A stretch of 63,425 nucleotides of DNA from Dehalococcoidia bacterium (GTDB lineage Bacteria > Chloroflexota > Dehalococcoidia > Dehalococcoidales > UBA2162), in NCBI GenBank assembly GCA_011191975.1, contig DUFA01000132.1, positions 1-63,425 on the forward strand. The letters are read 5' to 3'. Made by a program: the position numbers and the translations under genes. This document shows positions 1-63,425 of the stretch, piece after piece. Numbering within the stretch: position 1 is the stretch's first letter; each line of letters begins with the position of its first letter. The notes under the pieces are model-generated. The model saw only the letters and a list, made by a program, of their open reading frames with translations. It had not been told where the DNA came from and ran no database searches.

Positions 1-45
1 GTTGGTATATAATATAATATACGAGAGTTTTCTGGACGATTAATT

Positions 46-954
46 ATGAGCATTCATGAGTTCTTAACCGATTTTAACCTGGATATCCCTGATACAACGG
101 GAAGAGAACTTCACGCCATCGGTGTCCATATAGGCTGGCTGAACTGGGGGAGTGTCGGAGACGAATCTCTCGAAAAGCTGATCGAACATTATGACGCAGA
201 TAAGATTGCCGAGTTTGCCAGACCCGGCGATTTTTATGATTTCGTCGCCTACCGTGAACGCAGCCTGACTTATATAGACAACAAAGGTATCAGGCGTACT
301 GAGTACCCAAACTCAAGAGTATACTATGTAAGAAGGTTTGAATCGACACATGACCTGCTTCTTCTCAGCTTGCTGGAACCTAACCATTTCTCAGAAATTT
401 TCGTCGACAGAATCGTAACTTTATTGAAAAAGCTGAATATATCAAGATACGTAGTTGCAGGAGCTATGGGAAGTCCGGTCCCCCATACCAGACCGATACG
501 TATCACGGGAAGAAGCAGCGATCCCAAGGTCTCGGATAAGCTGGAAACGTTGGGTGTTCGACAGACACTCGGGAGGCAATATCAGGGCCCGACAAGCATC
601 TTCAACACAATCTCCCAGAAACTCACTGATGAAGGCATTGTATCCGTGAACCTGATGGCACATATGCCTTCTCACATTTCGCTCCAGGAACCGGATTTTA
701 CAGGAGTTCACAGGATTCTCAGTATACTCTCCAAGCTGGAAGGAATCAATATCCCGCTGGAAAAGACTCGAATCGCCGGAAACAGGCAATATGAAAGGGT
801 CAGCAAAGAAATAAAGCATTCACCAAGTCTTACTGAGTTATCCAAGCAGCTTGAAGAGATATATGACCAGGAAGAAGGCACGTTAGAAGAAGATACTATA
901 GAATTACCTCCCAGCATCCAGCAAGCCATAGATGAAGCGTTCGGCAAGGAATAG
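46..954 (+). CDS. PAC2 family protein (proteasome-assembly-chaperone-like)
   Basis: 302 residues. The segment around residues 135-155 reads VVAGAMGSPVPHTRPIRITG, which is the core glycine/proline/histidine motif of the PAC2 (DUF75) family. The family is related to eukaryotic proteasome assembly chaperone 2, but its bacterial function is not settled. The C-terminal 60 residues are acidic and probably helical. The ATG follows an AT-rich stretch with TATAAT-like hexamers at about 8-20 and has no strong Shine-Dalgarno, so transcript and start are not certain. It is separated from the next gene by a 535-base regulatory leader and appears to be a single-gene unit or the end of an operon that begins before the window. 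Confidence 0.8.
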   Translation: MSIHEFLTDFNLDIPDTTGRELHAIGVHIGWLNWGSVGDESLEKLIEHYDADKIAEFARPGDFYDFVAYRERSLTYIDNKGIRRTEYPNSRVYYVRRFESTHDLLLLSLLEPNHFSEIFVDRIVTLLKKLNISRYVVAGAMGSPVPHTRPIRITGRSSDPKVSDKLETLGVRQTLGRQYQGPTSIFNTISQKLTDEGIVSVNLMAHMPSHISLQEPDFTGVHRILSILSKLEGINIPLEKTRIAGNRQYERVSKEIKHSPSLTELSKQLEEIYDQEEGTLEEDTIELPPSIQQAIDEAFGKE

Positions 955-1026
955 ACCACTATTCCTGCCTGATTTCTGCGTCAACGACACAATTACGGTA
1001 AACACTTAGAGTAATTACGCAATATG

Positions 1027-1092
1027 TTCAATATATGTTCAATATGTTCAATATGTTCTTGACATCTTCATGCTAATACAATATACTTTAGC
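1027..1092 (+). promoter_or_regulatory. Promoter with upstream tandem repeats and -10 inverted repeat (leader copy 1)
   Basis: TTGACA at 1059-1064 and TATACT at 1082-1087 are separated by exactly 17 nt, a near-consensus housekeeping promoter. Three TTCAATATG-type repeats (1027-1037, 1038-1046, 1047-1055) run directly into the -35. GCTAA (1072-1076) and TTAGC (1088-1092) form an inverted repeat enclosing the -10, in the position of a repressor operator. The 26 bases from GCTAATAC onward are identical in the second leader at 3532. Transcription should start near 1094 and run about 395 nt before the lipoprotein start at 1490. Confidence 0.8.
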
Positions 1093-1172
1093 ACCAAATA
1101 GAATTAACCTAACATATTGTCCCTTTACCACCTTACACCTTCTTGAGTTATAGAGGTGAATGAGATGAGGTT

Positions 1173-1216
1173 AAAGACACCGCAATCAGTTTATCCTGTG
1201 GTTTGCGGTGTCTTTT
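1173..1216 (+). terminator. Leader attenuator hairpin (copy 1)
   Basis: AAAGACACCGCAA (1173-1185) pairs with TTGCGGTGTCTTT (1203-1215) and the stem ends in a short T run, giving an intrinsic terminator inside the leader, about 80 nt after the predicted transcription start and before the structured RNA. The second leader has the equivalent hairpin at the same relative place with different loop sequence but conserved pairing. A GAGGTGA Shine-Dalgarno-like motif at 1153-1159 precedes the hairpin, so a short translated leader peptide may couple ribosomes to termination; this is inference. Confidence 0.7.
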
Positions 1217-1269
1217 CTATTTCCACGTTGATTTACCGGACGTCGAAAAGGGGATATGGAATATGGGAA

Positions 1270-1412
1270 GGCTGGCCCTGCTGGGGGAAACCAGGGTGCT
1301 GAGTGTTGACAGCGCACGTCGGCTTAAATACCACCCATACCCCTCCCGTGTCCGGAGCCCTGGGGGAAATCGGGCTTTAGCAGCAGGGTCAGCCGGAAAA
1401 GGAGGTGCATTA
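1270..1412 (+). ncRNA. Putative structured cis-regulatory RNA (copy 1)
   Basis: A 14-bp stem joins 1270-1283 (GGCTGGCCCTGCTG) to 1381-1394 (CAGCAGGGTCAGCC) with one G-U pair. Inside lie a small hairpin around GTGCTG...CAGCGCAC (1297-1316), a C-rich strand with ACCACCCATACC, and an AGCCC...GGGCT hairpin with a GGGGGAAA loop (1356-1376). An AAAAGGAGGTG motif follows at 1397-1407 without a start codon at the right distance. The element is repeated at 3747-3901 with the fold kept. It does not match the riboswitch classes whose cores I can recall (cobalamin, TPP, SAM, c-di-GMP, T-box and others). Confidence 0.6.
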
Positions 1413-1489
1413 TCGAAAAAACACACCTGTACACATTAGACCAATCGATAAATAATGAATTATGACAAGTAAACTTATACGGAGGTGCT

Positions 1490-3328
1490 ATGAAAATCGA
1501 TTATAAGAAACTACTCTGGGTATTAGTGAGCTGTCTTATGGCACTTTCACTAATTATTGCTTCCTGCGAGACTCAGGAGACAGGTAAGGTTAAAGAAGAA
1601 GACGAAGGACCTGCAAAGGTTATTATCACAGAATCAAAAGAACCTCAAATCGGTGAAAGAAAAGAAGAAGTCACGACACCAAGCGATGAACCCCAATACG
1701 GTGGTATTTTCACGGCTGCTCAGGTAGCCGACACTTCTTGCTGGGATGCCACCACCGGCTTTGACCTGCTGGGTTGGCAGATTTCAATTACAAACGAACC
1801 CCTTATGGCTGGAGATTGGGCGAAAGGGCCTGCCGGAACATATGAAACTGACTGGCGATTTGGTGCAGTCGCGTATGCCAACATGTGTACAGGTCAATTG
1901 GCAGAAAGTTATGAAATCCCGGATAACGAAACTCTCATATTCCATATTCGCCCGGGTGTTCATTGGTGGAACAAACCGCCGGCAAACGGTAGAGAATTTA
2001 CTGCCGAGGATGCAGCCTGGAACATAAAGACCCAGTGGGATCTTCCAATCGGCAACTTCCAGGCATTCTTCCCTCCGGAAGAACGATTGATATCGGTTGA
2101 AGCAACGGATAAATATACAGTCGTCCTTAAGGTTCCACTTAACACTCAGGGAATTCATTTCTGGGAGGATGGCCAGCGCGCCTACATGATGTGCCCGGAA
2201 TTGTATCCCACCCAGAAAGAATGGGAAAATGCTCTCGGCACTGGCGCTTTTATGATAAAGGACTATATTCCTGGCGCAATGATATCCATGGAGAGAAATC
2301 CCAACTACTGGCAAACCGATCCGTGTGGACCCGGCAAGGGTAACCAGCTTCCCTACATAGACGGGTTGAAGTTCCCCGTTGTTCCAGACCTGTCAGCCCG
2401 GGAGGCAGCTTTCCGGACGGGGAAAATAGACACTTTTGGAGCTAATTGGGAACAATGGGAAGTATTCCAGAAAACTATGAATTACGAGTTTGAATGGGTG
2501 TACACCTATGGATGGCACTCCCTACCGACAGGCAGGCAGGACAAAGATCTGCCATTCAACGAACTTCTTGTACGGCAGGCAATGAATTTGGCCGTCGATA
2601 AGGTCAGGATACTCGAAGACTACTATGAAGGACACGGATCTCTAATGTGCTGGCCGTACTACGATACTCCAGCATTTGCAGACCTGTACATTCCGCTGGA
2701 GGAACTGTCGACAGAACCGGCGATAGCAGGTTCAATGTGCGGCGTTCAGGAGTTAATGACAGGCGGTAATCCTGAAAAAGCCAAGCAGCTTTTAGCACAA
2801 GCCGGGTATCCTAATGGTTTTAAGACTAATATTTATTCAAGTTCACCAACGGCAACGGACTTGCTTTCTGTCGTAAAGGAAGATCTTGCAAAGGTTGGCA
2901 TCGATATGGAAATAAAGCAGGTTGAACCCTCTATATATAGAGGCATGGATCGTGCTCGTACCTGGGAGGAAATGTGGTACAAAGGCACCAAGCAGCATTT
3001 CCTGCCCCATTACCTGTTCGAGGTCCGTCCCGAATCCAACGACTGCGCTTCATTCTTCGAAAGCCCGAAAGTCAGGGAAGTACTGAAAAGTATCAATGAA
3101 AATCTGGCTGTAGACGACGTTGTCTGGAGAAGCGCTCTTAAAAATCTGACTCCATACCTGCTCGAAGAATCGATTGCCATATGGTTGCCTATACCCTACA
3201 ATTATAACTGCTGGCAGCCGTGGTTGAAGAACTACTATGGTGCTACTACGCTGGGCGCAATGTTACCCTTCCACCATACATACTATAACTGGATTGACAC
3301 TGAGCTAAAGAAGGAAATGGGATACTAA
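1490..3328 (+). CDS. Family 5 ABC substrate-binding lipoprotein (oligopeptide/nickel type), paralog 1
   Basis: 612 residues, usual size for extracellular solute-binding family 5 (PF00496; DppA/OppA/NikA). The N-terminus is a lipoprotein signal with lipobox IIASC and predicted lipidated Cys26, followed by a roughly 40-residue acidic linker (to about residue 68). Family signatures include EPQYGG-type entry to the mature domain, NPNYW after a turn, and LLAQAGYPNG. Start is fixed by GGAGGTG six bases before the ATG. No permease or ATPase genes accompany it, so it is an orphan receptor that must borrow a transporter or act as a sensor. Its first 26 residues and its leader closely match the next gene. 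Ligand cannot be deduced. Confidence 0.88.
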   Translation: MKIDYKKLLWVLVSCLMALSLIIASCETQETGKVKEEDEGPAKVIITESKEPQIGERKEEVTTPSDEPQYGGIFTAAQVADTSCWDATTGFDLLGWQISITNEPLMAGDWAKGPAGTYETDWRFGAVAYANMCTGQLAESYEIPDNETLIFHIRPGVHWWNKPPANGREFTAEDAAWNIKTQWDLPIGNFQAFFPPEERLISVEATDKYTVVLKVPLNTQGIHFWEDGQRAYMMCPELYPTQKEWENALGTGAFMIKDYIPGAMISMERNPNYWQTDPCGPGKGNQLPYIDGLKFPVVPDLSAREAAFRTGKIDTFGANWEQWEVFQKTMNYEFEWVYTYGWHSLPTGRQDKDLPFNELLVRQAMNLAVDKVRILEDYYEGHGSLMCWPYYDTPAFADLYIPLEELSTEPAIAGSMCGVQELMTGGNPEKAKQLLAQAGYPNGFKTNIYSSSPTATDLLSVVKEDLAKVGIDMEIKQVEPSIYRGMDRARTWEEMWYKGTKQHFLPHYLFEVRPESNDCASFFESPKVREVLKSINENLAVDDVVWRSALKNLTPYLLEESIAIWLPIPYNYNCWQPWLKNYYGATTLGAMLPFHHTYYNWIDTELKKEMGY

Positions 3329-3374
3329 TAATCCGTCTGTACAGCATAATAGTTATCGACTCGTAAGTTTAGAC

Positions 3375-3408
3375 AGTAGGAGGTAGAGAATAATCTCTAC
3401 CTCCTACT
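3375..3408 (+). terminator. Perfect 15-bp hairpin after paralog 1
   Basis: AGTAGGAGGTAGAGA (3375-3389) pairs perfectly with TCTCTACCTCCTACT (3394-3408) around a four-base loop. It lies 47 bases beyond the stop codon and has no good T run after it, so it may be a weak terminator or an mRNA 3' stabiliser. A related AGGAGGTAGA hairpin follows the second paralog at 5795. Confidence 0.65.
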
Positions 3409-3496
3409 TATTAGTGTACTGTAAAGGTTATTTTTTAATATAACGAATATACAATCAAATTCCCAATAAATACGAGTAAGTATCGAAGCTGTTAGT

Positions 3497-3552
3497 TTCA
3501 GATTACCTTCAGATTACCTTGACATCTTAACGCTAATACAATATACTTTAGC
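3497..3552 (+). promoter_or_regulatory. Promoter with upstream tandem repeats and -10 inverted repeat (leader copy 2)
   Basis: Two perfect TTCAGATTACC repeats (3497-3507, 3508-3518) abut TTGACA at 3519-3524, which is 17 nt from TATACT at 3542-3547. GCTAA (3532-3536) and TTAGC (3548-3552) flank the -10 exactly as in copy 1. The upstream repeats differ in sequence from copy 1 but begin TTCA and have a unit of 9-11 bases, close to one helical turn. Confidence 0.8.
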
Positions 3553-3622
3553 ACCAATACATATGTAAAACCTAATATACTGTTCCTTTACCATTTTCCA
3601 CCTTCTACCTAAGGAGGTGATT

Positions 3623-3646
3623 ATGATGAGATTAAAGGCACCGTAA
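3623..3646 (+). CDS. Possible seven-codon leader peptide MMRLKAP
   Basis: A strong AAGGAGGTGA at 3611-3620 is followed by ATGATGAGATTAAAG and a TAA stop that falls in the 5' arm of the attenuator hairpin. Copy 1 has the same SD and an ATGAGGTTAAAG start (1165) but reads CAA instead of TAA and so stays open for 42 codons. The conserved MRLK(T/A)P could be a regulatory peptide, or the conservation may reflect only the RNA stem. Confidence 0.35.
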   Translation: MMRLKAP

Positions 3647-3680
3647 ACCATTGAACCTGATGGTTTGTGGTGCTTTTTTT
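3634..3680 (+). terminator. Leader attenuator hairpin (copy 2)
   Basis: AAAGGCACCGTAAACCA (3634-3650) pairs with TGGTTTGTGGTGCTTTT (3661-3677) including three G-U pairs, followed by a seven-T run to 3680. This is a textbook intrinsic terminator placed about 80 nt into the leader, 280 nt upstream of the lipoprotein start. Its position relative to promoter and structured RNA is the same as in copy 1. Confidence 0.8.
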
Positions 3681-3746
3681 ATTAACCGATATTGGACTTA
3701 TTGAACCAAGGTATAAAAGAAGTGTATGAATATAATACTATATACA

Positions 3747-3901
3747 GACTGACCCTGCTGAGGGAAAACAGGATGCTGAGTGTTGACAGCGCACGTCGGC
3801 TCAAATACCACCCATACCTCCGTATCCGGAGCCCCGGGGGAAATCGAGCTTTAGCAGCGGGATCAGCCGGAAAAGGAGGTGCATTATAGGAATAATACAC
3901 C
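3747..3901 (+). ncRNA. Putative structured cis-regulatory RNA (copy 2)
   Basis: The closing stem pairs 3747-3760 with 3855-3868; relative to copy 1 it keeps pairing through U-A to U-G changes but has two mismatches. Blocks conserved with copy 1 include TGCTGAGTGTTGACAGCG, CACGTCGGCT, ATACCACCCATACC, TCCGGAGCCC and GGGGGAAATCG. A further hairpin, GGTGCATTAT (3878-3887) with ATAATACACC (3892-3901), sequesters the AGGAGGTG motif. The lipoprotein start at 3964 has its own AAGGAGGTG. Confidence 0.6.
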
Positions 3902-3963
3902 GGTACAACTCAGATAGATTGAGGAAAGACAAATTTTAATGAGTAAACTGTTAAGGAGGTGTT

Positions 3964-5745
3964 ATGAAAATCGATTATAAAAAAATATTCTTGGTATTAG
4001 TAAGTTGCCTCATGGTACTTTCACTGATTATTGCTTCTTGCGGTACTAAGGAAACAGATAAAGAGCAGGATGGTTATCGTGATCCCGATGAACCGAAATA
4101 CGGCGGAACGATGACCTTCGCCTGGTTCGAACCTCAAGGATGGGATCCATATTACACATTTATGGTGAGTTGCAGCACGCTTTATGTTGTCAATGAAGAG
4201 CTATTAATGGGTGACTGGAGCAAGACACCTGCTGGAGATGGAAGCGCAGGTATCGGTGGTTTCCTTGGTTATGCCAGCCGTTTAACCGGTGACCTTGCCG
4301 AAAGCTGGAGTATGCCGGATGAAGATACTCTGCTTTATAACATCCGCCAGGGCGTTCACTGGCAGAACAAACCACCGGTAAATGGCAGAGAATACGATGC
4401 CTATGATGCCGCCTGGGCTATCAATCGCCTGACATCAGCCCCCACCGGAGCACATCGCATGATTAGTCCTCCGGAAGAATATATTCTCGGAGCTACTGCT
4501 CTGGATAAATGGACCGTTGAAGTTAAGGTGCCTCCAGAAGCCCAGGGATTACAGGCTATCTATGTCGGTTCCTGGCTATACCATTATCCCAAGGAGGTAG
4601 TCGATACCTACGGCGACATGAAGGACTGGAAAAATGTTGTGGGGACAGGACCTTATATGCTTCAAGATTATATCACAGGGAGTGTACTTACGTTCGAGCG
4701 TAATCCGAACTACTGGCAGCACGATCCGATACACCCGAAAAACCAGCTTCCTTACCTGGATGAATTGAAGTGGATGATTATCGGTGACGCCTCGACGCAG
4801 CTGGCAGCATTCCGTACCGGTCAGGTTGATATATCATACGGTTTAGCGATAAATACGGAAGATTCGAAGACGCTAATCAACGAGAATCCCGAATTACACT
4901 ATGTAACGCTTCCTGGCGGTTTTGATGCACATTTATATTTCAGAGTAGATAAACCGGAGTTACCCTGGAAAGATACCAGAGTCAGGCAAGCGATGACCCT
5001 GTGTATTAACAAACAGGAACTTATAGATGACTACTACGGCGGAGATGCAAACCTGCTTGGTGCAGTATATCCTCCGGATAAAGCCTGGGAACCATTCTAT
5101 ACTCCTCTCGAAAAACAGCCGACCAAGCCGACTACTCCTGATTCACGATGCGGTGTCCAGGAACTGTTCACGTTCGATGAAACTACTATCCCCAAGGCAA
5201 AGGCTCTGCTTGCCGAAGCAGGATATCCTAATGGTTTCAAGTGCCAGATAATCTCCTCCAGTCCTGCTCAAACAGACTTCCTGTCCATCATCAAGGAATA
5301 TTTTTCCGTGGTTAACGTCGAACTGGAGATACAACAGCTTGAAGGCAGTATCGTCGGCGGCATGAGACGCTCCAGATCCTACGAGGAAGGTATTTACACC
5401 GCGTCACCCACAGCAGCCTTCCCTTATGATATGCACAGCACCCGCATCGAAAGTTTCGACTGCTTCAGTTATTATGAGCACCCCAAGACGAGAGCAGCCT
5501 ACGAAGAGCAGCGAAAATACGTAATGAAGGACGACGTTAAATACGCTTCTACTCTCAAAGAAATTACCCCTTTCATTCTGGAGCAGTGCGTCGGCATATG
5601 GTGTCCGGTTCCACGGAGTTACCGAATGTGGTGGCCCTGGGTGCAGAACTATCATGGCGAGTCCTCACTAGGCTGCGATGACCAACTCCAGATATACTGG
5701 TACATGTGGATAGACGAAGAGATGAAACTAGGTATGGGCTATTAA
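3964..5745 (+). CDS. Family 5 ABC substrate-binding lipoprotein, paralog 2
   Basis: 593 residues. The signal peptide is nearly identical to that of the previous lipoprotein (MKIDYKK..., lipobox IIASC, Cys26), but the linker is much shorter and the binding domain has clearly diverged. Conserved family features are EPKYGGTM near residue 43, ERNPNYWQ, RVRQAMTLCINK and LLAEAGYPNG. AAGGAGGTG lies just before the ATG. The closest features upstream are the attenuator and structured RNA; a stem-loop follows at 5795. Like its neighbour it has no linked permease, so the pair probably arose by duplication of a gene together with its leader, followed by ligand specialisation. Confidence 0.88.
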   Translation: MKIDYKKIFLVLVSCLMVLSLIIASCGTKETDKEQDGYRDPDEPKYGGTMTFAWFEPQGWDPYYTFMVSCSTLYVVNEELLMGDWSKTPAGDGSAGIGGFLGYASRLTGDLAESWSMPDEDTLLYNIRQGVHWQNKPPVNGREYDAYDAAWAINRLTSAPTGAHRMISPPEEYILGATALDKWTVEVKVPPEAQGLQAIYVGSWLYHYPKEVVDTYGDMKDWKNVVGTGPYMLQDYITGSVLTFERNPNYWQHDPIHPKNQLPYLDELKWMIIGDASTQLAAFRTGQVDISYGLAINTEDSKTLINENPELHYVTLPGGFDAHLYFRVDKPELPWKDTRVRQAMTLCINKQELIDDYYGGDANLLGAVYPPDKAWEPFYTPLEKQPTKPTTPDSRCGVQELFTFDETTIPKAKALLAEAGYPNGFKCQIISSSPAQTDFLSIIKEYFSVVNVELEIQQLEGSIVGGMRRSRSYEEGIYTASPTAAFPYDMHSTRIESFDCFSYYEHPKTRAAYEEQRKYVMKDDVKYASTLKEITPFILEQCVGIWCPVPRSYRMWWPWVQNYHGESSLGCDDQLQIYWYMWIDEEMKLGMGY

Positions 5746-5794
5746 CAGTCCAACTACCCAGCATTGTGGTACTTAACTAGTGACTCACGTACAG

Positions 5795-5824
5795 AAGGAG
5801 GTAGAGGAAAGTATCTACCTCCTT
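5795..5824 (+). terminator. 11-bp hairpin after paralog 2
   Basis: AAGGAGGTAGA (5795-5805) pairs with TCTACCTCCTT (5814-5824), loop of eight bases, 50 bases after the stop. It resembles the hairpin after paralog 1 in both place and sequence, supporting duplication of the whole unit including the 3' region. Confidence 0.65.
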
Positions 5825-5915
5825 ACTCATTTGTTACCCATAAGATTTTTAATGTTGTTTTAGTAAGGTTGGTGGTATAAAATCACTTTACCCATAAAGA
5901 CAAAGTGGAACATAA

Positions 5916-7850
5916 ATGAGAACTGATCAGGATAAAATATCTATACTCGCAAGGTCCAGCGATATACTCCTGCCTGCTCTCTCCGTGCTTTTTGGTCTCC
6001 AATTACTCAAAGTGATGATCCCCCAGATTACCTGGGTACTTGGAGATCGTTTCGGACTTAACGCTATGATACTAGGACCGATAGCACTGGCTATCTTCTC
6101 ATTTTCTTTTCTTTCCGGTTTCCTGAAACGGGTAACAGACAGTTACCAGCTTGTAGCCTTTAGCGCTGTCGGACTGGGACTGGCAAGACTTCTTGTCCAG
6201 GTGCAATGGTCCGAACCTCTTATAAACCTGTTAGTATCCGCAATCGGTACAATATTATTCGGAATATTTCTGGCCATATATGTAAACAAAATCAGGTGCA
6301 GAGGAAGTAAGTCCGTCGGCAATCTGGTAATAGGTCTGCTGGCGGGATTTATCCTGGATACAGTGTTACACGGTATCTTCGGAACTTACGATCTAATGTG
6401 GCGGTCTGATTTCCTTGTCCTGTTGATAACTATAATTCTGGTTCTTTTTCACTGGTTGACTATCGTCGACTTCTCACGGTACACAGCACCTGAAACTAAA
6501 ACTGGAGGAATTACCTGGCCGTGGCTGGCTTTCGGTCCTTTCCTCTTTCTCCAGATGGTTGTACTACAAAATATAGCCCGTCATACGGTTGCTACCGGAT
6601 GGTTGCCGCCTTATGTGTTCGGCTGGGTGTTGATTACCCAGATAGCTGGTCTTTCTGTCTCTGTCCTGTTTCTCAGGAAGAATCTCACAAAGATACCGGT
6701 CGTTTTATCAGTAGGAATAATTCTGGTAGTATGTACGATATTCCCTTTCCCCGATCAACCTTGGCTGGCAGTTACGCTGTTACTCGTCGAGCAAATATCC
6801 ATATCGATTCTACTTGTGACAATAGTGACCGGAATTATTGGAAGAAATGATTTACAATCCGGCAGTATAACCGCAGCAAACGGAACAGGATTTCTGCTTT
6901 TCGGTATCCTGACCTTGGCGTATTATGCCGTCTATCAAATCAACCTCCCTTATACCAATACCTTTCTCGAGGTGGCGGCGGCAGTACTGATAGCTATCTG
7001 TGCTCTTGTATCGTGTCTTAAGACCGGTAATCGTACTATGGTGATAAAAACCTCATGGGTAACACCTTTACTTGTCCTGGTGCTTCTGGTCATACCTTGG
7101 ATCCAAACCTTAGTCTATGAGGAACCGGTTGAAGCAGACGGAAACGGTTTCCCGGTTACGCTGATGACTTATAACCTTCACAACGGGTTCAATACAGGGG
7201 GAGATCTAGACATGGAAGCCCTTGCTCTTGTCATTGAAGAGAGTGATCCCGACATTGTCGCTCTGCAAGAGATCTCCAGGGGATGGCTGATCAGCGGGAG
7301 GGTGGACATGCTGGAATGGCTTTCTCAGCGACTCGAAATTCCTTATGTATCAGGCCCAACCGAAGGGCAATTATGGGGAAGCGCTATTCTCAGCCGCTTT
7401 CCGATAGTAGAATCCACAAACTATGAATTACCTCCTCGAGATCTCTTTATTCGCAGGGGCTTCCTGGTTACTAAAATCGACATCGGCACCGAAGACTACC
7501 TGACCGTGATCGCCACTCATTTACACCATATTTCCGAAGACTCGGAAATCCGCCAGCAACAGGTACCGGTTATCCTGGAAATCTGGAATAACGCGGAAAT
7601 GACGGTAATTACAGGTGACCTGAATGCCGAACCGGATTCTCCCGAGATCCGAATGTTTCGAGACACCGGTCTTATCGACGTGATGTCCGGTAATATCCCT
7701 CCCAAAGGATACACCTACCATTCCGCGGATTTGTATCAACGCATTGACTATATCTGGATAACTCCTGATCTGACATCAAGGAATGCAAAGGTTATCCAGA
7801 GTACTGCATCCGATCATCTTCCTGTAATCGTCGAGATAGACAAATACTAG
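5916..7850 (+). CDS. Multi-pass membrane protein fused to endonuclease/exonuclease/phosphatase domain
   Basis: 644 residues. Residues 1-405 hold about a dozen hydrophobic segments. From about 415 an EEP fold (PF03372) begins with LMTYNLHNG, then ALQEIS (metal-binding Glu), ATHLHH, VITGDLNAEPDSP near 565 and the terminal SDHLPVIVEI, so the metal and catalytic residues of the family are all present. EEP enzymes cleave phosphodiesters or phosphomonoesters (nucleases, sphingomyelinases, inositol phosphatases); the substrate here is unknown. A hydrophobic stretch just before the domain suggests it faces the outside, which would fit a lipid or extracellular phosphoester. It ends 17 bases from the convergent cupin gene. 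Confidence 0.8.
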   Translation: MRTDQDKISILARSSDILLPALSVLFGLQLLKVMIPQITWVLGDRFGLNAMILGPIALAIFSFSFLSGFLKRVTDSYQLVAFSAVGLGLARLLVQVQWSEPLINLLVSAIGTILFGIFLAIYVNKIRCRGSKSVGNLVIGLLAGFILDTVLHGIFGTYDLMWRSDFLVLLITIILVLFHWLTIVDFSRYTAPETKTGGITWPWLAFGPFLFLQMVVLQNIARHTVATGWLPPYVFGWVLITQIAGLSVSVLFLRKNLTKIPVVLSVGIILVVCTIFPFPDQPWLAVTLLLVEQISISILLVTIVTGIIGRNDLQSGSITAANGTGFLLFGILTLAYYAVYQINLPYTNTFLEVAAAVLIAICALVSCLKTGNRTMVIKTSWVTPLLVLVLLVIPWIQTLVYEEPVEADGNGFPVTLMTYNLHNGFNTGGDLDMEALALVIEESDPDIVALQEISRGWLISGRVDMLEWLSQRLEIPYVSGPTEGQLWGSAILSRFPIVESTNYELPPRDLFIRRGFLVTKIDIGTEDYLTVIATHLHHISEDSEIRQQQVPVILEIWNNAEMTVITGDLNAEPDSPEIRMFRDTGLIDVMSGNIPPKGYTYHSADLYQRIDYIWITPDLTSRNAKVIQSTASDHLPVIVEIDKY

Positions 7851-7867
7851 ACTATTAACAAGTTGTT

Positions 7868-8311
7868 TTACCCGCTAACCTTACCCTTAAGATCTCTTTC
7901 ATACATTTTCTGATGAATGGTCGCCAGGAAAAATATCGGACTGTCCACTCTCCTGGCATAAACGGGACAGTGCTCTACTCCAGCCGGGATAAATATCATG
8001 CACGTTTCCGTCAGCGTGTAAAATTCGCCATCCATCCACAGATCAACAACTCCGCCCAGGTCGAACGGATCATCGAATTTTGTACCTATGAAACCCAGGT
8101 ATTCATCGAAATCGTGAGAATGTGTCTCATCGGGATAAGGAATATCAGAAGCTTTGTACAGCCATGAACCCTGTAAATAATAGCCACCTTTTACAATCTC
8201 TTCATCCACGTATATATGACTTTTTCGAACATCTCCCCACTCTTTCCACTCGTCCAGTTCTTTCTGCCTGGGTCTGGTAATAATATTCTTACTGTATTTT
8301 TGTTCAGCCAT
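7868..8311 (-). CDS. Cupin-fold protein, paralog of the 12.3-kb cupin
   Basis: 147 residues. ETHSHDFDEYLGF gives the H-x-H...E cupin metal motif and IPAGVEHCPVYAR the second cupin histidine. The N-terminal KYSKNII and the motif order match the protein at 12290, so both belong to one family. Function is unknown; cupins of this size are often dioxygenases, isomerases or binding proteins. A GGGGTG precedes the ATG. It is the last gene of a three-gene minus-strand group with an EthD protein and a ferredoxin-like barrel protein, both typical of catabolic gene clusters. Confidence 0.72.
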   Translation of the reverse strand: MAEQKYSKNIITRPRQKELDEWKEWGDVRKSHIYVDEEIVKGGYYLQGSWLYKASDIPYPDETHSHDFDEYLGFIGTKFDDPFDLGGVVDLWMDGEFYTLTETCMIFIPAGVEHCPVYARRVDSPIFFLATIHQKMYERDLKGKVSG

Positions 8312-8335
8312 TAAACACCCCGTTCTGCTTTGATG

Positions 8336-8677
8336 CTATTTCAGTTCATTCTTGATAACATGCTCTTCTACTACCCACAGGAATCCTTTTCGCATCTCGG
8401 AAAATTTCTCTCCATCAGCGGCCAGCAGTTTTCCCGCATCGGTCTGCAGGTATGTCAGTGAATTTTCGAACGCTTTCATGTTGTCATACCACATTTCCAC
8501 GATACCATCTCCTTCGTACTCACGTCCGGGTGTCGTGATGAAATGGTTCTGTACATATTTCCTTAATCCCGGGATCATATCCGCAGCAAGTTGAGCGTGC
8601 GTCTCCCTCCAGTATTTACTGAATCCCTCTCGGGTCATTCCGGGTTTCCTGTAAGCCAGTGAAATTGATTTGATCAT
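8336..8677 (-). CDS. EthD domain protein
   Basis: 113 residues, a single dimeric alpha/beta barrel. The opening IKSISLAYRKPGMTREGFSKYWRE and HAQLAADMIPGLRKYVQNH are characteristic of EthD (PF07110), first known from ethyl-tert-butyl-ether degradation and common beside oxygenases and CoA-linked catabolic enzymes. Some relatives are decarboxylases or dehydratases; activity here is not known. GAGGAG sits seven bases before the ATG. Co-directional with the cupin gene (24-bp gap), probably co-transcribed. Confidence 0.8.
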   Translation of the reverse strand: MIKSISLAYRKPGMTREGFSKYWRETHAQLAADMIPGLRKYVQNHFITTPGREYEGDGIVEMWYDNMKAFENSLTYLQTDAGKLLAADGEKFSEMRKGFLWVVEEHVIKNELK

Positions 8678-8762
8678 CGATACTCCTCTTTATTAATTTA
8701 TTATTCGCTTATAATGCCAATCACCCGGTTGTTTTCCAGGCTTTACAACCTCTGCCAATTAT

Positions 8763-9101
8763 TTATTCCCTGCTCCACGATTTGATAAGCTCATATGAAG
8801 CAGCCCATTTCATTTCGAATCCGACCGCTTCTTTCCTGTCTTCGAAATCACTTACAGCCTCGGCAAAAGCTTCACTCTTCGGAAAAGCAGCCAGGGATTC
8901 TTCGTCTTCGAACTCATAGATAGCCAGATATTTGGCGTTATCACCGGCAGCACCAATACACCGATACCGGCCTGCCTGTTTCAGTCCGTCGAAACCGAAG
9001 AACATCGGGACATGAACATCGGTATACCACCTGTTGAACTCATCTTCCTTGTCAGGTACGCTCTGTGAAGCAACAATTTGTATTATTTTATAACTTGCCA
9101 T
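8763..9101 (-). CDS. Dimeric alpha/beta-barrel (EthD-like) protein
   Basis: 112 residues from the ATG at 9101, chosen because AAGGAG lies seven bases upstream; a longer reading from 9146 has no ribosome site. The N-terminal strand KIIQIVASQSV, then EFNRWYTDVHVPMFFGFDGL and YLAIYEFEDEESLAAF, match the ferredoxin-like barrel family in which the WY..VH motif marks the binding cleft. It probably acts with the EthD and cupin proteins in the same minus-strand unit. The upstream 188 bases to the SDR gene must carry divergent promoters; TATAAT is visible at about 9232 on the plus strand. Confidence 0.7.
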   Translation of the reverse strand: MASYKIIQIVASQSVPDKEDEFNRWYTDVHVPMFFGFDGLKQAGRYRCIGAAGDNAKYLAIYEFEDEESLAAFPKSEAFAEAVSDFEDRKEAVGFEMKWAASYELIKSWSRE

Positions 9102-9289
9102 ACGTGCTCCTTGAAATGTTTTCTCTAATGATAAACAGGATACCATTTTGATCCTATAACCGATAGAGTTTTTTTACCGAATTTTGTACATGGACTGAGA
9201 AAACCACTTTTATCTTTACCCCATATAGCATTATAATCTAAAAAAATATCAGACCAGATAAACCGGTGGTCGTTGATCGAGGAGGAAAT

Positions 9290-10174
9290 ATGGAAGACCT
9301 GCTAAAAGACAGGGTTGCGGTTGTTACCGGCGCAGGAGGAGGTATCGGAAAAGCCGAAGCTCTGGAGCTTGCCGCCAGAGGAGCCAAAGTGATTGTTAAC
9401 GATATCGGCACGTCGCATGACGGGATAGGAATTTCGGAAGACCCAGCCGATATGACGGTTGAAGAAATAATCCAGGCCGGAGGAACAGCAATAGCCAGTC
9501 ATGACTCGGTTGCCGATGAAAGAGGAGCCAACGCTATTATACGTTTTGCTATGGAAACATTCGGTCGACTGGACGTCCTGATAAACAACGCCGGTATTTT
9601 GCGAACATCCCCCGTTTATGACATAGAGACCACAGACTTCGATGCTGTTATCAAAACCCACCTTTACGGTACATTCTACTGCACACGGGCCGCCTGTGAG
9701 GTAATGAAGGAGGAGGGATACGGTAGAATAGTATGCACGTCCTCCCATACTGGATTCGGTCTTGAAAACCAGGCTATGTATTCCGCCGCGAAAGAAGGAA
9801 TTACCGGATTCGCCCGTACTGTAGCCAGGGATATGGCGAAATTCGGAGTAACCTGCAACATTATCCGACCAATAGCATTGTGGAGAGGAAGACCTTTTAA
9901 AGCACTTGAACACGATCTACCGGAAGATATAGCACCCTTAGTCGTCTATCTCGCCAGCGAATCGGCCGGTGACATCAACGGGTGCATATTCGAGGTCTGG
10001 CATGGCCACGTAGGAATATTCACCGAACCGCCGCCGGTACAGCAGATACTCTGGAAAGACGGGCGCTGGACACCGGAAGAACTAAAGAAGTTGATGCCGG
10101 AAACACTTACCAAAGGCAGAACAAGAGAAGACCTTCCCCAGACCATGCCATTTATGTTAAATAACTCGGATTAA
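9290..10174 (+). CDS. Short-chain dehydrogenase/reductase (SDR)
   Basis: 294 residues from the ATG with GAGGAGG upstream (an in-frame ATG at 9266 lacks one). The Rossmann motif TGAGGGIG is near residue 15, NNAG near 100, and catalytic Ser plus YSAAK near 155-170, so it should be a functional NAD(P)-dependent oxidoreductase. The C-terminal extension with FEVWHGHVGIF and a proline-rich tail resembles SDRs paired with acyl-CoA metabolism (hydroxyacyl-CoA dehydrogenase type). It is followed after 12 bases by an acyl-CoA dehydrogenase reading frame, forming a two-gene operon. Confidence 0.85.
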   Translation: MEDLLKDRVAVVTGAGGGIGKAEALELAARGAKVIVNDIGTSHDGIGISEDPADMTVEEIIQAGGTAIASHDSVADERGANAIIRFAMETFGRLDVLINNAGILRTSPVYDIETTDFDAVIKTHLYGTFYCTRAACEVMKEEGYGRIVCTSSHTGFGLENQAMYSAAKEGITGFARTVARDMAKFGVTCNIIRPIALWRGRPFKALEHDLPEDIAPLVVYLASESAGDINGCIFEVWHGHVGIFTEPPPVQQILWKDGRWTPEELKKLMPETLTKGRTREDLPQTMPFMLNNSD

Positions 10175-10186
10175 AGGGAAGAATGA

Positions 10187-11389
10187 ATGGATCTCACCCT
10201 TACACATGAAGAGGAAGCTTTTAAGAAATAGTTAAACGACTGGCTTGATGAGAACCTTATCGATATGCCAGAGTGGTGGGGCAAGACCGATATCACCAGT
10301 CCAAATATGGAACTCGAAGAAATTATGGATTTCTACCACACCTGGCATAAGAAGCTGTATAAAGCCGGTTTTGTCGGCATAACATGGCCGAAGGAATATG
10401 GAGGACGCGGCGGCACGCATGTCGAACAATGGATATTCAACGAGGAAATGGCGAAACGACGGGCGCCCCCTCTATTGGCAAATTTAGGTCTCGGTTGGGC
10501 AGGTCCGACGATACTGCTGGCCGGTACCGAGGAACAGAAGAAACGATTTCTTCCCCGCATACTGAGCGGTGACGATCACTGGTGCCAGGCGTTTTCCGAG
10601 CCTGAAGCCGGCTCGGACCTGGCCAATACACAGACAAGAGCAGTAGAAGACAGCGACGATTTCATCATTAACGGACAGAAAGTATGGACAACCGGAGCCA
10701 TGAGATCGGATTGGGCTATCCTGCTGGCAAGGACCAACGCTAACCCGGATATTCCAAAATATAAAGGACTAACCTATTTCCTGCTTGGTATGAAAACTCC
10801 AGGTGTGAAGGTCAATCCGATGCGTGAAATGAACGGAGATTTCCTGTTCTGCGAAACCTTCCTCGATGATGTAAGAATTCCTAAGAACCTTGTGGTGGGC
10901 GAGGTAAATCAGGGATGGTACATATCCATGCGTACCCTCGAGTTCGAGAGAACGAACTCAAACTCGGCGAATGTGCAGATAAACTCAATCCTGAATCTTA
11001 TCGACCTTGTCAGGACTATGGAGAAGAAAGGCGAACTACTCTCTCAATATCCGACAGTACGACAGAAAATAGCCCAGTTCTATATTGAGGCCAATGTCTG
11101 CAAGTGTATCGGACTCCGCACGCTGACACGACAGATAAGAGGGATCGATCCCGGACCGGAAAGTGCCGTCGGAAGCCTGATGTCGATGGAGTTAAACCAG
11201 CGGCTCCAGGACTTCGCCATGTATCTCGAGGGTCCTTACAGCCAGCTGGTCAAAGGCTCGAAGTACTCGATCGATGACGGAAGGTGGCAGCGGAGTTTCC
11301 TTTCGTCACGCGGCGATACCATCATGACAGGAACGTCAGAGATTAAGAGGAATGTTATTGCCCAGAGAGCATTAGGGCTGCCCAGGTAA
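10187..11389 (+). pseudogene. Acyl-CoA dehydrogenase with in-frame TAG at codon 15
   Basis: From the ATG at 10187 the frame reads MDLTLTHEEEAFKK, then TAG at 10229-10231, then LNDWLDENLIDM and an otherwise intact acyl-CoA dehydrogenase. The 374 residues after 10265 include QAFSEPEAGSDLANTQTRA, VWTTGA and GTSEIKRNVIAQRALGLPR, the FAD/substrate-binding signatures of the family. The N-terminal helix spanning the TAG is homologous in character (EEEAFKK-LNDWLDENL), so one substitution (for example from GAG, CAG or AAG) explains the stop. Internal start at 10265 has no ribosome site and would lose the first helix. Either a recent nonsense mutation, a sequencing error, or stop readthrough. Confidence 0.75.
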
Positions 11390-11502
11390 ACACTAATCCA
11401 GATAAAAGACTATAGATGTCCAAGAATCTACTAACTTTAATTGAGTTTCAAATATTTTACTTCTCCTTTTCGTAAAGGAAGATTGAGAGGGATTTAAGTT
11501 CA

Positions 11503-11537
11503 AAATCCCCCTTAGTCCCCCTTTTTCAAAGGGGGAA
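11503..11537. repeat. CCCCCTTTTTCAAAGGGGG palindromic repeat
   Basis: The 274-base gap after the acyl-CoA dehydrogenase is AT-rich and contains AAATCCCCCTTAGT followed by the palindrome CCCCC(T)n...GGGGG at 11517-11535. This sequence is a widespread dispersed intergenic palindrome in environmental bacteria. A second small hairpin, CCTTTTcgtaAAGG, lies at about 11465-11478. Nothing else recognisable is in the gap. Confidence 0.55.
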
Positions 11538-11663
11538 ACTTCTTCTTTAATATTATCCTCAATACAAAATCCTGGGAAAATGCAAATATCTAATTTCAAA
11601 TGATTTAAAAACTTGAGATTTGATATTGTTTAGAGCTTAGAAATTAGGTAATTTTGGAAATAT

Positions 11664-12059
11664 CTATCCCGGCAGCTGGTCATCCGCTTCCTGACTGTTA
11701 TTCTGCTGATTACGCCAGCCCATCCCCATCTGCATGAACGCCAAATGAGTAAATTTCCGCACTATATCGGACATGCTCTCGGAATCGTAAATTGAGTCGG
11801 GATCGATTTCTTCTGAATAATCTCCCTGCGAATAGTAAGCAAGCGTCAACATCACATCGTGCCGCTGCCTGGAATCCGGCTTACTCAGCACCTCGTAGGC
11901 TTCGTTGATTTCCTTTATACTGGCTTCCGCTTCTGCGTTTTTCTCTGGATGATGATCCGGGTGGTGTTCCTTTGCCAGGCGACGGTAGGCTTTTTTTATC
12001 TCTTTCATCGTTGCGTCAGCGCTGACACCCAGGACCATGTAATAGTTCTTTATCTCCAT
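11664..12059 (-). CDS. J-domain (DnaJ-like) protein
   Basis: 131 residues. Residues 4-70 form a J domain, [20 protein letters not shown], with the HPD tripeptide in [12 protein letters not shown] needed to stimulate DnaK ATPase, and ending in the KPDSRQRHD motif. It lacks the G/F, zinc-finger and C-terminal substrate domains of DnaJ; the tail is acidic then glutamine-rich. It is therefore a class III J protein recruiting Hsp70 for an unknown client. Single gene, divergent from the accessory cupin/SnoaL cluster. Confidence 0.85.
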
Positions 12060-12138
12060 TGGTATCTGTTAAACAACCTTCAAACAGAATATAGCAGGAT
12101 ATCTCGGGAAACGCCACTCCAGGAAAGGTCAACAGAAT

Positions 12139-12165
12139 TGTCATACAGAGTTCAAGCTCTAATTG
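12139..12165 (+). promoter_or_regulatory. 27-nt element shared with 19808
   Basis: TGTCATACAGAGTTCAAGCT and the next seven bases match 19808-19834 at 22 of 27 positions. The core GAGTTYAAGCTC is nearly palindromic. Both copies lie 100-150 bases upstream of plus-strand genes (cupin here, M28 peptidase there), so it could be an operator or a dispersed repeat fragment. Confidence 0.4.
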
Positions 12166-12225
12166 GCTTCCGGTTATTGTATTGACTTCTTATTCCGTAC
12201 TGTAATAAACTCAACAATATTTTGT

Positions 12226-12266
12226 GGGTACTATAGCTGCCGATAGTGCGGTGGTGAGTAGTACCC
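12226..12266 (+). promoter_or_regulatory. Leader stem-loop upstream of the cupin gene
   Basis: GGGTACTA (12226-12233) pairs with TAGTACCC (12259-12266), with a possible inner CTAT...ATAG stem. TGTTTTG follows, so it may be a weak terminator/attenuator or a 5' stabiliser in the cupin mRNA. TTGACT at 12182 may be the -35 of its promoter. Confidence 0.4.
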
Positions 12267-12289
12267 TGTTTTGTTTGAAGGAGGGTGAA

Positions 12290-12739
12290 ATGTCAGAAAC
12301 CAAATATGGCAAGAATATCATCATCGGAATACCCGATAAGATTAAAGAGCAAACTGCTATGAGTCAGGAAACCCAGGGCGAGGGGTCAAGTAAAATGGTC
12401 GTTTACACGGACGGCGAGTATAATCCTGGAGTCAATTTTGTCACCGCTGGATGGGTCTTGAAAGAAAGTGTTAATTCTATGATTCATGACCATAGTCATG
12501 ATGAATACCTGGGATTATTCGGCAGTGACACGGACCATCCTGAAGAACTGTGCGGAGAAATAGAAATTACTCTTGGTGATGAGAAACATACTATCACCAA
12601 GAGTTGTGTGATATTTATACCAGCGGGAGTTTCCCACGGTGCGATTAAAAACAAGAAAGTAGACAAGCCTATTTTCTATTTTGCCACTACACCCACACCC
12701 TCTTTCAGTAAAGAGAACGAAGTACTATCTCAAGATTAA
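12290..12739 (+). CDS. Cupin-fold protein
   Basis: 149 residues from the ATG preceded by AAGGAGG; an upstream in-frame start at 12224 would translate the leader hairpin. DHSHDEYLGLFG and IPAGVSHGAIKN are the two cupin metal-binding motifs. The N-terminal KYGKNIIIG matches the cupin at 7868, but this copy has an insertion (residues 16-35) and is more AT-rich. It opens an accessory cluster of small ligand-binding folds (cupin, SnoaL, SnoaL, SRPBCC) on the plus strand with short gaps, suggesting one transcript and a shared small hydrophobic or polyketide/aromatic substrate. Enzymatic role unknown. Confidence 0.72.
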   Translation: MSETKYGKNIIIGIPDKIKEQTAMSQETQGEGSSKMVVYTDGEYNPGVNFVTAGWVLKESVNSMIHDHSHDEYLGLFGSDTDHPEELCGEIEITLGDEKHTITKSCVIFIPAGVSHGAIKNKKVDKPIFYFATTPTPSFSKENEVLSQD

Positions 12740-12762
12740 ACAAATAAAGGAGAAAACAAACA

Positions 12763-13188
12763 ATGGGAATAGAAGAGAATAAGAGTAAGGTTCAAGGATA
12801 CGTAGAAGATATTCTGAATAATCAAAACTACGATAAATACGAAGATTATTTTGCAGATGACTTTGTTGGTGAAGGCGGAAATATTTTGGGGAAAGAAGGT
12901 CATATCCAGTCGTTAAAAAATCGTAGATTGAGGATGCCTGACTTACATTTTGAAAATAAAGACATGATAGCTGAGGGAAACAGGGTATTTGCTCTTCAAC
13001 AAATCAGCGGGACTTTGAATTCAGGTTCAACGAAAGGTAAGTATGCTGAGTGGTTAGTAGCAAACATATACGAATTTAGAGATGGGAAAATCATAGCTGG
13101 TGGGGCTAGAGTAAGTGATTCACTGGGTTTATTACAGCAATTAGGAGTCTTACCTTCAGGAGAAGCAATCCAGAAGAAAATGGAGTAA
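12763..13188 (+). CDS. SnoaL-like ester cyclase/isomerase fold protein 1
   Basis: 141 residues. The alpha+beta barrel signature of SnoaL-like proteins (NTF2 fold) is seen in YEDYFADDFVGEGG, GKEGHIQSLKNRR, MPDLHFENKDMIAEGNRVFA and the C-terminal strand SDSLGLLQQLGVLP. Members include polyketide cyclases and ketosteroid-isomerase-like enzymes, but many have no known reaction. It begins MGIEENK, as does the next gene, and the 20 bases before each start are alike, indicating tandem duplication. Base composition is more AT-rich than flanking housekeeping genes. Confidence 0.75.
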   Translation: MGIEENKSKVQGYVEDILNNQNYDKYEDYFADDFVGEGGNILGKEGHIQSLKNRRLRMPDLHFENKDMIAEGNRVFALQQISGTLNSGSTKGKYAEWLVANIYEFRDGKIIAGGARVSDSLGLLQQLGVLPSGEAIQKKME

Positions 13189-13202
13189 AAGGGGCATAAA
13201 CA

Positions 13203-13604
13203 ATGGGAATTGAAGAGAATAAAGAGGTTGTTAAGCAGTTAATTGAAAAGGTTAACAAAGGAGATATATCCGCACTGAGGGAACATTTAACCAGTAATTT
13301 CGTTACACATCAGGCAGGTTCTCCTGATATAGATAGAGATACTTACATAGAACATGCTCTATCAAGACTAGGAATGATTCACACTATTGATGATATGTTA
13401 GCCGAAGGAGATAAAGTCTTCACACGTGTTACTGTCAGGTTTCCACATGAGCCTTCAGGTAATACCATAACAGCAGCTAGATTCATCGTTGTCCGTATTG
13501 AGGATGGTAAGCTCGCTGAATCATGGTCATTGGCTGATAAGCTTGGGGCGTACCAACAAATGGGCTTACTCCCACCAACTGAAGAGCCTGTCTCAGAAAT
13601 ATAA
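13203..13604 (+). CDS. SnoaL-like protein 2, C-terminus rewritten by a MITE-like insertion
   Basis: 133 residues; MGIEENKEVVKQLIEKVNKGDISALREHLTSNF is the N-terminal helix and strand of the SnoaL/NTF2 fold, and the last strand is DKLGAYQQMGLLPPTEE. The final codons PVSEI and the stop lie inside the 92-bp repeat at 13583-13674. Removing that element plus one GA copy restores ...LLPPTEEIGK and a TAA at 13690-13692, very probably the ancestral end. The protein loses only about two native residues, so it may still function. Paralog of the preceding gene, 14-bp gap. Confidence 0.75.
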   Translation: MGIEENKEVVKQLIEKVNKGDISALREHLTSNFVTHQAGSPDIDRDTYIEHALSRLGMIHTIDDMLAEGDKVFTRVTVRFPHEPSGNTITAARFIVVRIEDGKLAESWSLADKLGAYQQMGLLPPTEEPVSEI

Positions 13605-13674
13605 AAAATGCGTTTTTCTGAAGCTAGGCATTTTATGTCCTAGGCGTGAGAAAGTGACTTTTAAGACAGGCTCT
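13583..13674. mobile_element. 92-bp MITE-like element with 11-bp terminal inverted repeats
   Basis: AGAGCCTGTCT (13583-13593) and its exact reverse complement AGACAGGCTCT (13664-13674) bound 92 bp carrying internal inverted repeats (AAAATGC/GCATTTT and CTAGG/CCTAG). GA occurs on both sides, consistent with a 2-bp target duplication. It has no coding capacity. The insertion sits at codons 127-128 of the SnoaL gene, and the uninterrupted target can be reconstructed. Confidence 0.7.
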
Positions 13675-13675
13675 G

Positions 13676-14289
13676 AAGAGATTGGGAAGTAAAAGGAGGA
13701 ATGAGTCATGGCACTTGTGGAATGTAGCATTTTAATTGATAGACAAGTACAAGACATTTTTGAATATGTAGCTAGTTTCGAGAATTACCCAAAATGGAAT
13801 CATAGTATGCTGGAGTGTATAAGAACTTCAGATAGTCCAATAAATATTGGGACTGTTTTCAACACAAAAATGGTATATATGGGACAGAAATATTCCACTC
13901 CACTCGAAATTACAGAATTTGAACAAGATAGGAAAATTACGTTCCATGTGCCCAAGTTTGGATTTTTTAAATGGTTCGAGGGAATATTTGGTTTTGAAAA
14001 AGTTAATAACTCAACACGAGTCTCAGTTTCTGCTGATACTGATTTCACATTACTATTCAAACCGATGCTCTTAATCATGCCAATTTTAGGAAAAAGGACT
14101 TGGGCAACACACCTTAACGAGTTAAAGAAGGTAATGGAATCTACAAAATAAATAAAGGAACAAATAAACAATGGGTATAGAAAGGAATAAAGACAAAATA
14201 CGTCGAGTAATAGACGAATTCATGAATAACAGTGACGCGACAGTGATAGAGGAAGTGTGGGCAGAAGATATCAAGAGATTGGGAAGTAA
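13676..14289. repeat. 17-bp direct repeats flanking the SRPBCC gene
   Basis: AAGAGATTGGGAAGTAA occurs at 13676-13692 and again at 14273-14289. The first copy is the ancestral 3' end of SnoaL gene 2; the second is the tail of the decayed third SnoaL copy, read there in another frame. The repeats therefore record tandem duplication of the SnoaL unit, not a transposon. Confidence 0.75.
13708..14151 (+). CDS. SRPBCC (START/Bet v1-like) family protein
   Basis: 147 residues. The sequence MALVECSILIDRQVQDIFEY, then ASFENYPKWNHSM, ITEFEQDRKITFHV and a C-terminal helix THLNELKKVMES are typical of polyketide cyclase/dehydrase-type SRPBCC proteins, which bind hydrophobic ligands in a deep pocket. AAAAGGAGG precedes the ATG. 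It lies between duplicated SnoaL sequences and is probably co-transcribed with them; a lipid, polyketide or aromatic ligand is likely but not shown. Confidence 0.75.
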   Translation: MALVECSILIDRQVQDIFEYVASFENYPKWNHSMLECIRTSDSPINIGTVFNTKMVYMGQKYSTPLEITEFEQDRKITFHVPKFGFFKWFEGIFGFEKVNNSTRVSVSADTDFTLLFKPMLLIMPILGKRTWATHLNELKKVMESTK

Positions 14290-14293
14290 CTAA
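14171..14293 (+). pseudogene. Truncated third SnoaL-like copy
   Basis: A 40-codon frame starting MGIERNKDKIRRVIDEF is homologous to the first 35 codons of the two SnoaL genes and has the same kind of upstream sequence (AAAGGAACAAATAAACA). It then joins the 17 nucleotides that encode the C-terminus of SnoaL 2, but in a different frame, giving KRLGSN and a stop. The middle of the gene is deleted. It is very unlikely to make a folded protein. Confidence 0.7.
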
Positions 14294-14305
14294 TAGACAC
14301 AAAAA

Positions 14306-14325
14306 TGGTGGCAGCGGGAGGATTT
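14306..14325 (-). other. Possible tRNA 3'-end remnant (minus strand)
   Basis: Read on the minus strand the 20 bases give AAATCCTCCCGCTGCCACCA, which looks like the 3' strand of a T arm, an acceptor strand and CCA. No other tRNA part is present. It could be an attachment-site core left at the edge of the accessory SnoaL cluster. Too short to be certain. Confidence 0.3.
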
Positions 14326-14353
14326 TGGTAGGCAGTTGATATATTGGCCTGAC

Positions 14354-16186
14354 CTATTGTGTTATGGTTTGTCTGGAAGCTGAAATACTCCTCAGTCGCT
14401 GTGAATAGGTAAGAAGTTTTTTTCTCATCCGTATACTCTCGGGTGTTATCTCGAGTAATTCATCCGCAGCAATAAAGTCAATCGCCTGTTCCAGGCTGAA
14501 TGTAACTGCAGGTGTCAGTTTTACAGCGATATCTGATGTTGAGGAGCGTATATTGGTCTTTTTCTTTTCTTTGCAGACATTGACCGGTATATCCTGTAGC
14601 CGAGAATTCTGCCCTACGATCATGCCCTCATAGATCCGGGTTCCGGGCTCGACAAAGGTGATACCTCTTTCTTGGGCATTATTCAGGCCGTAAGTTATAG
14701 CGTACCCGTCTTCTGATGCTACCAGAACCCCATTCCTGGCAGATGTGATTTCACCCTTCACCGGTTCGAAATCGAGGAACATAGTATTAATAACACTTTC
14801 GCCTCGAGTAGCGGTCAGGAAGGTACTTCTCAATCCAATCAGTCCCTTCGTAGGAATCCGGTAAACCATGCGAACACCGTCGTGTCCGTCATTTCTCATG
14901 TCGATCATCCTTGCCAGCCGTTTACTAACTATCTCCGATATAACCCCAATATATTCTTTCCTGGTATCGATAGTCAGAATTTCGACTGGTTCCATCGGTT
15001 TGCCGTCAACCAGTTTCACGATAGCCTGTGGCTTCGATACTTCGAATTCATAACCTTCACGTCTCATGGTTTCAATTAGAATAGCGAGGTGCAGTTCACC
15101 CCTGCCTTTGACCAGGAAGGTATCAGGGCTGGCGGTATCACGAACTCTGAGACTCAGGTTGGTATCCAGTTCCCTGTAAAGTCGTTCCCGCAACTGACGG
15201 GTTGTGCAGAATCTTCCCTCTCTCCCTCTCAGAGGTGAAGTGTTAACGCCGAATGTCATCTCAACGGTTGGTTCACCGATTTCGATCCGGGGTAAAGCGT
15301 CGGGTTTTTCCGTAGAGGTGATGGTATCACCGATGCTTATCCTGTCGACCCCGGTCAAAGCAATGATATCTCCGGCCTCGGCGTACTCTGTTTTCACCCT
15401 TTTCAGTCCAAGATGTGTGAATAGTTCGGCAACTTCGTATTCTTCTACGTCTCCATCGGAATCTATTACGGCAACCCGGTCGTGCTCCTCTATCCTTCCC
15501 CTCCATATCCGGCCGATTGATATTTTACCTTTGTGGCTGTCGTAGGACAGATTCGAAACCATCATCTGGAAAGGTCCGTCTTCTATTCTTGGAGGGGGTA
15601 CAAATTCCAGGATAGCATCAAATATTGGGCTGATATCCGTGCCGTGAAGATCCGGTTTGATCGACGCAACACCTTGCCTTGCGCTTGCGTACAGTACTGG
15701 AAAGTCGAGCTGGTCGGCAGAAACGGCAAGTTCCAGAAAAAGGTCCTGCGTCAACCTTGTTACCTCTTCTACTTGAGGGTTCGGTCTGTCCATCTTGTTT
15801 ATGACAACAATAATCTTTAGTCCTTTCTGGAGGGCGTGGCGCAATACGAACTTAGTTTGAGGCATCGGGCCTTCTATAGAATCGACAAGTAGCAGACATC
15901 CGTCGGCCATACTGATGACTCGCTCTACTTCTCCGCTGAAGTCGACGTGCCCTGGAGTATCGATGATATTGATTTTCACACCCCGGTAAACAACCGCGGT
16001 GTTTTTAGCCAGAATGGTAATGCCTTTTTCCCTCTCGAGTGTGTTGCTGTCCATTATCAACTCGCCTACTTCCTGATTGTCACGGAAAATGTGACTCTGC
16101 TTGAGCATGGCGTCCACAAGTGTAGTCTTACCATGGTCGACATGGGCTACTATGGCAATATTTCTTATGTCGTTACGATAGTTCAT
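14354..16186 (-). CDS. typA: Translational GTPase TypA/BipA
   Basis: 610 residues, the normal length. G1 AHVDHGKTT begins at residue 14, G3 DTPGHVDF near 77, G4 NKMDRP near 130, followed by the EF-G-like domains II, III and V and the BipA-specific C-terminal domain ([24 protein letters not shown]). TypA binds the ribosome and supports 50S assembly and stress or low-temperature growth. Single gene; the 370 bases upstream contain a terminator for the previous minus-strand gene. No strong Shine-Dalgarno is seen before the ATG. Confidence 0.97.
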
Positions 16187-16556
16187 ATTTCTGAAATCTG
16201 ATCCTTTTTCTGGTATTTCATCGGTTCGTGCATCCAGCTCTGATCATGCAGGTAAAGGTTTTCTCCCGAAAAATCCGAACGACATGCGTATCCGGCATCC
16301 CTGCTGTTATGAGTAGAGACTGCTGCCGAAATGTTGAAATCTGCTGAGGAGTTAACTGAGTGAGTTTGACAGTTCGCGATCTCCTGATGGTAAAAAATCA
16401 GGGAGTTTACCAGCACGAACTCCCTTATCTGAAGCGATGGAGGTGAAAGTGATTAAAGATGTGTTTCATGTTTTTATATTAATTCAACCCAGATACATTA
16501 TACATCATTCCTGTGTTTTCAGGAACTGGTAGTTAACTGTATAGTATCTGTGTTTA
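16187..16556. other. 370-base intergenic region between typA and the MBL-fold gene
   Basis: No convincing gene. It holds the minus-strand terminator at 16392-16425. The remaining 200 bases before typA should contain the typA promoter and 5' leader, but no hexamer pair stands out. The open frame at 16183-16416 has composition unlike a protein and no ribosome site. Confidence 0.6.
16392..16425 (-). terminator. Intrinsic terminator downstream of the MBL-fold gene
   Basis: On the minus strand AGGGAGTT (16425-16418) pairs with AACTCCCT (16407-16400), followed by GATTTTTT. It ends the transcript of the hydrolase at 16557 and insulates typA, although a role as a typA attenuator cannot be excluded. 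Confidence 0.7.
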
Positions 16557-17270
16557 TTAGCCACTTTCATTTGATACCTTATATTCACTGTATTTAACTA
16601 AAAACGATTCCATTGTGAAAGGCTGGCCGTGGCCGGGATAAACGGTATCGACTTTGAGATTTTTCAGCTTATCGATACTTCTGTTCGCGGCTTCCAGGTC
16701 GTCCATAAGGCTGTTTAGTTTCGGATTATCGCTTCCGCCCGTACTTTCAAACAAGTCACCGCAAATCAAGGTACCATCAGCCATGAGAATTCCTGTCGAT
16801 CCCTTTGAATGCCCCGGAATATGGATCACCTCGGCTTTGAGTCCGTATTCGGTCAGGCTAAAGCCGTCGGTAATTTCCAGGTCGGGAGAAAATCTCTGCG
16901 ATTTACCAAAGCCGAACATCGTTTTCACTATCCAGCTTTGTATAAAGTTACCTTTCTTCCTGGTCAGGAACATGTCTCCCCGTTCGACCATCGGTGAGTC
17001 TTCGGCATGCATGGTTATTTTCGTATTGAATTTCTTTCTCAAAGATGCAGCGTTACCGGAATGATCGAAATCTCCGTGGGTTAACAGAATGAGGTGAAGG
17101 TTACCGGAGTTGCACCCGAACTCACTCAGTGTACTCTCAAGTTCGCTGCTGTTACTCGGACTGCCGGTATCAATAAGGATAAATCCGGTATCGGTTTCAA
17201 CCAGGTAGCAGTTCACACTGCCCGTTTTGAAAGGCAATTTGAGTTCAATCGTGGTGATTTCCCGAGTCAT
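16557..17270 (-). CDS. MBL-fold metallo-hydrolase
   Basis: 237 residues from the ATG at 17270, chosen because GGAGGT lies six bases upstream; an earlier ATG at 17291 is possible. The metallo-beta-lactamase motif reads LTHGDFDHSGN, that is HxDxDH with Asp where HxHxDH has its second His; later ligands HIPGHSKGS, CGDLF and YPGHGQP are intact. Such H-to-D variants are common among glyoxalase II-like and uncharacterised hydrolases. Substrate unknown; a thioester or phosphodiester hydrolase is plausible. Monocistronic with its own terminator. Confidence 0.82.
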   Translation of the reverse strand: MTREITTIELKLPFKTGSVNCYLVETDTGFILIDTGSPSNSSELESTLSEFGCNSGNLHLILLTHGDFDHSGNAASLRKKFNTKITMHAEDSPMVERGDMFLTRKKGNFIQSWIVKTMFGFGKSQRFSPDLEITDGFSLTEYGLKAEVIHIPGHSKGSTGILMADGTLICGDLFESTGGSDNPKLNSLMDDLEAANRSIDKLKNLKVDTVYPGHGQPFTMESFLVKYSEYKVSNESG

Positions 17271-17384
17271 TAATACCTCCATCTTGTCCATTTCGCGTAT
17301 TTAGGTAAATAAACTGTAATTGTGCATATTATTTCAAGCATCACGACAACTTTTCAAACTAAGAGAAATGAAATCATTCTCTAT

Positions 17385-18005
17385 TCATTTAGTCGCAATG
17401 ATGGACTGTACACAATAAGGGAACAATGTCTTAATTTTATAGCTTTTTATATGTGAACGATGCAACATTTCTTCAATTTCACCTGAATTATATGCAGCCT
17501 TTATAAAATTAGTTCCGGGCAGGAAATATAACCACCATACTCTCTTAAAATCATAGATATAAAGTGTCCCATTTTCTTTAACCACTCTCCATAAATTCCT
17601 GATCGATTTCTCAGGTTCTTTCCAATGGTGTAAAGAGAGGGTAGAATATACCAAATCAAATTTACCTAATCCGAGCACTACATTTTCATCGTTAACATCA
17701 CCAATAATGTAGTTAATTCTTTCTTGAAGATGGTGATCTCTGAAATATTCGCTAGCTACATCAGCCATTTGAGAGGAAAGGTCAATTGCCGTAATGGCTA
17801 GATTGGGATTTTCTACTGCAAGCATAGCTGCCAATAGTCCAGGACCAGCTCCTATTTCAAGATAATGTCCCGTTACATGTAGAGCCTGTAATTCTTTGAC
17901 TAATGGCCTGTACATATATTTTGCCCGTCTTTGAACTTCGGCATATCGTCTGACTTCGTCAACATCTTCGATGGCTTCTTCCTGATGTTCAATTCTTTTT
18001 AGCAT
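17385..18005 (-). CDS. Class I SAM-dependent methyltransferase
   Basis: About 206 residues. YLEIGAGPGLLAAMLA is motif I for AdoMet, ITAIDLSSQMADVA motif II, and FDLVYSTLSLHHWKEPEKSIRNLWRVVKENGTL covers motifs III-IV of the Methyltransf_11/25 type. The start at 18005 is preferred because AAGGAGG lies 11 bases upstream; an ATG at 18032 has no ribosome site. It is downstream of a small hypothetical gene and a TetR regulator, all minus strand, and is probably part of the TetR-controlled unit. Methyl acceptor unknown. Confidence 0.82.
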   Translation of the reverse strand: MLKRIEHQEEAIEDVDEVRRYAEVQRRAKYMYRPLVKELQALHVTGHYLEIGAGPGLLAAMLAVENPNLAITAIDLSSQMADVASEYFRDHHLQERINYIIGDVNDENVVLGLGKFDLVYSTLSLHHWKEPEKSIRNLWRVVKENGTLYIYDFKRVWWLYFLPGTNFIKAAYNSGEIEEMLHRSHIKSYKIKTLFPYCVQSIIATK

Positions 18006-18090
18006 TTTATCCAAATCCTCCTTTATAAGCATTCATGTTACTTTAATCCAGTCGCTAAATTACGCAATTTGCGTTGCTGAGGTTATTTTT

Positions 18091-18363
18091 TTAGCGCAAG
18101 CCAGTAGTTTTCATCTGGTGATTTGTACAGTTCAACTTAGTATTAATCATTGTGTCTATACCAAAATATCCGGCTTCTCTTAAGTCCTCTAAGGTTGTTT
18201 CTATAGTTTTTCCCAGACCTACTACAATCAAATTGATGACAGCGCAGTAATCAAGGCTCTCTTCATCAAAACAGATCTCGATATTATCAATATCTTCTTC
18301 TATTTCATTCTGGCCTTTCACACTTAAATTGTCTTTCACATTGGGCATATAGTCACTCTCCAT
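18091..18363 (-). CDS. Hypothetical small protein in the TetR module
   Basis: 90 residues (82 if translation starts at the second ATG, MPNVKDN). Not recognised. The first half is acidic (EIEEDIDNIEICFDEESLDYC); the second half has a hydrophobic strand INLIVVGLGKTIETTLEDL followed by REAGYFGIDTMINT. It contains three cysteines. An operator-like palindrome lies 13 bases upstream of the start, between a TTGAAT/TAATAA promoter-like pair, so it is probably the first gene controlled by the neighbouring TetR repressor. Confidence 0.5.
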   Translation of the reverse strand: MESDYMPNVKDNLSVKGQNEIEEDIDNIEICFDEESLDYCAVINLIVVGLGKTIETTLEDLREAGYFGIDTMINTKLNCTNHQMKTTGLR

Positions 18364-18375
18364 TTTTATATTTTA

Positions 18376-18393
18376 TTATTAAGTACTTACTAA
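18376..18393. promoter_or_regulatory. TetR operator-like palindrome (site 2)
   Basis: TTATTAAGTACTTACTAA is palindromic at 8 of 9 half-site positions. On the minus strand its TTAGTAAGTA is identical to ten bases of the palindrome upstream of tetR (19091-19106). It lies between TTGAAT and TAATAA of a minus-strand promoter for the 90-residue gene, the classic place for repressor blocking. Confidence 0.55.
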
Positions 18394-18406
18394 GTTATTC
18401 AACTCT

Positions 18407-18434
18407 TAAAAAAGGTTGTGTATATCAACAACCT
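18407..18434 (-). terminator. Intrinsic terminator of the tetR gene
   Basis: On the minus strand AGGTTGT (18434-18428) pairs with ACAACCT (18419-18413), followed by a run of T to 18407. It lies 15 bases after the tetR stop and separates tetR from the operator-controlled small gene. Confidence 0.8.
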
Positions 18435-18448
18435 GATTATGACCGATC

Positions 18449-19075
18449 TTAACTTTTTAATCCGTTTAAAAAAATACTAACCAGCGTCTCAACTGTCTCT
18501 TCATCCGAAAAGGAAAGAGATGATCCGGTTATCGATGTTTCCTGGTCAGCAATGTACATGAATACTGTTTCAACAAACAGCTGGCCTGCAATCCGAGCAT
18601 TCACCCTATTAAATGCCCCTTCGTTAATCCTTTTTTGAATATAGTCTGATAAAAGCTGAGGTAATGGTGGCTCTATTTCTTCACGGTGACTGAATAAATT
18701 CGCAGTATGTCTTCCTTCCAAAGCACTGAAAATAGCCAATCGCATTATCCTGGGATCCTCCCGATTATGCTTAATCAAATGCAGGGCTAACGTACTAAAG
18801 ACACCGGAATCATCTTTTTTCGCCATTAATCCTTCTACCTCGGGCATCAACGGGTGAGTATCAAAAAGCTCTTTTAATGCTGCGCGATAGAGGTCTTCTT
18901 TCGTCTTGAAATGCTGGAAAATAAGGGTTTCACTAATTCCAGCTTCATTGGCTATTTCCTTAGTCCTAGTACCACTCAACCCCTTTTTGGCAAATAGTCC
19001 TAAAGCCGTATTGATAATTTGCGAACGTCTATCCGCACTACTGAGACGCTCTTTTCTTTCTATAATTTTGTTCAT
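18449..19075 (-). CDS. TetR/AcrR family transcriptional regulator
   Basis: 208 residues. Residues 14-60 form the TetR helix-turn-helix: RRSQIINTALGLFAKKGLSGTRTKEIANEAGISETLIFQHFKTKEDLY is the canonical DNA-binding domain. The C-terminal ligand domain is of the common type with GAFNRVNARIAGQLFVETVFMY. A perfect 14-nt palindrome lies 18-31 bases upstream of its start, and a related one precedes the next minus-strand gene, indicating autoregulation and control of the hypothetical/methyltransferase unit. Inducer unknown. Confidence 0.9.
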   Translation of the reverse strand: MNKIIERKERLSSADRRSQIINTALGLFAKKGLSGTRTKEIANEAGISETLIFQHFKTKEDLYRAALKELFDTHPLMPEVEGLMAKKDDSGVFSTLALHLIKHNREDPRIMRLAIFSALEGRHTANLFSHREEIEPPLPQLLSDYIQKRINEGAFNRVNARIAGQLFVETVFMYIADQETSITGSSLSFSDEETVETLVSIFLNGLKS

Positions 19076-19092
19076 TCTGCAACATTTATTAG

Positions 19093-19106
19093 TAAGTATT
19101 TACTTA
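19093..19106. promoter_or_regulatory. TetR operator-like palindrome (site 1)
   Basis: TAAGTATTTACTTA is a perfect inverted repeat (TAAGTA, TT, TACTTA) located 18 bases upstream of the tetR ATG. Flanking bases extend similarity with the site at 18376-18393. Position and dyad symmetry fit autorepression. Confidence 0.6.
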
Positions 19107-19188
19107 TATAGTAACATGAGAACACAATTTGTCAATAGTTTTTTGGAAATTTATTATTTGATATTACTAAAAAAGCGTATGCGGCTTG

Positions 19189-19704
19189 TTAGGAAGGGTT
19201 ATCATGTGTGTTGATCCAACCGACGACTATATACTTGATGTGAGAGTTTCTCACCTTATGTTTGTCAGGCCAGCCGACGTTATTAAGCCCCTGGGTCGTA
19301 TAGTATTTCCCCTCCTCATCTTCATCGATACTGATAATAGGATGAATGATATTTGCACCGTCCCCCATGTCGTAAACGGGAATATCACCGACGATAAGAC
19401 TATCTCTATCGAAATCCTCCTTAAGCAGGATGGTGTGCCCTGTGTCCCACATTCCATCCATCGAGTTGCTGTCGACCAGAATCGCCTCCTGCAGGTTATT
19501 TACGCGGACCTCAATCCTGTCTGGATAGGTACGGACGACCGACCTGGGAAATTCACCTTTTGGAGAGGGCTTCTCGACCGAAGGTTCCGGATGTTTAAGA
19601 TTATAGATTTCCTTTTCCAGTTCCTCGACCTTCTGTGTTAAATCAGTATTCTCATTCTCCAGCTGCTTGCACTTCTCTTTCCATGCATTACCCAGATTAC
19701 ACAT
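19189..19704 (-). CDS. Coiled-coil protein with a soluble signal-peptidase-like (S26/Sec11-type) domain
   Basis: 171 residues with AGGAGGTG before the ATG. Residues 8-38 form a heptad-like coiled coil. Residues 62-164 resemble the S24/S26 serine peptidase fold: DSNSMDGMWDTGH (box with Ser81), VGDIPVYDM...NIIHPIISI (His121) and GKYYTTQGLNNVGWPDKHKV (Asp147), ending in YIVVG. The Ser-His-Asp spacing of 40 and 26 residues is that of eukaryotic/archaeal Sec11, where His replaces the Lys of bacterial enzymes. There is no membrane anchor, no helix-turn-helix, and Leu replaces Asp in the GDN box. A LexA-like cytoplasmic protease is the alternative. Activity is inferred. Confidence 0.65.
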   Translation of the reverse strand: MCNLGNAWKEKCKQLENENTDLTQKVEELEKEIYNLKHPEPSVEKPSPKGEFPRSVVRTYPDRIEVRVNNLQEAILVDSNSMDGMWDTGHTILLKEDFDRDSLIVGDIPVYDMGDGANIIHPIISIDEDEEGKYYTTQGLNNVGWPDKHKVRNSHIKYIVVGWINTHDNPS

Positions 19705-19807
19705 TCACACCTCCTTTTTCTTTAGCAAGGTTTATTTCACAAAATATCGATATGTTCTAATCTAATTCTCATCTGTAATATTGTCAACAATTCAGAGGTA
19801 ATAAAAC

Positions 19808-19834
19808 TGTCACACCGAGTTTAAGCTCAGATTG
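19808..19834 (+). promoter_or_regulatory. 27-nt element shared with 12139
   Basis: TGTCACACCGAGTTTAAGCT and seven more bases match 12139-12165 at 22 of 27 positions, again with GAGTTYAAGCTC at the centre. A TGATATAAT extended -10 follows at about 19859-19867, upstream of the M28 peptidase gene. Confidence 0.4.
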
Positions 19835-19920
19835 ATACTATTATTCATACATTTATGATGATATAATTTTGTTTGACTAGTATTATGAACGTTAGTAATT
19901 AGTTGAAACGGAAGCTCTTT

Positions 19921-21003
19921 ATGTTCGACACAAAAGAACCGGAATTATACAGGTTTTCTGAGCGTATTCAAGCTTGGGGTTTATCGATACGACGAGTGGT
20001 TGCCACAGAACGGATTCGTTCTGTGGTTGAAGCTTTACCAGGTCCCAGGAATCGTTTGTATCAACCAGAAGCTATGGAAAAAGCTGACTCGATGATCATC
20101 GAGCAACTGACGAATTCTGGTTGGCTGCCTGAAAAACAACCGTTTTCTTATAGTAATATTAAAGCTTTGAGAGATATAAGCCCTTTACTTCTGAATGAGA
20201 ATGAGAAACTAAAAGATATAATGATGGTTTATGATCGACTCGAAGGATCTAATATTATTGCGGTGAAGAAAGGTACAGATGAACCTGAAAATGCAATCGT
20301 TATTATTGCTCATCATGATACGGTTAAAGCTTCGCAAGGAGCAAATGACAATACAGCATCGGTAGCCGCAATCCTGGAATTAGCCCGTGTTCTTGGGAGT
20401 TATCGGTTTAAAAAATCAGTTGTCCTGGCAATGCCGGATATGGAAGAGTTATGGCTATTAGGAGCTATAGCGCTTGTCGAATCACTGGTAGCATCTTACA
20501 AGATTCTCGGAGTGATAAATTATGAAACGATGGGCTGTGTGGATAGCGATCCCGGAAGTCAGGTCGTACCTCAAGGTATCGATCTGCTCTATAAAGATCA
20601 GTATAACAGGATAAAGGCAAATGATTTCAAAGGTGACTTCACGTGTATTATATATAATGGCAAAGCGAAATCAACGGCTTCTATGCTGGGTACAGCTCTG
20701 AACAACCTGACCGGCAAACAGACTTCGCTGTACTTACGTGATCCGAATGATTTGCCGGTGATAGGAAAATTGCTTGGAATATTAGTTCCGACCGTACGCA
20801 ACTTCGCTCGCAGTGATCATTCCCGTTTCTGGGATGCTGGAATTCCTGCCATGATGGTTACCGATACAGCAAATTTCCGTTACAAGCATTATCATCAACC
20901 TACCGATACGCCGGAAAAAGTTGATTATCATCGCATAGCTGATATAGCAGCAGCTACGGCGACGGTTATAGCAGAGACAGCTGAATTAATCCTAAATAAT
21001 TGA
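19921..21003 (+). CDS. M28 family zinc peptidase
   Basis: 360 residues from the ATG at 19921 (GGAAG upstream); a TTG at 19903 would add six residues. The ligands of the M28 di-zinc site can be followed: IIAHHDTV (His, Asp), GANDNTASVA (bridging Asp), PDMEELWLLGA (general-base Glu and ligand Glu), an Asp in the MGCVDSD region, and YKHYHQPTDTPEKVDY (final His). No signal peptide or membrane segment is evident, so the enzyme is probably cytoplasmic, an aminopeptidase or amidohydrolase of N-acylated amino acids. Single gene followed at once by a tRNA remnant on the other strand. Confidence 0.85.
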   Translation: MFDTKEPELYRFSERIQAWGLSIRRVVATERIRSVVEALPGPRNRLYQPEAMEKADSMIIEQLTNSGWLPEKQPFSYSNIKALRDISPLLLNENEKLKDIMMVYDRLEGSNIIAVKKGTDEPENAIVIIAHHDTVKASQGANDNTASVAAILELARVLGSYRFKKSVVLAMPDMEELWLLGAIALVESLVASYKILGVINYETMGCVDSDPGSQVVPQGIDLLYKDQYNRIKANDFKGDFTCIIYNGKAKSTASMLGTALNNLTGKQTSLYLRDPNDLPVIGKLLGILVPTVRNFARSDHSRFWDAGIPAMMVTDTANFRYKHYHQPTDTPEKVDYHRIADIAAATATVIAETAELILNN

Positions 21004-21021
21004 GTAATCGATATAATAATT

Positions 21022-21073
21022 GTGGCAACGGGTGGATTCGGACCACCGACCAAGGGCTTATGAGTCCCCTGCT
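21022..21073 (-). pseudogene. 3' half of a tRNA with CAT anticodon (decayed)
   Basis: Minus-strand reading gives AGCAGGGGACTCATAAGCCC, TTGGTCGGTGGTCCGAATCC and ACCCGTTGCCACA: anticodon stem-loop with CTCATAA, variable loop, T arm and acceptor 3' strand. The D arm and 5' acceptor are missing. The T loop is TCCGAAT instead of TTCGAAT and an A-G mismatch closes the anticodon stem, so it is not a working tRNA. A shorter homologous fragment is at 49701-49740; both start at the anticodon loop, where integrases often cross over. Confidence 0.65.
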
Positions 21074-21168
21074 TCATGCTTTTAATACTATCTTAGTTTT
21101 AAATATCGTATTGAGATTTTTATCGAACTAGAAGTTCACAAACGCCTTAAGGTTTTTTGTGAGATTAG

Positions 21169-22521
21169 TTACCTTATTTTTCTTTTTGGCACTCTGAATC
21201 GGCTATTATCGACACTCGGAAGCGCTTCTTCAAAAGGTTTTTCAAGCTGCGGTACCCATTCGTAGGGCAGCCTGTACGCCCGGTAGACTACGCTCAGATT
21301 ACCTCTCTTATCTTTCCATGGACTCACGAATTCCCAGACTATCTCCCCTTCAATGTTAACCTCGATCAGTCGACCGGTTCCACCTTCCGTGATTAGAGTA
21401 TTCCCGTTAAGCAAACGCTGTGCTGAGCTCATGAATGAGCTGTACAGTCTGCCGCCCATCATCGGACCACCCGGACCACTCGGCGCCGGATACTGCCATT
21501 TAATCTCCAGTGTTACAGGATCGAACTCGATTACCCGTGAAAAATCTCTCAGGGCATTACGTCTGCCATCAGGAGAACCCGGATTAGGAGCACCGTATCC
21601 TGCCATTCCGCCGTTATCGTACACCAGTATATTGCCTGCTCCCGGTAGACCTTCAGGTATCATGTGGACATGGTGTGGACCGACGATCTGTCTGAGATTT
21701 CTCAAGGCTTCCGTTTCAGTATAGTACGGACCAACTTTCCAGATGATTTTTCCGGTCTTTTTCTCGATTATTGCCAGGATGTTGGTTTCTCTACCGCTGA
21801 ATATAAGGTTCTCCGGGTTGAATCTCTCATCACCCGATTCATACAACCTGTTTGGCCCCAGCTTCGATATTGAATTCATGTGCATCCAGTCGCCTACCCC
21901 GCCACCAGCCGGAACTATACCAGGATTACGTGCCATCGTATTTCTTGCTTCTTCACTGAAACCAAATTCATGGAAATGCTCGCTGCATATCCATTCCCAC
22001 ACTATCTCACCGTCCCAGGTAACCTCGATAACCGTATCATCTACCAGCAGCTTTTCACTTATTTCCTTGTTTACCAGATTCTTGTGGCAAACCATGATTG
22101 TATTGCCACTGTCCACCTTCGGCTCCACCCCCGGAACGTAGTATCCCACTGGGTTGCCATCTCGCTGGTAATCATGGTGCTGGCGTGCCATCCAGGTCTT
22201 TTTCCTGTGCGGATCCCTGACCAGGTCGTAGTTATCGAAACTCCAGACAATATTGCCATCCCAGTCGAGTTGAACCAGGTTCACATTATCCTGGAATCCG
22301 AACTTCGGATTCCTTTGACCAGTCGTTCCCATGATATAGCCACCTGGGAATATCTTGTTGGCGCTGGGAAGTCCCTGGAGATTTTTCCATCGTTTCACCA
22401 GGTTTCCGTTCATATCCACCAGAGCAGCACCAAACTGCATGCACTGGAGAACGGTGAACCCATTCCAGCATTTTTCCGGATTGTATATCGTCGTTCCTGT
22501 CGGGAATACAGATACTGCCAT
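21169..22521 (-). CDS. Arylsulfotransferase (ASST) family protein
   Basis: 450 residues, a propeller built from repeats such as NLVQLDWDGNIVWSFDN, VIEVTWDGEIVWEW, LIEVNIEGEIVWEF. Conserved histidines occur in ARQHHDYQRDGNPVGY, GDWMHMNS and VGPHHVHMIPEG, as in PF05935/PF14269 arylsulfotransferases, whose active-site His carries sulfate from one phenol to another. No signal peptide is visible, so it may be cytoplasmic, unlike classical periplasmic AssT. GAGGAG precedes the ATG. It is divergent from an MFS transporter gene, which may move its substrate. Confidence 0.8.
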   Translation of the reverse strand: MAVSVFPTGTTIYNPEKCWNGFTVLQCMQFGAALVDMNGNLVKRWKNLQGLPSANKIFPGGYIMGTTGQRNPKFGFQDNVNLVQLDWDGNIVWSFDNYDLVRDPHRKKTWMARQHHDYQRDGNPVGYYVPGVEPKVDSGNTIMVCHKNLVNKEISEKLLVDDTVIEVTWDGEIVWEWICSEHFHEFGFSEEARNTMARNPGIVPAGGGVGDWMHMNSISKLGPNRLYESGDERFNPENLIFSGRETNILAIIEKKTGKIIWKVGPYYTETEALRNLRQIVGPHHVHMIPEGLPGAGNILVYDNGGMAGYGAPNPGSPDGRRNALRDFSRVIEFDPVTLEIKWQYPAPSGPGGPMMGGRLYSSFMSSAQRLLNGNTLITEGGTGRLIEVNIEGEIVWEFVSPWKDKRGNLSVVYRAYRLPYEWVPQLEKPFEEALPSVDNSRFRVPKRKIR

Positions 22522-22658
22522 AATTTACTCCTCTAGCGTATTTATTGGTATTGTTTTCAGACATAATACAGCATATTCCCCGGTGAGTAAAAATTGACTT
22601 ATGACCTTTCAACCCAATATACTTCAAACAGCTACATTCCGGAGTCAAGATCTCCTCT

Positions 22659-23897
22659 ATGAAAGACAATACCCAATCAAATTACAGGTGGTATATGCTG
22701 GCGTTGCTGGCAATAACCGGCACTTTGGTTACTGCTATGCCATTTTCCTGTATGCCGGTGCTCTTCCCTGAAATAGCCGACGAACTGGGATTGAACCTGG
22801 TGGAGCTGGGCACGATATGGGGTATGGGTAACCTGGCAGGTATTTTCGTCAGCCTTATCGGCGGGATTATCGGCGATCGTTTCAGTTCGAAGTGGATTTT
22901 GACGATATCCTGTATACTGGTCGGCGTTACCGGAGCCCTCAGGGGTTTTTCAAACAGCTTTATGTTTCTCGCCATTACTATGTTCGCCAACGGGATAATC
23001 AGGCTGATAATCCCTATCACCATTACCAGGACAGTCGGTCTTTGGTTCATGGGCAGTAACAATCTCGGCATGGCGATGGGAGCTTCGGCAATGGGAATGG
23101 GCCTGGGCCTTTCACTTGGTCCGTTGCTCAGCGCCACTGTTCTTTCACCCTGGCTTGGCGGCTGGCGAAATGTATTATTCCTGATGGGAGGTTTTTCTGC
23201 ATTTATCGGGATAATCTGGCTTATCTTCGGCAGAGAACCACCGGTCGACGATTCACATGAAGAAACTGAAAAGGTTCCCATTAAAGAAACCGTATCAAAA
23301 TTGATCCGAACTAAAGGATTATGGTTTATCGGGCTTACCTTTATGACGCGAATGGGCAGCATGATGGGCATGACCGGATACCTGCCACTATATCTTCGAA
23401 ATGAGGGCTGGGAAGCAGCTGCTGCCGACGGCACTCTCGCCGCCTTCTACGCAATAAGCACTCTTCTTGTTGTACCTATTACCACGTTGTCCGATAAAAT
23501 CGGCTCCAGGAAGCTCGTACTGCTTCTGGGCATTATTACCAATACTATCAGCCTTGGGCTGCTGCCGCTTGTCGACGGCTGGGTGGTATGGGCGCTGATG
23601 CTGATGTCCGGTATTTTCATGGACGGATTCATGGCAATTAATACCACCATCCTGCTGGAGACCGAAGGAATAGGCACCAGGTATTCCGGTACCGCCCTGG
23701 GAATGATTTTCACGATAGGTCACATCGGCAGCGTTTCTTCCCCGCCTTTAGGCAACAGCTTCGAGAGCATACATCCGGGACTTCCCTTCACGTTCTGGGC
23801 TGTACTCTCCGCTATCGGACTGTTTACACTTTCTATGGTCAAGGAAACAGGATGGCGGAAAAGGATGTTTGGGAGCAGGCTTCCTACACCGGAATAG
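22659..23897 (+). CDS. MFS transporter
   Basis: 412 residues with 12 predicted membrane helices. The loop 2-3 motif appears as GGIIGDRFSSKWIL and its repeat as LSDKIGSRKLVLLLG between helices 8 and 9, both MFS hallmarks. It resembles oxalate/formate- or nitrate-like and CP-type major facilitator exporters, but substrate cannot be told. Starts 137 bases from the divergent arylsulfotransferase gene; they may share a regulatory region. The ATG has only a distant GGAG upstream. Confidence 0.85.
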   Translation: MKDNTQSNYRWYMLALLAITGTLVTAMPFSCMPVLFPEIADELGLNLVELGTIWGMGNLAGIFVSLIGGIIGDRFSSKWILTISCILVGVTGALRGFSNSFMFLAITMFANGIIRLIIPITITRTVGLWFMGSNNLGMAMGASAMGMGLGLSLGPLLSATVLSPWLGGWRNVLFLMGGFSAFIGIIWLIFGREPPVDDSHEETEKVPIKETVSKLIRTKGLWFIGLTFMTRMGSMMGMTGYLPLYLRNEGWEAAAADGTLAAFYAISTLLVVPITTLSDKIGSRKLVLLLGIITNTISLGLLPLVDGWVVWALMLMSGIFMDGFMAINTTILLETEGIGTRYSGTALGMIFTIGHIGSVSSPPLGNSFESIHPGLPFTFWAVLSAIGLFTLSMVKETGWRKRMFGSRLPTPE

Positions 23898-23938
23898 TTC
23901 TACCGTCCCTGGTTACACAGATAAGTAGGATAATCAAG

Positions 23939-23998
23939 CCGTTCGTGGTGAGCCTGTCGAACCACAACGGCGCCCTTCGACAAGCTCAGGGCGAACGG
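23939..23998. repeat. REP-like palindrome (CCGTTCG...CGAACGG)
   Basis: 60 bp beginning CCGTTCGTGGTGAGCCTGTC and ending with CTTCGACAAGCTCAGGGCGA followed by ACGG. It is a nested inverted repeat of the GTCGAACCAC / CTTCGACAAGCTCAGG type that is dispersed in intergenic spaces of very many environmental bacteria. It lies between a stop codon and the next gene's leader, as such elements usually do. Confidence 0.75.
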
Positions 23999-24113
23999 AA
24001 AAATATTTACAATAAGTGCCGCAACTAAGTACTGGTAAAAGGTCTGGTATTCACGCTTCCGTAAGTATATAATAGGCGCGTTGTTATCCAAATAATCATA
24101 CAGGAGGTTTACA

Positions 24114-24851
24114 ATGAGTGCCGAATCCACCGAAGTAAGGTTGGCAAAACTGGAGAAACTGGTAGAGGCACAACAGAAAAAGATTTCTAATCTTGAAGAC
24201 ATTGAAGCTATCAGGAGACTTCAATACGCCTATAACTACTACGTGGAACATATGCTGGGAGAAGATATAATCGACTGCTTTGCAGACAGCCCGAATGTAA
24301 AACTGAACTGGCTGGAGGGTCAGTGGCTGGGTAAAGAAGGCGTCAGAAAATACTTCGCCCGTGCCGCCAGCGGCACAAATCCCACCGGATTCTCTCACCA
24401 GCTTGCGCCCACTGCCGGACTTATTACACTCAATCCCGACGGGAAGACCGCCCAGGGCAGATGGTATGTATTCGGCGGAGTCTTCACCTCCGATGGCGGA
24501 AAGGTGGACGGCGGTGCGCTGGTCAGCGGAATCTATGAGATGACCTATATCAAGGAAGACGGTACATGGAAAATTCTCCAGATTTACTGGTTCATACCTT
24601 ACAGCGCCAGGATCCAGGATGGATGGGGAACTCCGGAAGCACTTGGCGAACGTCTCCTCAATCCTCCGCAAGAAAGACGCGAAAATACCGAAGGAATGGC
24701 TTTTCCCGTACCGGATATACCAATCGATCCCAATGACCTGCGATATATATCAGGATTTATACTCCCGCACCATTTCAAACATCCTGTAACCGGAAAACCG
24801 TCTACCGAGGGCAAACATAATGCTAGGCTGAAACCTCTTAAACTTGATTAG
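24114..24851 (+). CDS. SnoaL-like domain protein with N-terminal coiled coil
   Basis: 245 residues, AGGAGGT before the ATG. Residues 5-35 are a short coiled coil (VRLAKLEKLVEAQQKKISNLEDI), then a SnoaL_4/NTF2 domain: AIRRLQYAYNYYVEHMLGEDIIDCFAD, GKEGVRKYF, GFSHQLAPTAGLITLNPDG, and IYEMTYIKEDGTWKILQIYWF. The C-terminal 70 residues are a proline-rich extension. Proteins of this architecture often accompany aromatic or steroid catabolic genes. Monocistronic, with a terminator at 24875. Confidence 0.75.
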   Translation: MSAESTEVRLAKLEKLVEAQQKKISNLEDIEAIRRLQYAYNYYVEHMLGEDIIDCFADSPNVKLNWLEGQWLGKEGVRKYFARAASGTNPTGFSHQLAPTAGLITLNPDGKTAQGRWYVFGGVFTSDGGKVDGGALVSGIYEMTYIKEDGTWKILQIYWFIPYSARIQDGWGTPEALGERLLNPPQERRENTEGMAFPVPDIPIDPNDLRYISGFILPHHFKHPVTGKPSTEGKHNARLKPLKLD

Positions 24852-24874
24852 CCACTCATTAGCATCAAAACTAA

Positions 24875-24907
24875 ATTCCCCCTTACCTTTGTTTGGTAAG
24901 GGGGAAT
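24875..24907 (+). terminator. Intrinsic terminator
   Basis: ATTCCCCCTTACC (24875-24887) pairs with GGTAAGGGGGAAT (24895-24907) and is followed by CTTATT, 24 bases after the SnoaL-like gene. Confidence 0.75.
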
Positions 24908-25027
24908 CTTATTAAATTAAATAAAACCGGTAGGAACTTGTTGTCAGCTGGTTTTTCCTTGATCCTTTACTTACCGATTTTCCAATAGTAAACTGAAATA
25001 CGAGCAGGACTTGCAGGTGGTGGTGAT

Positions 25028-25834
25028 ATGATTCACTTGAAATCGGTAACGGTACGTGACTGGGATGACAGTGAAAACAGTCAGTTCCCGTTTTCACTCG
25101 GTATCATTCAGTCGTTGAAAACCATAAATTTCGACTCACCGGTAACCTTCTTTGTAGGCGAGAATGGTTCCGGAAAATCTACGCTACTTGAAGCCCTGGC
25201 CTGTGCCATAGGATCGATTACCATAGGCAGTGAAAGCGTCAAGACCGATCCATCACTAGCCTTGATCCGAAGACTCTCACAGTATTTTCAGCTTTCATGG
25301 TCAAAACGGACACATAAGGGTTTCTTTCTGCGTGCCGAGGACTTCTTCGGTTATGTAAAAACCATACGACAGACACAGCAGCAGCTTGAAACGGACCTTG
25401 CTCGAATGGAAAAAGAAGCGCGTGGCAGATCCCAACTGGCGGTTGACATGACCCGGGCACCATTCATGAAGGAACTGTCTGCAATCCAGAGCCGTTACGG
25501 AGAAGGGCTGGATTCGCAATCTCACGGTGAGAGTTTCCTGACACTGTTTCAAGCCAGGTTCGTACCCGCAGGGCTCTACCTGCTCGATGAACCCGAAGCG
25601 GCTCTTTCACCATCCCGGCAGCTCAGTTTCATTGCCGCGATGAAGTCCATGATAGAGAAAGACTCACAGTTTATCATTACCACTCATTCTCCGATAATCA
25701 TGGCCTGCCCGGATGCTACAATCTTGAACTTCGACGGCGGTATTATCCGGCAGGCAGAATACGATGAACTGGAGCATGTCACTCTGATGCGGGATTTCCT
25801 CAGCAATCCGGGTGCGTTCCTTCGACATTTATAA
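25028..25834 (+). CDS. AAA/ABC-type ATPase (SMC/RecF-like small ATPase)
   Basis: 268 residues. Walker A GENGSGKSTLLEAL at about residue 46, Q-loop region ending in FFGYVKTIRQTQQQ, ABC signature SHGESFLTLF near 160, Walker B LYLLDEPEAALSP near 182, and switch His in TTHSPIIMA near 218. This is the AAA_15/AAA_21 group of soluble ABC-like ATPases, not a transporter component. Family members work with nucleases or act alone in repair or defence; no nuclease partner is adjacent, only a GNAT gene 24 bases downstream. Confidence 0.82.
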   Translation: MIHLKSVTVRDWDDSENSQFPFSLGIIQSLKTINFDSPVTFFVGENGSGKSTLLEALACAIGSITIGSESVKTDPSLALIRRLSQYFQLSWSKRTHKGFFLRAEDFFGYVKTIRQTQQQLETDLARMEKEARGRSQLAVDMTRAPFMKELSAIQSRYGEGLDSQSHGESFLTLFQARFVPAGLYLLDEPEAALSPSRQLSFIAAMKSMIEKDSQFIITTHSPIIMACPDATILNFDGGIIRQAEYDELEHVTLMRDFLSNPGAFLRHL

Positions 25835-25858
25835 TTCGATAAACAAAGGACACAAAAT

Positions 25859-26365
25859 ATGCAGGAAATATCCCTTAGAAAAGTGAGGCCGGATGAAAGA
25901 GATACCGTCTTTCGACTGTTAAGAGAATCGGGAGAATGGCTGCTTGAAAAAGGCAACGAATACTGGCAGGTTTATATCGATCTACCGCCATTTCTTATGA
26001 ATTGGATTCAACCCGGCTTTGATAACAATGAATTCTATTTTGCCCAGAATGCAGATAATGAGATTATCGGGTGTTTCCGTCTCCAGGATGAAGATCCCAT
26101 GTTCTGGGGTGATCGACCCGGAAACGCAGGATATTTACACTCCTTTGCCGTTTCCAGGAAAATGGCAGGCCAGAGAAACGGCTATAAAGTCCTTGCGGCT
26201 ATTGAGTCACTCTGTCGTGAAAACGGGAAAGAATACCTCAGGCTTGACTGCGGAACACATCTAGATACTCTCAGAGCGTATTATGAAGAATTTGGATTCA
26301 ATTTCATCGCCGATATGTACCTGATGAATTCAAATCTTACCCTCTACGAGAAGCGGATAGCGTAA
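25859..26365 (+). CDS. GNAT family N-acetyltransferase
   Basis: 168 residues. ISLRKVRPDERDTVFRLLRES is the first strand/helix, EIIGCFRLQDED the central strand, and LHSFAVSRKMAGQRNGYKVLAAIESLC carries the acetyl-CoA pyrophosphate loop (degenerate Q/RxxGxG/A as AGQRNG). LRLDCGTHLDTLRAYYEEFGF is the C-terminal motif B. Acceptor unknown. Probably in one transcript with the ATPase; the strong hairpin after it ends both this and rpoD. Confidence 0.82.
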   Translation: MQEISLRKVRPDERDTVFRLLRESGEWLLEKGNEYWQVYIDLPPFLMNWIQPGFDNNEFYFAQNADNEIIGCFRLQDEDPMFWGDRPGNAGYLHSFAVSRKMAGQRNGYKVLAAIESLCRENGKEYLRLDCGTHLDTLRAYYEEFGFNFIADMYLMNSNLTLYEKRIA

Positions 26366-26366
26366 A

Positions 26367-26396
26367 AATACCGCCCCGGTAAACCGGGGCGGTATT
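26367..26396. terminator. Bidirectional terminator between GNAT and rpoD
   Basis: AATACCGCCCCGGT (26367-26380) pairs perfectly with ACCGGGGCGGTATT (26383-26396) around a two-base spacer. A five-base A tract on its left makes a T run for minus-strand transcripts, so it is best as the rpoD terminator, while also stopping the convergent GNAT transcript. Confidence 0.85.
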
Positions 26397-26418
26397 CCTG
26401 TTCTACAAATTCCGGTTC

Positions 26419-27849
26419 TTACTCAAGGTAATCTTTTAGTTTGCGGCTGCGTGAGGGATGGCGGAGTTTACGCAGTGCCTTGGCTTCTATCTGGCGGATA
26501 CGTTCCCTGGTTACGTTAAATTCCTGACCAACCTCCTCCAGAGTACGACTTCGCCCGTCTTCGAGCCCAAACCTGAGCCTGAGCACTCTCTGTTCACGTG
26601 GAGTAAGTGCCATCAGAACTTCCTCTATCTGTTCTTTCAGCAGTTGTTTTGAGGCTGCATCTACCGGGGGCAGAGCATCCCTGTCCTCGATGAAATCACC
26701 GAGATGACTGTCCTCTTCCTCACCAATAGGCGCTTCTAGGGACACAGGGAGCTGGGCAACTTTGACTATCTCCCTCACCTTCGCCGTCGGCAAGTCCATC
26801 CTGGCACCGATTTCCTTTGCGTTTGGTTCTCTACCGTATTCCTGGGCAAGTCTCCTACTTACCCTGAGAAGTTTATTGATCGTTTCTATCATGTGTACCG
26901 GCACACGGATCGTTCGCGCCTGGTCGGCAATCGCACGGGTAATAGCCTGGCGTATCCACCATGTGGCATAGGTACTGAACTTGTATCCGCGATGATGGTC
27001 AAACTTTTCCACCGCCCTGATAAGTCCGATATTCCCTTCCTGGACAAGATCAAGGAGCGACATACCACGCCCGATATGTTTCTTGGCGACACTGACTACC
27101 AGTCTCAAATTAGCTTCAATAAGATGCTTTTCGGCTTTTTGAGATTGGCGGGTGATTTCATCCAGATGTTCTTTTATTTGCTTTTCATATCCGAGAAGCG
27201 TTTCTATAAAATCATCATCCGTAACCATACTCTCGATATTATCGATAAGCATATTATCGGGTATACTGTTTACAACCACTTCCGGAAGCAGGTTACAGTT
27301 AAGAGAAAGGTTTATGATTCGCTGCTCGGTTTCCGGAAGAAATTCACCTATTTCACGGGATACAGCCTGAACCAGTTGCTGATCGATAACACCTTCTACA
27401 CTTTCCTTAAAGATCGGATCACATAAAGCTTCTTTCAGGTTATCGGTGGGTTGTAACTTAAGCTGCTCACGCAGAACATGGATAATATTCGCATCTCGAC
27501 CGACTTCCTTCAACATGGTAAGTGCGACTTCGACTGCTGTAGGAGCTTTGCCGTACTTGGTTGTGTGTTCATGCTTTATTTCTTTTATCCGTTTGGAAGC
27601 TTCAATCTTCTCAGCAAGAGCTCTTTCATCCTTGGCTGTAAGCAGGTCAACCTTTCCGATCTCGTGTAAATATAATCGCACGGGATCGTCGGCTACTTCC
27701 TGCTCTTCTACATTATCTATAGATATATCTATATCGACATCTTTTGAAGACTGCAGTTTATCGTCCAGATCATCCGTCGAAATGGATTCTTCATCACTTT
27801 CATCGGATGGTGAATAATCATCTGAAGGATTATAATGTTCCAGAGTCAT
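26419..27849 (-). CDS. rpoD: RNA polymerase primary sigma factor
   Basis: 476 residues. An acidic N-terminus (about 50 residues) replaces region 1.1; [21 protein letters not shown] is region 1.2, [20 protein letters not shown] plus [20 protein letters not shown] and [17 protein letters not shown] are regions 2.1-2.4, and [20 protein letters not shown] is the region 4.2 helix-turn-helix that reads the -35. The intact 2.4/4.2 residues agree with TTGACA/TATAAT-like promoters seen in this window. AAGGAG precedes the ATG, which overlaps the dnaG stop by four bases; the dnaG-rpoD pair is the macromolecular-synthesis operon core. Confidence 0.97.
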
Positions 27850-29615
27850 TTTCTATCTCCTTTACCTCCTTCACGCTTTGCCCTGATATTGAATATTTCA
27901 CGCAGACTGTCAGTTAATTCAACATCTTTCTCTCCGGGAAATTCGCCGGCCGTTTTTATCGTCTCCCCTTTTCTGGCCAGACTCCTGAGGTGATCCTCCT
28001 TTAGTCGGAGTACATATTCATTATACCTTTCATTCACTTTTGTTGCCAGTATGTTCTTTGAAGAAAGGGTATCAAGATAGTCGCGCAGTATTTCATCCAG
28101 TTTCTCTCTTAATGCATCTTCATCGGCAGACTGCTGCCAGGCTACGAATATTTCACGGTTCTCGCTGTTTTCAAAGTACTCAGCCGGTACGCCTGCACTC
28201 TTTTCCTTGAATTCGGGATGCTTCAACAGTAATGCAAGGAACTGCTCTTCGATAGGTCTTGCATAGGCAGTACTAAGTACCCTATCAAACCTATTTGTTC
28301 GAGGTTTTGGTAACGTTTTTCGAGGTTGCTGGAGTGTTTTTTTTACTTTCACCAGTTCATTTATTGCAGCTTCTATTTTCTTACTTTCAATTCCCGAATC
28401 AACTGCTAGTTTAGATAGATAATGTGCCTGTTGAGTAATATCCTTTTCAATGATTATATATGGAATCATTTTGTTCACAAGTGCTGACTTACCCGTGGAT
28501 GTAGTCATATCTAGCATGCCTTGAATCATCTTGCTAGTAAAATCGATAACGGGTAATGCTTTATTCAAGAGTTGATCCCATTTTTCAGTTCCTTCTTTTA
28601 TCACATTGTCCGGATCTTCACCTTCCGGCAGTACAACCACTTTTAATTCAATATCCAGGCTATTTTCATATTCGACACATCTCAGCATAGCTTCTTCACC
28701 GGCGGTATCTGCATCCATCGCTAGCACAATATTCTTGGTCAGCTTTTTGAGATCGTTTAGCTGCCTTTCGGTAACTGCAGTTCCCATTGATGCCACCACG
28801 TTCGTGATTCCGTTCTGATGAGCCGTAATTACGTCCATGTATCCTTCCACCATAACTGCCTGGTTCTTGTGCCTTATTGCTTGTGCTGCCAGGTTTATTC
28901 CGTAAAGAGTGCCGCTTTTATCGAACACAAGAGTCTGGGGAGAGTTCACATACTTGGGCAACGAGTCATCGAGAACCCTCGCCCCGAAACCAGTTATCCG
29001 TCCCCGGTTGTCGCAGATTGTAAAAATCAGTCTGTTTCTGAACCTATCATGTGTTTTTCCGTCATCAGATTCCACCAGGAGGCCAGCCTCGAGTATCTCC
29101 TTTTCCGTATATTCTTTCTTCAGGTGTTCCTTCAATCCTTCCCAGCTATCGAGTGCATATCCAAGCTGAAAATCAGAGACGGTTTTTTCATTCAGTCCCC
29201 GTTTTTCAAGGTATTTCCTGGCTTTTTCAGCCCCTGGAGAGTTTAGAATAAGATTGTGAAAATACAAAGCAGCGGCGCTGTTGATCTGGTATATCCTGTC
29301 TTTTTCGTCCTTTCTGGTATCCAGTTGTACCCGTGCCGGTATCTCAATACCCGCCCTTGCGGCAAGAAGACGCAAGGCTTCACCGAAATCCATATTTTCC
29401 TTTTTCATTACGAATGACAGGACATCACCGCCCATATTACAGGCGCCGAAACAATGCCAACTCTGCCTTTCTGGATATACGAAGAAAGAAGGATTTCTCT
29501 CACTATGAAACGGACATGGAGCTGAAAGATTACGTCCGGACTTTTTTAAAGTCACGTACTGGCTGATAACCTCGACAATATCCGTTTTCTGTTTTACGTC
29601 GTCAATAATCGTCAT
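27846..29615 (-). CDS. dnaG: DNA primase
   Basis: 589 residues. N-terminal CHC2 zinc domain with Cys34, His37, Cys55 and Cys59: the last pair is CFGAC, one residue wider than the usual CFGC, a spacing I associate with Chloroflexota. The TOPRIM domain carries [16 protein letters not shown] (catalytic Glu) and [13 protein letters not shown] (DxD metal site). The C-terminal helicase-binding domain begins near residue 440. It makes RNA primers at the replication fork. First gene of the dnaG-rpoD operon, with a promoter at 29628-29656. Confidence 0.96.
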
Positions 29616-29627
29616 TTTTCTATGATA

Positions 29628-29656
29628 TTTGTATTAGTAATTAATTGTGTTGTCAA
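29628..29656 (-). promoter_or_regulatory. Promoter of dnaG-rpoD
   Basis: On the minus strand TTGACA (29656-29651) is followed after 17 nt by TACAAA (29633-29628). The predicted start is only about 5-8 bases upstream of the dnaG ATG at 29615, giving a very short leader. The rest of the 264-base gap to dgt shows no gene. Confidence 0.6.
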
Positions 29657-29879
29657 TATATCTCAGCGAAAAATACAGGTAGGGATAGAGCTGTTTATTC
29701 CAGACCTTTCTCCAAAGCGTTCCAGGTTAATTTAAAATCCATTCCGGTTCTTTGGCAACTATGTCAGGTAACAAAGGACTCCGTACCTGTTCTGCTTTGT
29801 AGGAATTCACGAACAGATTTAATGCAGATTCGAGAAAATTATCTGAAAATGGAATTACTTCGACCATTCGTATTCTTCT

Positions 29880-30911
29880 TTACTTCCGCAGCTCTTCTGT
29901 CAGGTCGGTTGCGTACTGATCTGTCATACCGGATATATAATCTACCACTCTTTGTTCTGGTTCATCACTATATACCAGATACTCAGAAGGTAATTTATCG
30001 CTGTTTTCCTCGAAATATTCGTATAGAAATCTGACTGTCTGCCTGGCTTTCTGAGATTCTACACGGTTATCATTGGGAATATATACCCTATCAAACAGGA
30101 AATCTCGAAGAGTATTCGTCGATCGTCGCACCGGTTCACTCATCGAAATTACCGGTTTACCCGTAATTTTTCCGCTGACGGTCCAGGACTGCTCAATAAT
30201 ATCCAGGACCATTGTGTTTATTCTTTTTCTGCGGGAATTTCCCAGTACAACCGAAGCCGATTCTGGCAGGTCTTCTCCTTTTATGATACCTGCTCTAATT
30301 GCATCGTCTATATCATGGTTTATGTAGGCAATGCTGTCGGCAATCCGGCAGATCTCTCCCTCGAAGGTACCCATTTTAGCCCAGCCTTCAAGTATCTTCT
30401 CGGTTGACTTGGAATGATGCAGAATACCATCACGCACTTCCTTAGTCAAGTTTAAACCTTTGCCCTCGTTTTCAAGAACATCGACAACTCTCAGACTCTG
30501 CTCATTATGTCTGAAACCTTTAATATATAACTCATTCAATACTTCTTCGCCGATATGTCCAAACGGGGTATGCCCCAGGTCATGTGCCATCGCTATAGCT
30601 TCGGTCAGGTCTTCATTAAGATTTAATGACCGGGCAAGAGTTCGAGCAATCTGCGATACTTCAAGAGTGTGGGTCAATCGAGTTACATAATGATCACCCC
30701 GAGGGGCGATAAATACCTGAGTTTTGTGCTTTAGTCGCCGGAAAGCCTTCGAATGGATAATCCGATCACGGTCGCGTTGAAAGGCTGTGCGTATGGGATC
30801 AGGCTCTTCGCCCAGCTTCCTGCCATAAGAATTTTTACTCTTTGCGGCATGAGGAGAGAGACTTCCCTCTCTCTCCTCTATATTCTCGCGTATTCGTAAA
30901 TCTTCTATCAC
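29880..30911 (-). CDS. dgt: Deoxyguanosinetriphosphate triphosphohydrolase-like HD protein
   Basis: 343 residues, the short Dgt type. GTG start overlapping the ppsA stop (GTGA). HD-domain ligands: RLTHTLEVSQIARTLARSL (first His), AMAHDLGHTPFGHIGEEVL (HD pair and following His), and IAYINHDIDDAI (final Asp). The RRLKHKTQVFIAPRGDHY motif before them is characteristic of dNTP triphosphohydrolases, which split dNTPs into deoxynucleoside and triphosphate and so control the dNTP pool. Placed before dnaG in the same direction, as often seen in this phylum. Confidence 0.93.
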   Translation of the reverse strand: MIEDLRIRENIEEREGSLSPHAAKSKNSYGRKLGEEPDPIRTAFQRDRDRIIHSKAFRRLKHKTQVFIAPRGDHYVTRLTHTLEVSQIARTLARSLNLNEDLTEAIAMAHDLGHTPFGHIGEEVLNELYIKGFRHNEQSLRVVDVLENEGKGLNLTKEVRDGILHHSKSTEKILEGWAKMGTFEGEICRIADSIAYINHDIDDAIRAGIIKGEDLPESASVVLGNSRRKRINTMVLDIIEQSWTVSGKITGKPVISMSEPVRRSTNTLRDFLFDRVYIPNDNRVESQKARQTVRFLYEYFEENSDKLPSEYLVYSDEPEQRVVDYISGMTDQYATDLTEELRK

Positions 30912-33157
30912 TTAATGCCCAGTTTTGCTTCAACGTCTGCTATTATCTCTCTTGTCTGGTCGATCATATCAGGACTTACCGATACCGAGGTTATACCCCA
31001 CTCAACAAGCTTCATCGTCAAGTCCGGAAAGAAAGAGGGAGCCTGTCCGCATATAGAGCAGGTCACTCCCATACTCTTAGAGGTCTTCACTATCTTTTCA
31101 AGTGATGTCATTACCGCGTCATCTCTCTCATCAAATGTATCAGCAAGTTTTGACGAATCACGGTCGACTCCGAGTGTAAGCTGGGTAAGGTCGTTCGAAC
31201 CGATTGATACCCCGTCCACGCCGGTTTCAAGGAATTTTTCCAGTAGAATCACATTGGAGGGGACTTCAACCATCATCCATATTTTAAAATCGTCGGTCTG
31301 TACAAGGTCTTCACCGTGTATGATCTCCAATGTCCGTTTTAGCTCGTTTACGGTTCTTACGAAGGGAATCATTATCCACAAATTGTTGTAATTCTTCCTG
31401 ACTTTCTTGATAGCTTCGAGTTCCAGTTTGAAAGTCTCAATATCCGTTATATACCGCGAAGCTCCCCTGTATCCGAGCATGGGATTTTCTTCAATTTCTT
31501 CGTATTCTTCTCCGCCGATAAGCGCCCTGTACTCATTGGATTTGAAGTCATTTGTTCTGTAGACGACCTGGCGGGGATGAAACGCCTTAGCAAATATTGT
31601 AAGTCCATCAGCCAGTTTATCAACGAATTCATGACCACGACTCTGGGCGATCATGTAACTCGGGTGTTCTCCTATCTGGGCAATCATGAATTCAGCCCGT
31701 AGCAGACCTATGCCATCCACATCTCTTGAGGCGACTCTACCGACGATGTCAGGTTGAGCAAGATTAACCAGCAGTTTAGTCTTTGTCGTTATCTTTTTCG
31801 CGGTTGATTGTTTCTTTTTCTTGGTTACCTTGATAATTCCGTCGTAGACTTTACCGTTGGAACCATCTACGGTGATTTTCTGTCCGTCTTTCAGAACCGA
31901 CATTGCTTCGCCGGTCCCGACTACACAGGGAATGCCAAGTTCTCTGCTGACGATGGCTGCATGAGCAGTTCTTCCACCGCGGTCTGTGACAATTGCTACA
32001 GCACGCTTCATTGCTGGAACGAAATCCGGTGTGGTCATCTCGGCAACCAGGATATCACCGGTCAAAACCTTGTCTATTTCCGAAGGATCATTTACCAGCT
32101 TTACCGGCCCCGACGTTATACCAGGACTTGCCGGCGCCCCGGAAAGGAGTACAGGAGCCTTTATCTTTTGTACCTCTTCAACCTCTTCTTTAATAGTAGT
32201 TATTGGACGGGTCTGTACAATAAAGATTTCACCTTTCTCCTTTGCCCATTCTATGTCCTGGGGAAATTCGTAGTGCTCTTCAAGTCTTTTCCCCATTTCA
32301 GCAAGTTCTAAGATGTCAGCATCGGATATCTTCTGCATTGCCTGTTCTTCCGGTGTAAGGATGATTTTAATATTGTCTTCCTTTCCGGTTTTACCTTCTC
32401 TCTTAACGAGTTTCCATTCCTGCCTCTTGATCTCTTTTTCGAGTATCTTCAGGTCAGATTTATTTACCACATAATGATCAGGAGTAACGTCACCGGAGAC
32501 GATCATCTCACCCAAGCCCAGGACTGCTTCTATAGTGATTTTATCCTTGTTACTGGATGTAGGTTCGACCGTAAACATTACGCCCGAAGCCTCTGACTGG
32601 ATCATATGCTGTACAGGCACGGCAATACCTACCTTAAAATGATCGAATCCCTGTTCCTGTCTATAAAATATTGCCCTTGCCCCGAATAATGAAGCCCAGC
32701 ACTCCTTTACTGCATTAACTACATTCTTATCACCCATGATGTTAAGGAAAGTAGCCTGCTGCCCGGCAAACGAAGCTTCCGGTAGATCCTCCGCGGTAGC
32801 GGACGAACGTACCGCAACCAGTCCCCTGCCCATTTTTACATAGGCACGTTCTATTTCTTCTACGATATCAGCAGGTATTTCAGCCTCTTTAATAACATCC
32901 TGAACCTTAACCGCCAGTGTTTGAAGTTGTTTGCTGTCCTGGACATCAAGTGGCTCCAGAATCTTAACGATCTCGTCATGGATTCCTGTTTTTTCTATAA
33001 AATAGTAATAAGCATGGGATGTAACGATAAATCCCTGGGGAACCGGAATTCCGGCTTTCGTCATTTCTCCCAGGTTAGCCCCTTTTCCTCCTACGATAGC
33101 TATATCATTTTTCGTTACTTCCTTGAACCAGACAACAGCTTTCTGGCCTTTCTGCAT
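30908..33157 (-). CDS. ppsA: Phosphoenolpyruvate synthase
   Basis: 749 residues. The N-terminal ATP-grasp domain (GGKGANLGEMTKAGIPVP, AVRSSATAEDLPEASFAGQQ) binds ATP and phosphorylates the swivelling His in GGRTAHAAIVSRELGIPCVVG (about residue 397). The C-terminal PEP-binding barrel has SIGSNDLTQLTLGVDRDS and the CSICGQAPS active-site Cys. It converts pyruvate, ATP and water to PEP, AMP and phosphate, the gluconeogenic entry used by anaerobes that make pyruvate from acetyl-CoA. Translationally coupled to dgt by a 4-nt overlap. GGAGG lies before the ATG. Confidence 0.95.
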   Translation of the reverse strand: MQKGQKAVVWFKEVTKNDIAIVGGKGANLGEMTKAGIPVPQGFIVTSHAYYYFIEKTGIHDEIVKILEPLDVQDSKQLQTLAVKVQDVIKEAEIPADIVEEIERAYVKMGRGLVAVRSSATAEDLPEASFAGQQATFLNIMGDKNVVNAVKECWASLFGARAIFYRQEQGFDHFKVGIAVPVQHMIQSEASGVMFTVEPTSSNKDKITIEAVLGLGEMIVSGDVTPDHYVVNKSDLKILEKEIKRQEWKLVKREGKTGKEDNIKIILTPEEQAMQKISDADILELAEMGKRLEEHYEFPQDIEWAKEKGEIFIVQTRPITTIKEEVEEVQKIKAPVLLSGAPASPGITSGPVKLVNDPSEIDKVLTGDILVAEMTTPDFVPAMKRAVAIVTDRGGRTAHAAIVSRELGIPCVVGTGEAMSVLKDGQKITVDGSNGKVYDGIIKVTKKKKQSTAKKITTKTKLLVNLAQPDIVGRVASRDVDGIGLLRAEFMIAQIGEHPSYMIAQSRGHEFVDKLADGLTIFAKAFHPRQVVYRTNDFKSNEYRALIGGEEYEEIEENPMLGYRGASRYITDIETFKLELEAIKKVRKNYNNLWIMIPFVRTVNELKRTLEIIHGEDLVQTDDFKIWMMVEVPSNVILLEKFLETGVDGVSIGSNDLTQLTLGVDRDSSKLADTFDERDDAVMTSLEKIVKTSKSMGVTCSICGQAPSFFPDLTMKLVEWGITSVSVSPDMIDQTREIIADVEAKLGIK

Positions 33158-33261
33158 GAATATCCTCCACGTGTATTTTCAGGGAAAAAGTCCCATAATT
33201 ATACCACAAAAGCATATTAGAAACGAACAAATTACTAACCTTAGAAACCACTGATTTTTAT

Positions 33262-33290
33262 TTGACAGTGTAATATACCTGAGTTAGAAT
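33262..33290 (+). promoter_or_regulatory. Promoter of the bifunctional nuclease gene
   Basis: TTGACA at 33262-33267, spacer 17, TAGAAT at 33285-33290; transcription would start near 33297, 30 bases before the ATG. Confidence 0.7.
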
Positions 33291-33326
33291 TGAAGTTGCT
33301 GGCTGACGAACGGAGGAGGGTTGCTT

Positions 33327-33875
33327 ATGGTTGAAATGGTAATTGACAGCATACGCGTGAGTTTAATGAATTACCAGCGAGTGGTAATCTTGAAAGAAAA
33401 AATCTCGGACCGTTACCTGCCAATATGGATAGGCCCTAATGAAGCAGATGCTATAGCGGTAAAACTACAGGGAGTCAGTATTCCCAGACCTTTAACCCAT
33501 GACTTACTAACATCCGTCATCGAAACACTCGGAGCACGGATCGATTCAATAACTGTTACCGACCTGAAAAATGACACATTTTACGCAACGATAGCCCTTA
33601 TTGTAGACGGTAAGCAGATCGACGTCGATTCCAGGCCGAGTGACGCTCTCGCTCTGTCGGTCAGAGTGGAAGCACCGATATTCGTGGATGAATCCGTCCT
33701 TGATAAAGCAGGGATTCTTCTCGATAAGGATACCGGTAAACCAATATTCGACGAGACACAGAGAATCGATAACAAGGGCAAGCAGGTCAGCGATGAGGAA
33801 TTAAAAAAACTCTCTGCTTTTAGTGACTTCATAGACACCCTAGACTGGGAAGACTTTGATAAGAGAAAATCCTAA
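33327..33875 (+). CDS. Bifunctional nuclease family protein (DUF151)
   Basis: 182 residues. VILKEKISDRYLPIWIGPNEADAIAVKLQGV and the RPSDALALSVRVEAPIFVDESVL motif define the BFN domain (PF02577), first described in plants as a DNase/RNase. The C-terminal part (residues 140-182) is a UvrB/C-type motif-like acidic helix with EELKKLSAFSDFIDTL. The ATG at 33327 is chosen because GGAGGAGGG lies eight bases upstream; an earlier TTG has no support. Cellular role is unclear. Followed by a terminator that isolates it from the ATP synthase operon. Confidence 0.88.
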   Translation: MVEMVIDSIRVSLMNYQRVVILKEKISDRYLPIWIGPNEADAIAVKLQGVSIPRPLTHDLLTSVIETLGARIDSITVTDLKNDTFYATIALIVDGKQIDVDSRPSDALALSVRVEAPIFVDESVLDKAGILLDKDTGKPIFDETQRIDNKGKQVSDEELKKLSAFSDFIDTLDWEDFDKRKS

Positions 33876-33888
33876 TATAAATATCAAA

Positions 33889-33913
33889 AAATCCTGTAAA
33901 TATTCAGGATTTT
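33889..33913 (+). terminator. Intrinsic terminator before the atp operon
   Basis: AAATCCTG (33889-33896) pairs with CAGGATTTT (33905-33913), followed by CTTATTT, 14 bases after the bifunctional nuclease stop. Confidence 0.75.
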
Positions 33914-33935
33914 CTTATTTCCAAATATTGTATAC

Positions 33936-33965
33936 TTGACCAATGCCCTCAGTTTTTGCTATGCT
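33936..33965 (+). promoter_or_regulatory. Candidate atp operon promoter
   Basis: TTGACC (33936-33941), spacer 18, TATGCT (33960-33965). If used, transcription starts at about 33972, only a few bases before the ATG at 33975, so atpZ would be nearly leaderless. It also overlaps an alternative upstream TTG start, which argues against that start. Confidence 0.5.
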
Positions 33966-33974
33966 TCCGGTGGT

Positions 33975-34202
33975 ATGAAAAGCTGGGTCCCGGCTCTCGG
34001 GCTTATCGGGGTAGGGTTTTTCATTGCAGGTTGTATCATTGGCGGGATTCTTGGCGGTCAGTGGCTGGATGAAAAGCTGAATACTGAACCCGCATTCTTG
34101 ATATTGGGGCTGGTTCTGGGAATAGTAGTAGCCTTTTTGGGTGTATATAACATGGTCAAACCTATCTTGGACAACATACGAAAAGGAGGGAAATATAACT
34201 AG
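33975..34202 (+). CDS. atpZ: AtpZ/AtpI family protein
   Basis: 75 residues from MKSWVPALGLIGVG; two membrane helices with a short turn (FIAGCIIGGILGGQWLDEKL and FLILGLVLGIVVAFLGVYNM). This is the pattern of AtpZ/AtpI, small proteins that assist assembly of the c ring or Mg/Ca handling and usually head the operon. The frame upstream to the TTG at 33936 overlaps the promoter and was not used. The stop overlaps the GTG of atpB by one base. Confidence 0.82.
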   Translation: MKSWVPALGLIGVGFFIAGCIIGGILGGQWLDEKLNTEPAFLILGLVLGIVVAFLGVYNMVKPILDNIRKGGKYN

Positions 34203-35161
34203 TGCCTAGAAAAGGATGTCTCGGTTGTTCATTTCCTCTAACAATCGGTATTCTAGTCATTGTAATTGCACTTTTCGTAATAGGTCTAATAAGCGGCGCT
34301 CTCGGACAGTCCATCGTAGGTGAAACATCTCTAGGTAAAGCGGTAAGTATAGAGCAACCGCACATTCAATTACCTCCTGAGACTATTTTTCATATTGGTT
34401 CTTTTAGCGTTACCAATACCCTACTTACATCCTGGATAAGTATCATTGTCCTTGCTTTGATATCCTGGGCAGTTACCCGGAAAATTAAGTTGATCCCTTC
34501 CAGGATGCAGGCTTTTCTTGAGTCAGCCCTCGAATGGATGCTGAATTTCTGTATCGAAGTCGCTGGTGAGAAGAACGGACGTCGCTTCTTCCCGCTTGTG
34601 ACAACAATATTTCTCTTCGTCCTGATGAACGCCTGGATGAACCTGATTCCGGGATATGGTTCAATACTTGTTCATACTGGACACGGTCATTCGGTACATC
34701 TCCTGAGAGGTGCCAATACAGACATTAATCTGCCCCTTGCTCTAGCATTAATATCATTCGTTTTCGTTATCTATCATGGTGTCAAATCTCTTGGTGGAAG
34801 TTTCTTCAAGGTATGGTTCAATTTCGGTCGATTCTTCCAGGGTCATAAGAAGCTGTTTACCGGCAAGGTAAAAGCAGGTTTTGGTGATATCGGGATGGGT
34901 GCAATCGATATATTCGTCGGGTTACTCGAGTTTGTCAGTTATATATTCCGCAACATCAGCTTCACTTTTCGTCTCTTCGGTAATATGACCGGTGGTGAAG
35001 CTCTGCTGTTAATGATGATATTTCTTATTCCATGGGTACTGGCTATCCCATTCTATGGCCTTGAACTGCTGGTAGGTACTATCCAGGCGCTTGTATTTGC
35101 TGGACTTACACTGGTATTCGCTACCGTTGCCATTACTCCTCACGAAGGCGAGGAACACTAA
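34202..35161 (+). CDS. atpB: ATP synthase F0 subunit a
   Basis: 319 residues, GTG start with AAAGGAGGG upstream. An additional N-terminal helix is followed by an 80-residue segment, then the five-helix core. ISFTFRLFGNMTGGEALLLMM carries the essential Arg next to the c ring, and ELLVGTIQALVFAGLTLVFA is the last helix. It forms the proton half-channels of the membrane motor. Longer than the E. coli subunit (271) but of normal size for related phyla. Confidence 0.95.
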   Translation: MPRKGCLGCSFPLTIGILVIVIALFVIGLISGALGQSIVGETSLGKAVSIEQPHIQLPPETIFHIGSFSVTNTLLTSWISIIVLALISWAVTRKIKLIPSRMQAFLESALEWMLNFCIEVAGEKNGRRFFPLVTTIFLFVLMNAWMNLIPGYGSILVHTGHGHSVHLLRGANTDINLPLALALISFVFVIYHGVKSLGGSFFKVWFNFGRFFQGHKKLFTGKVKAGFGDIGMGAIDIFVGLLEFVSYIFRNISFTFRLFGNMTGGEALLLMMIFLIPWVLAIPFYGLELLVGTIQALVFAGLTLVFATVAITPHEGEEH

Positions 35162-35183
35162 TTCGATACAGAATTACCAATAG

Positions 35184-35429
<246 letters not shown>

Positions 35430-35451
35430 TCTGGCAGGCAGGAGGCGTATT

Positions 35452-35955
35452 TTGGAAGGACTTGGAATCAATTTACAACTGCTGATTGCTCAGATTATCA
35501 ACTTCCTGTTGTTGTTGGGCTTGCTTTACCTTTTCGCCTACAAGCCTATTCTGCGAATGTTCGATGAACGCGCTAACAGGATAAAAGAAAGTATGGATAT
35601 GACCGAATCTGTCAAGGAACAGGCAGCTAATGCAGAAGAGGAAGCCAGGAAACGGATAGAGGAAGCAAGCAAGGAAGGCCAGGAAGTAATCGCCCGTGCC
35701 ATTAAGACAGGGGAAGAAATAAAGCAGAAGGCAGAACAGGACGCGAAACCAGAAGCCGAAGCCCTCATAGCCCGGGCGCGGAACGAAATCCAGCAGGAAC
35801 GTGATGAAGCCATCACGGAACTCCGGAAGGAATTTACTGACCTGACGATTTCAGCAGCGGAAAAGGTAATCGAGCAAGAACTGGATAAAGAAGCCCACCG
35901 TAAACTCATCGATAAAGTGCTTGAGGAAAGCGATATTCTCAGGAGTAAGAATTAG
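35452..35955 (+). CDS. atpF: ATP synthase F0 subunit b
   Basis: 167 residues, TTG start with GGAGG seven bases upstream. One N-terminal membrane helix (LLIAQIINFLLLLGLLYLFA) followed by a long charged coiled coil (EEEARKRIEEASKEGQEVIA and on to residue 160) forming the peripheral stalk. The C-terminus binds delta. Single b gene, so a homodimeric stalk is expected. Confidence 0.95.
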   Translation: MEGLGINLQLLIAQIINFLLLLGLLYLFAYKPILRMFDERANRIKESMDMTESVKEQAANAEEEARKRIEEASKEGQEVIARAIKTGEEIKQKAEQDAKPEAEALIARARNEIQQERDEAITELRKEFTDLTISAAEKVIEQELDKEAHRKLIDKVLEESDILRSKN

Positions 35956-35983
35956 TCAGTTCCCCATTTTGGAGACAGCAATA

Positions 35984-36529
35984 ATGTCCGATACATATGC
36001 AGTACAGCATGCGAAAGAGATATTTAAAACTGCTCTTGAAAACAATGAATTGAACAGATGGCAGACCGATCTTCGGAACCTGGCAAGTTTGACAAGAGAT
36101 AAGACTCTTGTTGCTACGTTGGAAAATCCTGGTACCTCCATTGATGACAAAGCTAAGCTTCTAGCTGAAAGACTTGGTGAAGCAAAATCCAACGTTCTGA
36201 AGTTGGTATCCGAGTTGATAGGCAAAGGTAAAATAACCGAATTGGATGATATTTCTTATGAATACCAAAGATTATTGGATACTCACCGCGGTCTGGAAGG
36301 CACTGAAACAGCCGAGATTACTACAGCAATACCCCTCGATGACGAGTACATACTCGACATAGGTAAACGTCTTACTGAAATGATAGGTAAACCTGTTGTC
36401 GTAAATACAAAGGTTGATCCCGGTCTTGTCGGTGGGATTATTGTCAAAATCGGCGATAAAGTAATGGACGGTAGTATTAAGAGTAAACTAGCCACTTTGA
36501 AAAGAGAACTCGGCAGAGTGATCAAGTAA
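35984..36529 (+). CDS. atpH: ATP synthase F1 subunit delta
   Basis: 181 residues from ATG TCC GAT (35984), which has GGAGAC upstream; a longer frame from 35921 overlaps atpF and was rejected. YAVQHAKEIFKTALENNELNRW is the N-terminal helical domain; the C-terminal AEITTAIPLDDEYILDIGKRLTEMIGKPVVVNTKVDPGLVGGIIVKIGDKVMDGSIKSKL-type ending (written here only as its key glycines GGIIVKIGD) is conserved for stalk binding. Connects the b dimer to the top of F1. Confidence 0.93.
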   Translation: MSDTYAVQHAKEIFKTALENNELNRWQTDLRNLASLTRDKTLVATLENPGTSIDDKAKLLAERLGEAKSNVLKLVSELIGKGKITELDDISYEYQRLLDTHRGLEGTETAEITTAIPLDDEYILDIGKRLTEMIGKPVVVNTKVDPGLVGGIIVKIGDKVMDGSIKSKLATLKRELGRVIK

Positions 36530-36575
36530 CTACAGGTAAAAAACCCTCTTCGCGAGGCGAGCGGAGGTAACTTAA

Positions 36576-38084
36576 ATGACATTAAAAGGCCAGGACATCG
36601 CTTCTGTTATTAAGCAACAGATCGAACAATTCAGCACGACAGTGACAATGGTCGATGTCGGCACTGTCACAGAGGTGGGAGACGGCATTGCCCGGATACG
36701 CGGTCTCAAGGCAGCCAAATACAACGAACTTCTACAGTTCCCTAACGACATTATGGGTGTTGCTCTGAACCTTGAAGAAGATAGTGTTGCCGCCGTAATC
36801 CTCGGTTCCTACAGTTCGTTAAAAGAAGGTGACGAAGTAAAGTGCACCGGTAGAATCGCTGAAGTACCCGTAGGCGATGTTTTGATTGGCAGAGTTATCG
36901 ATCCCCTCGGCCGGCCGCTTGATGGCAAAGGCGAAATAAAAAGCGATAAGACACGGCCTATCGAGCGTATCGCACCCAACGTCGCCATCCGCCGGTCGGT
37001 AAACACCCCTGTACAGACCGGTATCAAGGCTATAGACGGACTTATTCCTATTGGTCGTGGGCAGCGTGAGTTAATAATCGGCGATCGTTCCACAGGGAAG
37101 ACCGCTATTACACTGGACACGATAATAAACCAGAAAGGTGGGGATCTGATATGTATATATGTCGCCATCGGCCAGAAAGCCTCGAGAGTGGCCCGTGTCG
37201 TCGCTATCCTGGAAGAATACGGCGCAATGGAGCATACTATCGTAGTAGCCGCTAACGCATCCGACTCAGTAGCTCTGCAGTATCTTGCTCCTTACGCAGG
37301 CTGCGGGATCGGCGAAGAGATAATGGAAGAAGGCAAAGACTGCCTGGTAATATACGATGATCTCTCCAAGCACGCCTGGGCATACCGTCAGCTTTCTCTC
37401 CTCCTTAGGAGACCTCCGGGGAGAGAAGCCTATCCCGGCGACGTTTTCTACCTCCACAGCCGTCTCCTTGAAAGAGCAGCCAAGCTTGACGACGCACACG
37501 GCGGCGGCTCGCTGACCGCGCTGCCTATCATCGAAACCCAGGCAGGTGACATGTCCGCTTACATCCCTACAAATGTCATTTCTATCACAGATGGACAGAT
37601 CTATCTTGAAACAGACCTGTTCAACTCTGGGCAGAGACCGGCAGTTAACGTCGGTCTATCAGTATCCCGTGTCGGTTCAAACGCCCAGACCAGGGCAATC
37701 CGCCGCGTGGCGGGACGATTGAGACTGGAACTTGCCCAGTACCGGGAACTGGCCGCTTTCGCCCAGTTCGGTACTTCAGAACTAGATCAGGCTACCAGGG
37801 ATCAACTCGAAAGAGGACAAAGGATTACCGAGGTACTGAAGCAGGGTCAATATAAGCCAATGCCTATGGAAAAACAAGTGCTGATCATGTACGCTGCGGT
37901 TAACGGGTATCTCGATGACATAGCTGTGGACCAAATATCAGGCTTTGAAGTAGATTTCCACAGGTTCGTGGAGGCAAATCACCCGGAGATAATCAGTATT
38001 CTGGCGAAAGAAAGGGATATCAGCGATACCACAGAAGAATCTATTAAAGCAGCAATTACCGAATTTAAACAGGGCAGAGTCTGA
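36576..38084 (+). CDS. atpA: ATP synthase F1 subunit alpha
   Basis: 502 residues. Walker [15 protein letters not shown] near residue 169, the arginine finger region [17 protein letters not shown] near 363, and [30 protein letters not shown] conserved around the DELSEED-distal face. Non-catalytic nucleotide-binding subunit of F1. GCGGAGGTAACTTAA precedes the ATG. Confidence 0.97.
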
Positions 38085-38114
38085 TATAACAAACCGAAAA
38101 GTTGAGAGTAAAAC

Positions 38115-38972
38115 TTGGCGAATATTCGTTTAATACAACGTAGAATAAAAGGCGTGCAGAGTATTTCCAAGATCACCCGCGCAATGGAGATGATAGCTAC
38201 CTCGAAGATGAGACGTACCCAGGAGAGGGGTCTTGCCGGTCGTCCCTATTCCGAGAAAATACAGGAAGTCATATCAACGCTGGCAGCTATCTCGAGAGGT
38301 GAAGCTCCTCATCCCTTGTTGCAGCGTCGAGAAGTAAAAAAAATAGCCATCGTTCATATTACTCCCGATCGCGGGCTTTGCGGCGGTCTGGTAGCCAACA
38401 TTAACCGACTGCTTCACAATTATATCAGCGAACAGAATGCCGAGGTATCGCTTGAATGCGTCGGACGTAAAGGTCTGGATTTCATGAGACGTACACGGAA
38501 AAATATACTGGCCGAATTCATCGGCCTTGGAGATAATCCCAGTTATATCGACACACTCCCGATTTCGAGAATCATAATTGACGCATATACCATCGGCGAA
38601 ATAGACGCCGCCTATTTATCATATACCGAGTTCGTCTCGACAATGGTGCAGAGACCCGTCATTCAGCCCATACTTCCGGTAGAACCGGCAGAGCTATCAG
38701 GCACACAAAGTATCGATTATACGTATGAGCCAAACCCGGAAGCCGTACTCGGTGAATTATTACCGCGATTTGTAGAAATGCAGATCTATCACGCTATCCT
38801 GGAATCCATAGCAAGCGAGCAGTCTGCCAGGATGGTAGCTATGCGGAATGCTACTGAGAACGCCGCAGAGCTTACGGATGATTTAACTCTCCTGTACAAT
38901 AAAGCCCGGCAGGAATCGATTACCACCGAACTCCTCGATATCACGGGTGGAGTCGAAGCCCTGGTCGAGTAG
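38115..38972 (+). CDS. atpG: ATP synthase F1 subunit gamma
   Basis: 285 residues, TTG start (MANIRLIQRRIKGVQS). The N-terminal helix RRIKGVQSISKITRAMEMIATSKM and C-terminal helix ESIASEQSARMVAMRNATENA form the rotating coiled-coil shaft; TPDRGLCGGLVANI is the conserved Rossmann-like strand. Couples c-ring rotation to catalysis. Confidence 0.96.
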   Translation: MANIRLIQRRIKGVQSISKITRAMEMIATSKMRRTQERGLAGRPYSEKIQEVISTLAAISRGEAPHPLLQRREVKKIAIVHITPDRGLCGGLVANINRLLHNYISEQNAEVSLECVGRKGLDFMRRTRKNILAEFIGLGDNPSYIDTLPISRIIIDAYTIGEIDAAYLSYTEFVSTMVQRPVIQPILPVEPAELSGTQSIDYTYEPNPEAVLGELLPRFVEMQIYHAILESIASEQSARMVAMRNATENAAELTDDLTLLYNKARQESITTELLDITGGVEALVE

Positions 38973-38994
38973 ATATACAGGCACAGTGAGGTGA

Positions 38995-40394
<1,400 letters not shown>

Positions 40395-40395
<1 letters not shown>

Positions 40396-40826
40396 TGTCG
40401 CCCATCAGGCTTGATATTGTTACTGCCGAAAGGCTCGTATATTCGGAGGATGTCGACCTGGTTGTCGCTCCAGGAGTAGAAGGTGAACTGGGCATCCTTC
40501 CGCAACACACTCCCCTCATGACGACTCTGGAGGCTGGTGAAATGATGGTCCGAAGGGGGGTTGAAGAATTTTCACTGGCTATCTCCGGAGGATTCCTGGA
40601 GATACGTCCCAACAGAATCATTGTCCTGGCGGATTCAGCAGAGAGAGACGATGAAATCGATCTTGCCAGGGCTGAAGAAGCTCAGCGTCGTGCCCGGCAA
40701 AGAATTGAAAGTCCTTCTGCTGATATAGATGCTGCACGAGCCGAAGCAGCATTAAGGCGTTCACTGGTACGCTTGAAAGTAGCACAGAAAAGGCGAAGAA
40801 GACGAGGAGAAAATCCTCAGGTTTAG
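40395..40826 (+). CDS. atpC: ATP synthase F1 subunit epsilon
   Basis: 143 residues, GTG start sharing a base with the atpD stop. The beta-sandwich domain has [26 protein letters not shown]; the C-terminal two-helix domain ends in a long Arg-rich stretch ([15 protein letters not shown]). The helical domain can inhibit ATP hydrolysis. Its stop abuts the rimM stop on the other strand with no spacer. Confidence 0.95.
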
Positions 40827-41360
40827 CTATTTTTTTGTTTTCTTCTCGTTTAAATCCAGCAATCCGGCTATTGGTTCGATAACCATGATACCTTTCTTAA
40901 GGTCAATTAATTTTATGATCTCGTCGATTGCTGGAATCAGAATTTCACTACTCTCACCCTTGATCACATAAACATCGGCGCTCGCTACACTCAATATCTC
41001 TGATATTTTACCCATAGCGTCTCCATTGCTGGTGATTACATCCAAGTCGATCAGTTGAAAATGAAAATATACATCGTTCTCGAGGCTGAAAAGCTGACTG
41101 TGATGGACCTCGATGATATGACCGACCAATTCATCTGCGTCCTCCTCGGTGTCCACTCCCTGAAGTTTTACGATAACATTACCCTTATGCCAGGTCGCTT
41201 CATCGATAACTACAGGTCGATTGTCAATATAAACCTTGGAGGAACTGGAGAATCTCTGCGGGAAATCCGTCTCTACAGTAACTTTTACATGCCCCTGCAG
41301 ACCCCAGTGAGAAACTATCATACCGATGGTAATGTATTCCGGTTCTGCGTTACTTTTCAT
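40827..41360 (-). CDS. rimM: Ribosome maturation factor RimM
   Basis: 177 residues. ITIGMIVSHWGLQGHVKVTVETDFPQRF is the N-terminal RimM barrel (usual G.RGE.KV motif as GLQGHVKV), and VYFHFQLIDLDVITSNGDAMGKISEIL plus ILIPAIDEIIKLIDLKKGIMVIEPIAGLLDL is the PRC-barrel. It helps assemble the 30S head by binding S19. In most genomes rimM is next to rpsP; here two propeller genes intervene. Tail-to-tail with atpC with zero spacing. Confidence 0.93.
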   Translation of the reverse strand: MKSNAEPEYITIGMIVSHWGLQGHVKVTVETDFPQRFSSSSKVYIDNRPVVIDEATWHKGNVIVKLQGVDTEEDADELVGHIIEVHHSQLFSLENDVYFHFQLIDLDVITSNGDAMGKISEILSVASADVYVIKGESSEILIPAIDEIIKLIDLKKGIMVIEPIAGLLDLNEKKTKK

Positions 41361-41381
41361 TGCGTGTGAAAGCGGCTGGAT

Positions 41382-42800
41382 TTATTCTATTGCGTAGAAG
41401 TTCCCGTCAGTAGAACCCACGTAAATGACTCCATCCACAATTGCGGGAGAGGCTGTTATTGCACCGCCGGTTTCAAACTGCCACTGCAACTCACCCGTAG
41501 TAGAGTCAAGAGCATAAAGATTACCATCGTCACTTCCTATATAAATTACCGATCCGGCCTTAGCTGGTGAAGACCTTACGGAATCCCCTGTTTCAAACTC
41601 CCATAATATCTGCTGTGTATCAGTATCCAGGGCCATCACAAAATCATCAGATCCAAGATACATCACATTACCATCTATAAGAGGTGTAGTCGTATTTGGC
41701 CGGTAAAGTGGTTTAGCCCAGATAAAGCCTGACTGATCGGGTGGTTCCGGTATCCAGCTTAACATTGCCCACAGTTGAGCCCAGAAAGGTCGGATTTCAT
41801 GTTCCCAGAGCCATGACCTTGCCATTCCATCCACAGCGTTTAATATGCCGTTCGTGGTAGCAAAATACACTATACCGTCATTAACCACAGGTGAAGCGTA
41901 AACAGCAAATCTGGTTCGGAAATGCAAACGACGATGACCGTTCTCTGCGTTCAAGGCGTAGGAATAACCTCCTCCTGCCCCATAATACAGAACACCGTTT
42001 TCTATTACCGGTGAATTCCCTGCCGGGCTGTCCGTATCGAATCTCCAGATTTCTTCGCCAGTTTTATAATCAAGGGCATAAAGAAAATAGTCATCAGAAC
42101 CAAAGTACGCTTTCTTATCGGTTACTGTTGGAGATGATCGGACCGGATAAGGGGTTTTAAAATACCAGATTTTGTCACCGTTTCCGGCATTAAGGGCGTA
42201 GAAATTACCATCATTAGAACCGAAATATACCATCCCGTCCACCACAGCCGGCGAGGAGTATATCCTGCTTCCCGTAGTAAATTCCCAATTTTTCTCTCCA
42301 GTTTCGGCGTTTAGAGAATACAGATTATAGTCCTGTGAACCGAAAAAGACATTACCGTCGACTACGGCAGCTGAAGAGTGAATTTCATCACCCGCAGTGA
42401 ACTCCCATTTCAGTTTACCTTCCGGGAGGATGTCCTTATTGCCGGCGCTCGAAGAACGGACATTATCATAGCCGAACATTGCCCAGTCACCAAGCAAAGA
42501 ACCGGAGTTGATGTCAGGATTAGGCTTGGATATCAGGTCTGTGTAGCTTAGGATGTTAAACAGCACGAAGATTATGACTAAAGCAACAGCGGCGCCGACT
42601 ATACCCCATCGAATATATCTCCTGCGATTATGGATTCGCACACGTTTTTCCTGGGCTACAGCAAGTTCCTCTGTAGTGTATGACTGACTCTGGTTCAGTA
42701 TCGCTCCCCAGCAATGCTGGCAGAAAGCGACTCCTACCGGATTGGATTTATTACATACCGGGCAAATAGTATATTTTTCTTCTCTGGACTCTACGTCCAT
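41382..42800 (-). CDS. Zinc-ribbon, single-TM, PQQ-like beta-propeller protein (copy A)
   Basis: 472 residues from the ATG at 42800 (GGAG seven bases upstream; the preceding TTG is less likely). Residues 11-34 form a zinc ribbon, CPVCNKSNPVGVAFCQHCWG; one membrane helix lies near 68-90; then about eight propeller blades with repeats such as VVDGNVFFGSQDYNLYSLNA, AETGEKNWEFTTGS and VRSSPTVTDKKAYFGSDD, as in PQQ_2/BamB-like domains. Topology predicts a cytoplasmic zinc ribbon and an external propeller, so perhaps a cell-surface sensor or binding protein; no redox motif is visible. Paralog of the next gene. Confidence 0.82.
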   Translation of the reverse strand: MDVESREEKYTICPVCNKSNPVGVAFCQHCWGAILNQSQSYTTEELAVAQEKRVRIHNRRRYIRWGIVGAAVALVIIFVLFNILSYTDLISKPNPDINSGSLLGDWAMFGYDNVRSSSAGNKDILPEGKLKWEFTAGDEIHSSAAVVDGNVFFGSQDYNLYSLNAETGEKNWEFTTGSRIYSSPAVVDGMVYFGSNDGNFYALNAGNGDKIWYFKTPYPVRSSPTVTDKKAYFGSDDYFLYALDYKTGEEIWRFDTDSPAGNSPVIENGVLYYGAGGGYSYALNAENGHRRLHFRTRFAVYASPVVNDGIVYFATTNGILNAVDGMARSWLWEHEIRPFWAQLWAMLSWIPEPPDQSGFIWAKPLYRPNTTTPLIDGNVMYLGSDDFVMALDTDTQQILWEFETGDSVRSSPAKAGSVIYIGSDDGNLYALDSTTGELQWQFETGGAITASPAIVDGVIYVGSTDGNFYAIE

Positions 42801-42941
42801 CAATTATCTCCGGATTCCGTAGGAAACATCATAAGGCAGGCACATGTTCGCCTACGAAAAATCTATCTAATCAGGGATGTTTACCGTGGTGAACCTAATG
42901 TATTATAACAGTTATGAAAATGTATTTTCAAACTTCGAGCG

Positions 42942-44357
42942 TTATTCGATTGCGTAAAGTTTCCCGTCAAAAGAACCTATATATACAACTCCGTCTACCA
43001 CAGCCGGAGAGGATGAAATTTTCCCCCCTGTCTGGTAGTCCCAAACCTTTTCACCGGTTTCGGCATTAATTGCATAAAGCTTACCATCTTCACTTCCGAC
43101 AATCAGAACAGAATCGATCAGGGCAGGCGACGATCTTACATTCCCTCCGGTTTTAAATTCCCATATAGTTTCCTGAGTCTCAATATCAATCGCTACGACC
43201 AGATCATCTGATCCCAGGTACATCACTCCATTTTTAATCACCGGAGTTGATGTTTGCGGTCTTCTGAGAGAAAGTGACCAGACAAAACCGGATTGGGGAG
43301 GAGGTTTTGGAATCCCAGGAACGCCTGCCGCCCAGACCTGTACCCACCAGTGCTTGATCTCATGTTCACGCCACATCGTTCTAGCTTTACCATCCACTGC
43401 CGAAATGATACCGTTTGTCGTGGTGAAATAAACTGTTCCTTCACTGATCGCCGGTGATGAGTATACTGCGTAATGAGTTTTATAACGCAACCGACGTTGT
43501 CCGGTCATTGAATTCAAGGCGTATGAATAACCGTTGCCACTGCCGATATAGAGAATCCCATTAGACACCGCAGGTGATGAATACGCAGGACTCCCTGAAT
43601 CAAAATCCCAGTACAACTCCCCGTTTGATGTATCCAGGCAATAAAGGAAATAGTCATCGGAACCAAAATAAACTCTGTCATTGGCAATCGCTGGCGATGA
43701 CCTAACCGGGAAAGCAGTCTCGAATATCCAGAGTTCCTCTCCGGTATTCATATCAAGTGTATAACAATTACCGTCGTTAGATCCGAAAAAAACCTTTCCT
43801 CCTGCAACCGACGGTGATGACTCAACCCAGCTTCCGGTTTTGTAGCTCCATTCTTCGGAACCTGATTCAGCATTTACCGCATAAAGGTGATAATCTCTTG
43901 AGCCGAAGTAGACGCTACCGTTGACCACTGCCGGTGAGGAGTGAATTGGTCCTCCCGTATCGAAAACCCATTTGAGTGTACCTTCAGGGATTTCAGTCCC
44001 GGTGCTACCACTGCGTGAAAGGTTCCGCCTGAACATAGACCATTCCCCAGGAAGGGGGTCTGAATTCATTTCCTCAGGAGGTTTAAAAATGGTGTCGGAA
44101 AACCAGAAAAGGCTATAGAGAATTATACCAATCAATGCGAGTGCGCCAACTCCAACAATACCGTATTTGATCTTTCTACGGAGCTTCAGCCGGTCTTCCA
44201 GACGTTCGAGTTCCCTCTCTAACTCTTCAGACGTCAGAGGGTTATCTTGGCTTATTGCGGCTCCCCAGCAATATTCACAAAATCGAGTGCCTTCAGGATT
44301 CGGTTTGCTGCACACCGGGCATATAACCCAGCGTTCAGATTCTGGTGTAGATCGCAT
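42942..44357 (-). CDS. Zinc-ribbon, single-TM, PQQ-like beta-propeller protein (copy B)
   Basis: 471 residues from the ATG at 44357 with GGAG seven bases before it. CPVCSKPNPEGTRFCEYCWGAA is the zinc ribbon, an EELERELERLEDRLKLRRK charged helix precedes the membrane segment (YGIVGVGALALIGIILYSLF), and the propeller blades repeat AVVNGSVYFGSRDYHLYAVN and SSPAIANDRVYFGSDDYFLY. Organisation and many blade sequences match copy A, including a conserved insert (HEIKHWWVQVWA) in the same blade, so the pair is a tandem duplication. Inserted between khpA and rimM. Confidence 0.82.
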   Translation of the reverse strand: MRSTPESERWVICPVCSKPNPEGTRFCEYCWGAAISQDNPLTSEELERELERLEDRLKLRRKIKYGIVGVGALALIGIILYSLFWFSDTIFKPPEEMNSDPLPGEWSMFRRNLSRSGSTGTEIPEGTLKWVFDTGGPIHSSPAVVNGSVYFGSRDYHLYAVNAESGSEEWSYKTGSWVESSPSVAGGKVFFGSNDGNCYTLDMNTGEELWIFETAFPVRSSPAIANDRVYFGSDDYFLYCLDTSNGELYWDFDSGSPAYSSPAVSNGILYIGSGNGYSYALNSMTGQRRLRYKTHYAVYSSPAISEGTVYFTTTNGIISAVDGKARTMWREHEIKHWWVQVWAAGVPGIPKPPPQSGFVWSLSLRRPQTSTPVIKNGVMYLGSDDLVVAIDIETQETIWEFKTGGNVRSSPALIDSVLIVGSEDGKLYAINAETGEKVWDYQTGGKISSSPAVVDGVVYIGSFDGKLYAIE

Positions 44358-44395
44358 CAACTATCTCCGGTGTTTACAAGGAGAATAAAAAAGCT

Positions 44396-44414
44396 AAAAT
44401 GCCCCGTAAGGGCA
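44396..44414 (-). terminator. Short hairpin after khpA
   Basis: On the minus strand TGCCC (44414-44410) pairs with GGGCA (44404-44400), followed by TTTT. It lies 80 bases after the khpA stop and before copy B of the propeller genes, separating rpsP-khpA from them. Stem is only five pairs, so termination may be partial. Confidence 0.45.
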
Positions 44415-44494
44415 CACCTTAACCTATCCAGTCAAATATTATTTTGCTGATTTTAGTAGTTACAACGTATGAACCGGTTATTGAAGTAGCGAGG

Positions 44495-44722
44495 TTAAAT
44501 GATTTCGAGGGTAGCTCTGGTGCCTGCTTTTGCTGCCTTTACCCTTACCAGAGTACGCATCGCTTCAGCTATGCGACCCTGCTTACCAATAACTCTACCT
44601 TTGTCATCATCGGCAACCTGCAGTTTGAGTGTAATGCCTTGTTCATTTTCTTCTTCGGTGACGACCACATCGTCGGGTGAATTAACAATGGACCTGGCAA
44701 TATACTCTACTAGCTCTTTCAT
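44495..44722 (-). CDS. khpA: RNA-binding KH-domain protein KhpA
   Basis: 75 residues, start overlapping the rpsP stop by four bases. [20 protein letters not shown] holds the GxxG loop of a type II KH domain; the N-terminal helix [20 protein letters not shown] is typical. KhpA works with KhpB as a global RNA chaperone affecting cell division and sRNA function. The rpsP-khpA order is conserved across bacteria. Confidence 0.92.
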
Positions 44723-44988
44723 GATTTCTCCTTGATTGTTCTAAACTTATCTAAAATACCAGTCTTGTTTAACAATCTGCTGACAGTTTCTGTCGGCTGT
44801 GCACCTTGTTTGAGCCAGTCAAGTGCCTTTTCTTCATCGATCACTATTTCTTCCGGGTCAGTAAGAGGATTATAGTGACCGATCACGCTGATAAATGCTC
44901 CATCCCGGGGAGCCCGAGAGTCAGCTACTACCAGCCTGTAACTCGGTCTGTTCTTTGCTCCTACTCTTCTTAAACGTATCTTGACCAT
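44719..44988 (-). CDS. rpsP: 30S ribosomal protein S16
   Basis: 89 residues. [29 protein letters not shown] and [42 protein letters not shown]-like sequence (key motif GHYNPL then GAQPTETV) identify S16, an early 30S assembly protein. A consensus promoter lies upstream at 45003-45031, and khpA is translationally coupled downstream. Confidence 0.97.
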
Positions 44989-45002
44989 AATGTTTATAGG
45001 CT

Positions 45003-45031
45003 ATTATGCGCTATTAGATAATGTCTGTCAA
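45003..45031 (-). promoter_or_regulatory. Promoter of rpsP-khpA
   Basis: Minus-strand TTGACA (45031-45026), spacer 17, CATAAT (45008-45003). The predicted start is about 7-9 bases from the rpsP ATG, again a very short leader. Confidence 0.65.
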
Positions 45032-45062
45032 TAGCAGGCAGGGATTGTAAAAAGAAAGCGAT

Positions 45063-45770
45063 ATGGATATAATCCATTTTGTGGTAAAGGAAATCATATA
45101 CACTACCCCACTCAATACCACCCGGGCTTTTGAGATACAGAACAACCTTGCAGACCGGGTTATACATCATGATATGCTACCTGATGTCAAATACGTTGCC
45201 GGAGTTGATATGTCAATCAAAAGAACAAGTAAAACCGCAATCGCAAGCGCAGTTCTCCTGAATTACCCTGATCTCGATATCATTGATATTCAGACAACTT
45301 CAGGAAACCTCGAATTCCCTTACGTTCCAGGACTGCTCTCATTCAGAGAATTACCACTTACACTGGCTGCCTGTGAAAAACTTTCAATTACCCCAGATCT
45401 CGTTATCGTCGACGGACAGGGTATCGCTCATCCACGCAGGTTCGGACTTGCTTCCCATCTTGGTGTGGTGATGGATATACCAACTATAGGTTGTGCCAAA
45501 TCACGATTGTGTGGCAGCCATACTGAACCTGAAAACGAACCTGGTGACTATTCTAACCTTATTGATAAAGTTGAGATAATAGGAGCAGTTTTACGTACCA
45601 AACGTGGAGTAAAGCCCGTATATGTATCCATTGGTCATAAGATTAGCTTGAACACCGCAACTGGCTGGATAATCAATTGCTGCCGCGGTTACCGATTACC
45701 TCAGCCGACCCGTCTTGCTCATCTTGCTGCGGGAGGTAACCTGCAAATAAAAAGTCCTTCTGCCAAATAA
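45063..45770 (+). CDS. nfi: Endonuclease V
   Basis: 235 residues. Catalytic acidic residues can be placed in YVAGVDMSIKR (first Asp), YVPGLLSFRELPLTLAAC (Glu) and DLVIVDGQGIAHPRRFGLASHLG (Asp and HPR loop), the defining motifs of endonuclease V. It cleaves near deoxyinosine in DNA and can act on inosine in RNA. Divergent from rpsP, with 74 bases between. Start is the first ATG; a short N-terminal extension (about 20 residues) precedes the usual beginning. Confidence 0.92.
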   Translation: MDIIHFVVKEIIYTTPLNTTRAFEIQNNLADRVIHHDMLPDVKYVAGVDMSIKRTSKTAIASAVLLNYPDLDIIDIQTTSGNLEFPYVPGLLSFRELPLTLAACEKLSITPDLVIVDGQGIAHPRRFGLASHLGVVMDIPTIGCAKSRLCGSHTEPENEPGDYSNLIDKVEIIGAVLRTKRGVKPVYVSIGHKISLNTATGWIINCCRGYRLPQPTRLAHLAAGGNLQIKSPSAK

Positions 45771-45809
45771 TAGAAAAACATCATGTATAATAATATCAGG
45801 GAGTTGATA

Positions 45810-46906
45810 AGTGCAGGAACTAAGAGATAAACTTGAAGACCTACAGACCAGAATAGCTAACGCTCTGGTGCATCTTTGATGTTGCTGCAAAAGAGAAAGA
45901 AAGCACTAGATTAGAAAAGCAATCCGTTAAGCAGGATTTCTGGCTTGACCAGGTAAACGCAAAGAAAACAATGCGTCGCCTATCAGAGATCAATAAAGTA
46001 ATTGAAAATTGGCGTGGGTTGGAGAGAAGGGTGAAAGATATCAGTGAAATGGTATCTCTTGCCGAGGAAGATGCGCTGTTCCGGGAAGAATATGAAGTTG
46101 AGATCGAGTCCGTATCTTCTTACCTGGATGAACTTGAACTTGAAATGGCTTTTAGCGGAGAGTATGATTCCAGGAATGCCATCCTGGCTATTCACGCAGG
46201 AGCAGGAGGTACCGAATCACAGGACTGGGCAGAAATGCTTCAACGAATGTATCTCCGCTGGGCTGAAAGACGTGGCTATCTTACTGAAATTCTTGACACT
46301 TCACCTGGAGATGAAGCCGGTATAAAGAGTTCAACTATCAGTATTACCGGAGAATATGTTTTCGGCTTTCTTAAATCGGAACACGGCGTTCATCGGCTGG
46401 TCCGCCTTTCTCCGTTTGATGCTGACCATGCAAGACATACTTCATTCGTCTTAATCGAAGTATTACCGGAAGCGGAATCCGGGGTAGATATCACCATCGA
46501 ACCCGACGAAGTTAAAATAGACACCTTCCGTTCAAGCGGGCCTGGTGGTCAGCATATGCAGAAAACCAGCAGTGCGGTAAGGGTAACACACCTTCCGACA
46601 GGTCTGGTCGTAACATGCCAGAGTGAGCGATCTCAACACCAGAATAAAGATATCGCACTCACGATTCTTCAGTCACGTTTACTAAACATCGAGATGGCGA
46701 AATTAGCCGAAGAACGAACAAAACTGAAGGGCGATCGAGTTCTTGCCGGATGGGGCAACCAGATAAGAAGTTATGTCCTTCATCCTTATAAAATGGTGAA
46801 AGATCACAGGACCGACTACCAGTCAAATAATCCTGATGCAGTGTTGGATGGAGATCTGGATGGTCTTATAACCGCTTATCTCCGTTCGATCGTAGGGAAA
46901 CAATAG
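45810..46906 (+). CDS. prfB: Peptide chain release factor 2, with +1 programmed frameshift (and one extra base)
   Basis: The main frame (45878-46906) includes SPFDADHARHTSF, the RF2 stop-codon tripeptide SPF, and SSGPGGQHMQKTSSAVRVTH with the catalytic GGQ. Translation should start at GTG 45810 (GGGAG upstream): VQELRDKLED. Aligning to RF2 then requires LQTRIANALVHL, which is one base out of frame because of CCC at 45839-45841, and then CTT TGA at 45874-45879, the canonical +1 shift, entering DVAAKEKESTRLEKQ. The RF2-regulated TGA shift is expected; the extra C is not, and may be an assembly indel. Alternative first start: TTG 45832. RF2 ends translation at UGA and UAA. Confidence 0.88.
45868..45880 (+). 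other. prfB programmed +1 frameshift site
   Basis: GTG CAT CTT TGA T: ribosomes pause at the in-frame TGA (45877-45879) and slip from CTT to TTT-phase to read GAT. The upstream GGTG sits where E. coli has the AGGGGG Shine-Dalgarno-like stimulator but is weaker. Shifting rises when RF2 is scarce, giving autoregulation. Confidence 0.85.
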
Positions 46907-48090
46907 TGATAAAGAAAACTAAAATCCTGCTATCCGTAATACTCCTGCTGGGAGTGTTAACTCCCGTTAGTCCATCATTAGCAGCAGGTGGAATAAATGT
47001 TATAGAGAGTTTTACTGAAGTTGAATTCCCTGATAAACTGAATTTCATTCTGTCTGCCGAAAGTGATTCAAATATCACAGACGTCAGATTATTTATGTAT
47101 GTAGACCGATTATCGTATGCTCATGTGACGAGTGAAGTGCTGCTCGATATCCTACCCGACCGCCATGTTACAGCAAAATGGGCCTGGGATATGAGAAAGA
47201 CGGGAGGAATGCCACCCGGAACGAACATACAATACTGGTGGTCAGTTCTGGACGCAGACGGTAATGTTCTTGAAACTCAACCTGTGACGCTAAGATATAA
47301 TGATACCCGTTTCGGATGGAAAAGTATCAGGCAAAGCAGTACTACTCTCTACTGGTACAAGGGAGATAAGGAATTTGCAGAAGAACTAATTTCAGCCACG
47401 ATCACGGGGCTTGAAAGGTTATACGAAAGCACTGGAGTCGGGATTACAGATCCGGTTGAAATATATATTTACGCAAATTCAAATGACCTGCGAAGTGGTA
47501 TGATCTTCCCCCAGACATGGACCGGTGGAGTTGCTTATCCTCTGTATAACTGTATAGCCATAGGTATAGAAACCTCAAACGTTGAATGGGGATTAAGGAC
47601 AATTGTCCACGAACTCACTCACCTCGTTATCCATCGATTGACCTATAATCCATATTTGGATCTTCCCGTATGGCTTGATGAGGGGCTTGCTATGTATATG
47701 GAAGGCTCTCTCACACAAGCTTTCAGTGACTATTTGAGCCAGGCGATTAAGAACGATACTCTTATATCGGTTCGAAGCCTCGCCAGTCCTTTTTCAGCCT
47801 ATGCTCATCTTTCGTATTTGTCGTATGCTCAGAGTCACAGCCTTGTATCTATGCTCATTAATACATACGGTCGTGAGAAAATGTTGGAATTACTGACCGT
47901 TATGACCGAGGGTATCGATTATGATGATGCTCTTGAAAAAGTGTATGGATTTGATATGGACGGACTTGACGAGATATGGCGTGATTATGTAAATCAAAAA
48001 TACTTAGATCAAAATAATGCATCAGTATTAACCGGAACTGATCGAGTACTAGCTGTACTCGCTTTGTTACCAGCTTCAGGGAGTCTTTAA
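46906..48090 (+). CDS. Secreted gluzincin metallopeptidase (peptidase MA-like)
   Basis: 394 residues, GTG start sharing a base with the prfB stop. Signal peptide with hydrophobic core ILLSVILLLGVLTP and likely cleavage after SLA (about residue 26). An Ig-like N-terminal part is followed by the zinc site HELTHLVIHRL (HExxH at about 235-239) and DEGLAMYMEG, whose Glu is the third ligand of the peptidase MA-like family. Predicted extracytoplasmic endopeptidase. Overlaps radC by one base, so prfB, this gene and radC form a tightly packed operon. Confidence 0.85.
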   Translation: MIKKTKILLSVILLLGVLTPVSPSLAAGGINVIESFTEVEFPDKLNFILSAESDSNITDVRLFMYVDRLSYAHVTSEVLLDILPDRHVTAKWAWDMRKTGGMPPGTNIQYWWSVLDADGNVLETQPVTLRYNDTRFGWKSIRQSSTTLYWYKGDKEFAEELISATITGLERLYESTGVGITDPVEIYIYANSNDLRSGMIFPQTWTGGVAYPLYNCIAIGIETSNVEWGLRTIVHELTHLVIHRLTYNPYLDLPVWLDEGLAMYMEGSLTQAFSDYLSQAIKNDTLISVRSLASPFSAYAHLSYLSYAQSHSLVSMLINTYGREKMLELLTVMTEGIDYDDALEKVYGFDMDGLDEIWRDYVNQKYLDQNNASVLTGTDRVLAVLALLPASGSL

Positions 48091-48782
48091 TGGGTAAAAA
48101 ATCATTCACTATACATGACCTGCCCGTTTCTGAAAGACCTCGCGAGAGGCTGTACAAGTACGGCGTCGAAGCTCTCTCCGCCCAGGAAATTCTTGCCTTA
48201 ATACTGGGAAGAGGAATTTCCGGTGAATCTGTAACTGTCACCTCACAAAGGTTGTTAAGCCAGTTCGGTAATCTTAAAGGAATAGCGGATGCCACAATTG
48301 AAGAACTTGCGAAGATTAGAGGTATCGGGCCTGCCAAAGCATCCCAGATCAAGGCAGCATTTGAACTGGCGAACAGGCTTGAGAAATCCCATGAATCTGA
48401 TAAGAAACCTGTAGTCAAGACGCCCGAGGATGTCGTTAACTTGGTACAGAAAAAGCTCAAGGGTAAAAAGAAGGAGTATTTTCTGGTGTTAAGTCTTGAT
48501 ACAAGAGGAAAACTTATAAAAACATCTGAGGTTTCCGTTGGCAGCCTGGACAGTAGTATAGTACACCCCAGGGAAGTCTTTAAAGAAGCCCTTACGGCGA
48601 GTGCCGCATCGGTAATATTTGTCCATAACCATCCTTCGGGAGAACCTGAGCCTTCTGAAGACGACATCAAGCTAACTAAGAGACTTGCCGATGCGGGAGA
48701 TATCCTGGGTATCGAAGTCCTTGATCATGTGATAACAGGTGATAATGATTTCAGAAGTCTGAAAAGATTAGGATTGTTCTAG
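48090..48782 (+). CDS. radC: RadC family protein (JAB/MPN domain)
   Basis: 230 residues. N-terminal helix-hairpin-helix (GIADATIEELAKIRGIGPAKASQIKAAFELA) and C-terminal JAMM metal site VIFVHNHPSGEPEPSEDD (HxH...S..D, His at about 177). Despite its name it has no proven repair role; the JAMM domain suggests a metalloprotease or a DNA-related activity. The start overlaps the previous stop. Last gene of the operon. Confidence 0.93.
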   Translation: MGKKSFTIHDLPVSERPRERLYKYGVEALSAQEILALILGRGISGESVTVTSQRLLSQFGNLKGIADATIEELAKIRGIGPAKASQIKAAFELANRLEKSHESDKKPVVKTPEDVVNLVQKKLKGKKKEYFLVLSLDTRGKLIKTSEVSVGSLDSSIVHPREVFKEALTASAASVIFVHNHPSGEPEPSEDDIKLTKRLADAGDILGIEVLDHVITGDNDFRSLKRLGLF

Positions 48783-48868
48783 CACACCAGGATCATTATT
48801 TCAGTTTCCGGTCTGGTAAATAATCTGGCTTTAATTACTTCTGGTTTTAGTTTGACTTCTTTTCTTTA

Positions 48869-48949
48869 AAAGCAAATATCCACCAACAGGTAGAAGAGTT
48901 CTGGAACAAGGGAGATTTCTCAGCAATACTAATGTCTATTTCATATTGA
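48869..48949 (+). pseudogene. Possible SnoaL N-terminal remnant
   Basis: Within the 447-base gap 48783-49229 a 26-codon open stretch reads KANIHQQVEEFWNKGDFSAI, resembling the N-terminal helix of SnoaL genes (compare KQLIEKVNKGDISAL in the gene at 13203), with no start codon and an early TGA. The gap otherwise holds the promoter and leader of the next gene and no other gene. Confidence 0.35.
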
Positions 48950-49149
48950 ATAGCTTGAATTCGTGACGCAGGTAATACCCTAATATGTAATTGTGAAGGA
49001 TTCGGCGTTAGTTTAGGTGCGGAATAATCTGAACTAATCCACGACCATTATAAATTACGAAATGAATACATTTACCGTAATTTGGTCCAAACACATTACG
49101 GGTGTCCGAACGCTACCCAACAAGAGTTAAACAGTTAACTTGCTCTTCA

Positions 49150-49194
49150 TGTTATAATGTGTCCAGACCTGAAAGGTTTCAGATTTCCTCTGGG
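49150..49194 (+). promoter_or_regulatory. Extended -10 promoter and leader hairpin of the PAAR-like gene
   Basis: TGTTATAAT (49150-49158) is an extended -10. The transcript would begin near 49165 with nested stems CCAGA...TCTGG (49163-49194) and CTGAAA/TTTCAG (49169-49182). No good -35 is seen. The leader ends with AGGGGGAA before the ATG at 49230. Confidence 0.55.
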
Positions 49195-49229
49195 GCAAAG
49201 ACCGATTCAGTTTTTAGGGGGAATGCGGT

Positions 49230-49616
49230 ATGGCAATGTTAGTTACTGTCGGAGCACAGCTCACGTGCACTTTTGGAGCCGCGCCGAGTGTTTTCAGCGT
49301 TACTCCACCGAACCAGGTGATGGGTAGCAAGAAGTCAGTCGGCACTATTATGGACAATATACCAATGAAAAATATCATGCCCTTTGGTGTGTGTAGTTCA
49401 TTGTCTAATCCTACAGTAGCAAGCGCAACATCAGCCGCTTTGGGAGTTTTAACCCCCATGCCTTGTGTTCCTGTTACACCGGGGCCATGGGCACCCGGTT
49501 CACCAACAGTGCTGATCGGAAAAAAGCCAGCTTTGACGGACACATGCAAATTGATGTGTACCTGGGGTGGGCAAATAACTATACTCCCTGGACCACCCAC
49601 AGTTAAAGTTCCTTAA
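49230..49616 (+). CDS. DUF4280 PAAR-like protein
   Basis: 128 residues, glycine/proline-rich. LVTVGAQLTCTFGAAPSVFSV begins the domain; PFGVCSSLSNP, MPCVPVTPGPWAPGSPTVLIGKKPAL and CKLMCTWGGQITILPGPPTV show the paired cysteines and CxWGGxI...PG ending of the PAAR-like DUF4280 family. PAAR proteins form the sharpened tip of type VI or phage-tail-like contractile injection systems and carry toxins. No sheath, tube, baseplate or toxin gene is present, so it is an orphan tip with its own promoter, perhaps serving a distant contractile cluster. Directly followed by a tRNA remnant. Confidence 0.8.
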   Translation: MAMLVTVGAQLTCTFGAAPSVFSVTPPNQVMGSKKSVGTIMDNIPMKNIMPFGVCSSLSNPTVASATSAALGVLTPMPCVPVTPGPWAPGSPTVLIGKKPALTDTCKLMCTWGGQITILPGPPTVKVP

Positions 49617-49936
49617 TGCCTCTATCAACTCAAGCCTACGATGCCGGTGTGCTTATTTCAGAAGTTGAGGCAACTCATCGCAAGTAGGTATAAAAATAAC
49701 TGGCAACGAGTGGATTCTGACCACCGACCAAAGGCTTATACATTACTCTGAGCATAACAGGCATATCGTGATTCAGACCAGCCTATTCTTGTATGTGGTG
49801 CATTTAATAACCATGCAAAAAGGTACCCAGTATTTCACTCAATTTGAGCCTTATGCTATGATTTAACTAATATTGTGCACGGGAACGAGTCTATATATCG
49901 ATATAGACGATCGGTAATAATGAAACGGAGAGAACA
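49617..49936. other. 320-base intergenic region with a tRNA relic
   Basis: No gene seen. It contains the minus-strand tRNA fragment at 49701-49740; the last 70 bases must hold the promoter of the acyl-CoA synthetase gene, with no clear hexamers. A CTCAATTTGAG palindrome is at 49836-49846. Confidence 0.6.
49701..49740 (-). pseudogene. tRNA 3' remnant homologous to that at 21022
   Basis: Minus strand: TATAAGCCTTTGGTCGGTGG then TCAGAATCCACTCGTTGCCA. It aligns with 21022-21061 over about 40 bases with few changes, from the last part of the anticodon loop through the T arm to the acceptor 3' strand. The 5' part is absent and the T loop is mutated (TCAGAAT). Confidence 0.6.
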
Positions 49937-51358
49937 TTGAAAGCTGACCATAAAAAACTCGAGAGGGCTTTTAGTCCGAAATGCATTGCGATAATCGGAG
50001 ATAAAAAAGAAACCAACTATATGTGGCTGCGTTCTCACTCAAACTTCAAGGGTAAACTGTATTCGGTACAGGTAGCTCCAGAAGAGATCGAGGGTATCAA
50101 AGCTCTGGGAATAGAGAATTTCACGAGTTTGATGGACATACCTGAACCGGTTGACCTGGCAATAGTGGCAGTGCCCAGAGTAATAGCACCAAGAATCCTT
50201 AATGACCTGATACAGAAAGACGTTGCTGCAGCTCATTTCTTTACGGCTGGTTTTTCAGAAACGTATACCGAAGAAGGAATCAACCTTGAAAAAATGATGA
50301 TAGAGATTGCCGAAAAAAGTAATTTCCACGTAGTCGGTCCGAACTGTATGGGAATCTTCAACCCCAGTATTGGGGTTGGACAGGGAGCAGCTTTCCAGGA
50401 AGCACCTGTAGCCGGTCCAGTAGGATTAATTTCACAAAGCGGCACCCATGCCGTCACCTTCAACAGGCAGGCTTCTCTCCAGGGATTGGCAATCAACAAG
50501 ACAGTCAGTTTCGGGAACGGCATCGTCCTTGATTCACCTGATTACCTTGAGTTTTTCGGTAATGATCCGGGAATAAAAGTTATCGGAATGTACATCGAAG
50601 GAGTAAAAGACGGCAAACGGTTTCTCAAGGTACTCAGGGAAGTTGCTGCTAAAAAACCTGTCGTTATCTGGAAGGGCGGTCGTACCGAAGAAGGTGACAG
50701 GGCTATCGCTTCTCATACCGGGTCTCTCGCTGTTTCATATTCCGTCTGGGATTCTGCCGTAGCCCAGTGCGGAGCAGTGAAAGTATCGAGCCTGGATGAA
50801 CTTATCGACACCCTTAAAGTCGTTTATTTCCTGCCACCTGTACGCGGTAATCGAGTGGGTATTACCGGAGTCTCGGGAGGTCAGTCGGTTGCTATCTCGG
50901 ATGCCTTCGGCGAAGCAGGGCTGAGAGTACCCACTCTTACTAATAATTCATATGAAGAACTGGCATCGTTTTTCACTCTTATCGGTGGAGGTTATCGTAA
51001 TCCTGTAGATACAGGCAACCAGAACCGGCGAGAGATAAGACGCATCATCGAGATACTGGCTCGCGATGAAAATATCGATAACCTGGCACTACTTGTAGCT
51101 GCTGGAATGGGGCCCGGAGGTCCTCCGGGAGAGAGTTTTCCTAAATTACTCGTAGACATCAAGCAGAATATTAAGAAGCCTGTGATTGCTATTCTCGCCT
51201 GGGCATTCTCACCCGGTGATGTAGAACAGGCTGGAAAAGTAATGAAGGAACTCCAGGAAGGCGGGATTCCTGCCTTTATTTCACTGGAACGCGGTGCTAT
51301 TGCCCTTAGGAAAGCCCTTGACTACTATAATCTGAGAAATGGAAATCCAGAAAGGTAA
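49937..51358 (+). CDS. Acyl-CoA synthetase (NDP-forming), alpha-type subunit
   Basis: 473 residues, TTG start with ACGGAGAG upstream. An N-terminal CoA-binding Rossmann domain (IAIIGDKKETNY..., AIVAVPRVIAPRIL, VGPNCMGIFNP) is followed by the succinyl-CoA-ligase flavodoxin domains GPVGLISQSGTHAVTF and VVIWKGGRTEEGDRAIASHTGSL, with the phosphorylated His at about 259. The ATP-grasp beta part is missing, so it needs a separate beta subunit. Enzymes of this group make ATP from acyl-CoA thioesters or activate acids in anaerobes. Confidence 0.85.
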   Translation: MKADHKKLERAFSPKCIAIIGDKKETNYMWLRSHSNFKGKLYSVQVAPEEIEGIKALGIENFTSLMDIPEPVDLAIVAVPRVIAPRILNDLIQKDVAAAHFFTAGFSETYTEEGINLEKMMIEIAEKSNFHVVGPNCMGIFNPSIGVGQGAAFQEAPVAGPVGLISQSGTHAVTFNRQASLQGLAINKTVSFGNGIVLDSPDYLEFFGNDPGIKVIGMYIEGVKDGKRFLKVLREVAAKKPVVIWKGGRTEEGDRAIASHTGSLAVSYSVWDSAVAQCGAVKVSSLDELIDTLKVVYFLPPVRGNRVGITGVSGGQSVAISDAFGEAGLRVPTLTNNSYEELASFFTLIGGGYRNPVDTGNQNRREIRRIIEILARDENIDNLALLVAAGMGPGGPPGESFPKLLVDIKQNIKKPVIAILAWAFSPGDVEQAGKVMKELQEGGIPAFISLERGAIALRKALDYYNLRNGNPER

Positions 51359-51476
51359 TTACCCGGTTTTGAAGATAAGATAGATAATTGCGTCTTTGTT
51401 AATAACATCCATCAATCATCATACAGAAAATGACTATATTATAATTTAGTACAAATCCTATCAGGATACACAGATT

Positions 51477-53078
51477 ATGCGAATATTTTCTCGAATATCC
51501 TTTCTAATTCTCACCATACTCTGCATTCTTTCCGTATTATCGGTAGCGTGTAAAAATTCACAGAGTAACATAGAACCTCCAGGGAAAAATGATGTCCTGA
51601 ATCTATACGGCATCGATCCTCATACACTTGATCCGGCAATATCCGGTGATTCCACCTCCCACCAGTATGTAACTCAGATATTCAGCGGCCTGGTACGTCT
51701 CGATAACAACCTTGAACCCATACCGGATATAGCTGAGAAGTGGGGGATCAGTGATGACGGTATGACCTATACATTCTACTTGCGAAAGGACGTGAAATTT
51801 CACGATGGAACACAAGTTACAGCCTCGGATTTCAAGTACTCCTGGGAACGTGCCTGTAATCCCGCAACAGGTTCTTCAACTGCCGAAACCTATCTCGGGG
51901 ATATAATTGGCGTAAAGGAAACACTTTCAGGGGGTGATCCTGAGATAAAGGGACTGATCGTTAAAGGTGATTACATCCTTGTAGTAAATATCGATGCTCC
52001 AAGATCGTATTTTCTTTACAAGCTTACCTACCCTACTACCTTCGTCATAGATAGAAAAAACGTAGAATCAGGTAAGAACTGGTGGCATAATCCGAACGGA
52101 ACCGGTCCCTTTAAACTTGGTCAATGGACGGAAGGAGATAGACTTGTACTGGTATGGAATGATCAATATTATGGTGAACCGGCAAAACTGAGTAGAGTGA
52201 ATTTTTCCTTGTGGGGAGGAGTACCCATTGTCATGTACGAGACCGGCGAGATCGATGTTACTGGCGTTCCGGTGTCATTCAAAGATAGGGTTACAGATAT
52301 TAACGATCCTTTCTATAATGAATTAAGGATTTTCCCTGAATTCAGTTTTTACTTTATCGGCTTCAATTCCGAGAAACCACCTTTTAACGATTACTACGTA
52401 AGGGCTGCCTTCTCAATGGCGATCGACAAGGAAAAGATCACATCTCTTATATACAGGGATATGGTCGAACCAGCAGATGGGATACTACCGATCGGTATGC
52501 CCGGTTTTAACGAAGGTCTTGCAGGTCTGGAATACAACCCGGACAAAGCCAGGGACATGCTTCAAAATTCCTCTTATGGAAATATAGATATTCTACCACC
52601 GATAACCCTCACTACCGCAGGATGGGGTGGGATAATATCACAGGAACTTGAAGCCATTATCGATCAATGGAGGCAAACACTCGGAGTAGACGTAAAAGTA
52701 AGACAGCTTGAACCAGAAAGGTATATATATAAGCTTGCCGAAGAAAAAGACGAATTATTCGATATAGGTTGGGTAGCTGATTATCCACATCCACAGGGAT
52801 TTCTCTCAGTTCTGTTTGAGACCGGTGTAAAGAATAATTACGGCGGATACAGTGATCCCGAAGTTGACGCCTTATTGAATGAAGCAAGCCTAGAAAAGGA
52901 TTTATCCACAAGTCTCGAAATATATTCCAGAGTAGAACGACTCCTTGTAGAAAAAGCCTGCTGTATCCCGTTATTCTTCGGGGAAAACTATTTGCTTGTA
53001 AAACCCTATGTCAAGGATTACTACCTTAACCCTCTTGGTATAGTAATGCTTGATAAAGTGTCTATCGAAAAGGACTAA
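51477..53078 (+). CDS. Family 5 ABC substrate-binding lipoprotein, third copy
   Basis: 533 residues. Lipobox LSVAC gives lipidated Cys25. Typical OppA/DppA-like motifs: DPHTLDPAISGDSTSHQYVTQIF-type start (key LDPA), WGISDDGMTYTFYLRKDVKFHDG, NGTGPFKL, YYVRAAFSMAIDKEKI, and DIGWVADYPHPQGFL. It is more like classical oligopeptide receptors than the two at 1490 and 3964, and it lacks their leader: only TATAAT at about 51438 is seen upstream. No permease genes adjoin. Start is the ATG at 51477. Confidence 0.9.
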   Translation: MRIFSRISFLILTILCILSVLSVACKNSQSNIEPPGKNDVLNLYGIDPHTLDPAISGDSTSHQYVTQIFSGLVRLDNNLEPIPDIAEKWGISDDGMTYTFYLRKDVKFHDGTQVTASDFKYSWERACNPATGSSTAETYLGDIIGVKETLSGGDPEIKGLIVKGDYILVVNIDAPRSYFLYKLTYPTTFVIDRKNVESGKNWWHNPNGTGPFKLGQWTEGDRLVLVWNDQYYGEPAKLSRVNFSLWGGVPIVMYETGEIDVTGVPVSFKDRVTDINDPFYNELRIFPEFSFYFIGFNSEKPPFNDYYVRAAFSMAIDKEKITSLIYRDMVEPADGILPIGMPGFNEGLAGLEYNPDKARDMLQNSSYGNIDILPPITLTTAGWGGIISQELEAIIDQWRQTLGVDVKVRQLEPERYIYKLAEEKDELFDIGWVADYPHPQGFLSVLFETGVKNNYGGYSDPEVDALLNEASLEKDLSTSLEIYSRVERLLVEKACCIPLFFGENYLLVKPYVKDYYLNPLGIVMLDKVSIEKD

Positions 53079-53089
53079 CCGATAAATAT

Positions 53090-53869
53090 CTACAGCTTTT
53101 CCGAGTAGACCAAGAGTTCTGGTTCCCAGTGCGATGCGGGGACGGTTTGATCGAATTTCCCGAAGGTTTTCTTTATTACCATTTTCCTGGAGTTAAATAT
53201 TTCTTCGATTTCCTGGAGTGAATATAACCGAATAGTCGAATGCGGTCTGAAATCAGTATCATCGGGTCTGTATACGACACTACCAAATTCTATTCCTAAT
53301 CCTCCGGATAACATTCGTCTACTCTGTTTGTCCCAGCGAAACTCCGGTAGTGAAAGAGTATCATCATCAATCTGCCAGTTTTTTTGTGGGAAGTGCAGTT
53401 CGGCATGGTCGGCATTATGTATATGCATGAAATGTTTCCCCCCTTTTTTAAGGGAAGAAGCGATTATATTAAATATCTTCTGGTTCTCAAAGTCATCTTC
53501 AAGATAACCGATAGCCCCGTCCGACATGTTCAGGACCACATCAAATTCTTCAAAACAGGAATAGTCTCGAATATCAGTACAAATAAATCGCGAGTTCAGC
53601 CCCTCCGAAAAAGCCATTCTTTCAGCTTCCAGGATATATTCAGGAGTAATATCCACCCCTACGACAGAAAAGCCTCTTCGTGACAGTTCGACGGCATGCC
53701 TGCCGAAACCACAGGCCAGATCTAGAATCCTTTCGGAACCTGATAATTCCATGACATCTGTTATAAAGTCCACTTCGTTTTTTGTATCACCTACCCATGG
53801 TCTGATGTTGTTACCAGCAGCCCAGATTTCTTTATACCAGGTCGGACTAGGTTGTTTTATCATACTCAT
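53090..53869 (-). CDS. Class I SAM-dependent methyltransferase
   Basis: 259 residues. ILDLACGFGRHAVELSRRGFSVVGVDIT is motif I/II, CTDIRDYSCFEEFDVVLNMSDGAIGYLED motif III-IV. The Trp/Pro-rich N-terminus (PTWYKEIWAAGNNIRPW) and C-terminal beta region are seen in Methyltransf_25-type enzymes acting on small molecules. AGGAG precedes the ATG. Single gene, convergent with the lipoprotein gene (11-base gap). Substrate unknown. Confidence 0.83.
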   Translation of the reverse strand: MSMIKQPSPTWYKEIWAAGNNIRPWVGDTKNEVDFITDVMELSGSERILDLACGFGRHAVELSRRGFSVVGVDITPEYILEAERMAFSEGLNSRFICTDIRDYSCFEEFDVVLNMSDGAIGYLEDDFENQKIFNIIASSLKKGGKHFMHIHNADHAELHFPQKNWQIDDDTLSLPEFRWDKQSRRMLSGGLGIEFGSVVYRPDDTDFRPHSTIRLYSLQEIEEIFNSRKMVIKKTFGKFDQTVPASHWEPELLVYSEKL

Positions 53870-54079
53870 AACTACTCCTGAGTGGGTTTAGAAATGTGTC
53901 AGTTTTAATTATTTCCCGAAATACTAAGACAAAATTTTACTTCATATATTTACTCAAGTCAATAGTAAATACGTAAAAATTTGCATAATTTTAACATTTC
54001 CCGGATTTTCGAAGGTTGTTGAGATTTTACCGATAATATATACTTCTATTTGAACAGTATTACTTAAAGGAGTAGCTTA

Positions 54080-55300
54080 ATGGCAGGGGTACTTGAGGGA
54101 CTTAAGGTAGTCGCAATGGAACATATGGAGGCTATTCCAGTTGCTTCTGTATGGATGGCAGACTGGGGTGCCGAGGTTATTAAAGTAGAACCACTTACCG
54201 GAGATATGTTCCGCGGATTGAAAGGTGCTCACGGGATGACCACCGAAATCGAAATCGGCGATGCCAGTGTAAACTGGACATTTCAACTGTTCAACCGTAA
54301 CAAGAAAAGTCTTGCCATCAATCTGAAAACCAATGAAGGCCAGCAAATCCTTTATAAACTAATTAAGGAAGCCGATGTATTTCTGTCCAATTATGAACTA
54401 GACTCACTGAAAAAACTAAATGCCGACTACGAAAGTGTAAGTAAAATAAATCCATCGATAGTATACGCTACCATCAGTGGGTATGGTTCGAAAGGACCCG
54501 ACAGTGAGCAACGTGGTTTCGACCATGCAGCAGGATGGGCACGTACCGGTATGCAGTATATGATTGGAGAACCCGGAAGCGCACCACCAAGGCTTCGCGG
54601 TGGAATGATAGACAGGGGTGTTGCGGCACCACAAGCCTTAGCCGGTATCCTGGCTGCTCTCTACCGCAAGGAAAAAACCGGTGAAGGTCAGGAACTGGAA
54701 CTTTCCCTGTTCAACGCCGGTATCTGGACACTTGCCCTGGATATCGAGGCTGCCCTGGTGGGAATAACAGCAATCAAAGACGACCGTACCAAGGCAAAAA
54801 ACCCTCTCTACAATGTATACCAGGCTGGAGATGGAAGATGGTTCCAGATGTCGATGCTGCAATCGGACCCGGTGTGGCCAGGATTTTGTAAAGCAATAAA
54901 GAAGCCCGAACTGGAAAACGATCCCAGGTTTAACTCAATGGAAGTACGTGAAGATAACTGTGAGGAGCTTATCCGGATAATCGATGAAGTACTGGCTTCC
55001 GGTGATTCCGATATGTGGGAACCGCGTTTCCGTGAAAATAACCTCATTTATGCCAAAGTTCAAAGTCCTACGGAAGTCATCACCGATCCGCAGGCAATAG
55101 CGAGTGAAATATTTACTGATCTTCCTCATCCCCTCGGGATTTTTCCAGTAATCGCGACTCCGGTAAAATTTAAACAAAATCCGGCAGAAATTAAAACTTC
55201 CGCTCCTGAAGTAGGTCAGGACAATGAATTCACCCTGATCGATTTAGGCTACACATGGGAAGACATAGCAGTTCTTAAAGACAAAGGCGTAATTCTGTAA
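54080..55300 (+). CDS. Class III CoA-transferase (CaiB/BaiF family)
   Basis: 406 residues, AAAGGAG before the ATG. Motifs: WMADWGAEVIKVEPLTGDMFR, NRNKKSLAINLKTNEGQQIL, YATISGYGSKGPDSEQRGFDHAAGW, and GGMIDRGVAAPQALAGILAAL with the catalytic Asp at about 176, which forms the acyl-CoA anhydride intermediate. Transfers CoA between carboxylic acids (formyl-CoA, carnitine, benzylsuccinate and related systems); the substrate is not deducible. Monocistronic. Confidence 0.92.
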   Translation: MAGVLEGLKVVAMEHMEAIPVASVWMADWGAEVIKVEPLTGDMFRGLKGAHGMTTEIEIGDASVNWTFQLFNRNKKSLAINLKTNEGQQILYKLIKEADVFLSNYELDSLKKLNADYESVSKINPSIVYATISGYGSKGPDSEQRGFDHAAGWARTGMQYMIGEPGSAPPRLRGGMIDRGVAAPQALAGILAALYRKEKTGEGQELELSLFNAGIWTLALDIEAALVGITAIKDDRTKAKNPLYNVYQAGDGRWFQMSMLQSDPVWPGFCKAIKKPELENDPRFNSMEVREDNCEELIRIIDEVLASGDSDMWEPRFRENNLIYAKVQSPTEVITDPQAIASEIFTDLPHPLGIFPVIATPVKFKQNPAEIKTSAPEVGQDNEFTLIDLGYTWEDIAVLKDKGVIL

Positions 55301-55370
55301 AAAGAGACAATGAAAAGCATGTAATAAAGCGGGTACATACTACCATCTTTACCATATCCGCCTTGATGTA

Positions 55371-56447
55371 CTAAACGCCTTGTTCGTAATTCGTCATGCC
55401 TTTGCCAAGGTTCACGAGGAACTTGATACACCTGACAAGTATTCCTATCCCTATTCCTACACAAACACAGATCAACACTACGGTTACGCCAATTTCAACG
55501 CTTTCGCCTACCGAAGTGCTTGGTATCACGTAAAAATCAAAGGGGAATACGGTAACAAGAGTTATTGCTGAAACGAGTGAAAAAGCATCGATAATTACCT
55601 GGATAACCTCTCGAAGAACATACCTATCGAAAATTATCATTACGGTATGACCAATTATGGACACAACTAATGCCGTTGTTAGAATCGGCAACCAGAGACT
55701 GATATCATCGGTAAAAAATGGCGCCCTGGTCCAGGTAACGACACCGTCCACTCTGTCCGAAGAGTAATAAGCCACATAATCACTGAAGTAATTAAAAAAG
55801 ATAAGAATAACGATACTGAAAGCAATGGTGAAAGCTGAGGCTGCTATACGCCCACCTCTTTTTTTTGTAAAATACTCTTCGATCTTCCTGCCAATCTCCC
55901 TATCCAGGTTTATAACTGGTGCCGGTGGAATTTGGGAAGTAGTTTTGATTTCTTCCTGAACCACAGCCTGAACTTCGGATTCAGGTGACGATGATATCGG
56001 TTCTGATTTATCATGATGTACCTTAATTCCAGTGATATTGTCAGCAATACCAGCTGCTCCAACTATCCTGTATCTTTCTCCGTTATAGGCCTTCACCATC
56101 AAAATGACCCAGAGTGTGACAGCTATGATACCGATTATTACAGAAAAGGCGTTCCCGACCACAGGAATCAAACCTAAGATCGTTCCTGCTATTGTGAGAG
56201 TTCCGAACACGATAATCGATTGCGCAGCGTGAAAACGTACATCCATATTCTTCTGTTCAAGGACGAAAAAGATGATACCGCTTATCCAACCACCTACATA
56301 ACAGAGAAGGGATGCTACGTTCGGCATTAGTCCGGTACTCGTCTCGAAAGAAGCTCCCTTTCTCTCCCTCTCAAGCGATTCTCTGGCTTCTATCCTTGCT
56401 TTTTCTTCTTCGTAGATTTTTCTTCTTTCCTCGGGTGTTAAAGACAA
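55371..56447 (-). CDS. DUF4870-like membrane protein with a second membrane domain
   Basis: 358 residues. A charged N-terminal helix (PEERRKIYEEEKARIEARES) is followed by a DUF4870-like domain: ASLLCYVGGWISGIIFFVLE, DVRFHAAQSIIVFG and a glycine-rich pair of helices (residues 45-135). A soluble acidic linker then leads to four more helices (about 205-340). No catalytic motif. Function unknown. First gene of a small minus-strand run; the ATG follows AGGAGGATAAT. Confidence 0.65.
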   Translation of the reverse strand: MSLTPEERRKIYEEEKARIEARESLERERKGASFETSTGLMPNVASLLCYVGGWISGIIFFVLEQKNMDVRFHAAQSIIVFGTLTIAGTILGLIPVVGNAFSVIIGIIAVTLWVILMVKAYNGERYRIVGAAGIADNITGIKVHHDKSEPISSSPESEVQAVVQEEIKTTSQIPPAPVINLDREIGRKIEEYFTKKRGGRIAASAFTIAFSIVILIFFNYFSDYVAYYSSDRVDGVVTWTRAPFFTDDISLWLPILTTALVVSIIGHTVMIIFDRYVLREVIQVIIDAFSLVSAITLVTVFPFDFYVIPSTSVGESVEIGVTVVLICVCVGIGIGILVRCIKFLVNLGKGMTNYEQGV

Positions 56448-56477
56448 CTTATTATCCTCCTATGTCTGGATTATCTA

Positions 56478-56738
56478 CTACCTGCCTTCCGCTTCCCTTT
56501 CCATGATTTCCAGCCTGGTATAGTAGTCGCCAAACTCGTTCAGGTGAGCAAGAGCTATCTTCCCTGTCATCAAAGGATCGTCGTCAGTTACATTTGTAGC
56601 GGGATCAATAAGCCCATGCTCGAGTTCCACGTCCATCCCCATCCTGAACTGTTCAACGTCAAACTCAGTCCAGTCGATACCGAGTTGTTCCCCTATTTTC
56701 TTGGCTTCCTCTGCTGTAAAATGTTTCCTCGCTGTCAT
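56478..56738 (-). CDS. DUF5661 family protein
   Basis: 86 residues: FTAEEAKKIGEQLGIDWTEF, VEQFRMGMDVELEHGLIDP and TNVTDDDPLMTGKIALAHLNEFGDYYTRL form the single helical DUF5661 domain seen in bacteria and viruses. The EHG and AHLNE histidine/glutamate positions are conserved, but no activity is known. AGGAGG precedes the ATG. Confidence 0.8.
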   Translation of the reverse strand: MTARKHFTAEEAKKIGEQLGIDWTEFDVEQFRMGMDVELEHGLIDPATNVTDDDPLMTGKIALAHLNEFGDYYTRLEIMEREAEGR

Positions 56739-56760
56739 TATTTTCCTCCTTTCTCAGATG

Positions 56761-57006
56761 TTAGGGTATGCTGAACCTAATATCTTCAGACGATACATTT
56801 TCTACGATAATATTTACACCATCAATGTTAATGTCAGATTTTCTTCTGGGGAAATAGAGGTTCCAGGCAAATCCCTGGTAGCCGCTTGCCTTTCTCTGGA
56901 CTATTGAATATACATTTTCTGATGGCATGCCGGCATACACGATTCTGTCCTTACCTATCCTGAGATGGTAAGAGTCGCCTACAGCAAGTACGGTCGATCT
57001 CTCCAT
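56761..57006 (-). CDS. Hypothetical small protein
   Basis: 81 residues from the ATG with AGGAGG five bases upstream (an ATG at 57027 is possible). Not recognised. Predicted mostly beta: STVLAVGDSYHLRIGKDRIV, PSENVYSIVQRKASGYQGFA and INIDGVNIIVENVSSEDIRFS. Contains no cysteine motif or membrane segment. Twenty-two bases before DUF5661 and probably co-transcribed. Confidence 0.55.
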   Translation of the reverse strand: MERSTVLAVGDSYHLRIGKDRIVYAGMPSENVYSIVQRKASGYQGFAWNLYFPRRKSDINIDGVNIIVENVSSEDIRFSIP

Positions 57007-57114
57007 TTTACCTCCTGAATCCATCATCCTGGTGATTTTACTTGTCGGTGCAAATATTATACAACACCGAGGTATTTAATAAGCAAAATTATTCGTAAAT
57101 TATTTTAATCAGCT

Positions 57115-57144
57115 TTGACAGACATACTCTGCTATTCTTATACT
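57115..57144 (+). promoter_or_regulatory. Promoter of a leaderless small membrane-protein gene
   Basis: TTGACA (57115-57120), spacer 18, TATACT (57139-57144). With a 5-6 base discriminator, transcription starts on or next to the A of the ATG at 57150. Confidence 0.65.
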
Positions 57145-57149
57145 TCTGT

Positions 57150-57332
57150 ATGCTGAAAAAAGATTTCCTGCGGGATATTGCTATCTTTGTAGTAGTATTA
57201 ATTTTTTTACTCATTGTCATACCCGTAATATCATCATTGTTAAAACAGCTCCTGCTACTCCAAGTGGTTATAGCCATCGGGGCCGCCATAGTCCTCAGGA
57301 TACTAATTAACAGGATAAAGGGAACAAAGTAG
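57150..57332 (+). CDS. Small two-helix membrane protein, probably leaderless
   Basis: 60 residues. DIAIFVVVLIFLLIVIPVISSLL and LLLLQVVIAIGAAIVLRILI are two membrane helices, with positive ends (MLKKDFLR; NRIKGTK) inside by the positive-inside rule. There is no Shine-Dalgarno; instead a strong promoter places the transcript start at the ATG. Not assigned to a known family. It could act as a small regulator or partner of a membrane complex. Confidence 0.6.
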   Translation: MLKKDFLRDIAIFVVVLIFLLIVIPVISSLLKQLLLLQVVIAIGAAIVLRILINRIKGTK

Positions 57333-57368
57333 TTGATGGATAATTGTGGCTTGCCGTGATAAACACAC

Positions 57369-57396
57369 TTGACAAATTCAAAATTCTGTTTATAAA
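57369..57396 (+). promoter_or_regulatory. pyrG promoter
   Basis: TTGACA (57369-57374), spacer 16, TATAAA (57391-57396). A small stem AGAAACC...GGTTTCT (57402-57424) opens the roughly 85-base leader, without the T run needed for attenuation. Confidence 0.6.
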
Positions 57397-57488
57397 ATAA
57401 AAGAAACCTCTAACATGGTTTCTCTCCAAAGTTCCAACTTGATGTTGTCTTTCATACACCGTTTGGATATTTTGCCTGGTTATCTTGT

Positions 57489-59126
57489 ATGTCAAAATAT
57501 ATTTTTATAACCGGTGGTGTAGTAAGTGCCGTAGGTAAGGGTATCACTGTTGCTTCGATAGGCACCATTCTCAAGAGTCGAAACCTTTCGGTATCACTTC
57601 AGAAACTGGATCCATATTTAAACGTAGATCCGGGGACGATGTCTCCTTACCAACACGGAGAGGTATTCGTAACACAGGATGGAGCTGAAACCGATCTTGA
57701 TCTAGGTAACTACGAACGATTTGTAGATATAAATACAACCAGTGAATCGAATGTTACTTCAGGGCAAATTTACAGTACTGTCATAGCCAAGGAAAGAAGA
57801 GGTGATTTCCTCGGCGGAACAATACAGATAATACCGCACGTTACCAATGAAATAAAAGCACGATTTAAAAATCTGGCGGAGAAATCGAAGGCAGAAGTAT
57901 TGATAATCGAAGTCGGTGGAACGGTGGGCGATATCGAAGGTCAGCCATTCCTTGAAGCTATCCGGCAGATGAGAAATGATGTAGGCAGGGATAACGTCCT
58001 TTACATACATGTCACGCTTCTTCCTTATCTCGCCACCACCAAGGAGTTAAAAACCAAACCTACCCAGCACAGTGTAAATGAATTACGGCGTATCGGTATC
58101 CAGCCCGATATCATTGTTTGCCGCGCTGACCTGCCTATTGCTGACGAAATAAGAGACAAGATCTCTCTGTTCTGTGACGTTGAAAAAAATGCAGTGATCC
58201 CGATGCCTACCATACCAAGTATTTACGAAGTACCCATAGCACTCGAAGAAGAGGGAATGGGACAGCTGATAGTCGATAAACTGAAGATCAAAGCGAACCA
58301 CTGTGACCTGAGTCAATGGAGATCGTTGGTTGAATCGTTGAAAGTACCCAAGGAGCCGGTGAACATATCGTTGGTCGGGAAGTATGTCGAGCTTGAGGAT
58401 GCTTATTACTCGGTCCGCGAAGCGCTTAACCATGCAGCTTTGTTCCATAACAGATGCATAGAGTTCAACTGGATTCCTTCCGAGACACTCGAAGAGGGAG
58501 GTTGTGAAGCCCAGCTTCGCAATGCCCAAGGAATAATAGTACCTGGAGGCTTCGGAATAAGAGGAATTGAAGGCATGGTCGTAGCAGCAAGATACGCCCG
58601 TGAAAATAACATTCCTTACTTGGGACTCTGCCTGGGAATGCAGGTTATGGTTATTGAATATACACGATATGTGCTGAATACAGAAGACGCGAATTCAACT
58701 GAATTTGATCCTGAAACGAAGAATCCGGTGATAGATCTTCTACCGAACCAGGATCTTAACAATATGGGTGCAACAATGCGTCTTGGTAATTATCCATGCC
58801 AGCTTCTGGAAAATACCTTGAGTTCGAAAGCATATAACCAGTCACTGATTCAGGAGCGGCACCGCCATCGGTACGAATTTAATAATAAATATCGCGACTG
58901 TCTTCAGGAAGCAGGGCTGGTTTGCAGCGGAGTGTCTCCGGACGGCAACCTAGTAGAAATCTGTGAAATCAGCAGTCACCCGTGGATGGTAGCATGCCAG
59001 TTTCATCCGGAATTCGGCTCCAGACCGGGCCGTCCCCACCCGCTATTCCGTGATTTTATCGCCTCAGCCAAGGATATACTGAGAGAAGGGGATCAGCCAC
59101 CTTTACCATTCACATCCGATGAATAA
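57489..59126 (+). CDS. pyrG: CTP synthase
   Basis: 545 residues. N-terminal synthetase domain: ITGGVVSAVGKGITVASIGT (P-loop), DPYLNVDPGTMSPYQHGEVF and VGDIEGQPFLEAIRQM. C-terminal class I glutaminase: GGFGIRG, LGLCLGMQV with the nucleophilic Cys, and HPEFGSRPGRPHPLF with the His/Glu pair. Makes CTP from UTP, ATP and glutamine. The stop overlaps a possible start of the downstream aldolase gene, indicating a pyrG-aldolase-rho group. Confidence 0.97.
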   Translation: MSKYIFITGGVVSAVGKGITVASIGTILKSRNLSVSLQKLDPYLNVDPGTMSPYQHGEVFVTQDGAETDLDLGNYERFVDINTTSESNVTSGQIYSTVIAKERRGDFLGGTIQIIPHVTNEIKARFKNLAEKSKAEVLIIEVGGTVGDIEGQPFLEAIRQMRNDVGRDNVLYIHVTLLPYLATTKELKTKPTQHSVNELRRIGIQPDIIVCRADLPIADEIRDKISLFCDVEKNAVIPMPTIPSIYEVPIALEEEGMGQLIVDKLKIKANHCDLSQWRSLVESLKVPKEPVNISLVGKYVELEDAYYSVREALNHAALFHNRCIEFNWIPSETLEEGGCEAQLRNAQGIIVPGGFGIRGIEGMVVAARYARENNIPYLGLCLGMQVMVIEYTRYVLNTEDANSTEFDPETKNPVIDLLPNQDLNNMGATMRLGNYPCQLLENTLSSKAYNQSLIQERHRHRYEFNNKYRDCLQEAGLVCSGVSPDGNLVEICEISSHPWMVACQFHPEFGSRPGRPHPLFRDFIASAKDILREGDQPPLPFTSDE

Positions 59127-59145
59127 AACCCCGAGGCAAATTAGG

Positions 59146-59796
59146 ATGCGTATTTTTCTGGACACAGCCAATATTGAAGAGGTCAGACAAGCGTCTAAAT
59201 TAGGTGTTGTAAGTGGGGTAACGACCAACCCTACCCTGATGGCACGGGCGGGAGCAACCGACTACGAAGCTACTATTAAAGAGATAGCATCTATAATTCC
59301 CGGGCCTATCTCCACCGAGGTTGTCGTAGAAGGAGTGGAACCAATGCTGGAACAAGCCCGCGAAATGGCCGCCTGGACACCGAATGTCGTTATCAAGATA
59401 CCTGTTAACGCTGACGGGCTTGAAGTAACCTCAATCCTTGCGAAGGAAAATATTAAGGTGAATATGACACTCTGTTTCTCAGCAAACCAGGCACTTTTAG
59501 CTGCCCTTTCAGGAGCCAGGTATATCAGCCCCTTCGTGGGCAGACTCGATGATATTGGACAGGATGGAATGCAACTTGTTGAAGACATCCTTCATATATA
59601 TGATAACTATCCCGATATTAACACAGAGGTTATTGCCGCCAGTATCAGGCACCCGGAGCATTGCCTGCGTGCCGCTGTCATCGGCGCTCATATCGCCACT
59701 ATCCCCTATGACGTGCTGATGAAAATGATCCAGCACCCTATGACCGATGCCGGAATCAGCCGTTTCCTCGCAGACTGGAAAAACACCACCAAGTGA
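59146..59796 (+). CDS. Transaldolase/fructose-6-phosphate aldolase family
   Basis: 216 residues from MRIFLDTANIEEV, the usual start of the small transaldolase group; an ATG at 59119 overlapping pyrG would add nine residues. GVVSGVTTNPTLMARAG, STEVVVEG, NVVIKIPVN with the Schiff-base Lys, and NMTLCFSANQALLA are diagnostic. It catalyses dihydroxyacetone transfer in the non-oxidative pentose phosphate pathway or direct fructose-6-phosphate cleavage. Confidence 0.92.
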   Translation: MRIFLDTANIEEVRQASKLGVVSGVTTNPTLMARAGATDYEATIKEIASIIPGPISTEVVVEGVEPMLEQAREMAAWTPNVVIKIPVNADGLEVTSILAKENIKVNMTLCFSANQALLAALSGARYISPFVGRLDDIGQDGMQLVEDILHIYDNYPDINTEVIAASIRHPEHCLRAAVIGAHIATIPYDVLMKMIQHPMTDAGISRFLADWKNTTK

Positions 59797-59834
59797 TAAT
59801 ATCGTTTAATTAACGATTTAAGGAAGCATCAACC

Positions 59835-61118
59835 ATGGACAACGAAATTTTAAAAATGGATATCAGCCAGCTTGAGAATAAAACGAGAGATGAGCTAGTT
59901 GACATCGCTAAGGAAATGGGTATAACGAATTATACCGGTCTGAAAAAGCAGGATTTGATTATACGCCTCCTCCAGGCATATACAGAACAGGAAGGAAATA
60001 CCTTCTGCGGTGGGATATTAGAAATAATGAGTGACGGGTATGGATTTCTCAGAAACGACTCGCTCCTGCCAAGCTCTACAGATATTTATGTATCCCAGTC
60101 ACAGATACGCAGGTTCGGACTGCGTGACGGCGATATGGTAGTCGGCCAGGGAAGACCAGCAAGAGCAGGAGAGAAATACTTCAGTCTACTACGCATCGAA
60201 GCAGTAAACGATATTAATCCGGAACTTGCTAAAAGCCGACCTCACTTCGGCTCCCTGGTTCCGACATTCCCGGATAAACTGATCAACCTCGAAGGGCCTG
60301 ACAATGACATAGCATCTCGACTTCTTAACCTTGTCGCCCCCATTGGCAGAGGTCAGCGTGGTCTCATTGTTTCTCCGCCTAAATCGGGAAAAACGACTTT
60401 GTTGAAATCGATAGCTAATTCAGCGATGTCCAATTATAGCGATTTACACCTGATGGTCTGTCTTATCGGCGAACGTCCCGAAGAAGTTACCGATATGAAA
60501 CGCTCGGTTGGCGGTGAGGTAATCGCCGCAACATTCGATGAGCCTGTTGAAGACCACACCCGCGTTGCCGCGCTGGCACTGAACCGGGCAAAACGGATGG
60601 TGGAAAGCGGAAAAGATGTACTCATGCTACTTGATGGTATTACGCGTCTTACCCGTTCATATAATCTTGCCATGCCTTCAAGCGGACGTACTCTCTCCGG
60701 CGGTATCGATCCTGGTGCACTCTACCCGGCCAAGCATTTCTTTGGCGCCGCCCGTAATACGGAAGAAGGTGGCAGTCTGACGATCATAGCTACCTGTCTG
60801 ATCGATACCGGCAGCCGTATGGACGACCTTATTTACGAGGAGTTCAAGGGCACCGGTAACATGGAACTGCATCTTGACCGGCGACTGGCCGACCGAAGGG
60901 TATACCCGGCAATAGACATAGAACGTAGCGGCACCAGGCGTGAAGAACTACTCCTCGACGGCCCGACTCTCCAGAAATCCTGGTTGTTGAGACGCATGGT
61001 CTCTATGATTACTTCAGACTCACCGAACTATGCCGAGGCAATGGAACGCGTACTCGAACGGATGAAGAAGACCAGGAACAATGCCGAGTTCCTGGCTACT
61101 CTGAACCAGGTAGCGTAG
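59835..61118 (+). CDS. rho: Transcription termination factor Rho
   Basis: 427 residues. Rho N-terminal domain ([24 protein letters not shown]), cold-shock RNA-binding domain ([18 protein letters not shown]), Walker [15 protein letters not shown] near 182, Walker [13 protein letters not shown], the Q loop/R loop [20 protein letters not shown]. The hexameric helicase releases RNA at rut sites. AAGGAAG precedes the ATG. The presence of both rho and many intrinsic hairpins shows two termination modes. Confidence 0.97.
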
Positions 61119-61234
61119 TAAACTACTTTCACCAGCCGAATACCCCTCCTATTCCCATCAGGTATTTTGTCGATATGCTGTTTGGGTTATAATCCACTGT
61201 AAGTCTACCCGGAATCATTTCTCAGGAGTAACCA

Positions 61235-61849
61235 ATGCAGAATGTCTATGTAGTAACGCACGCTCAGTCACTTCATCATATCCAGGACCTGGCCGGCGGC
61301 TGGTACGATACATCCCTAACAGAAAAAGGTGTTAACCAGGCTGAGAAATTAGCTGACTTCCTCTATGGGGAGATAAGTATATCTGGCATTCCTGTCTATT
61401 CATCCGACCTCAAACGGGCTTTTGAAACGGCTGAAATCATCGCACGACCGTTTCACAGCAGCGTAATTCAGGATGAACGTCTCAGGGAAATGAGTTTCGG
61501 TGATGCTGAAGGAAAACCGAGAGAATGGAGAAATGAACATATCACTCCCCTTCCCGAAGACGGTGACCGGCTGAATCACCGGATATACAAGAACGCAGAA
61601 ACCAGGAAGGATGTCGGAACCAGGATCTGTGAATATCTGGATGAAATTATCTCGAAAAATGACGAGTATCTAATAATTGTTTCACATGGCCAAGCCCTGA
61701 CCTTTATTATCATGGCATGGCTGAAAGTACCGGTAGAGAATATGGACTACTGTAATTTCCGGGCAGCCCCGGCACGGGTAACCTATCTGCAGAAAGATGA
61801 TTTATACGGCAATAGAAATGTCGTGTACGTCTGTAGAGATATCATGTAA
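61235..61849 (+). CDS. Histidine phosphatase-like protein with altered RHG motif
   Basis: 204 residues. The fold of phosphoglycerate mutase-like phosphatases is clear: VYVVTHAQS, YSSDLKRAFETAEIIARPF, EDERLREMSFGDAEGKPRE, and VSHGQALTFIIMAW (second His at about 150). The N-terminal RHG is THA: the phospho-accepting His9 is kept but the preceding Arg that binds phosphate is Thr and the following Gly is Ala. Activity may be weakened or redirected. TATAAT at 61188-61193 is its probable -10; AGGAG lies before the ATG. Confidence 0.82.
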   Translation: MQNVYVVTHAQSLHHIQDLAGGWYDTSLTEKGVNQAEKLADFLYGEISISGIPVYSSDLKRAFETAEIIARPFHSSVIQDERLREMSFGDAEGKPREWRNEHITPLPEDGDRLNHRIYKNAETRKDVGTRICEYLDEIISKNDEYLIIVSHGQALTFIIMAWLKVPVENMDYCNFRAAPARVTYLQKDDLYGNRNVVYVCRDIM

Positions 61850-61927
61850 ATTTCCAGCATTATAACTAGTTATATCCTTCCTTTTGTGCCGCATTGACTG
61901 TAGGGTATAAAATGTCTTTAGAGAACG

Positions 61928-63425
61928 ATGAATACTGCGACCGATCTTGTCAGGGAACAACTCAAACAGTTACCTCAAAGCCCGGGTATCTATATATTCA
62001 AGGATCCCTCCGGGAAAATCATCTATGTAGGGAAAGCTACTAGCCTTGAAAACAGAGTAAAGTCGTATTTCTATAACCAGTCCCAGCATGCACCTAAAAC
62101 ACGACGGCTGGTGAGAAATATTGCCGACCTGGAATTCTATGTTACCAATACCGAAGAAGAGGCGTTAATCCTCGAATACAACTTTATCCAGAGGCATCAG
62201 CCGTTCTATAACATCAGATTGAAAGACGGCAAGTCTTACCCCTACCTGAAAATATCTCTCGACGAAGAATGGCCTAGAGTATTTCTCACCCGTCAGGTGC
62301 AGGAAGATGGCGGAAGATATTTCGGTCCGTTCTCGAGCGCGAAATCACTCCGCCAGACAATCAAGGTTTTGAGAGGAATCTTTCCCCTCCGCTCATGCAC
62401 TACGCCGATAACCGGCACGAAACAGAGACCTTGCCTGAACTATCATATACGCCTGTGTCCCGGACCCTGTATCGGCGCCATAAACAAGCAGGAGTATCTG
62501 GAAATTATCAGGCAGGTAATTCTCTTCCTTGAAGGAAAGCAGGAGAAGATCGTACGGATGCTGGAAACCAGGATGAAGAAAGCGTCCGAATCACTCGACT
62601 TCGAACTAGCCGGTACTTACAGAGACCAGATACAATCGATAAACCGTATCATCGAAAACCAGTCACTGGCTGCCAAAGTGCAGGGAGAACAGGATGTCAT
62701 CGCCTTCGTCACCGAGCGCGACCGTGCTTTCGTTCAGGTCTTTTTTATACGCGGCAGCAAGCTGATAGGCAGGGAAAGTTTCATACTCCAGGGAGTCGAT
62801 TCCGAGGAGCCTGAGCAGATAATGACCGGATTTATCAAGCAGTTCTACGGGTCCGCATCGTACATACCACCGCTGCTTCTTCTTCAGCACAAGGTTGAAG
62901 ATAAGGTAGTTATAGAAGACTGGCTCCGCGGTAAAAGGGGTAGCAGCGTCAAAATCCAGGTTCCGTCCCGGGGAAACAAGAAACAACTGGTGGACATTGT
63001 CGCACGGAATGCCAACCAGGGCCTACTGCAGATGAAAATTAAAAGGCAGATTTCCTCTACCGATATTAGTAAAGGATTATCTGAGATCAAGAAAGAACTC
63101 GGTCTGCCACGGAAACCTGCGAGAATGGAATGCTACGACATATCCAATATACAGGGAAAGGCAGCCGTAGGCAGTATGGTTGTCTTCGAAAACGGTAAAC
63201 CGAAATCATCGGATTACCGTCGGTTCAGGATTCAGACGGTTCCGGGCGCGGATGACTACGCGATGCTTAGAGAGGTGCTGAGGCGACGCCTGAAAAGGTT
63301 TAAAAATAATGGTGATTCAAAGCCGGATAAAAATTGGGGGGAAATACCCGATCTTATGCTGATCGACGGCGGAAAAGGCCAGCTCAACGCCGTTCTTGAA
63401 GTCAAAAAGGAAGCTGGGGCAGAAT
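61928..63425 (+). CDS. uvrC: UvrABC system protein C (partial, runs off the window)
   Basis: 499 codons present, open at the window end. The GIY-YIG nuclease domain starts SPGIYIFKDPSGKIIYVGKA, followed by RPCLNYHIRLCPGPC (zinc-like Cys cluster), the UVR domain (EKIVRMLETRMKKASESLDF) that binds UvrB, and the RNase H-like domain with ECYDISNIQGKAAVGSMVVF and LIDGGKGQLNAVLEV. About 100 C-terminal residues (HhH domain) lie beyond the window. It makes the two incisions of nucleotide excision repair. Confidence 0.95.
   Translation, partial: MNTATDLVREQLKQLPQSPGIYIFKDPSGKIIYVGKATSLENRVKSYFYNQSQHAPKTRRLVRNIADLEFYVTNTEEEALILEYNFIQRHQPFYNIRLKDGKSYPYLKISLDEEWPRVFLTRQVQEDGGRYFGPFSSAKSLRQTIKVLRGIFPLRSCTTPITGTKQRPCLNYHIRLCPGPCIGAINKQEYLEIIRQVILFLEGKQEKIVRMLETRMKKASESLDFELAGTYRDQIQSINRIIENQSLAAKVQGEQDVIAFVTERDRAFVQVFFIRGSKLIGRESFILQGVDSEEPEQIMTGFIKQFYGSASYIPPLLLLQHKVEDKVVIEDWLRGKRGSSVKIQVPSRGNKKQLVDIVARNANQGLLQMKIKRQISSTDISKGLSEIKKELGLPRKPARMECYDISNIQGKAAVGSMVVFENGKPKSSDYRRFRIQTVPGADDYAMLREVLRRRLKRFKNNGDSKPDKNWGEIPDLMLIDGGKGQLNAVLEVKKEAGAE

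Follow-up and report, generated by a model that had tools for sequence, protein, structure and literature searches.

The main organohalide-respiring bacteria belong to the Dehalococcoidales and, to our knowledge, how these organisms choose among their many respiratory and uptake operons is poorly understood. Several described RNA-based systems offer points of comparison for the leaders considered here. Attenuators rely on a leader ORF and a terminator. Pseudoknotted metabolite riboswitches, as a general kind, are closed by a P1 helix, contain a multi-helix core, a pseudoknot between a loop and a strand and near-invariant joints, and are located in the 5′ leaders of transport or enzyme genes; the cobalamin (RF00174) and Moco (RF01055) riboswitches are catalogued classes of interest on account of the genes that they would serve. 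HDV-like ribozymes adopt a fold in which P1 starts at the cleavage site. Within the same bacterial group as the present DNA, the rdhA motif (WRC-34-1) is reported as a weak riboswitch candidate with 18 representatives, mostly from Dehalococcoides, found immediately upstream of rdhA (PMC11109978).

Here, we focus on two leaders in a stretch of 63,425 nucleotides from a Dehalococcoidia bacterium (the window), and in particular on a structured RNA of about 122 nt that both of them contain. On comparative evidence, this RNA represents a new, previously uncatalogued family of predicted pseudoknotted RNAs that is specific to Dehalococcoidales. It has all the features of pseudoknotted metabolite riboswitches named above, and differs from them in that no Rfam 15 class matches it, no expression platform is uniform and stand-alone copies exist. 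Many targets of the family are corrinoid-dependent (RdhA, class II RNR, corrinoid proteins and B12-binding radical SAM) or Mo/W-dependent (Mo hydroxylases and AOR), which brought the cobalamin and Moco riboswitches into consideration; cmscan gave no match to either class at E up to 10, and the targets in this genome are mostly binding proteins without such a cofactor. The strand order P2-PK-P3-P2′-PK′ resembles the HDV-like pseudoknot with its inserted hairpin, but the HDV fold has neither an outer P1 nor a P4 enclosing the 3′ pseudoknot strand, both of which are present here.

Two receptor genes and their leaders

The region from 1027 to 5745 of the window contains two SBP_bac_5 lipoprotein genes on the forward strand: gene 1 at 1490–3328 (612 aa; PF00496, 197 bits) and gene 2 at 3964–5745 (593 aa; PF00496, 184 bits). 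The proteins are 42% identical, while their leaders, each of about 500 nt, share about 85% identity in a pairwise alignment, which agrees with an earlier note on this DNA that described two diverged family 5 lipoprotein genes with similar leaders. Its statement that no permease is linked is true locally.

Both leaders have the same order of parts, namely promoter, -10 repeat, Shine–Dalgarno (SD) sequence with a short ORF, terminator-type hairpin, structured RNA, SD, gene and 3′ hairpin. The sigma-70-type promoter TTGACA-17-TATACT, which fits the consensus at 11 of 12 positions, lies on the forward strand at 1059–1087 in copy 1 and at 3519–3547 in copy 2 (95% identity between the two), and in both the -10 element is flanked by the same 5-bp inverted repeat, GCTAA/TTAGC (1072–1092 and 3532–3552). 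As read from the sequence, copy 1 continues on the same strand at 1152–1216 with an SD (AGAGGTG), a micro-ORF and a terminator-type hairpin; the micro-ORF starts with ATG at 1165 and extends over 45 codons to a stop at 1300–1302 inside the RNA element, and the hairpin (1173–1216; fold z −4.4) was missed by a simple terminator scan. The corresponding part of copy 2, at 3611–3677 on the forward strand, comprises an SD, a micro-ORF of 7 codons (ATG at 3623, stop at 3644–3646, also read from the sequence) and an intrinsic terminator that the scan did find (3634–3677; fold z −7.4). The RNA element follows at 1270–1394 in copy 1 and 3747–3868 in copy 2. Downstream of it, again on the forward strand, is an SD-like site, GGAGGTG at 1401–1407 in copy 1, 6 nt past P1 and with no ATG/GTG/TTG micro-ORF, and GGAGGT at 3875–3880 in copy 2. 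Repeat searches and folding place palindromic hairpins 3′ of gene 1 (3376–3405; GGAGGTAGAG...CTCTACCTCC) and of gene 2 (5793–5823); when positions are compared with SBP_bac_5 matches, this palindrome occurs in this genome only 3′ of SBP_bac_5 genes.

The consensus promoter, -10 inverted repeat, SD with short ORF, terminator-type hairpin and 3′ hairpin that had been reported before are thus found in both leaders. Other parts described as shared are not. The AT-rich tandem repeats upstream of the copy 1 promoter (1020–1057, CAATATGTT units, located by repeat search and alignment) have no relation in sequence to what stands at that position in copy 2, where CAGATTACCTT occurs twice. The two leader ORFs, at 45 and 7 codons, have only about six codons in common. 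Nor is each leader complete: the RNA of copy 1 is intact, with 14 of 14 core pairs and 121.5 bits against covariance model R1 (see below), whereas that of copy 2 is degenerate, with 8 of 14 core pairs, 71.6 bits, three bases lost in P2′/P4, and P2, P4 and the pseudoknot partly broken. Gene 2 behind this degenerate RNA is nonetheless intact.

Conservation between the two copies is patchy, at 0.95 in the promoter, 0.75 in the terminator block, 0.49 in the spacer, 0.90 in the RNA and 0.86 in signal-peptide codons 1–26. Third codon positions are shared at 0.73 in codons 1–26 versus 0.35 later, and the homologous block therefore extends into the signal peptide. Because it reaches the coding sequence, duplication or conversion must contribute to the likeness as well as selection, and since it accounts for much of that likeness, the argument that a leader more conserved than its gene must be under selection fails by itself. 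Selection on the RNA part, for which the earlier claim stands, is evidenced by covariation across a dispersed family and not by comparison of the twin leaders.

The remainder of the leader is distributed differently. A search of its own genome gave no match to the promoter-to-terminator block beyond the two window leaders, and nothing convincing was found in 60 relatives, where one 30-nt match reached E 0.001. The promoter, operator-like repeat, micro-ORF and terminator appear to be a separate local addition, limited to this one duplication. As in attenuators, the upstream block of both leaders has an SD, a short ORF and a terminator hairpin; the leader peptides are unequal in length and conserved over about six codons only, the block is confined to this duplication, and the searches above yielded no homologues for comparison. 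Furthermore, because the RNA is transcribed after the terminator, it cannot be the terminator's aptamer. The RNA family also occurs without the block, before many other gene families and sometimes as a stand-alone unit, and a conserved two-step system, in which initiation is coupled to attenuation or RNA control as the earlier note proposed, is not borne out.

Confinement to this duplication, which that note had named as counting against its proposal, applies to the promoter-to-terminator block and not to the RNA, which is present with covariation in 59 genomes; the distinction between a dispersed RNA family and a duplication-only upstream block had been missed. The same evidence bears on the view that the locus reflects merely one recent duplication or conversion of a leader and signal peptide with ordinary attenuation parts. 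This view holds for the upstream block and fits the extension of the shared block to codons 1–26, but it is refuted for the RNA part, and as an account of the whole it is scarcely credible. What seemed a local curiosity in a receptor leader is a small part of an RNA found across the whole lineage.

The dispersed RNA family and its fold

A BLAST query with positions 1255–1490 gives matches at 14 places in its own genome and in 30 of 101 relatives. Covariance model R1, built from 31 aligned copies with a structure written by hand, recovers about 145 copies. They come from 59 of the 156 Dehalococcoidales genomes, with 0 to 16 per genome; in a 301-genome sample of the phylum, R1 detects no copy in the roughly 285 genomes that lie outside Dehalococcoidales. 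When 84,980 GTDB species were scanned with an exact pattern, 35 DNA stretches matched, 34 of which are titled Dehalococcoidia, Dehalococcoidales or Chloroflexota; the remaining one, titled Deltaproteobacteria, is 39,399 long, the same length as contig 29 in G043, which is assigned to Dehalococcoidales. At the gathering level of Rfam 15, the window and the loci of 18 relatives matched only a tRNA, and matches at E up to 10 were at chance level, all to unrelated families. The covariance-model search of related Dehalococcoidia that had been suggested for the leader recovers the RNA, with covarying stems and many receptor genes downstream, which is the chief support that the earlier note had predicted.

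Like the rdhA motif, the family belongs to this bacterial group and precedes RdhA operons, in its case in a Dehalogenimonas-like genus. However, each Dehalococcoides-like genome contains only two R1 copies, and rdhA follows neither of them; searching these genomes for R1 before rdhA gave no match even when E was allowed to rise to 5. To the extent that the accessible part of the motif's description permits a test, the present family is not WRC-34-1, from which it is set apart by genomic position only.

The consensus element comprises five helices and a pseudoknot in about 122 nt. P1 (14 bp) encloses P2 (GGGG/CCCC, with hairpin P3 within), P4 (CCCG/CGGG) and P5 (2 bp), while CCCUGG of the P4/P5 loop forms the pseudoknot with CCAGGG, which lies between P2 and P3. 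Conservation is highest at GGGG, AAA, CUUAA, CCUCCCGU and GUAAUCGGG, and the conserved unpaired joints are AAA, CUUAA and GUAAU. A likeness of AAAUACCACCC to 23S rRNA was dropped, as AAAUACCACCC is absent from the family consensus.

Folding of the single leader sequences gave no significant stability for copy 1 (z −0.4) and modest stability for copy 2 (z −2.2), so that evidence for the structure had to come from comparison. Among 109 distinct sequences, 93.0% of cells are paired and 36 of 38 pairs show double-sided changes; none of 500 shuffles scored as high on any measure, and sliding the partners by one to three columns left pairing at 59% at most. Since the nested helices guided the alignment and R1 does not contain the pseudoknot, the pseudoknot is an independent test: it is 97.1% paired, with 79 double-sided cells distributed over five of its six pairs. 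RNAalifold offered a nested fold that uses the same strand (AGGG/CCCU) and has 1 double-sided cell versus 79 for the pseudoknot; P2 with the pseudoknot was preferred. All 14 core pairs (P2, pseudoknot and P4) are kept in 101 of 113 aligned copies. The element thus has the conserved structure with compensatory changes that is looked for in a leader RNA.

Copies are also found on viral contigs. On IMG/VR contig L244, an intact copy (112 bits) sits between RecT-like and DUF5131 genes, with RepO and terminase genes close by, and the contig that bears a 79-bit copy (L246) has RecT-like and integrase genes. A further viral match of 22 bits (L247) was judged to be due to chance. A phage copy, tandem and decayed copies in this genome, and numbers that vary from 0 to 16 among related genomes could all be read as marks of a mobile or REP-like repeat, kept by copying rather than by a function in host genes. 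Such a repeat is already disfavoured and highly improbable, given that target-site duplications, a sign of mobility, are weak at best (4.3% versus 1.5%), that the pseudoknot covaries, that orientation is strongly biased (see below) and that fixed loci are 95–98% conserved across species while their flanks diverge.

Gene context and proposed mode of action

The 144 copies read with their flanks include 138 with a downstream gene, under an ORF cut-off of 80 aa that hides small genes. The next gene is on the same strand in 108 of the 138, at a median gap of 96 nt, and copies between co-directional genes are sense in 61 cases versus antisense in 7 (P 7e-12, the copies not being fully independent). 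The position expected of a leader RNA, close upstream of a gene and on its strand, is therefore occupied more often than by chance. In about 30 of the 138 copies the gene downstream is convergent, and some copies follow the 3′ end of a gene.

Grouped by cluster, the first genes encode SBP_bac_5 proteins (30 copies), class II RNR-like proteins (11), Opp-type permeases, radical SAM proteins and the 2Fe-2S subunit of Mo-hydroxylases (7 each) and TRAP DctP (6); RdhA, MttB, URO-D, a corrinoid protein, a ModA-like protein and others also occur, and the targets come from at least a dozen families, many of them unrelated. This genome has 41 SBP_bac_5 matches, and the element is directly upstream of about nine. 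In the Dehalogenimonas-like genus, which is also multi-copy, operons behind elements nearly always have RdhA, class II RNR-like or B12-related radical SAM genes. The theme common to the targets is uptake and catabolic or respiratory operons for many different substrates, which suggests that the RNA responds to one general signal, a metabolite or a protein, rather than to each operon's own substrate.

What lies around the element is less uniform. A shared promoter within 60 nt upstream is not enriched (52 versus 50 in shuffles). Intrinsic terminators are rare between element and gene (5 of 144, by a strict finder that missed the Dehalococcoides terminator), so that control probably acts at translation or mRNA stability. 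An SD-like site directly after P1 is found in 10 of the 16 copies in the window's own genome (0.8 expected), with the gene lying further away; in most of them a micro-ORF (2 to 15 codons) comes next, ahead of the binding-protein gene. Outside this genome the arrangement occurs in 7 of 103 copies versus 5.2 expected and is not enriched, which marks it as lineage-specific, and there is no expression platform common to the whole family.

The reading that we favour, and regard as probable, is that the RNA is a cis-acting 5′ leader module of uptake and respiratory or catabolic operons that acts on translation or mRNA fate. Whether it is folded or unfolded would affect how ribosomes load on the downstream gene or how well the mRNA of that gene survives. 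A perfect anti-SD, the invariant CCUCC, would be buried in P2/P4 while the RNA is folded; unfolding may expose it to any downstream SD and thereby provide a built-in universal off-switch. A more specific proposal is possible but tentative: the family could be a new riboswitch class, used throughout the Dehalococcoidales and also by phages of the order, in which a single general signal, from a metabolite or the energy state, would be sensed and would gate operons for uptake and respiration (organohalide respiration included) via the built-in anti-SD, with stand-alone copies as sponges or sensors. The RNA is a strong candidate for a new form of built-in gene control in Dehalococcoidales, and screening a single 122-nt RNA once for ligands or proteins could account for the control of dozens of operons.

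A self-cleaving ribozyme, or an mRNA-processing element that gives the message a defined structured end, would likewise be compatible with a compact pseudoknotted fold, conserved unpaired joints and no common expression platform, and known small ribozymes resemble the family in their 5′ and 3′ positions, tandem copies and presence in phage. Rfam ribozymes show no similarity to the element, however, and P1 encloses its fold, unlike in the HDV topology; processing of this kind is thus quite improbable as an alternative to a leader module.

Stand-alone copies

Not every copy heads a gene. At the YajQ locus of three Dehalococcoides-like genomes, in which synteny is kept, conservation is 98% in the element versus 44% and 31% in its flanks; the element is accompanied by a conserved TTGCCA-17-CATAAT promoter and, a few nt past P1, by an intrinsic terminator. 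At least one copy thus appears from its sequence to be a stand-alone RNA gene with its own promoter and terminator. In the window's own genome, copy L021 has a terminator right after P1, and across the family 21 copies lie between convergent genes. These copies would be expected if the RNA were chiefly a stand-alone small RNA, trans-acting or structural, from which the leader copies were derived and carried by read-through. We consider this unlikely in view of the strong sense bias towards the downstream gene and the close linkage to particular gene families, and the second copy in Dehalococcoides-like genomes argues in the same direction. That copy, conserved at 95%, is followed by an ORF of 26 to 28 codons, itself conserved, and then by a terminator; read from the alignment, the ORF encodes a small membrane peptide (MSxLGLWLILIALILSIGN...). 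Some apparent orphan copies are therefore leaders of small genes. Further weak copies of the element (L023, L126 and L016) are also present in the genome that carries the two receptor genes.

The 3′ palindrome of the binding-protein genes

The genome assembly to which the window belongs (G000; 3.3 Mb, with an estimated contamination of 8.3%) contains 41 SBP_bac_5 (family 5 binding protein) matches. A palindrome, GGAGGTAGAG..CTCTACCTCC, in which a Shine–Dalgarno-like sequence is paired with its own complement, is present at five places in this genome, always on the 3′ side of an SBP_bac_5 gene: at 3376–3405 and 5793–5823 of the window, and at positions 29549, 35152 and 23430 of contigs C17, C42 and C144, respectively. 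Some of the genes bearing it have the pseudoknotted leader RNA element and others lack it.

Copies of the RNA element within the genome

A single leader in stretch L016 (2198–2706, minus strand) carries three tandem copies of the RNA element with a binding-protein gene downstream, the middle copy scoring lower with the covariance model (57.7 bits). MarR-family genes lie near several copies (L015 and L021, and by likeness L016 and L024).

Copies in other genomes and on phage contigs

In three Dehalococcoides-like genomes (L088–L090), the element is followed after approximately 30 nt by a conserved small membrane-peptide ORF of 26–28 codons (MSxLGLWLILIALILSIGN...) and then a terminator. One genome has multiple class II RNR-like genes adjoining RdhA genes (L096, L098, L100, L101, L105 and L106), separated at several of these loci by a gene of approximately 90 aa; the element is often upstream of the RNR-like gene, and sometimes an RdhA gene lies directly downstream of it. 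Two IMG/VR phage contigs also carry the element (L244, 1729–1851; L246, 5356–5480), the L244 copy having a RecT-like gene on one side and a DUF5131 gene on the other, within a packed operon that also includes RepO and terminase.

Follow-up and report, generated by a model that had tools for sequence, protein, structure and literature searches.

This locus raises the question of whether the leaders of two receptor lipoprotein genes carry a structured RNA and, if so, to which class it belongs and what it might do. The window analysed (the whole stretch of DNA, 63,425 nt) comes from the genome of Dehalococcoidia bacterium GCA_011191975.1, order Dehalococcoidales, referred to below as the host genome. 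A first-pass annotation had proposed a candidate new RNA class in two copies (1270–1412 and 3747–3901), on the basis of a closing stem shared by both leaders.

Two copies of a leader RNA in the window

The two leaders can be aligned throughout, from the promoter through the lipoprotein start, and both proposed copies were borne out by this alignment and by matches to covariance models (Table 1), of which R1 was built from 42 sequences. The 3' end of the RNA lies at approximately 1396, the remaining positions (1397–1412) being Shine-Dalgarno (SD)-like flank. In copy 1 the closing stem comprises the expected 14 bp (1270–1283 with 1381–1394, including one G-U). In copy 2 the two announced mismatches, both A-C, and the listed base differences (U-A/U-G and G-U/A-U) are indeed present. 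The latter are one-sided, and the two copies alone therefore offer no compensatory support for the stem. In copy 2, P1 lacks two pairs, P2 three of six and P4 one, and half of P5 is gone. Against 125 bits for copy 1 it scores 77 (R2) and is, judged by these losses, a decayed family member; other weak paralogues are the middle copy of G000:C162 and G000:C94. The earlier comparison thus set a good member against a decaying one, and the strong structural evidence, as far as alignments can provide it, is that of the homologues and not that of the two window copies. Minimum free energies were weakly better than those of shuffled sequences (z of −1.99 for copy 1 and −0.76 for copy 2). A hairpin covering the SD-like motif of copy 2 was found as described (GGTG pairing with CACC), and its counterpart in copy 1 (AGGTG/CACCT) is weaker.

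Table 1. Coordinates of the RNA copies, their helices and the surrounding features in the window.
Feature	Position	Strand	Evidence or remark
Sigma-70-like promoter, leader 1 (TTGACA-17-TATACT)	1059..1087	+	pattern scan; 207 nt before RNA
Terminator-like hairpin, leader 1, between promoter and RNA	1173..1216	+	fold z −4.4, 0/200 shuffles
RNA copy 1, full consensus fold	1266..1396	+	covariance model 130.7 bits (R1), 125.3 bits (R2)
P1 5' strand	1271..1283	+	pairs with 1381–1393; two-sided changes in 13/13 pairs, 109 distinct sequences
P5 5' strand GGGG	1284..1287	+	pairs with CCCC 1340–1343; two-sided changes in 3/4 pairs
P2 5' strand CCAGGG	1291..1296	+	pseudoknot with 1358–1363; two-sided changes in 5/6 pairs
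P3 hairpin, variable-length loop	1298..1323	+	two-sided changes in 5/5 pairs
P5 3' strand CCCC	1340..1343	+	partner of 1284–1287
P4 5' strand CCCG	1345..1348	+	pairs with CGGG 1371–1374; C-G to G-C in 4, A-U in 1
P2 3' strand CCCUGG	1358..1363	+	partner of 1291–1296
P4 3' strand CGGG	1371..1374	+	nearly invariant G(U)AAU join directly before
P1 3' strand	1381..1393	+	partner of 1271–1283
SD-like AGGAGGTG, directly 3' of P1	1400..1407 (copy 2: 3874–3881)	+	sequence; kept in both copies
SBP_bac_5 lipoprotein gene, copy 1 target	1490..3328	+	PF00496, 5e-58
Sigma-70-like promoter, leader 2	3519..3547	+	pattern scan; 224 nt before RNA
Mini-ORF MMRLKAP*	3623–3646	+	runs into 5' arm of leader 2 hairpin
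Terminator-like hairpin, leader 2	3634..3680	+	fold z −6.1
RNA copy 2, degenerate	3743..3870	+	covariance model 84.5 bits (R1), 77.4 bits (R2); pair list
SBP_bac_5 lipoprotein gene, copy 2 target	3964..5745	+	PF00496, 5e-54

The leaders contain further elements. Upstream of the RNA, in the window (1059–1216 and 3519–3680) and in leaders L006, L051 and L134, an SD motif precedes a mini-ORF, which runs into a strong terminator hairpin; the encoded peptides are MMRLKAP*, MIRIRVLKLPK*, MRRQALLTVEPNG*, MRLKAS* and MMRIQAPKITWYNG*. This second control element looks like leader-peptide attenuation. Several RNA-led operons have palindromes of the type GTATACGATATCGTATAC immediately downstream of their promoters (L062 2469–2485, L063 2118–2134), which are probable operators; divergent MarR-family genes adjoin some of the operons that bear them. 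Both lipoprotein genes of the window end in near-perfect and very similar inverted repeats (3375–3410, AGTAGGAGGTAGAG..CTCTACCTCCTACT; 5796–5825, AAGGAGGTAGA..TCTACCTCCTT), which are probably terminators.

Fold and covariation among homologues

The fold was derived from an alignment (A3) of 115 sequences, 109 of them distinct, which was built with a model containing P1, P2 and P3 only. Five helices were found, in the order P1, P5, P2, P3 and P4. P5 and P4 meet in a three-way junction closed by P1, P3 is nested in P5, and P2 is a pseudoknot in which the interior of P5 pairs with the loop of P4, crossing both helices. Two-sided changes occur in 28 of the 32 pairs. Paired cells amount to 95.2%, compared with 82.6% after shuffling, and pairing does not exceed 62% when the partners are slid by one to three columns. 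Since P4 and P5 were absent from the alignment model, their covariation support is independent: in P5, G-C is replaced by A-U at two pairs (in 3 and 6–7 sequences), and P4 is inverted from C-G to G-C in four homologues. Among the two-sided variants of P2 is CUGAGG/CCUCAG. A variant of P5 in which GGGG pairs with a shifted C-rich register instead of CCCC was rejected, as it produced more mismatches (for example, eight A-C at one pair).

The joining segments are far more constant than the stems. AAA is conserved at 94–97%, UUAA at 87–94%, the single U between P5 and P4 at 99% and GUAAU at 93–98%, with UG as a further conserved join, whereas P1 and P3 vary freely. Nearly fixed joins beside variable helices are, as read from the alignment, what marks a binding pocket or an active site. 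The internal conserved blocks of the first-pass annotation stood in part: conserved joins exist, but TGAGTGTTGACAGCG and ACCACCCATACC belong to the variable P3 hairpin and its linker and are kept only among close paralogues. A coding explanation was considered for a short ORF ('MHYR.NTPV') that follows an SD-like motif and differs between the window copies mostly by synonymous changes; it was rejected, as other copies lack the frame.

Distribution, position and target genes

Blast searches with copy 1 retrieved 14 places in the host genome (72–100% identity), as did a consensus query, and R1 found at least 16 copies there. Matches to R1 were present in 63 of the 156 genomes of the order and in five genomes that belong to the class but not to the order. 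Searches of 400 phylum genomes outside the order with R2 yielded no strong match; two other Chloroflexota genomes scored 27–28 bits and were not accepted as bearers. All named records retrieved by an exact-pattern search were Dehalococcoidia or Chloroflexota MAGs. Genomes G019, G055 and G077 appear to be Dehalococcoides-like, and some of G078–G085, which carry rdhA operons, would fit Dehalogenimonas. No match was found in the plasmids searched.

Two phage contigs in IMG/VR carry full copies (119.8 and 86.8 bits), located 20–24 nt before a gene start. These are L233 (1725–1853, plus strand) and L234 (5360–5520, minus strand), from IMGVR_UViG_3300031673_011666 and IMGVR_UViG_3300033150_002262; in L234 a large insertion separates P4 from P1, and the gene behind one of the phage copies resembles radical SAM mobile pair protein A. 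Tandem copies, two or three before one operon and sometimes with one of them decayed, were observed at G000:C162 2196–2710 (L060), L054 8244–8690, L214 517–808 and L193 7044–7456. Tandem copies before one operon (G000:C162, L054, L214) are typical of riboswitches.

Flanks suitable for an analysis of position were available for 139 distinct copies of the RNA. In 104 cases the closest gene downstream shares the strand of the RNA, and in 26 it lies on the opposite one. Within tandem gene pairs, the RNA is co-oriented with both neighbours in 60 of 64 cases and anti-oriented in four. A sigma-70-like promoter of the TTGACA type lies 95–244 nt upstream in 11 of the 13 host-genome copies examined by pattern scan. 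A minority (21 + 4, about 25 copies) sits 3' of a gene and has an opposing gene as its next neighbour, with no co-oriented gene following. By position and orientation, the RNA is thus predicted to be a 5' leader co-transcribed with its target, with a minority of copies placed 3' or standing alone.

The first-pass annotation placed the RNA upstream of receptor lipoproteins. This is correct for the window, and SBP_bac_5 genes are the main targets in the bacterial family of the host, where the host genome itself has the RNA before about 9–10 of its 41 SBP_bac_5 genes; as a general description it proved too narrow. The first genes behind the RNA, 89 of which were scanned, comprise SBP_bac_5/Dpp genes (22 plus 5), ribonucleotide reductase (NrdJ; 9), ABC permeases (8), Mo-hydroxylase-type [2Fe-2S] subunits (7), radical SAM proteins (7) and DctP (5). 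RNA-led operons include modA-modB-modC, dppBC-SBP-AOR (AFOR), TRAP systems, radical SAM-B12 radical SAM-rdhA-rdhA, nrdJ-rdhA and, in the host genome, a ferredoxin-AOR operon. One MarR gene type adjoins several copies and two-component genes adjoin others. The targets accordingly divide into uptake systems (oligopeptide/nickel-type ABC, TRAP, molybdate) and enzymes (reductive dehalogenases, B12 ribonucleotide reductase, molybdenum hydroxylases, aldehyde:ferredoxin oxidoreductase). Their theme is substrate uptake together with cofactor-rich respiratory and catabolic enzymes; it is coherent within lineages, a single metabolic theme is absent, and no single ligand is implied. Because the targets elsewhere extend beyond receptor lipoproteins, nothing favours a peptide ligand in particular.

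In Dehalogenimonas-like genomes (L162, L160, L109, L156) the gene in front of the RNA often encodes a 92-aa DUF2795 protein, and nrdJ and rdhA occur there in several near-identical RNA-led copies, as is seen on mobile islands. Of the two RNA copies in the Dehalococcoides-like genomes, one has a terminator immediately behind it and the other a tiny ORF. At L096, L098 and L099, a conserved hydrophobic ORF of about 26 aa (MSSLGLWLILIAIIIS..) lies 3' of the second RNA copy and adjoins a histidine kinase/response regulator pair.

Possible function and comparison with known RNAs

A conserved, covarying and aptamer-like domain is present, as judged from the alignments. The RNA is a conserved structured leader and most likely a riboswitch-type aptamer controlling uptake operons and operons for respiratory, cofactor-rich oxidoreductases in Dehalococcoidia, a reading to which we assign a probability of roughly 55% and in which both ligand binding and switching are putative. 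The computed basis for it is the five-helix fold, the near-invariant joins, the co-orientation with genes and the location in 5' leaders behind promoters. Against it speak the lack of a common expression platform, the great stability of P1, the approximately 25 copies 3' of genes and the lack of a single target theme. More tentatively, the RNA might represent a new riboswitch class whose ligand is sensed by no known class, perhaps an unrecognised signal of energy or cofactor status. The class would then coordinate operons for uptake, dehalogenation and other respiratory functions throughout Dehalococcoidia, and their phages and mobile islands would have adopted it.

How such an aptamer might switch was approached from several sides. 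The alternative local hairpin that had been proposed for the 5' stem strand (CCTG..CAGG, involving the 5' strands of P1 and P2) is not conserved, reaching 5 bp in only 55 of the 115 homologues; P1, with a median energy of about −21 kcal/mol among homologues, is too stable for an obvious switching helix; intrinsic terminators lie behind only 8 of the 139 copies; and downstream SDs do not differ from control SDs in accessibility (47 vs 44, p = 0.92). Two mutually exclusive folds are therefore not supported, and neither is a simple switch in competition with P1. Neither SD sequestration nor terminators are enriched, so that neither is favoured as a general platform, and a platform of another kind may exist. 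Among candidate ligands, c-di-AMP was excluded, since a protein with the DAC cyclase domain was absent from all 30 genomes searched (control rings, 11/14). GGDEF proteins were not found in bearers G006, G039 (15 RNA copies), G027, G049, G139 and G141, which makes c-di-GMP an unlikely ligand, with the caveat that MAGs may be incomplete.

A mechanism consistent with the riboswitch-type aptamer can be sketched. The invariant joins would form the binding pocket, and ligand binding would lock P2, P4 and P5. The sequence CCUCC is universally kept in P5/P4 and equals the ribosomal anti-SD sequence. In the unlocked state it might be freed as an internal anti-SD, either masking the downstream SD or exposing the leader to processing. 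Expression would then be higher in the bound, folded state than in the unlocked one, the direction being a guess, and P1 would stay constant, probably taking no part in switching.

The same absence of a common platform, the very stable P1, the very mixed targets and the co-orientation with genes, 3' positions included, could be accounted for by a protein-binding or mRNA-stability element, with a global RNA-binding protein or RNase setting the translation or decay of long catabolic operons and no small ligand involved. We consider this unlikely, as near-invariant unpaired joins and a pseudoknotted junction exceed what most protein sites need and no obvious RNA-binding autoregulator is found among the target genes. 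Less plausible still is processing of the leader by a new self-cleaving ribozyme. The compact pseudoknotted fold, the mixed contexts, the occurrence on phages and mobile islands and the missing platform would all be in keeping with cleavage, but known small ribozymes are smaller and have a shorter closing stem than the present RNA, and tandem arrays before one gene together with lineage-specific target sets fit regulation better.

Two further explanations, each of which we regard as very improbable, derive from the nature of some targets. Copies of families f2 and f17 precede modA/modB/modC and Mo-hydroxylase subunits, AOR operons follow the RNA in G000 and G039, and the string ACCAGGG-hairpin-CUCCCGU is common to the RNA and the E. 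coli moaA leader, as would be expected of a variant or derivative of the Moco/tungsten-cofactor riboswitch (RF01055). The RF01055 model does not match the element, though, and R1 scores the E. coli Moco RNA at 1.0 bit at the best correctly placed match; the string likeness is within chance (4/200 shuffles, and a reversed consensus scores equally), the pairing partner of CCAGGG differs, and most targets are not Mo/W genes. Similarly, a sensor reporting corrinoid status to nrdJ, rdhA and other corrinoid proteins would agree with the NrdJ_Z match above cut-off in the one ribonucleotide reductase tested, and with the rdhA operons, the B12-binding corrinoid protein and the B12 radical SAM enzymes downstream, but it does not explain the transporter and Mo targets, and RF00174 has no match at the element. 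Canonical Moco riboswitches were found in 103 of the 156 genomes of the order, up to eight per genome, and canonical cobalamin riboswitches in 98 of the same 156. Because both coexist with the present RNA in the same genomes, it replaces neither of them in general. A dispersed MITE/REP-like repeat with incidental structure, for which up to 16 copies per genome, a subfamily (GGCGGGCTCTGCCA..) with nearly the same P1 in several genomes and the phage-contig copies could be cited, is the least credible of all, given the compensatory changes in all helices, the 60:4 co-orientation, the loci conserved in three Dehalococcoides-like species and the substantial divergence of copies within one genome.

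More than a third of the sampled genomes in an environmentally important order, which includes relatives that breathe chlorinated pollutants, thus bear this RNA, up to 16 times per genome. In Dehalogenimonas-like bioremediation bacteria it fronts reductive dehalogenase and B12-dependent operons, where control by RNA has hardly been studied. Being a clean orphan aptamer candidate of high copy number, with target sets that recur, it opens a directly testable search for a new ligand and for a global regulator of these slow-growing anaerobes.

Rfam 15 has no family for it: at the gathering threshold no match was obtained in the window, a relaxed search (E ≤ 10) of positions 1000–4100 gave chance matches only, none of them on the RNA, and 20 further RNA loci yielded tRNAs only. 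A literature search found no earlier description. The proposal of a structured RNA class without an Rfam relative has therefore held up, since the homologues display compensatory changes as well; an Rfam match and homologues with an uncompensated stem, the two outcomes that the first-pass annotation had named as counting against it, were both looked for and neither was seen. The nearest report, among the orphan riboswitch candidates of Breaker-type surveys, is the rdhA motif (WRC-34-1; Narunsky et al. 2024, PMC11109978), which is placed before rdhA, mainly in Dehalococcoides, with 18 representatives. It is likewise a structured leader RNA in relatives of Dehalococcoides, and the present RNA also precedes rdhA in Dehalogenimonas-like genomes. 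In contrast to that description, the present RNA is found twice in each Dehalococcoides-like genome, in neither case before rdhA (its neighbours in G019, G055 and G077 are an AAA ATPase/YajQ-like gene and a response regulator), and it occurs in 63 or more genomes with other targets. Identity of the two, which were compared by location and description, is unlikely because the location before rdhA in Dehalococcoides is not matched. We classify the RNA as an uncatalogued structured leader RNA and orphan riboswitch candidate, set apart from the rdhA motif by location and description, with a small risk of overlap.

With the Moco riboswitch the RNA has in common the 5' leader location besides some targets and the short string, and differs from it in helix topology, with models that fail to match in either direction. 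With the cobalamin riboswitch it shares the design of a large pseudoknotted leader RNA and some corrinoid-enzyme targets, but neither sequence nor structure. The c-di-GMP riboswitches (GEMM) occur in high copy number before mixed targets, with tandem and phage copies. The present RNA resembles them in all these respects and differs in having no Rfam match and in being borne by several genomes that lack a GGDEF protein.
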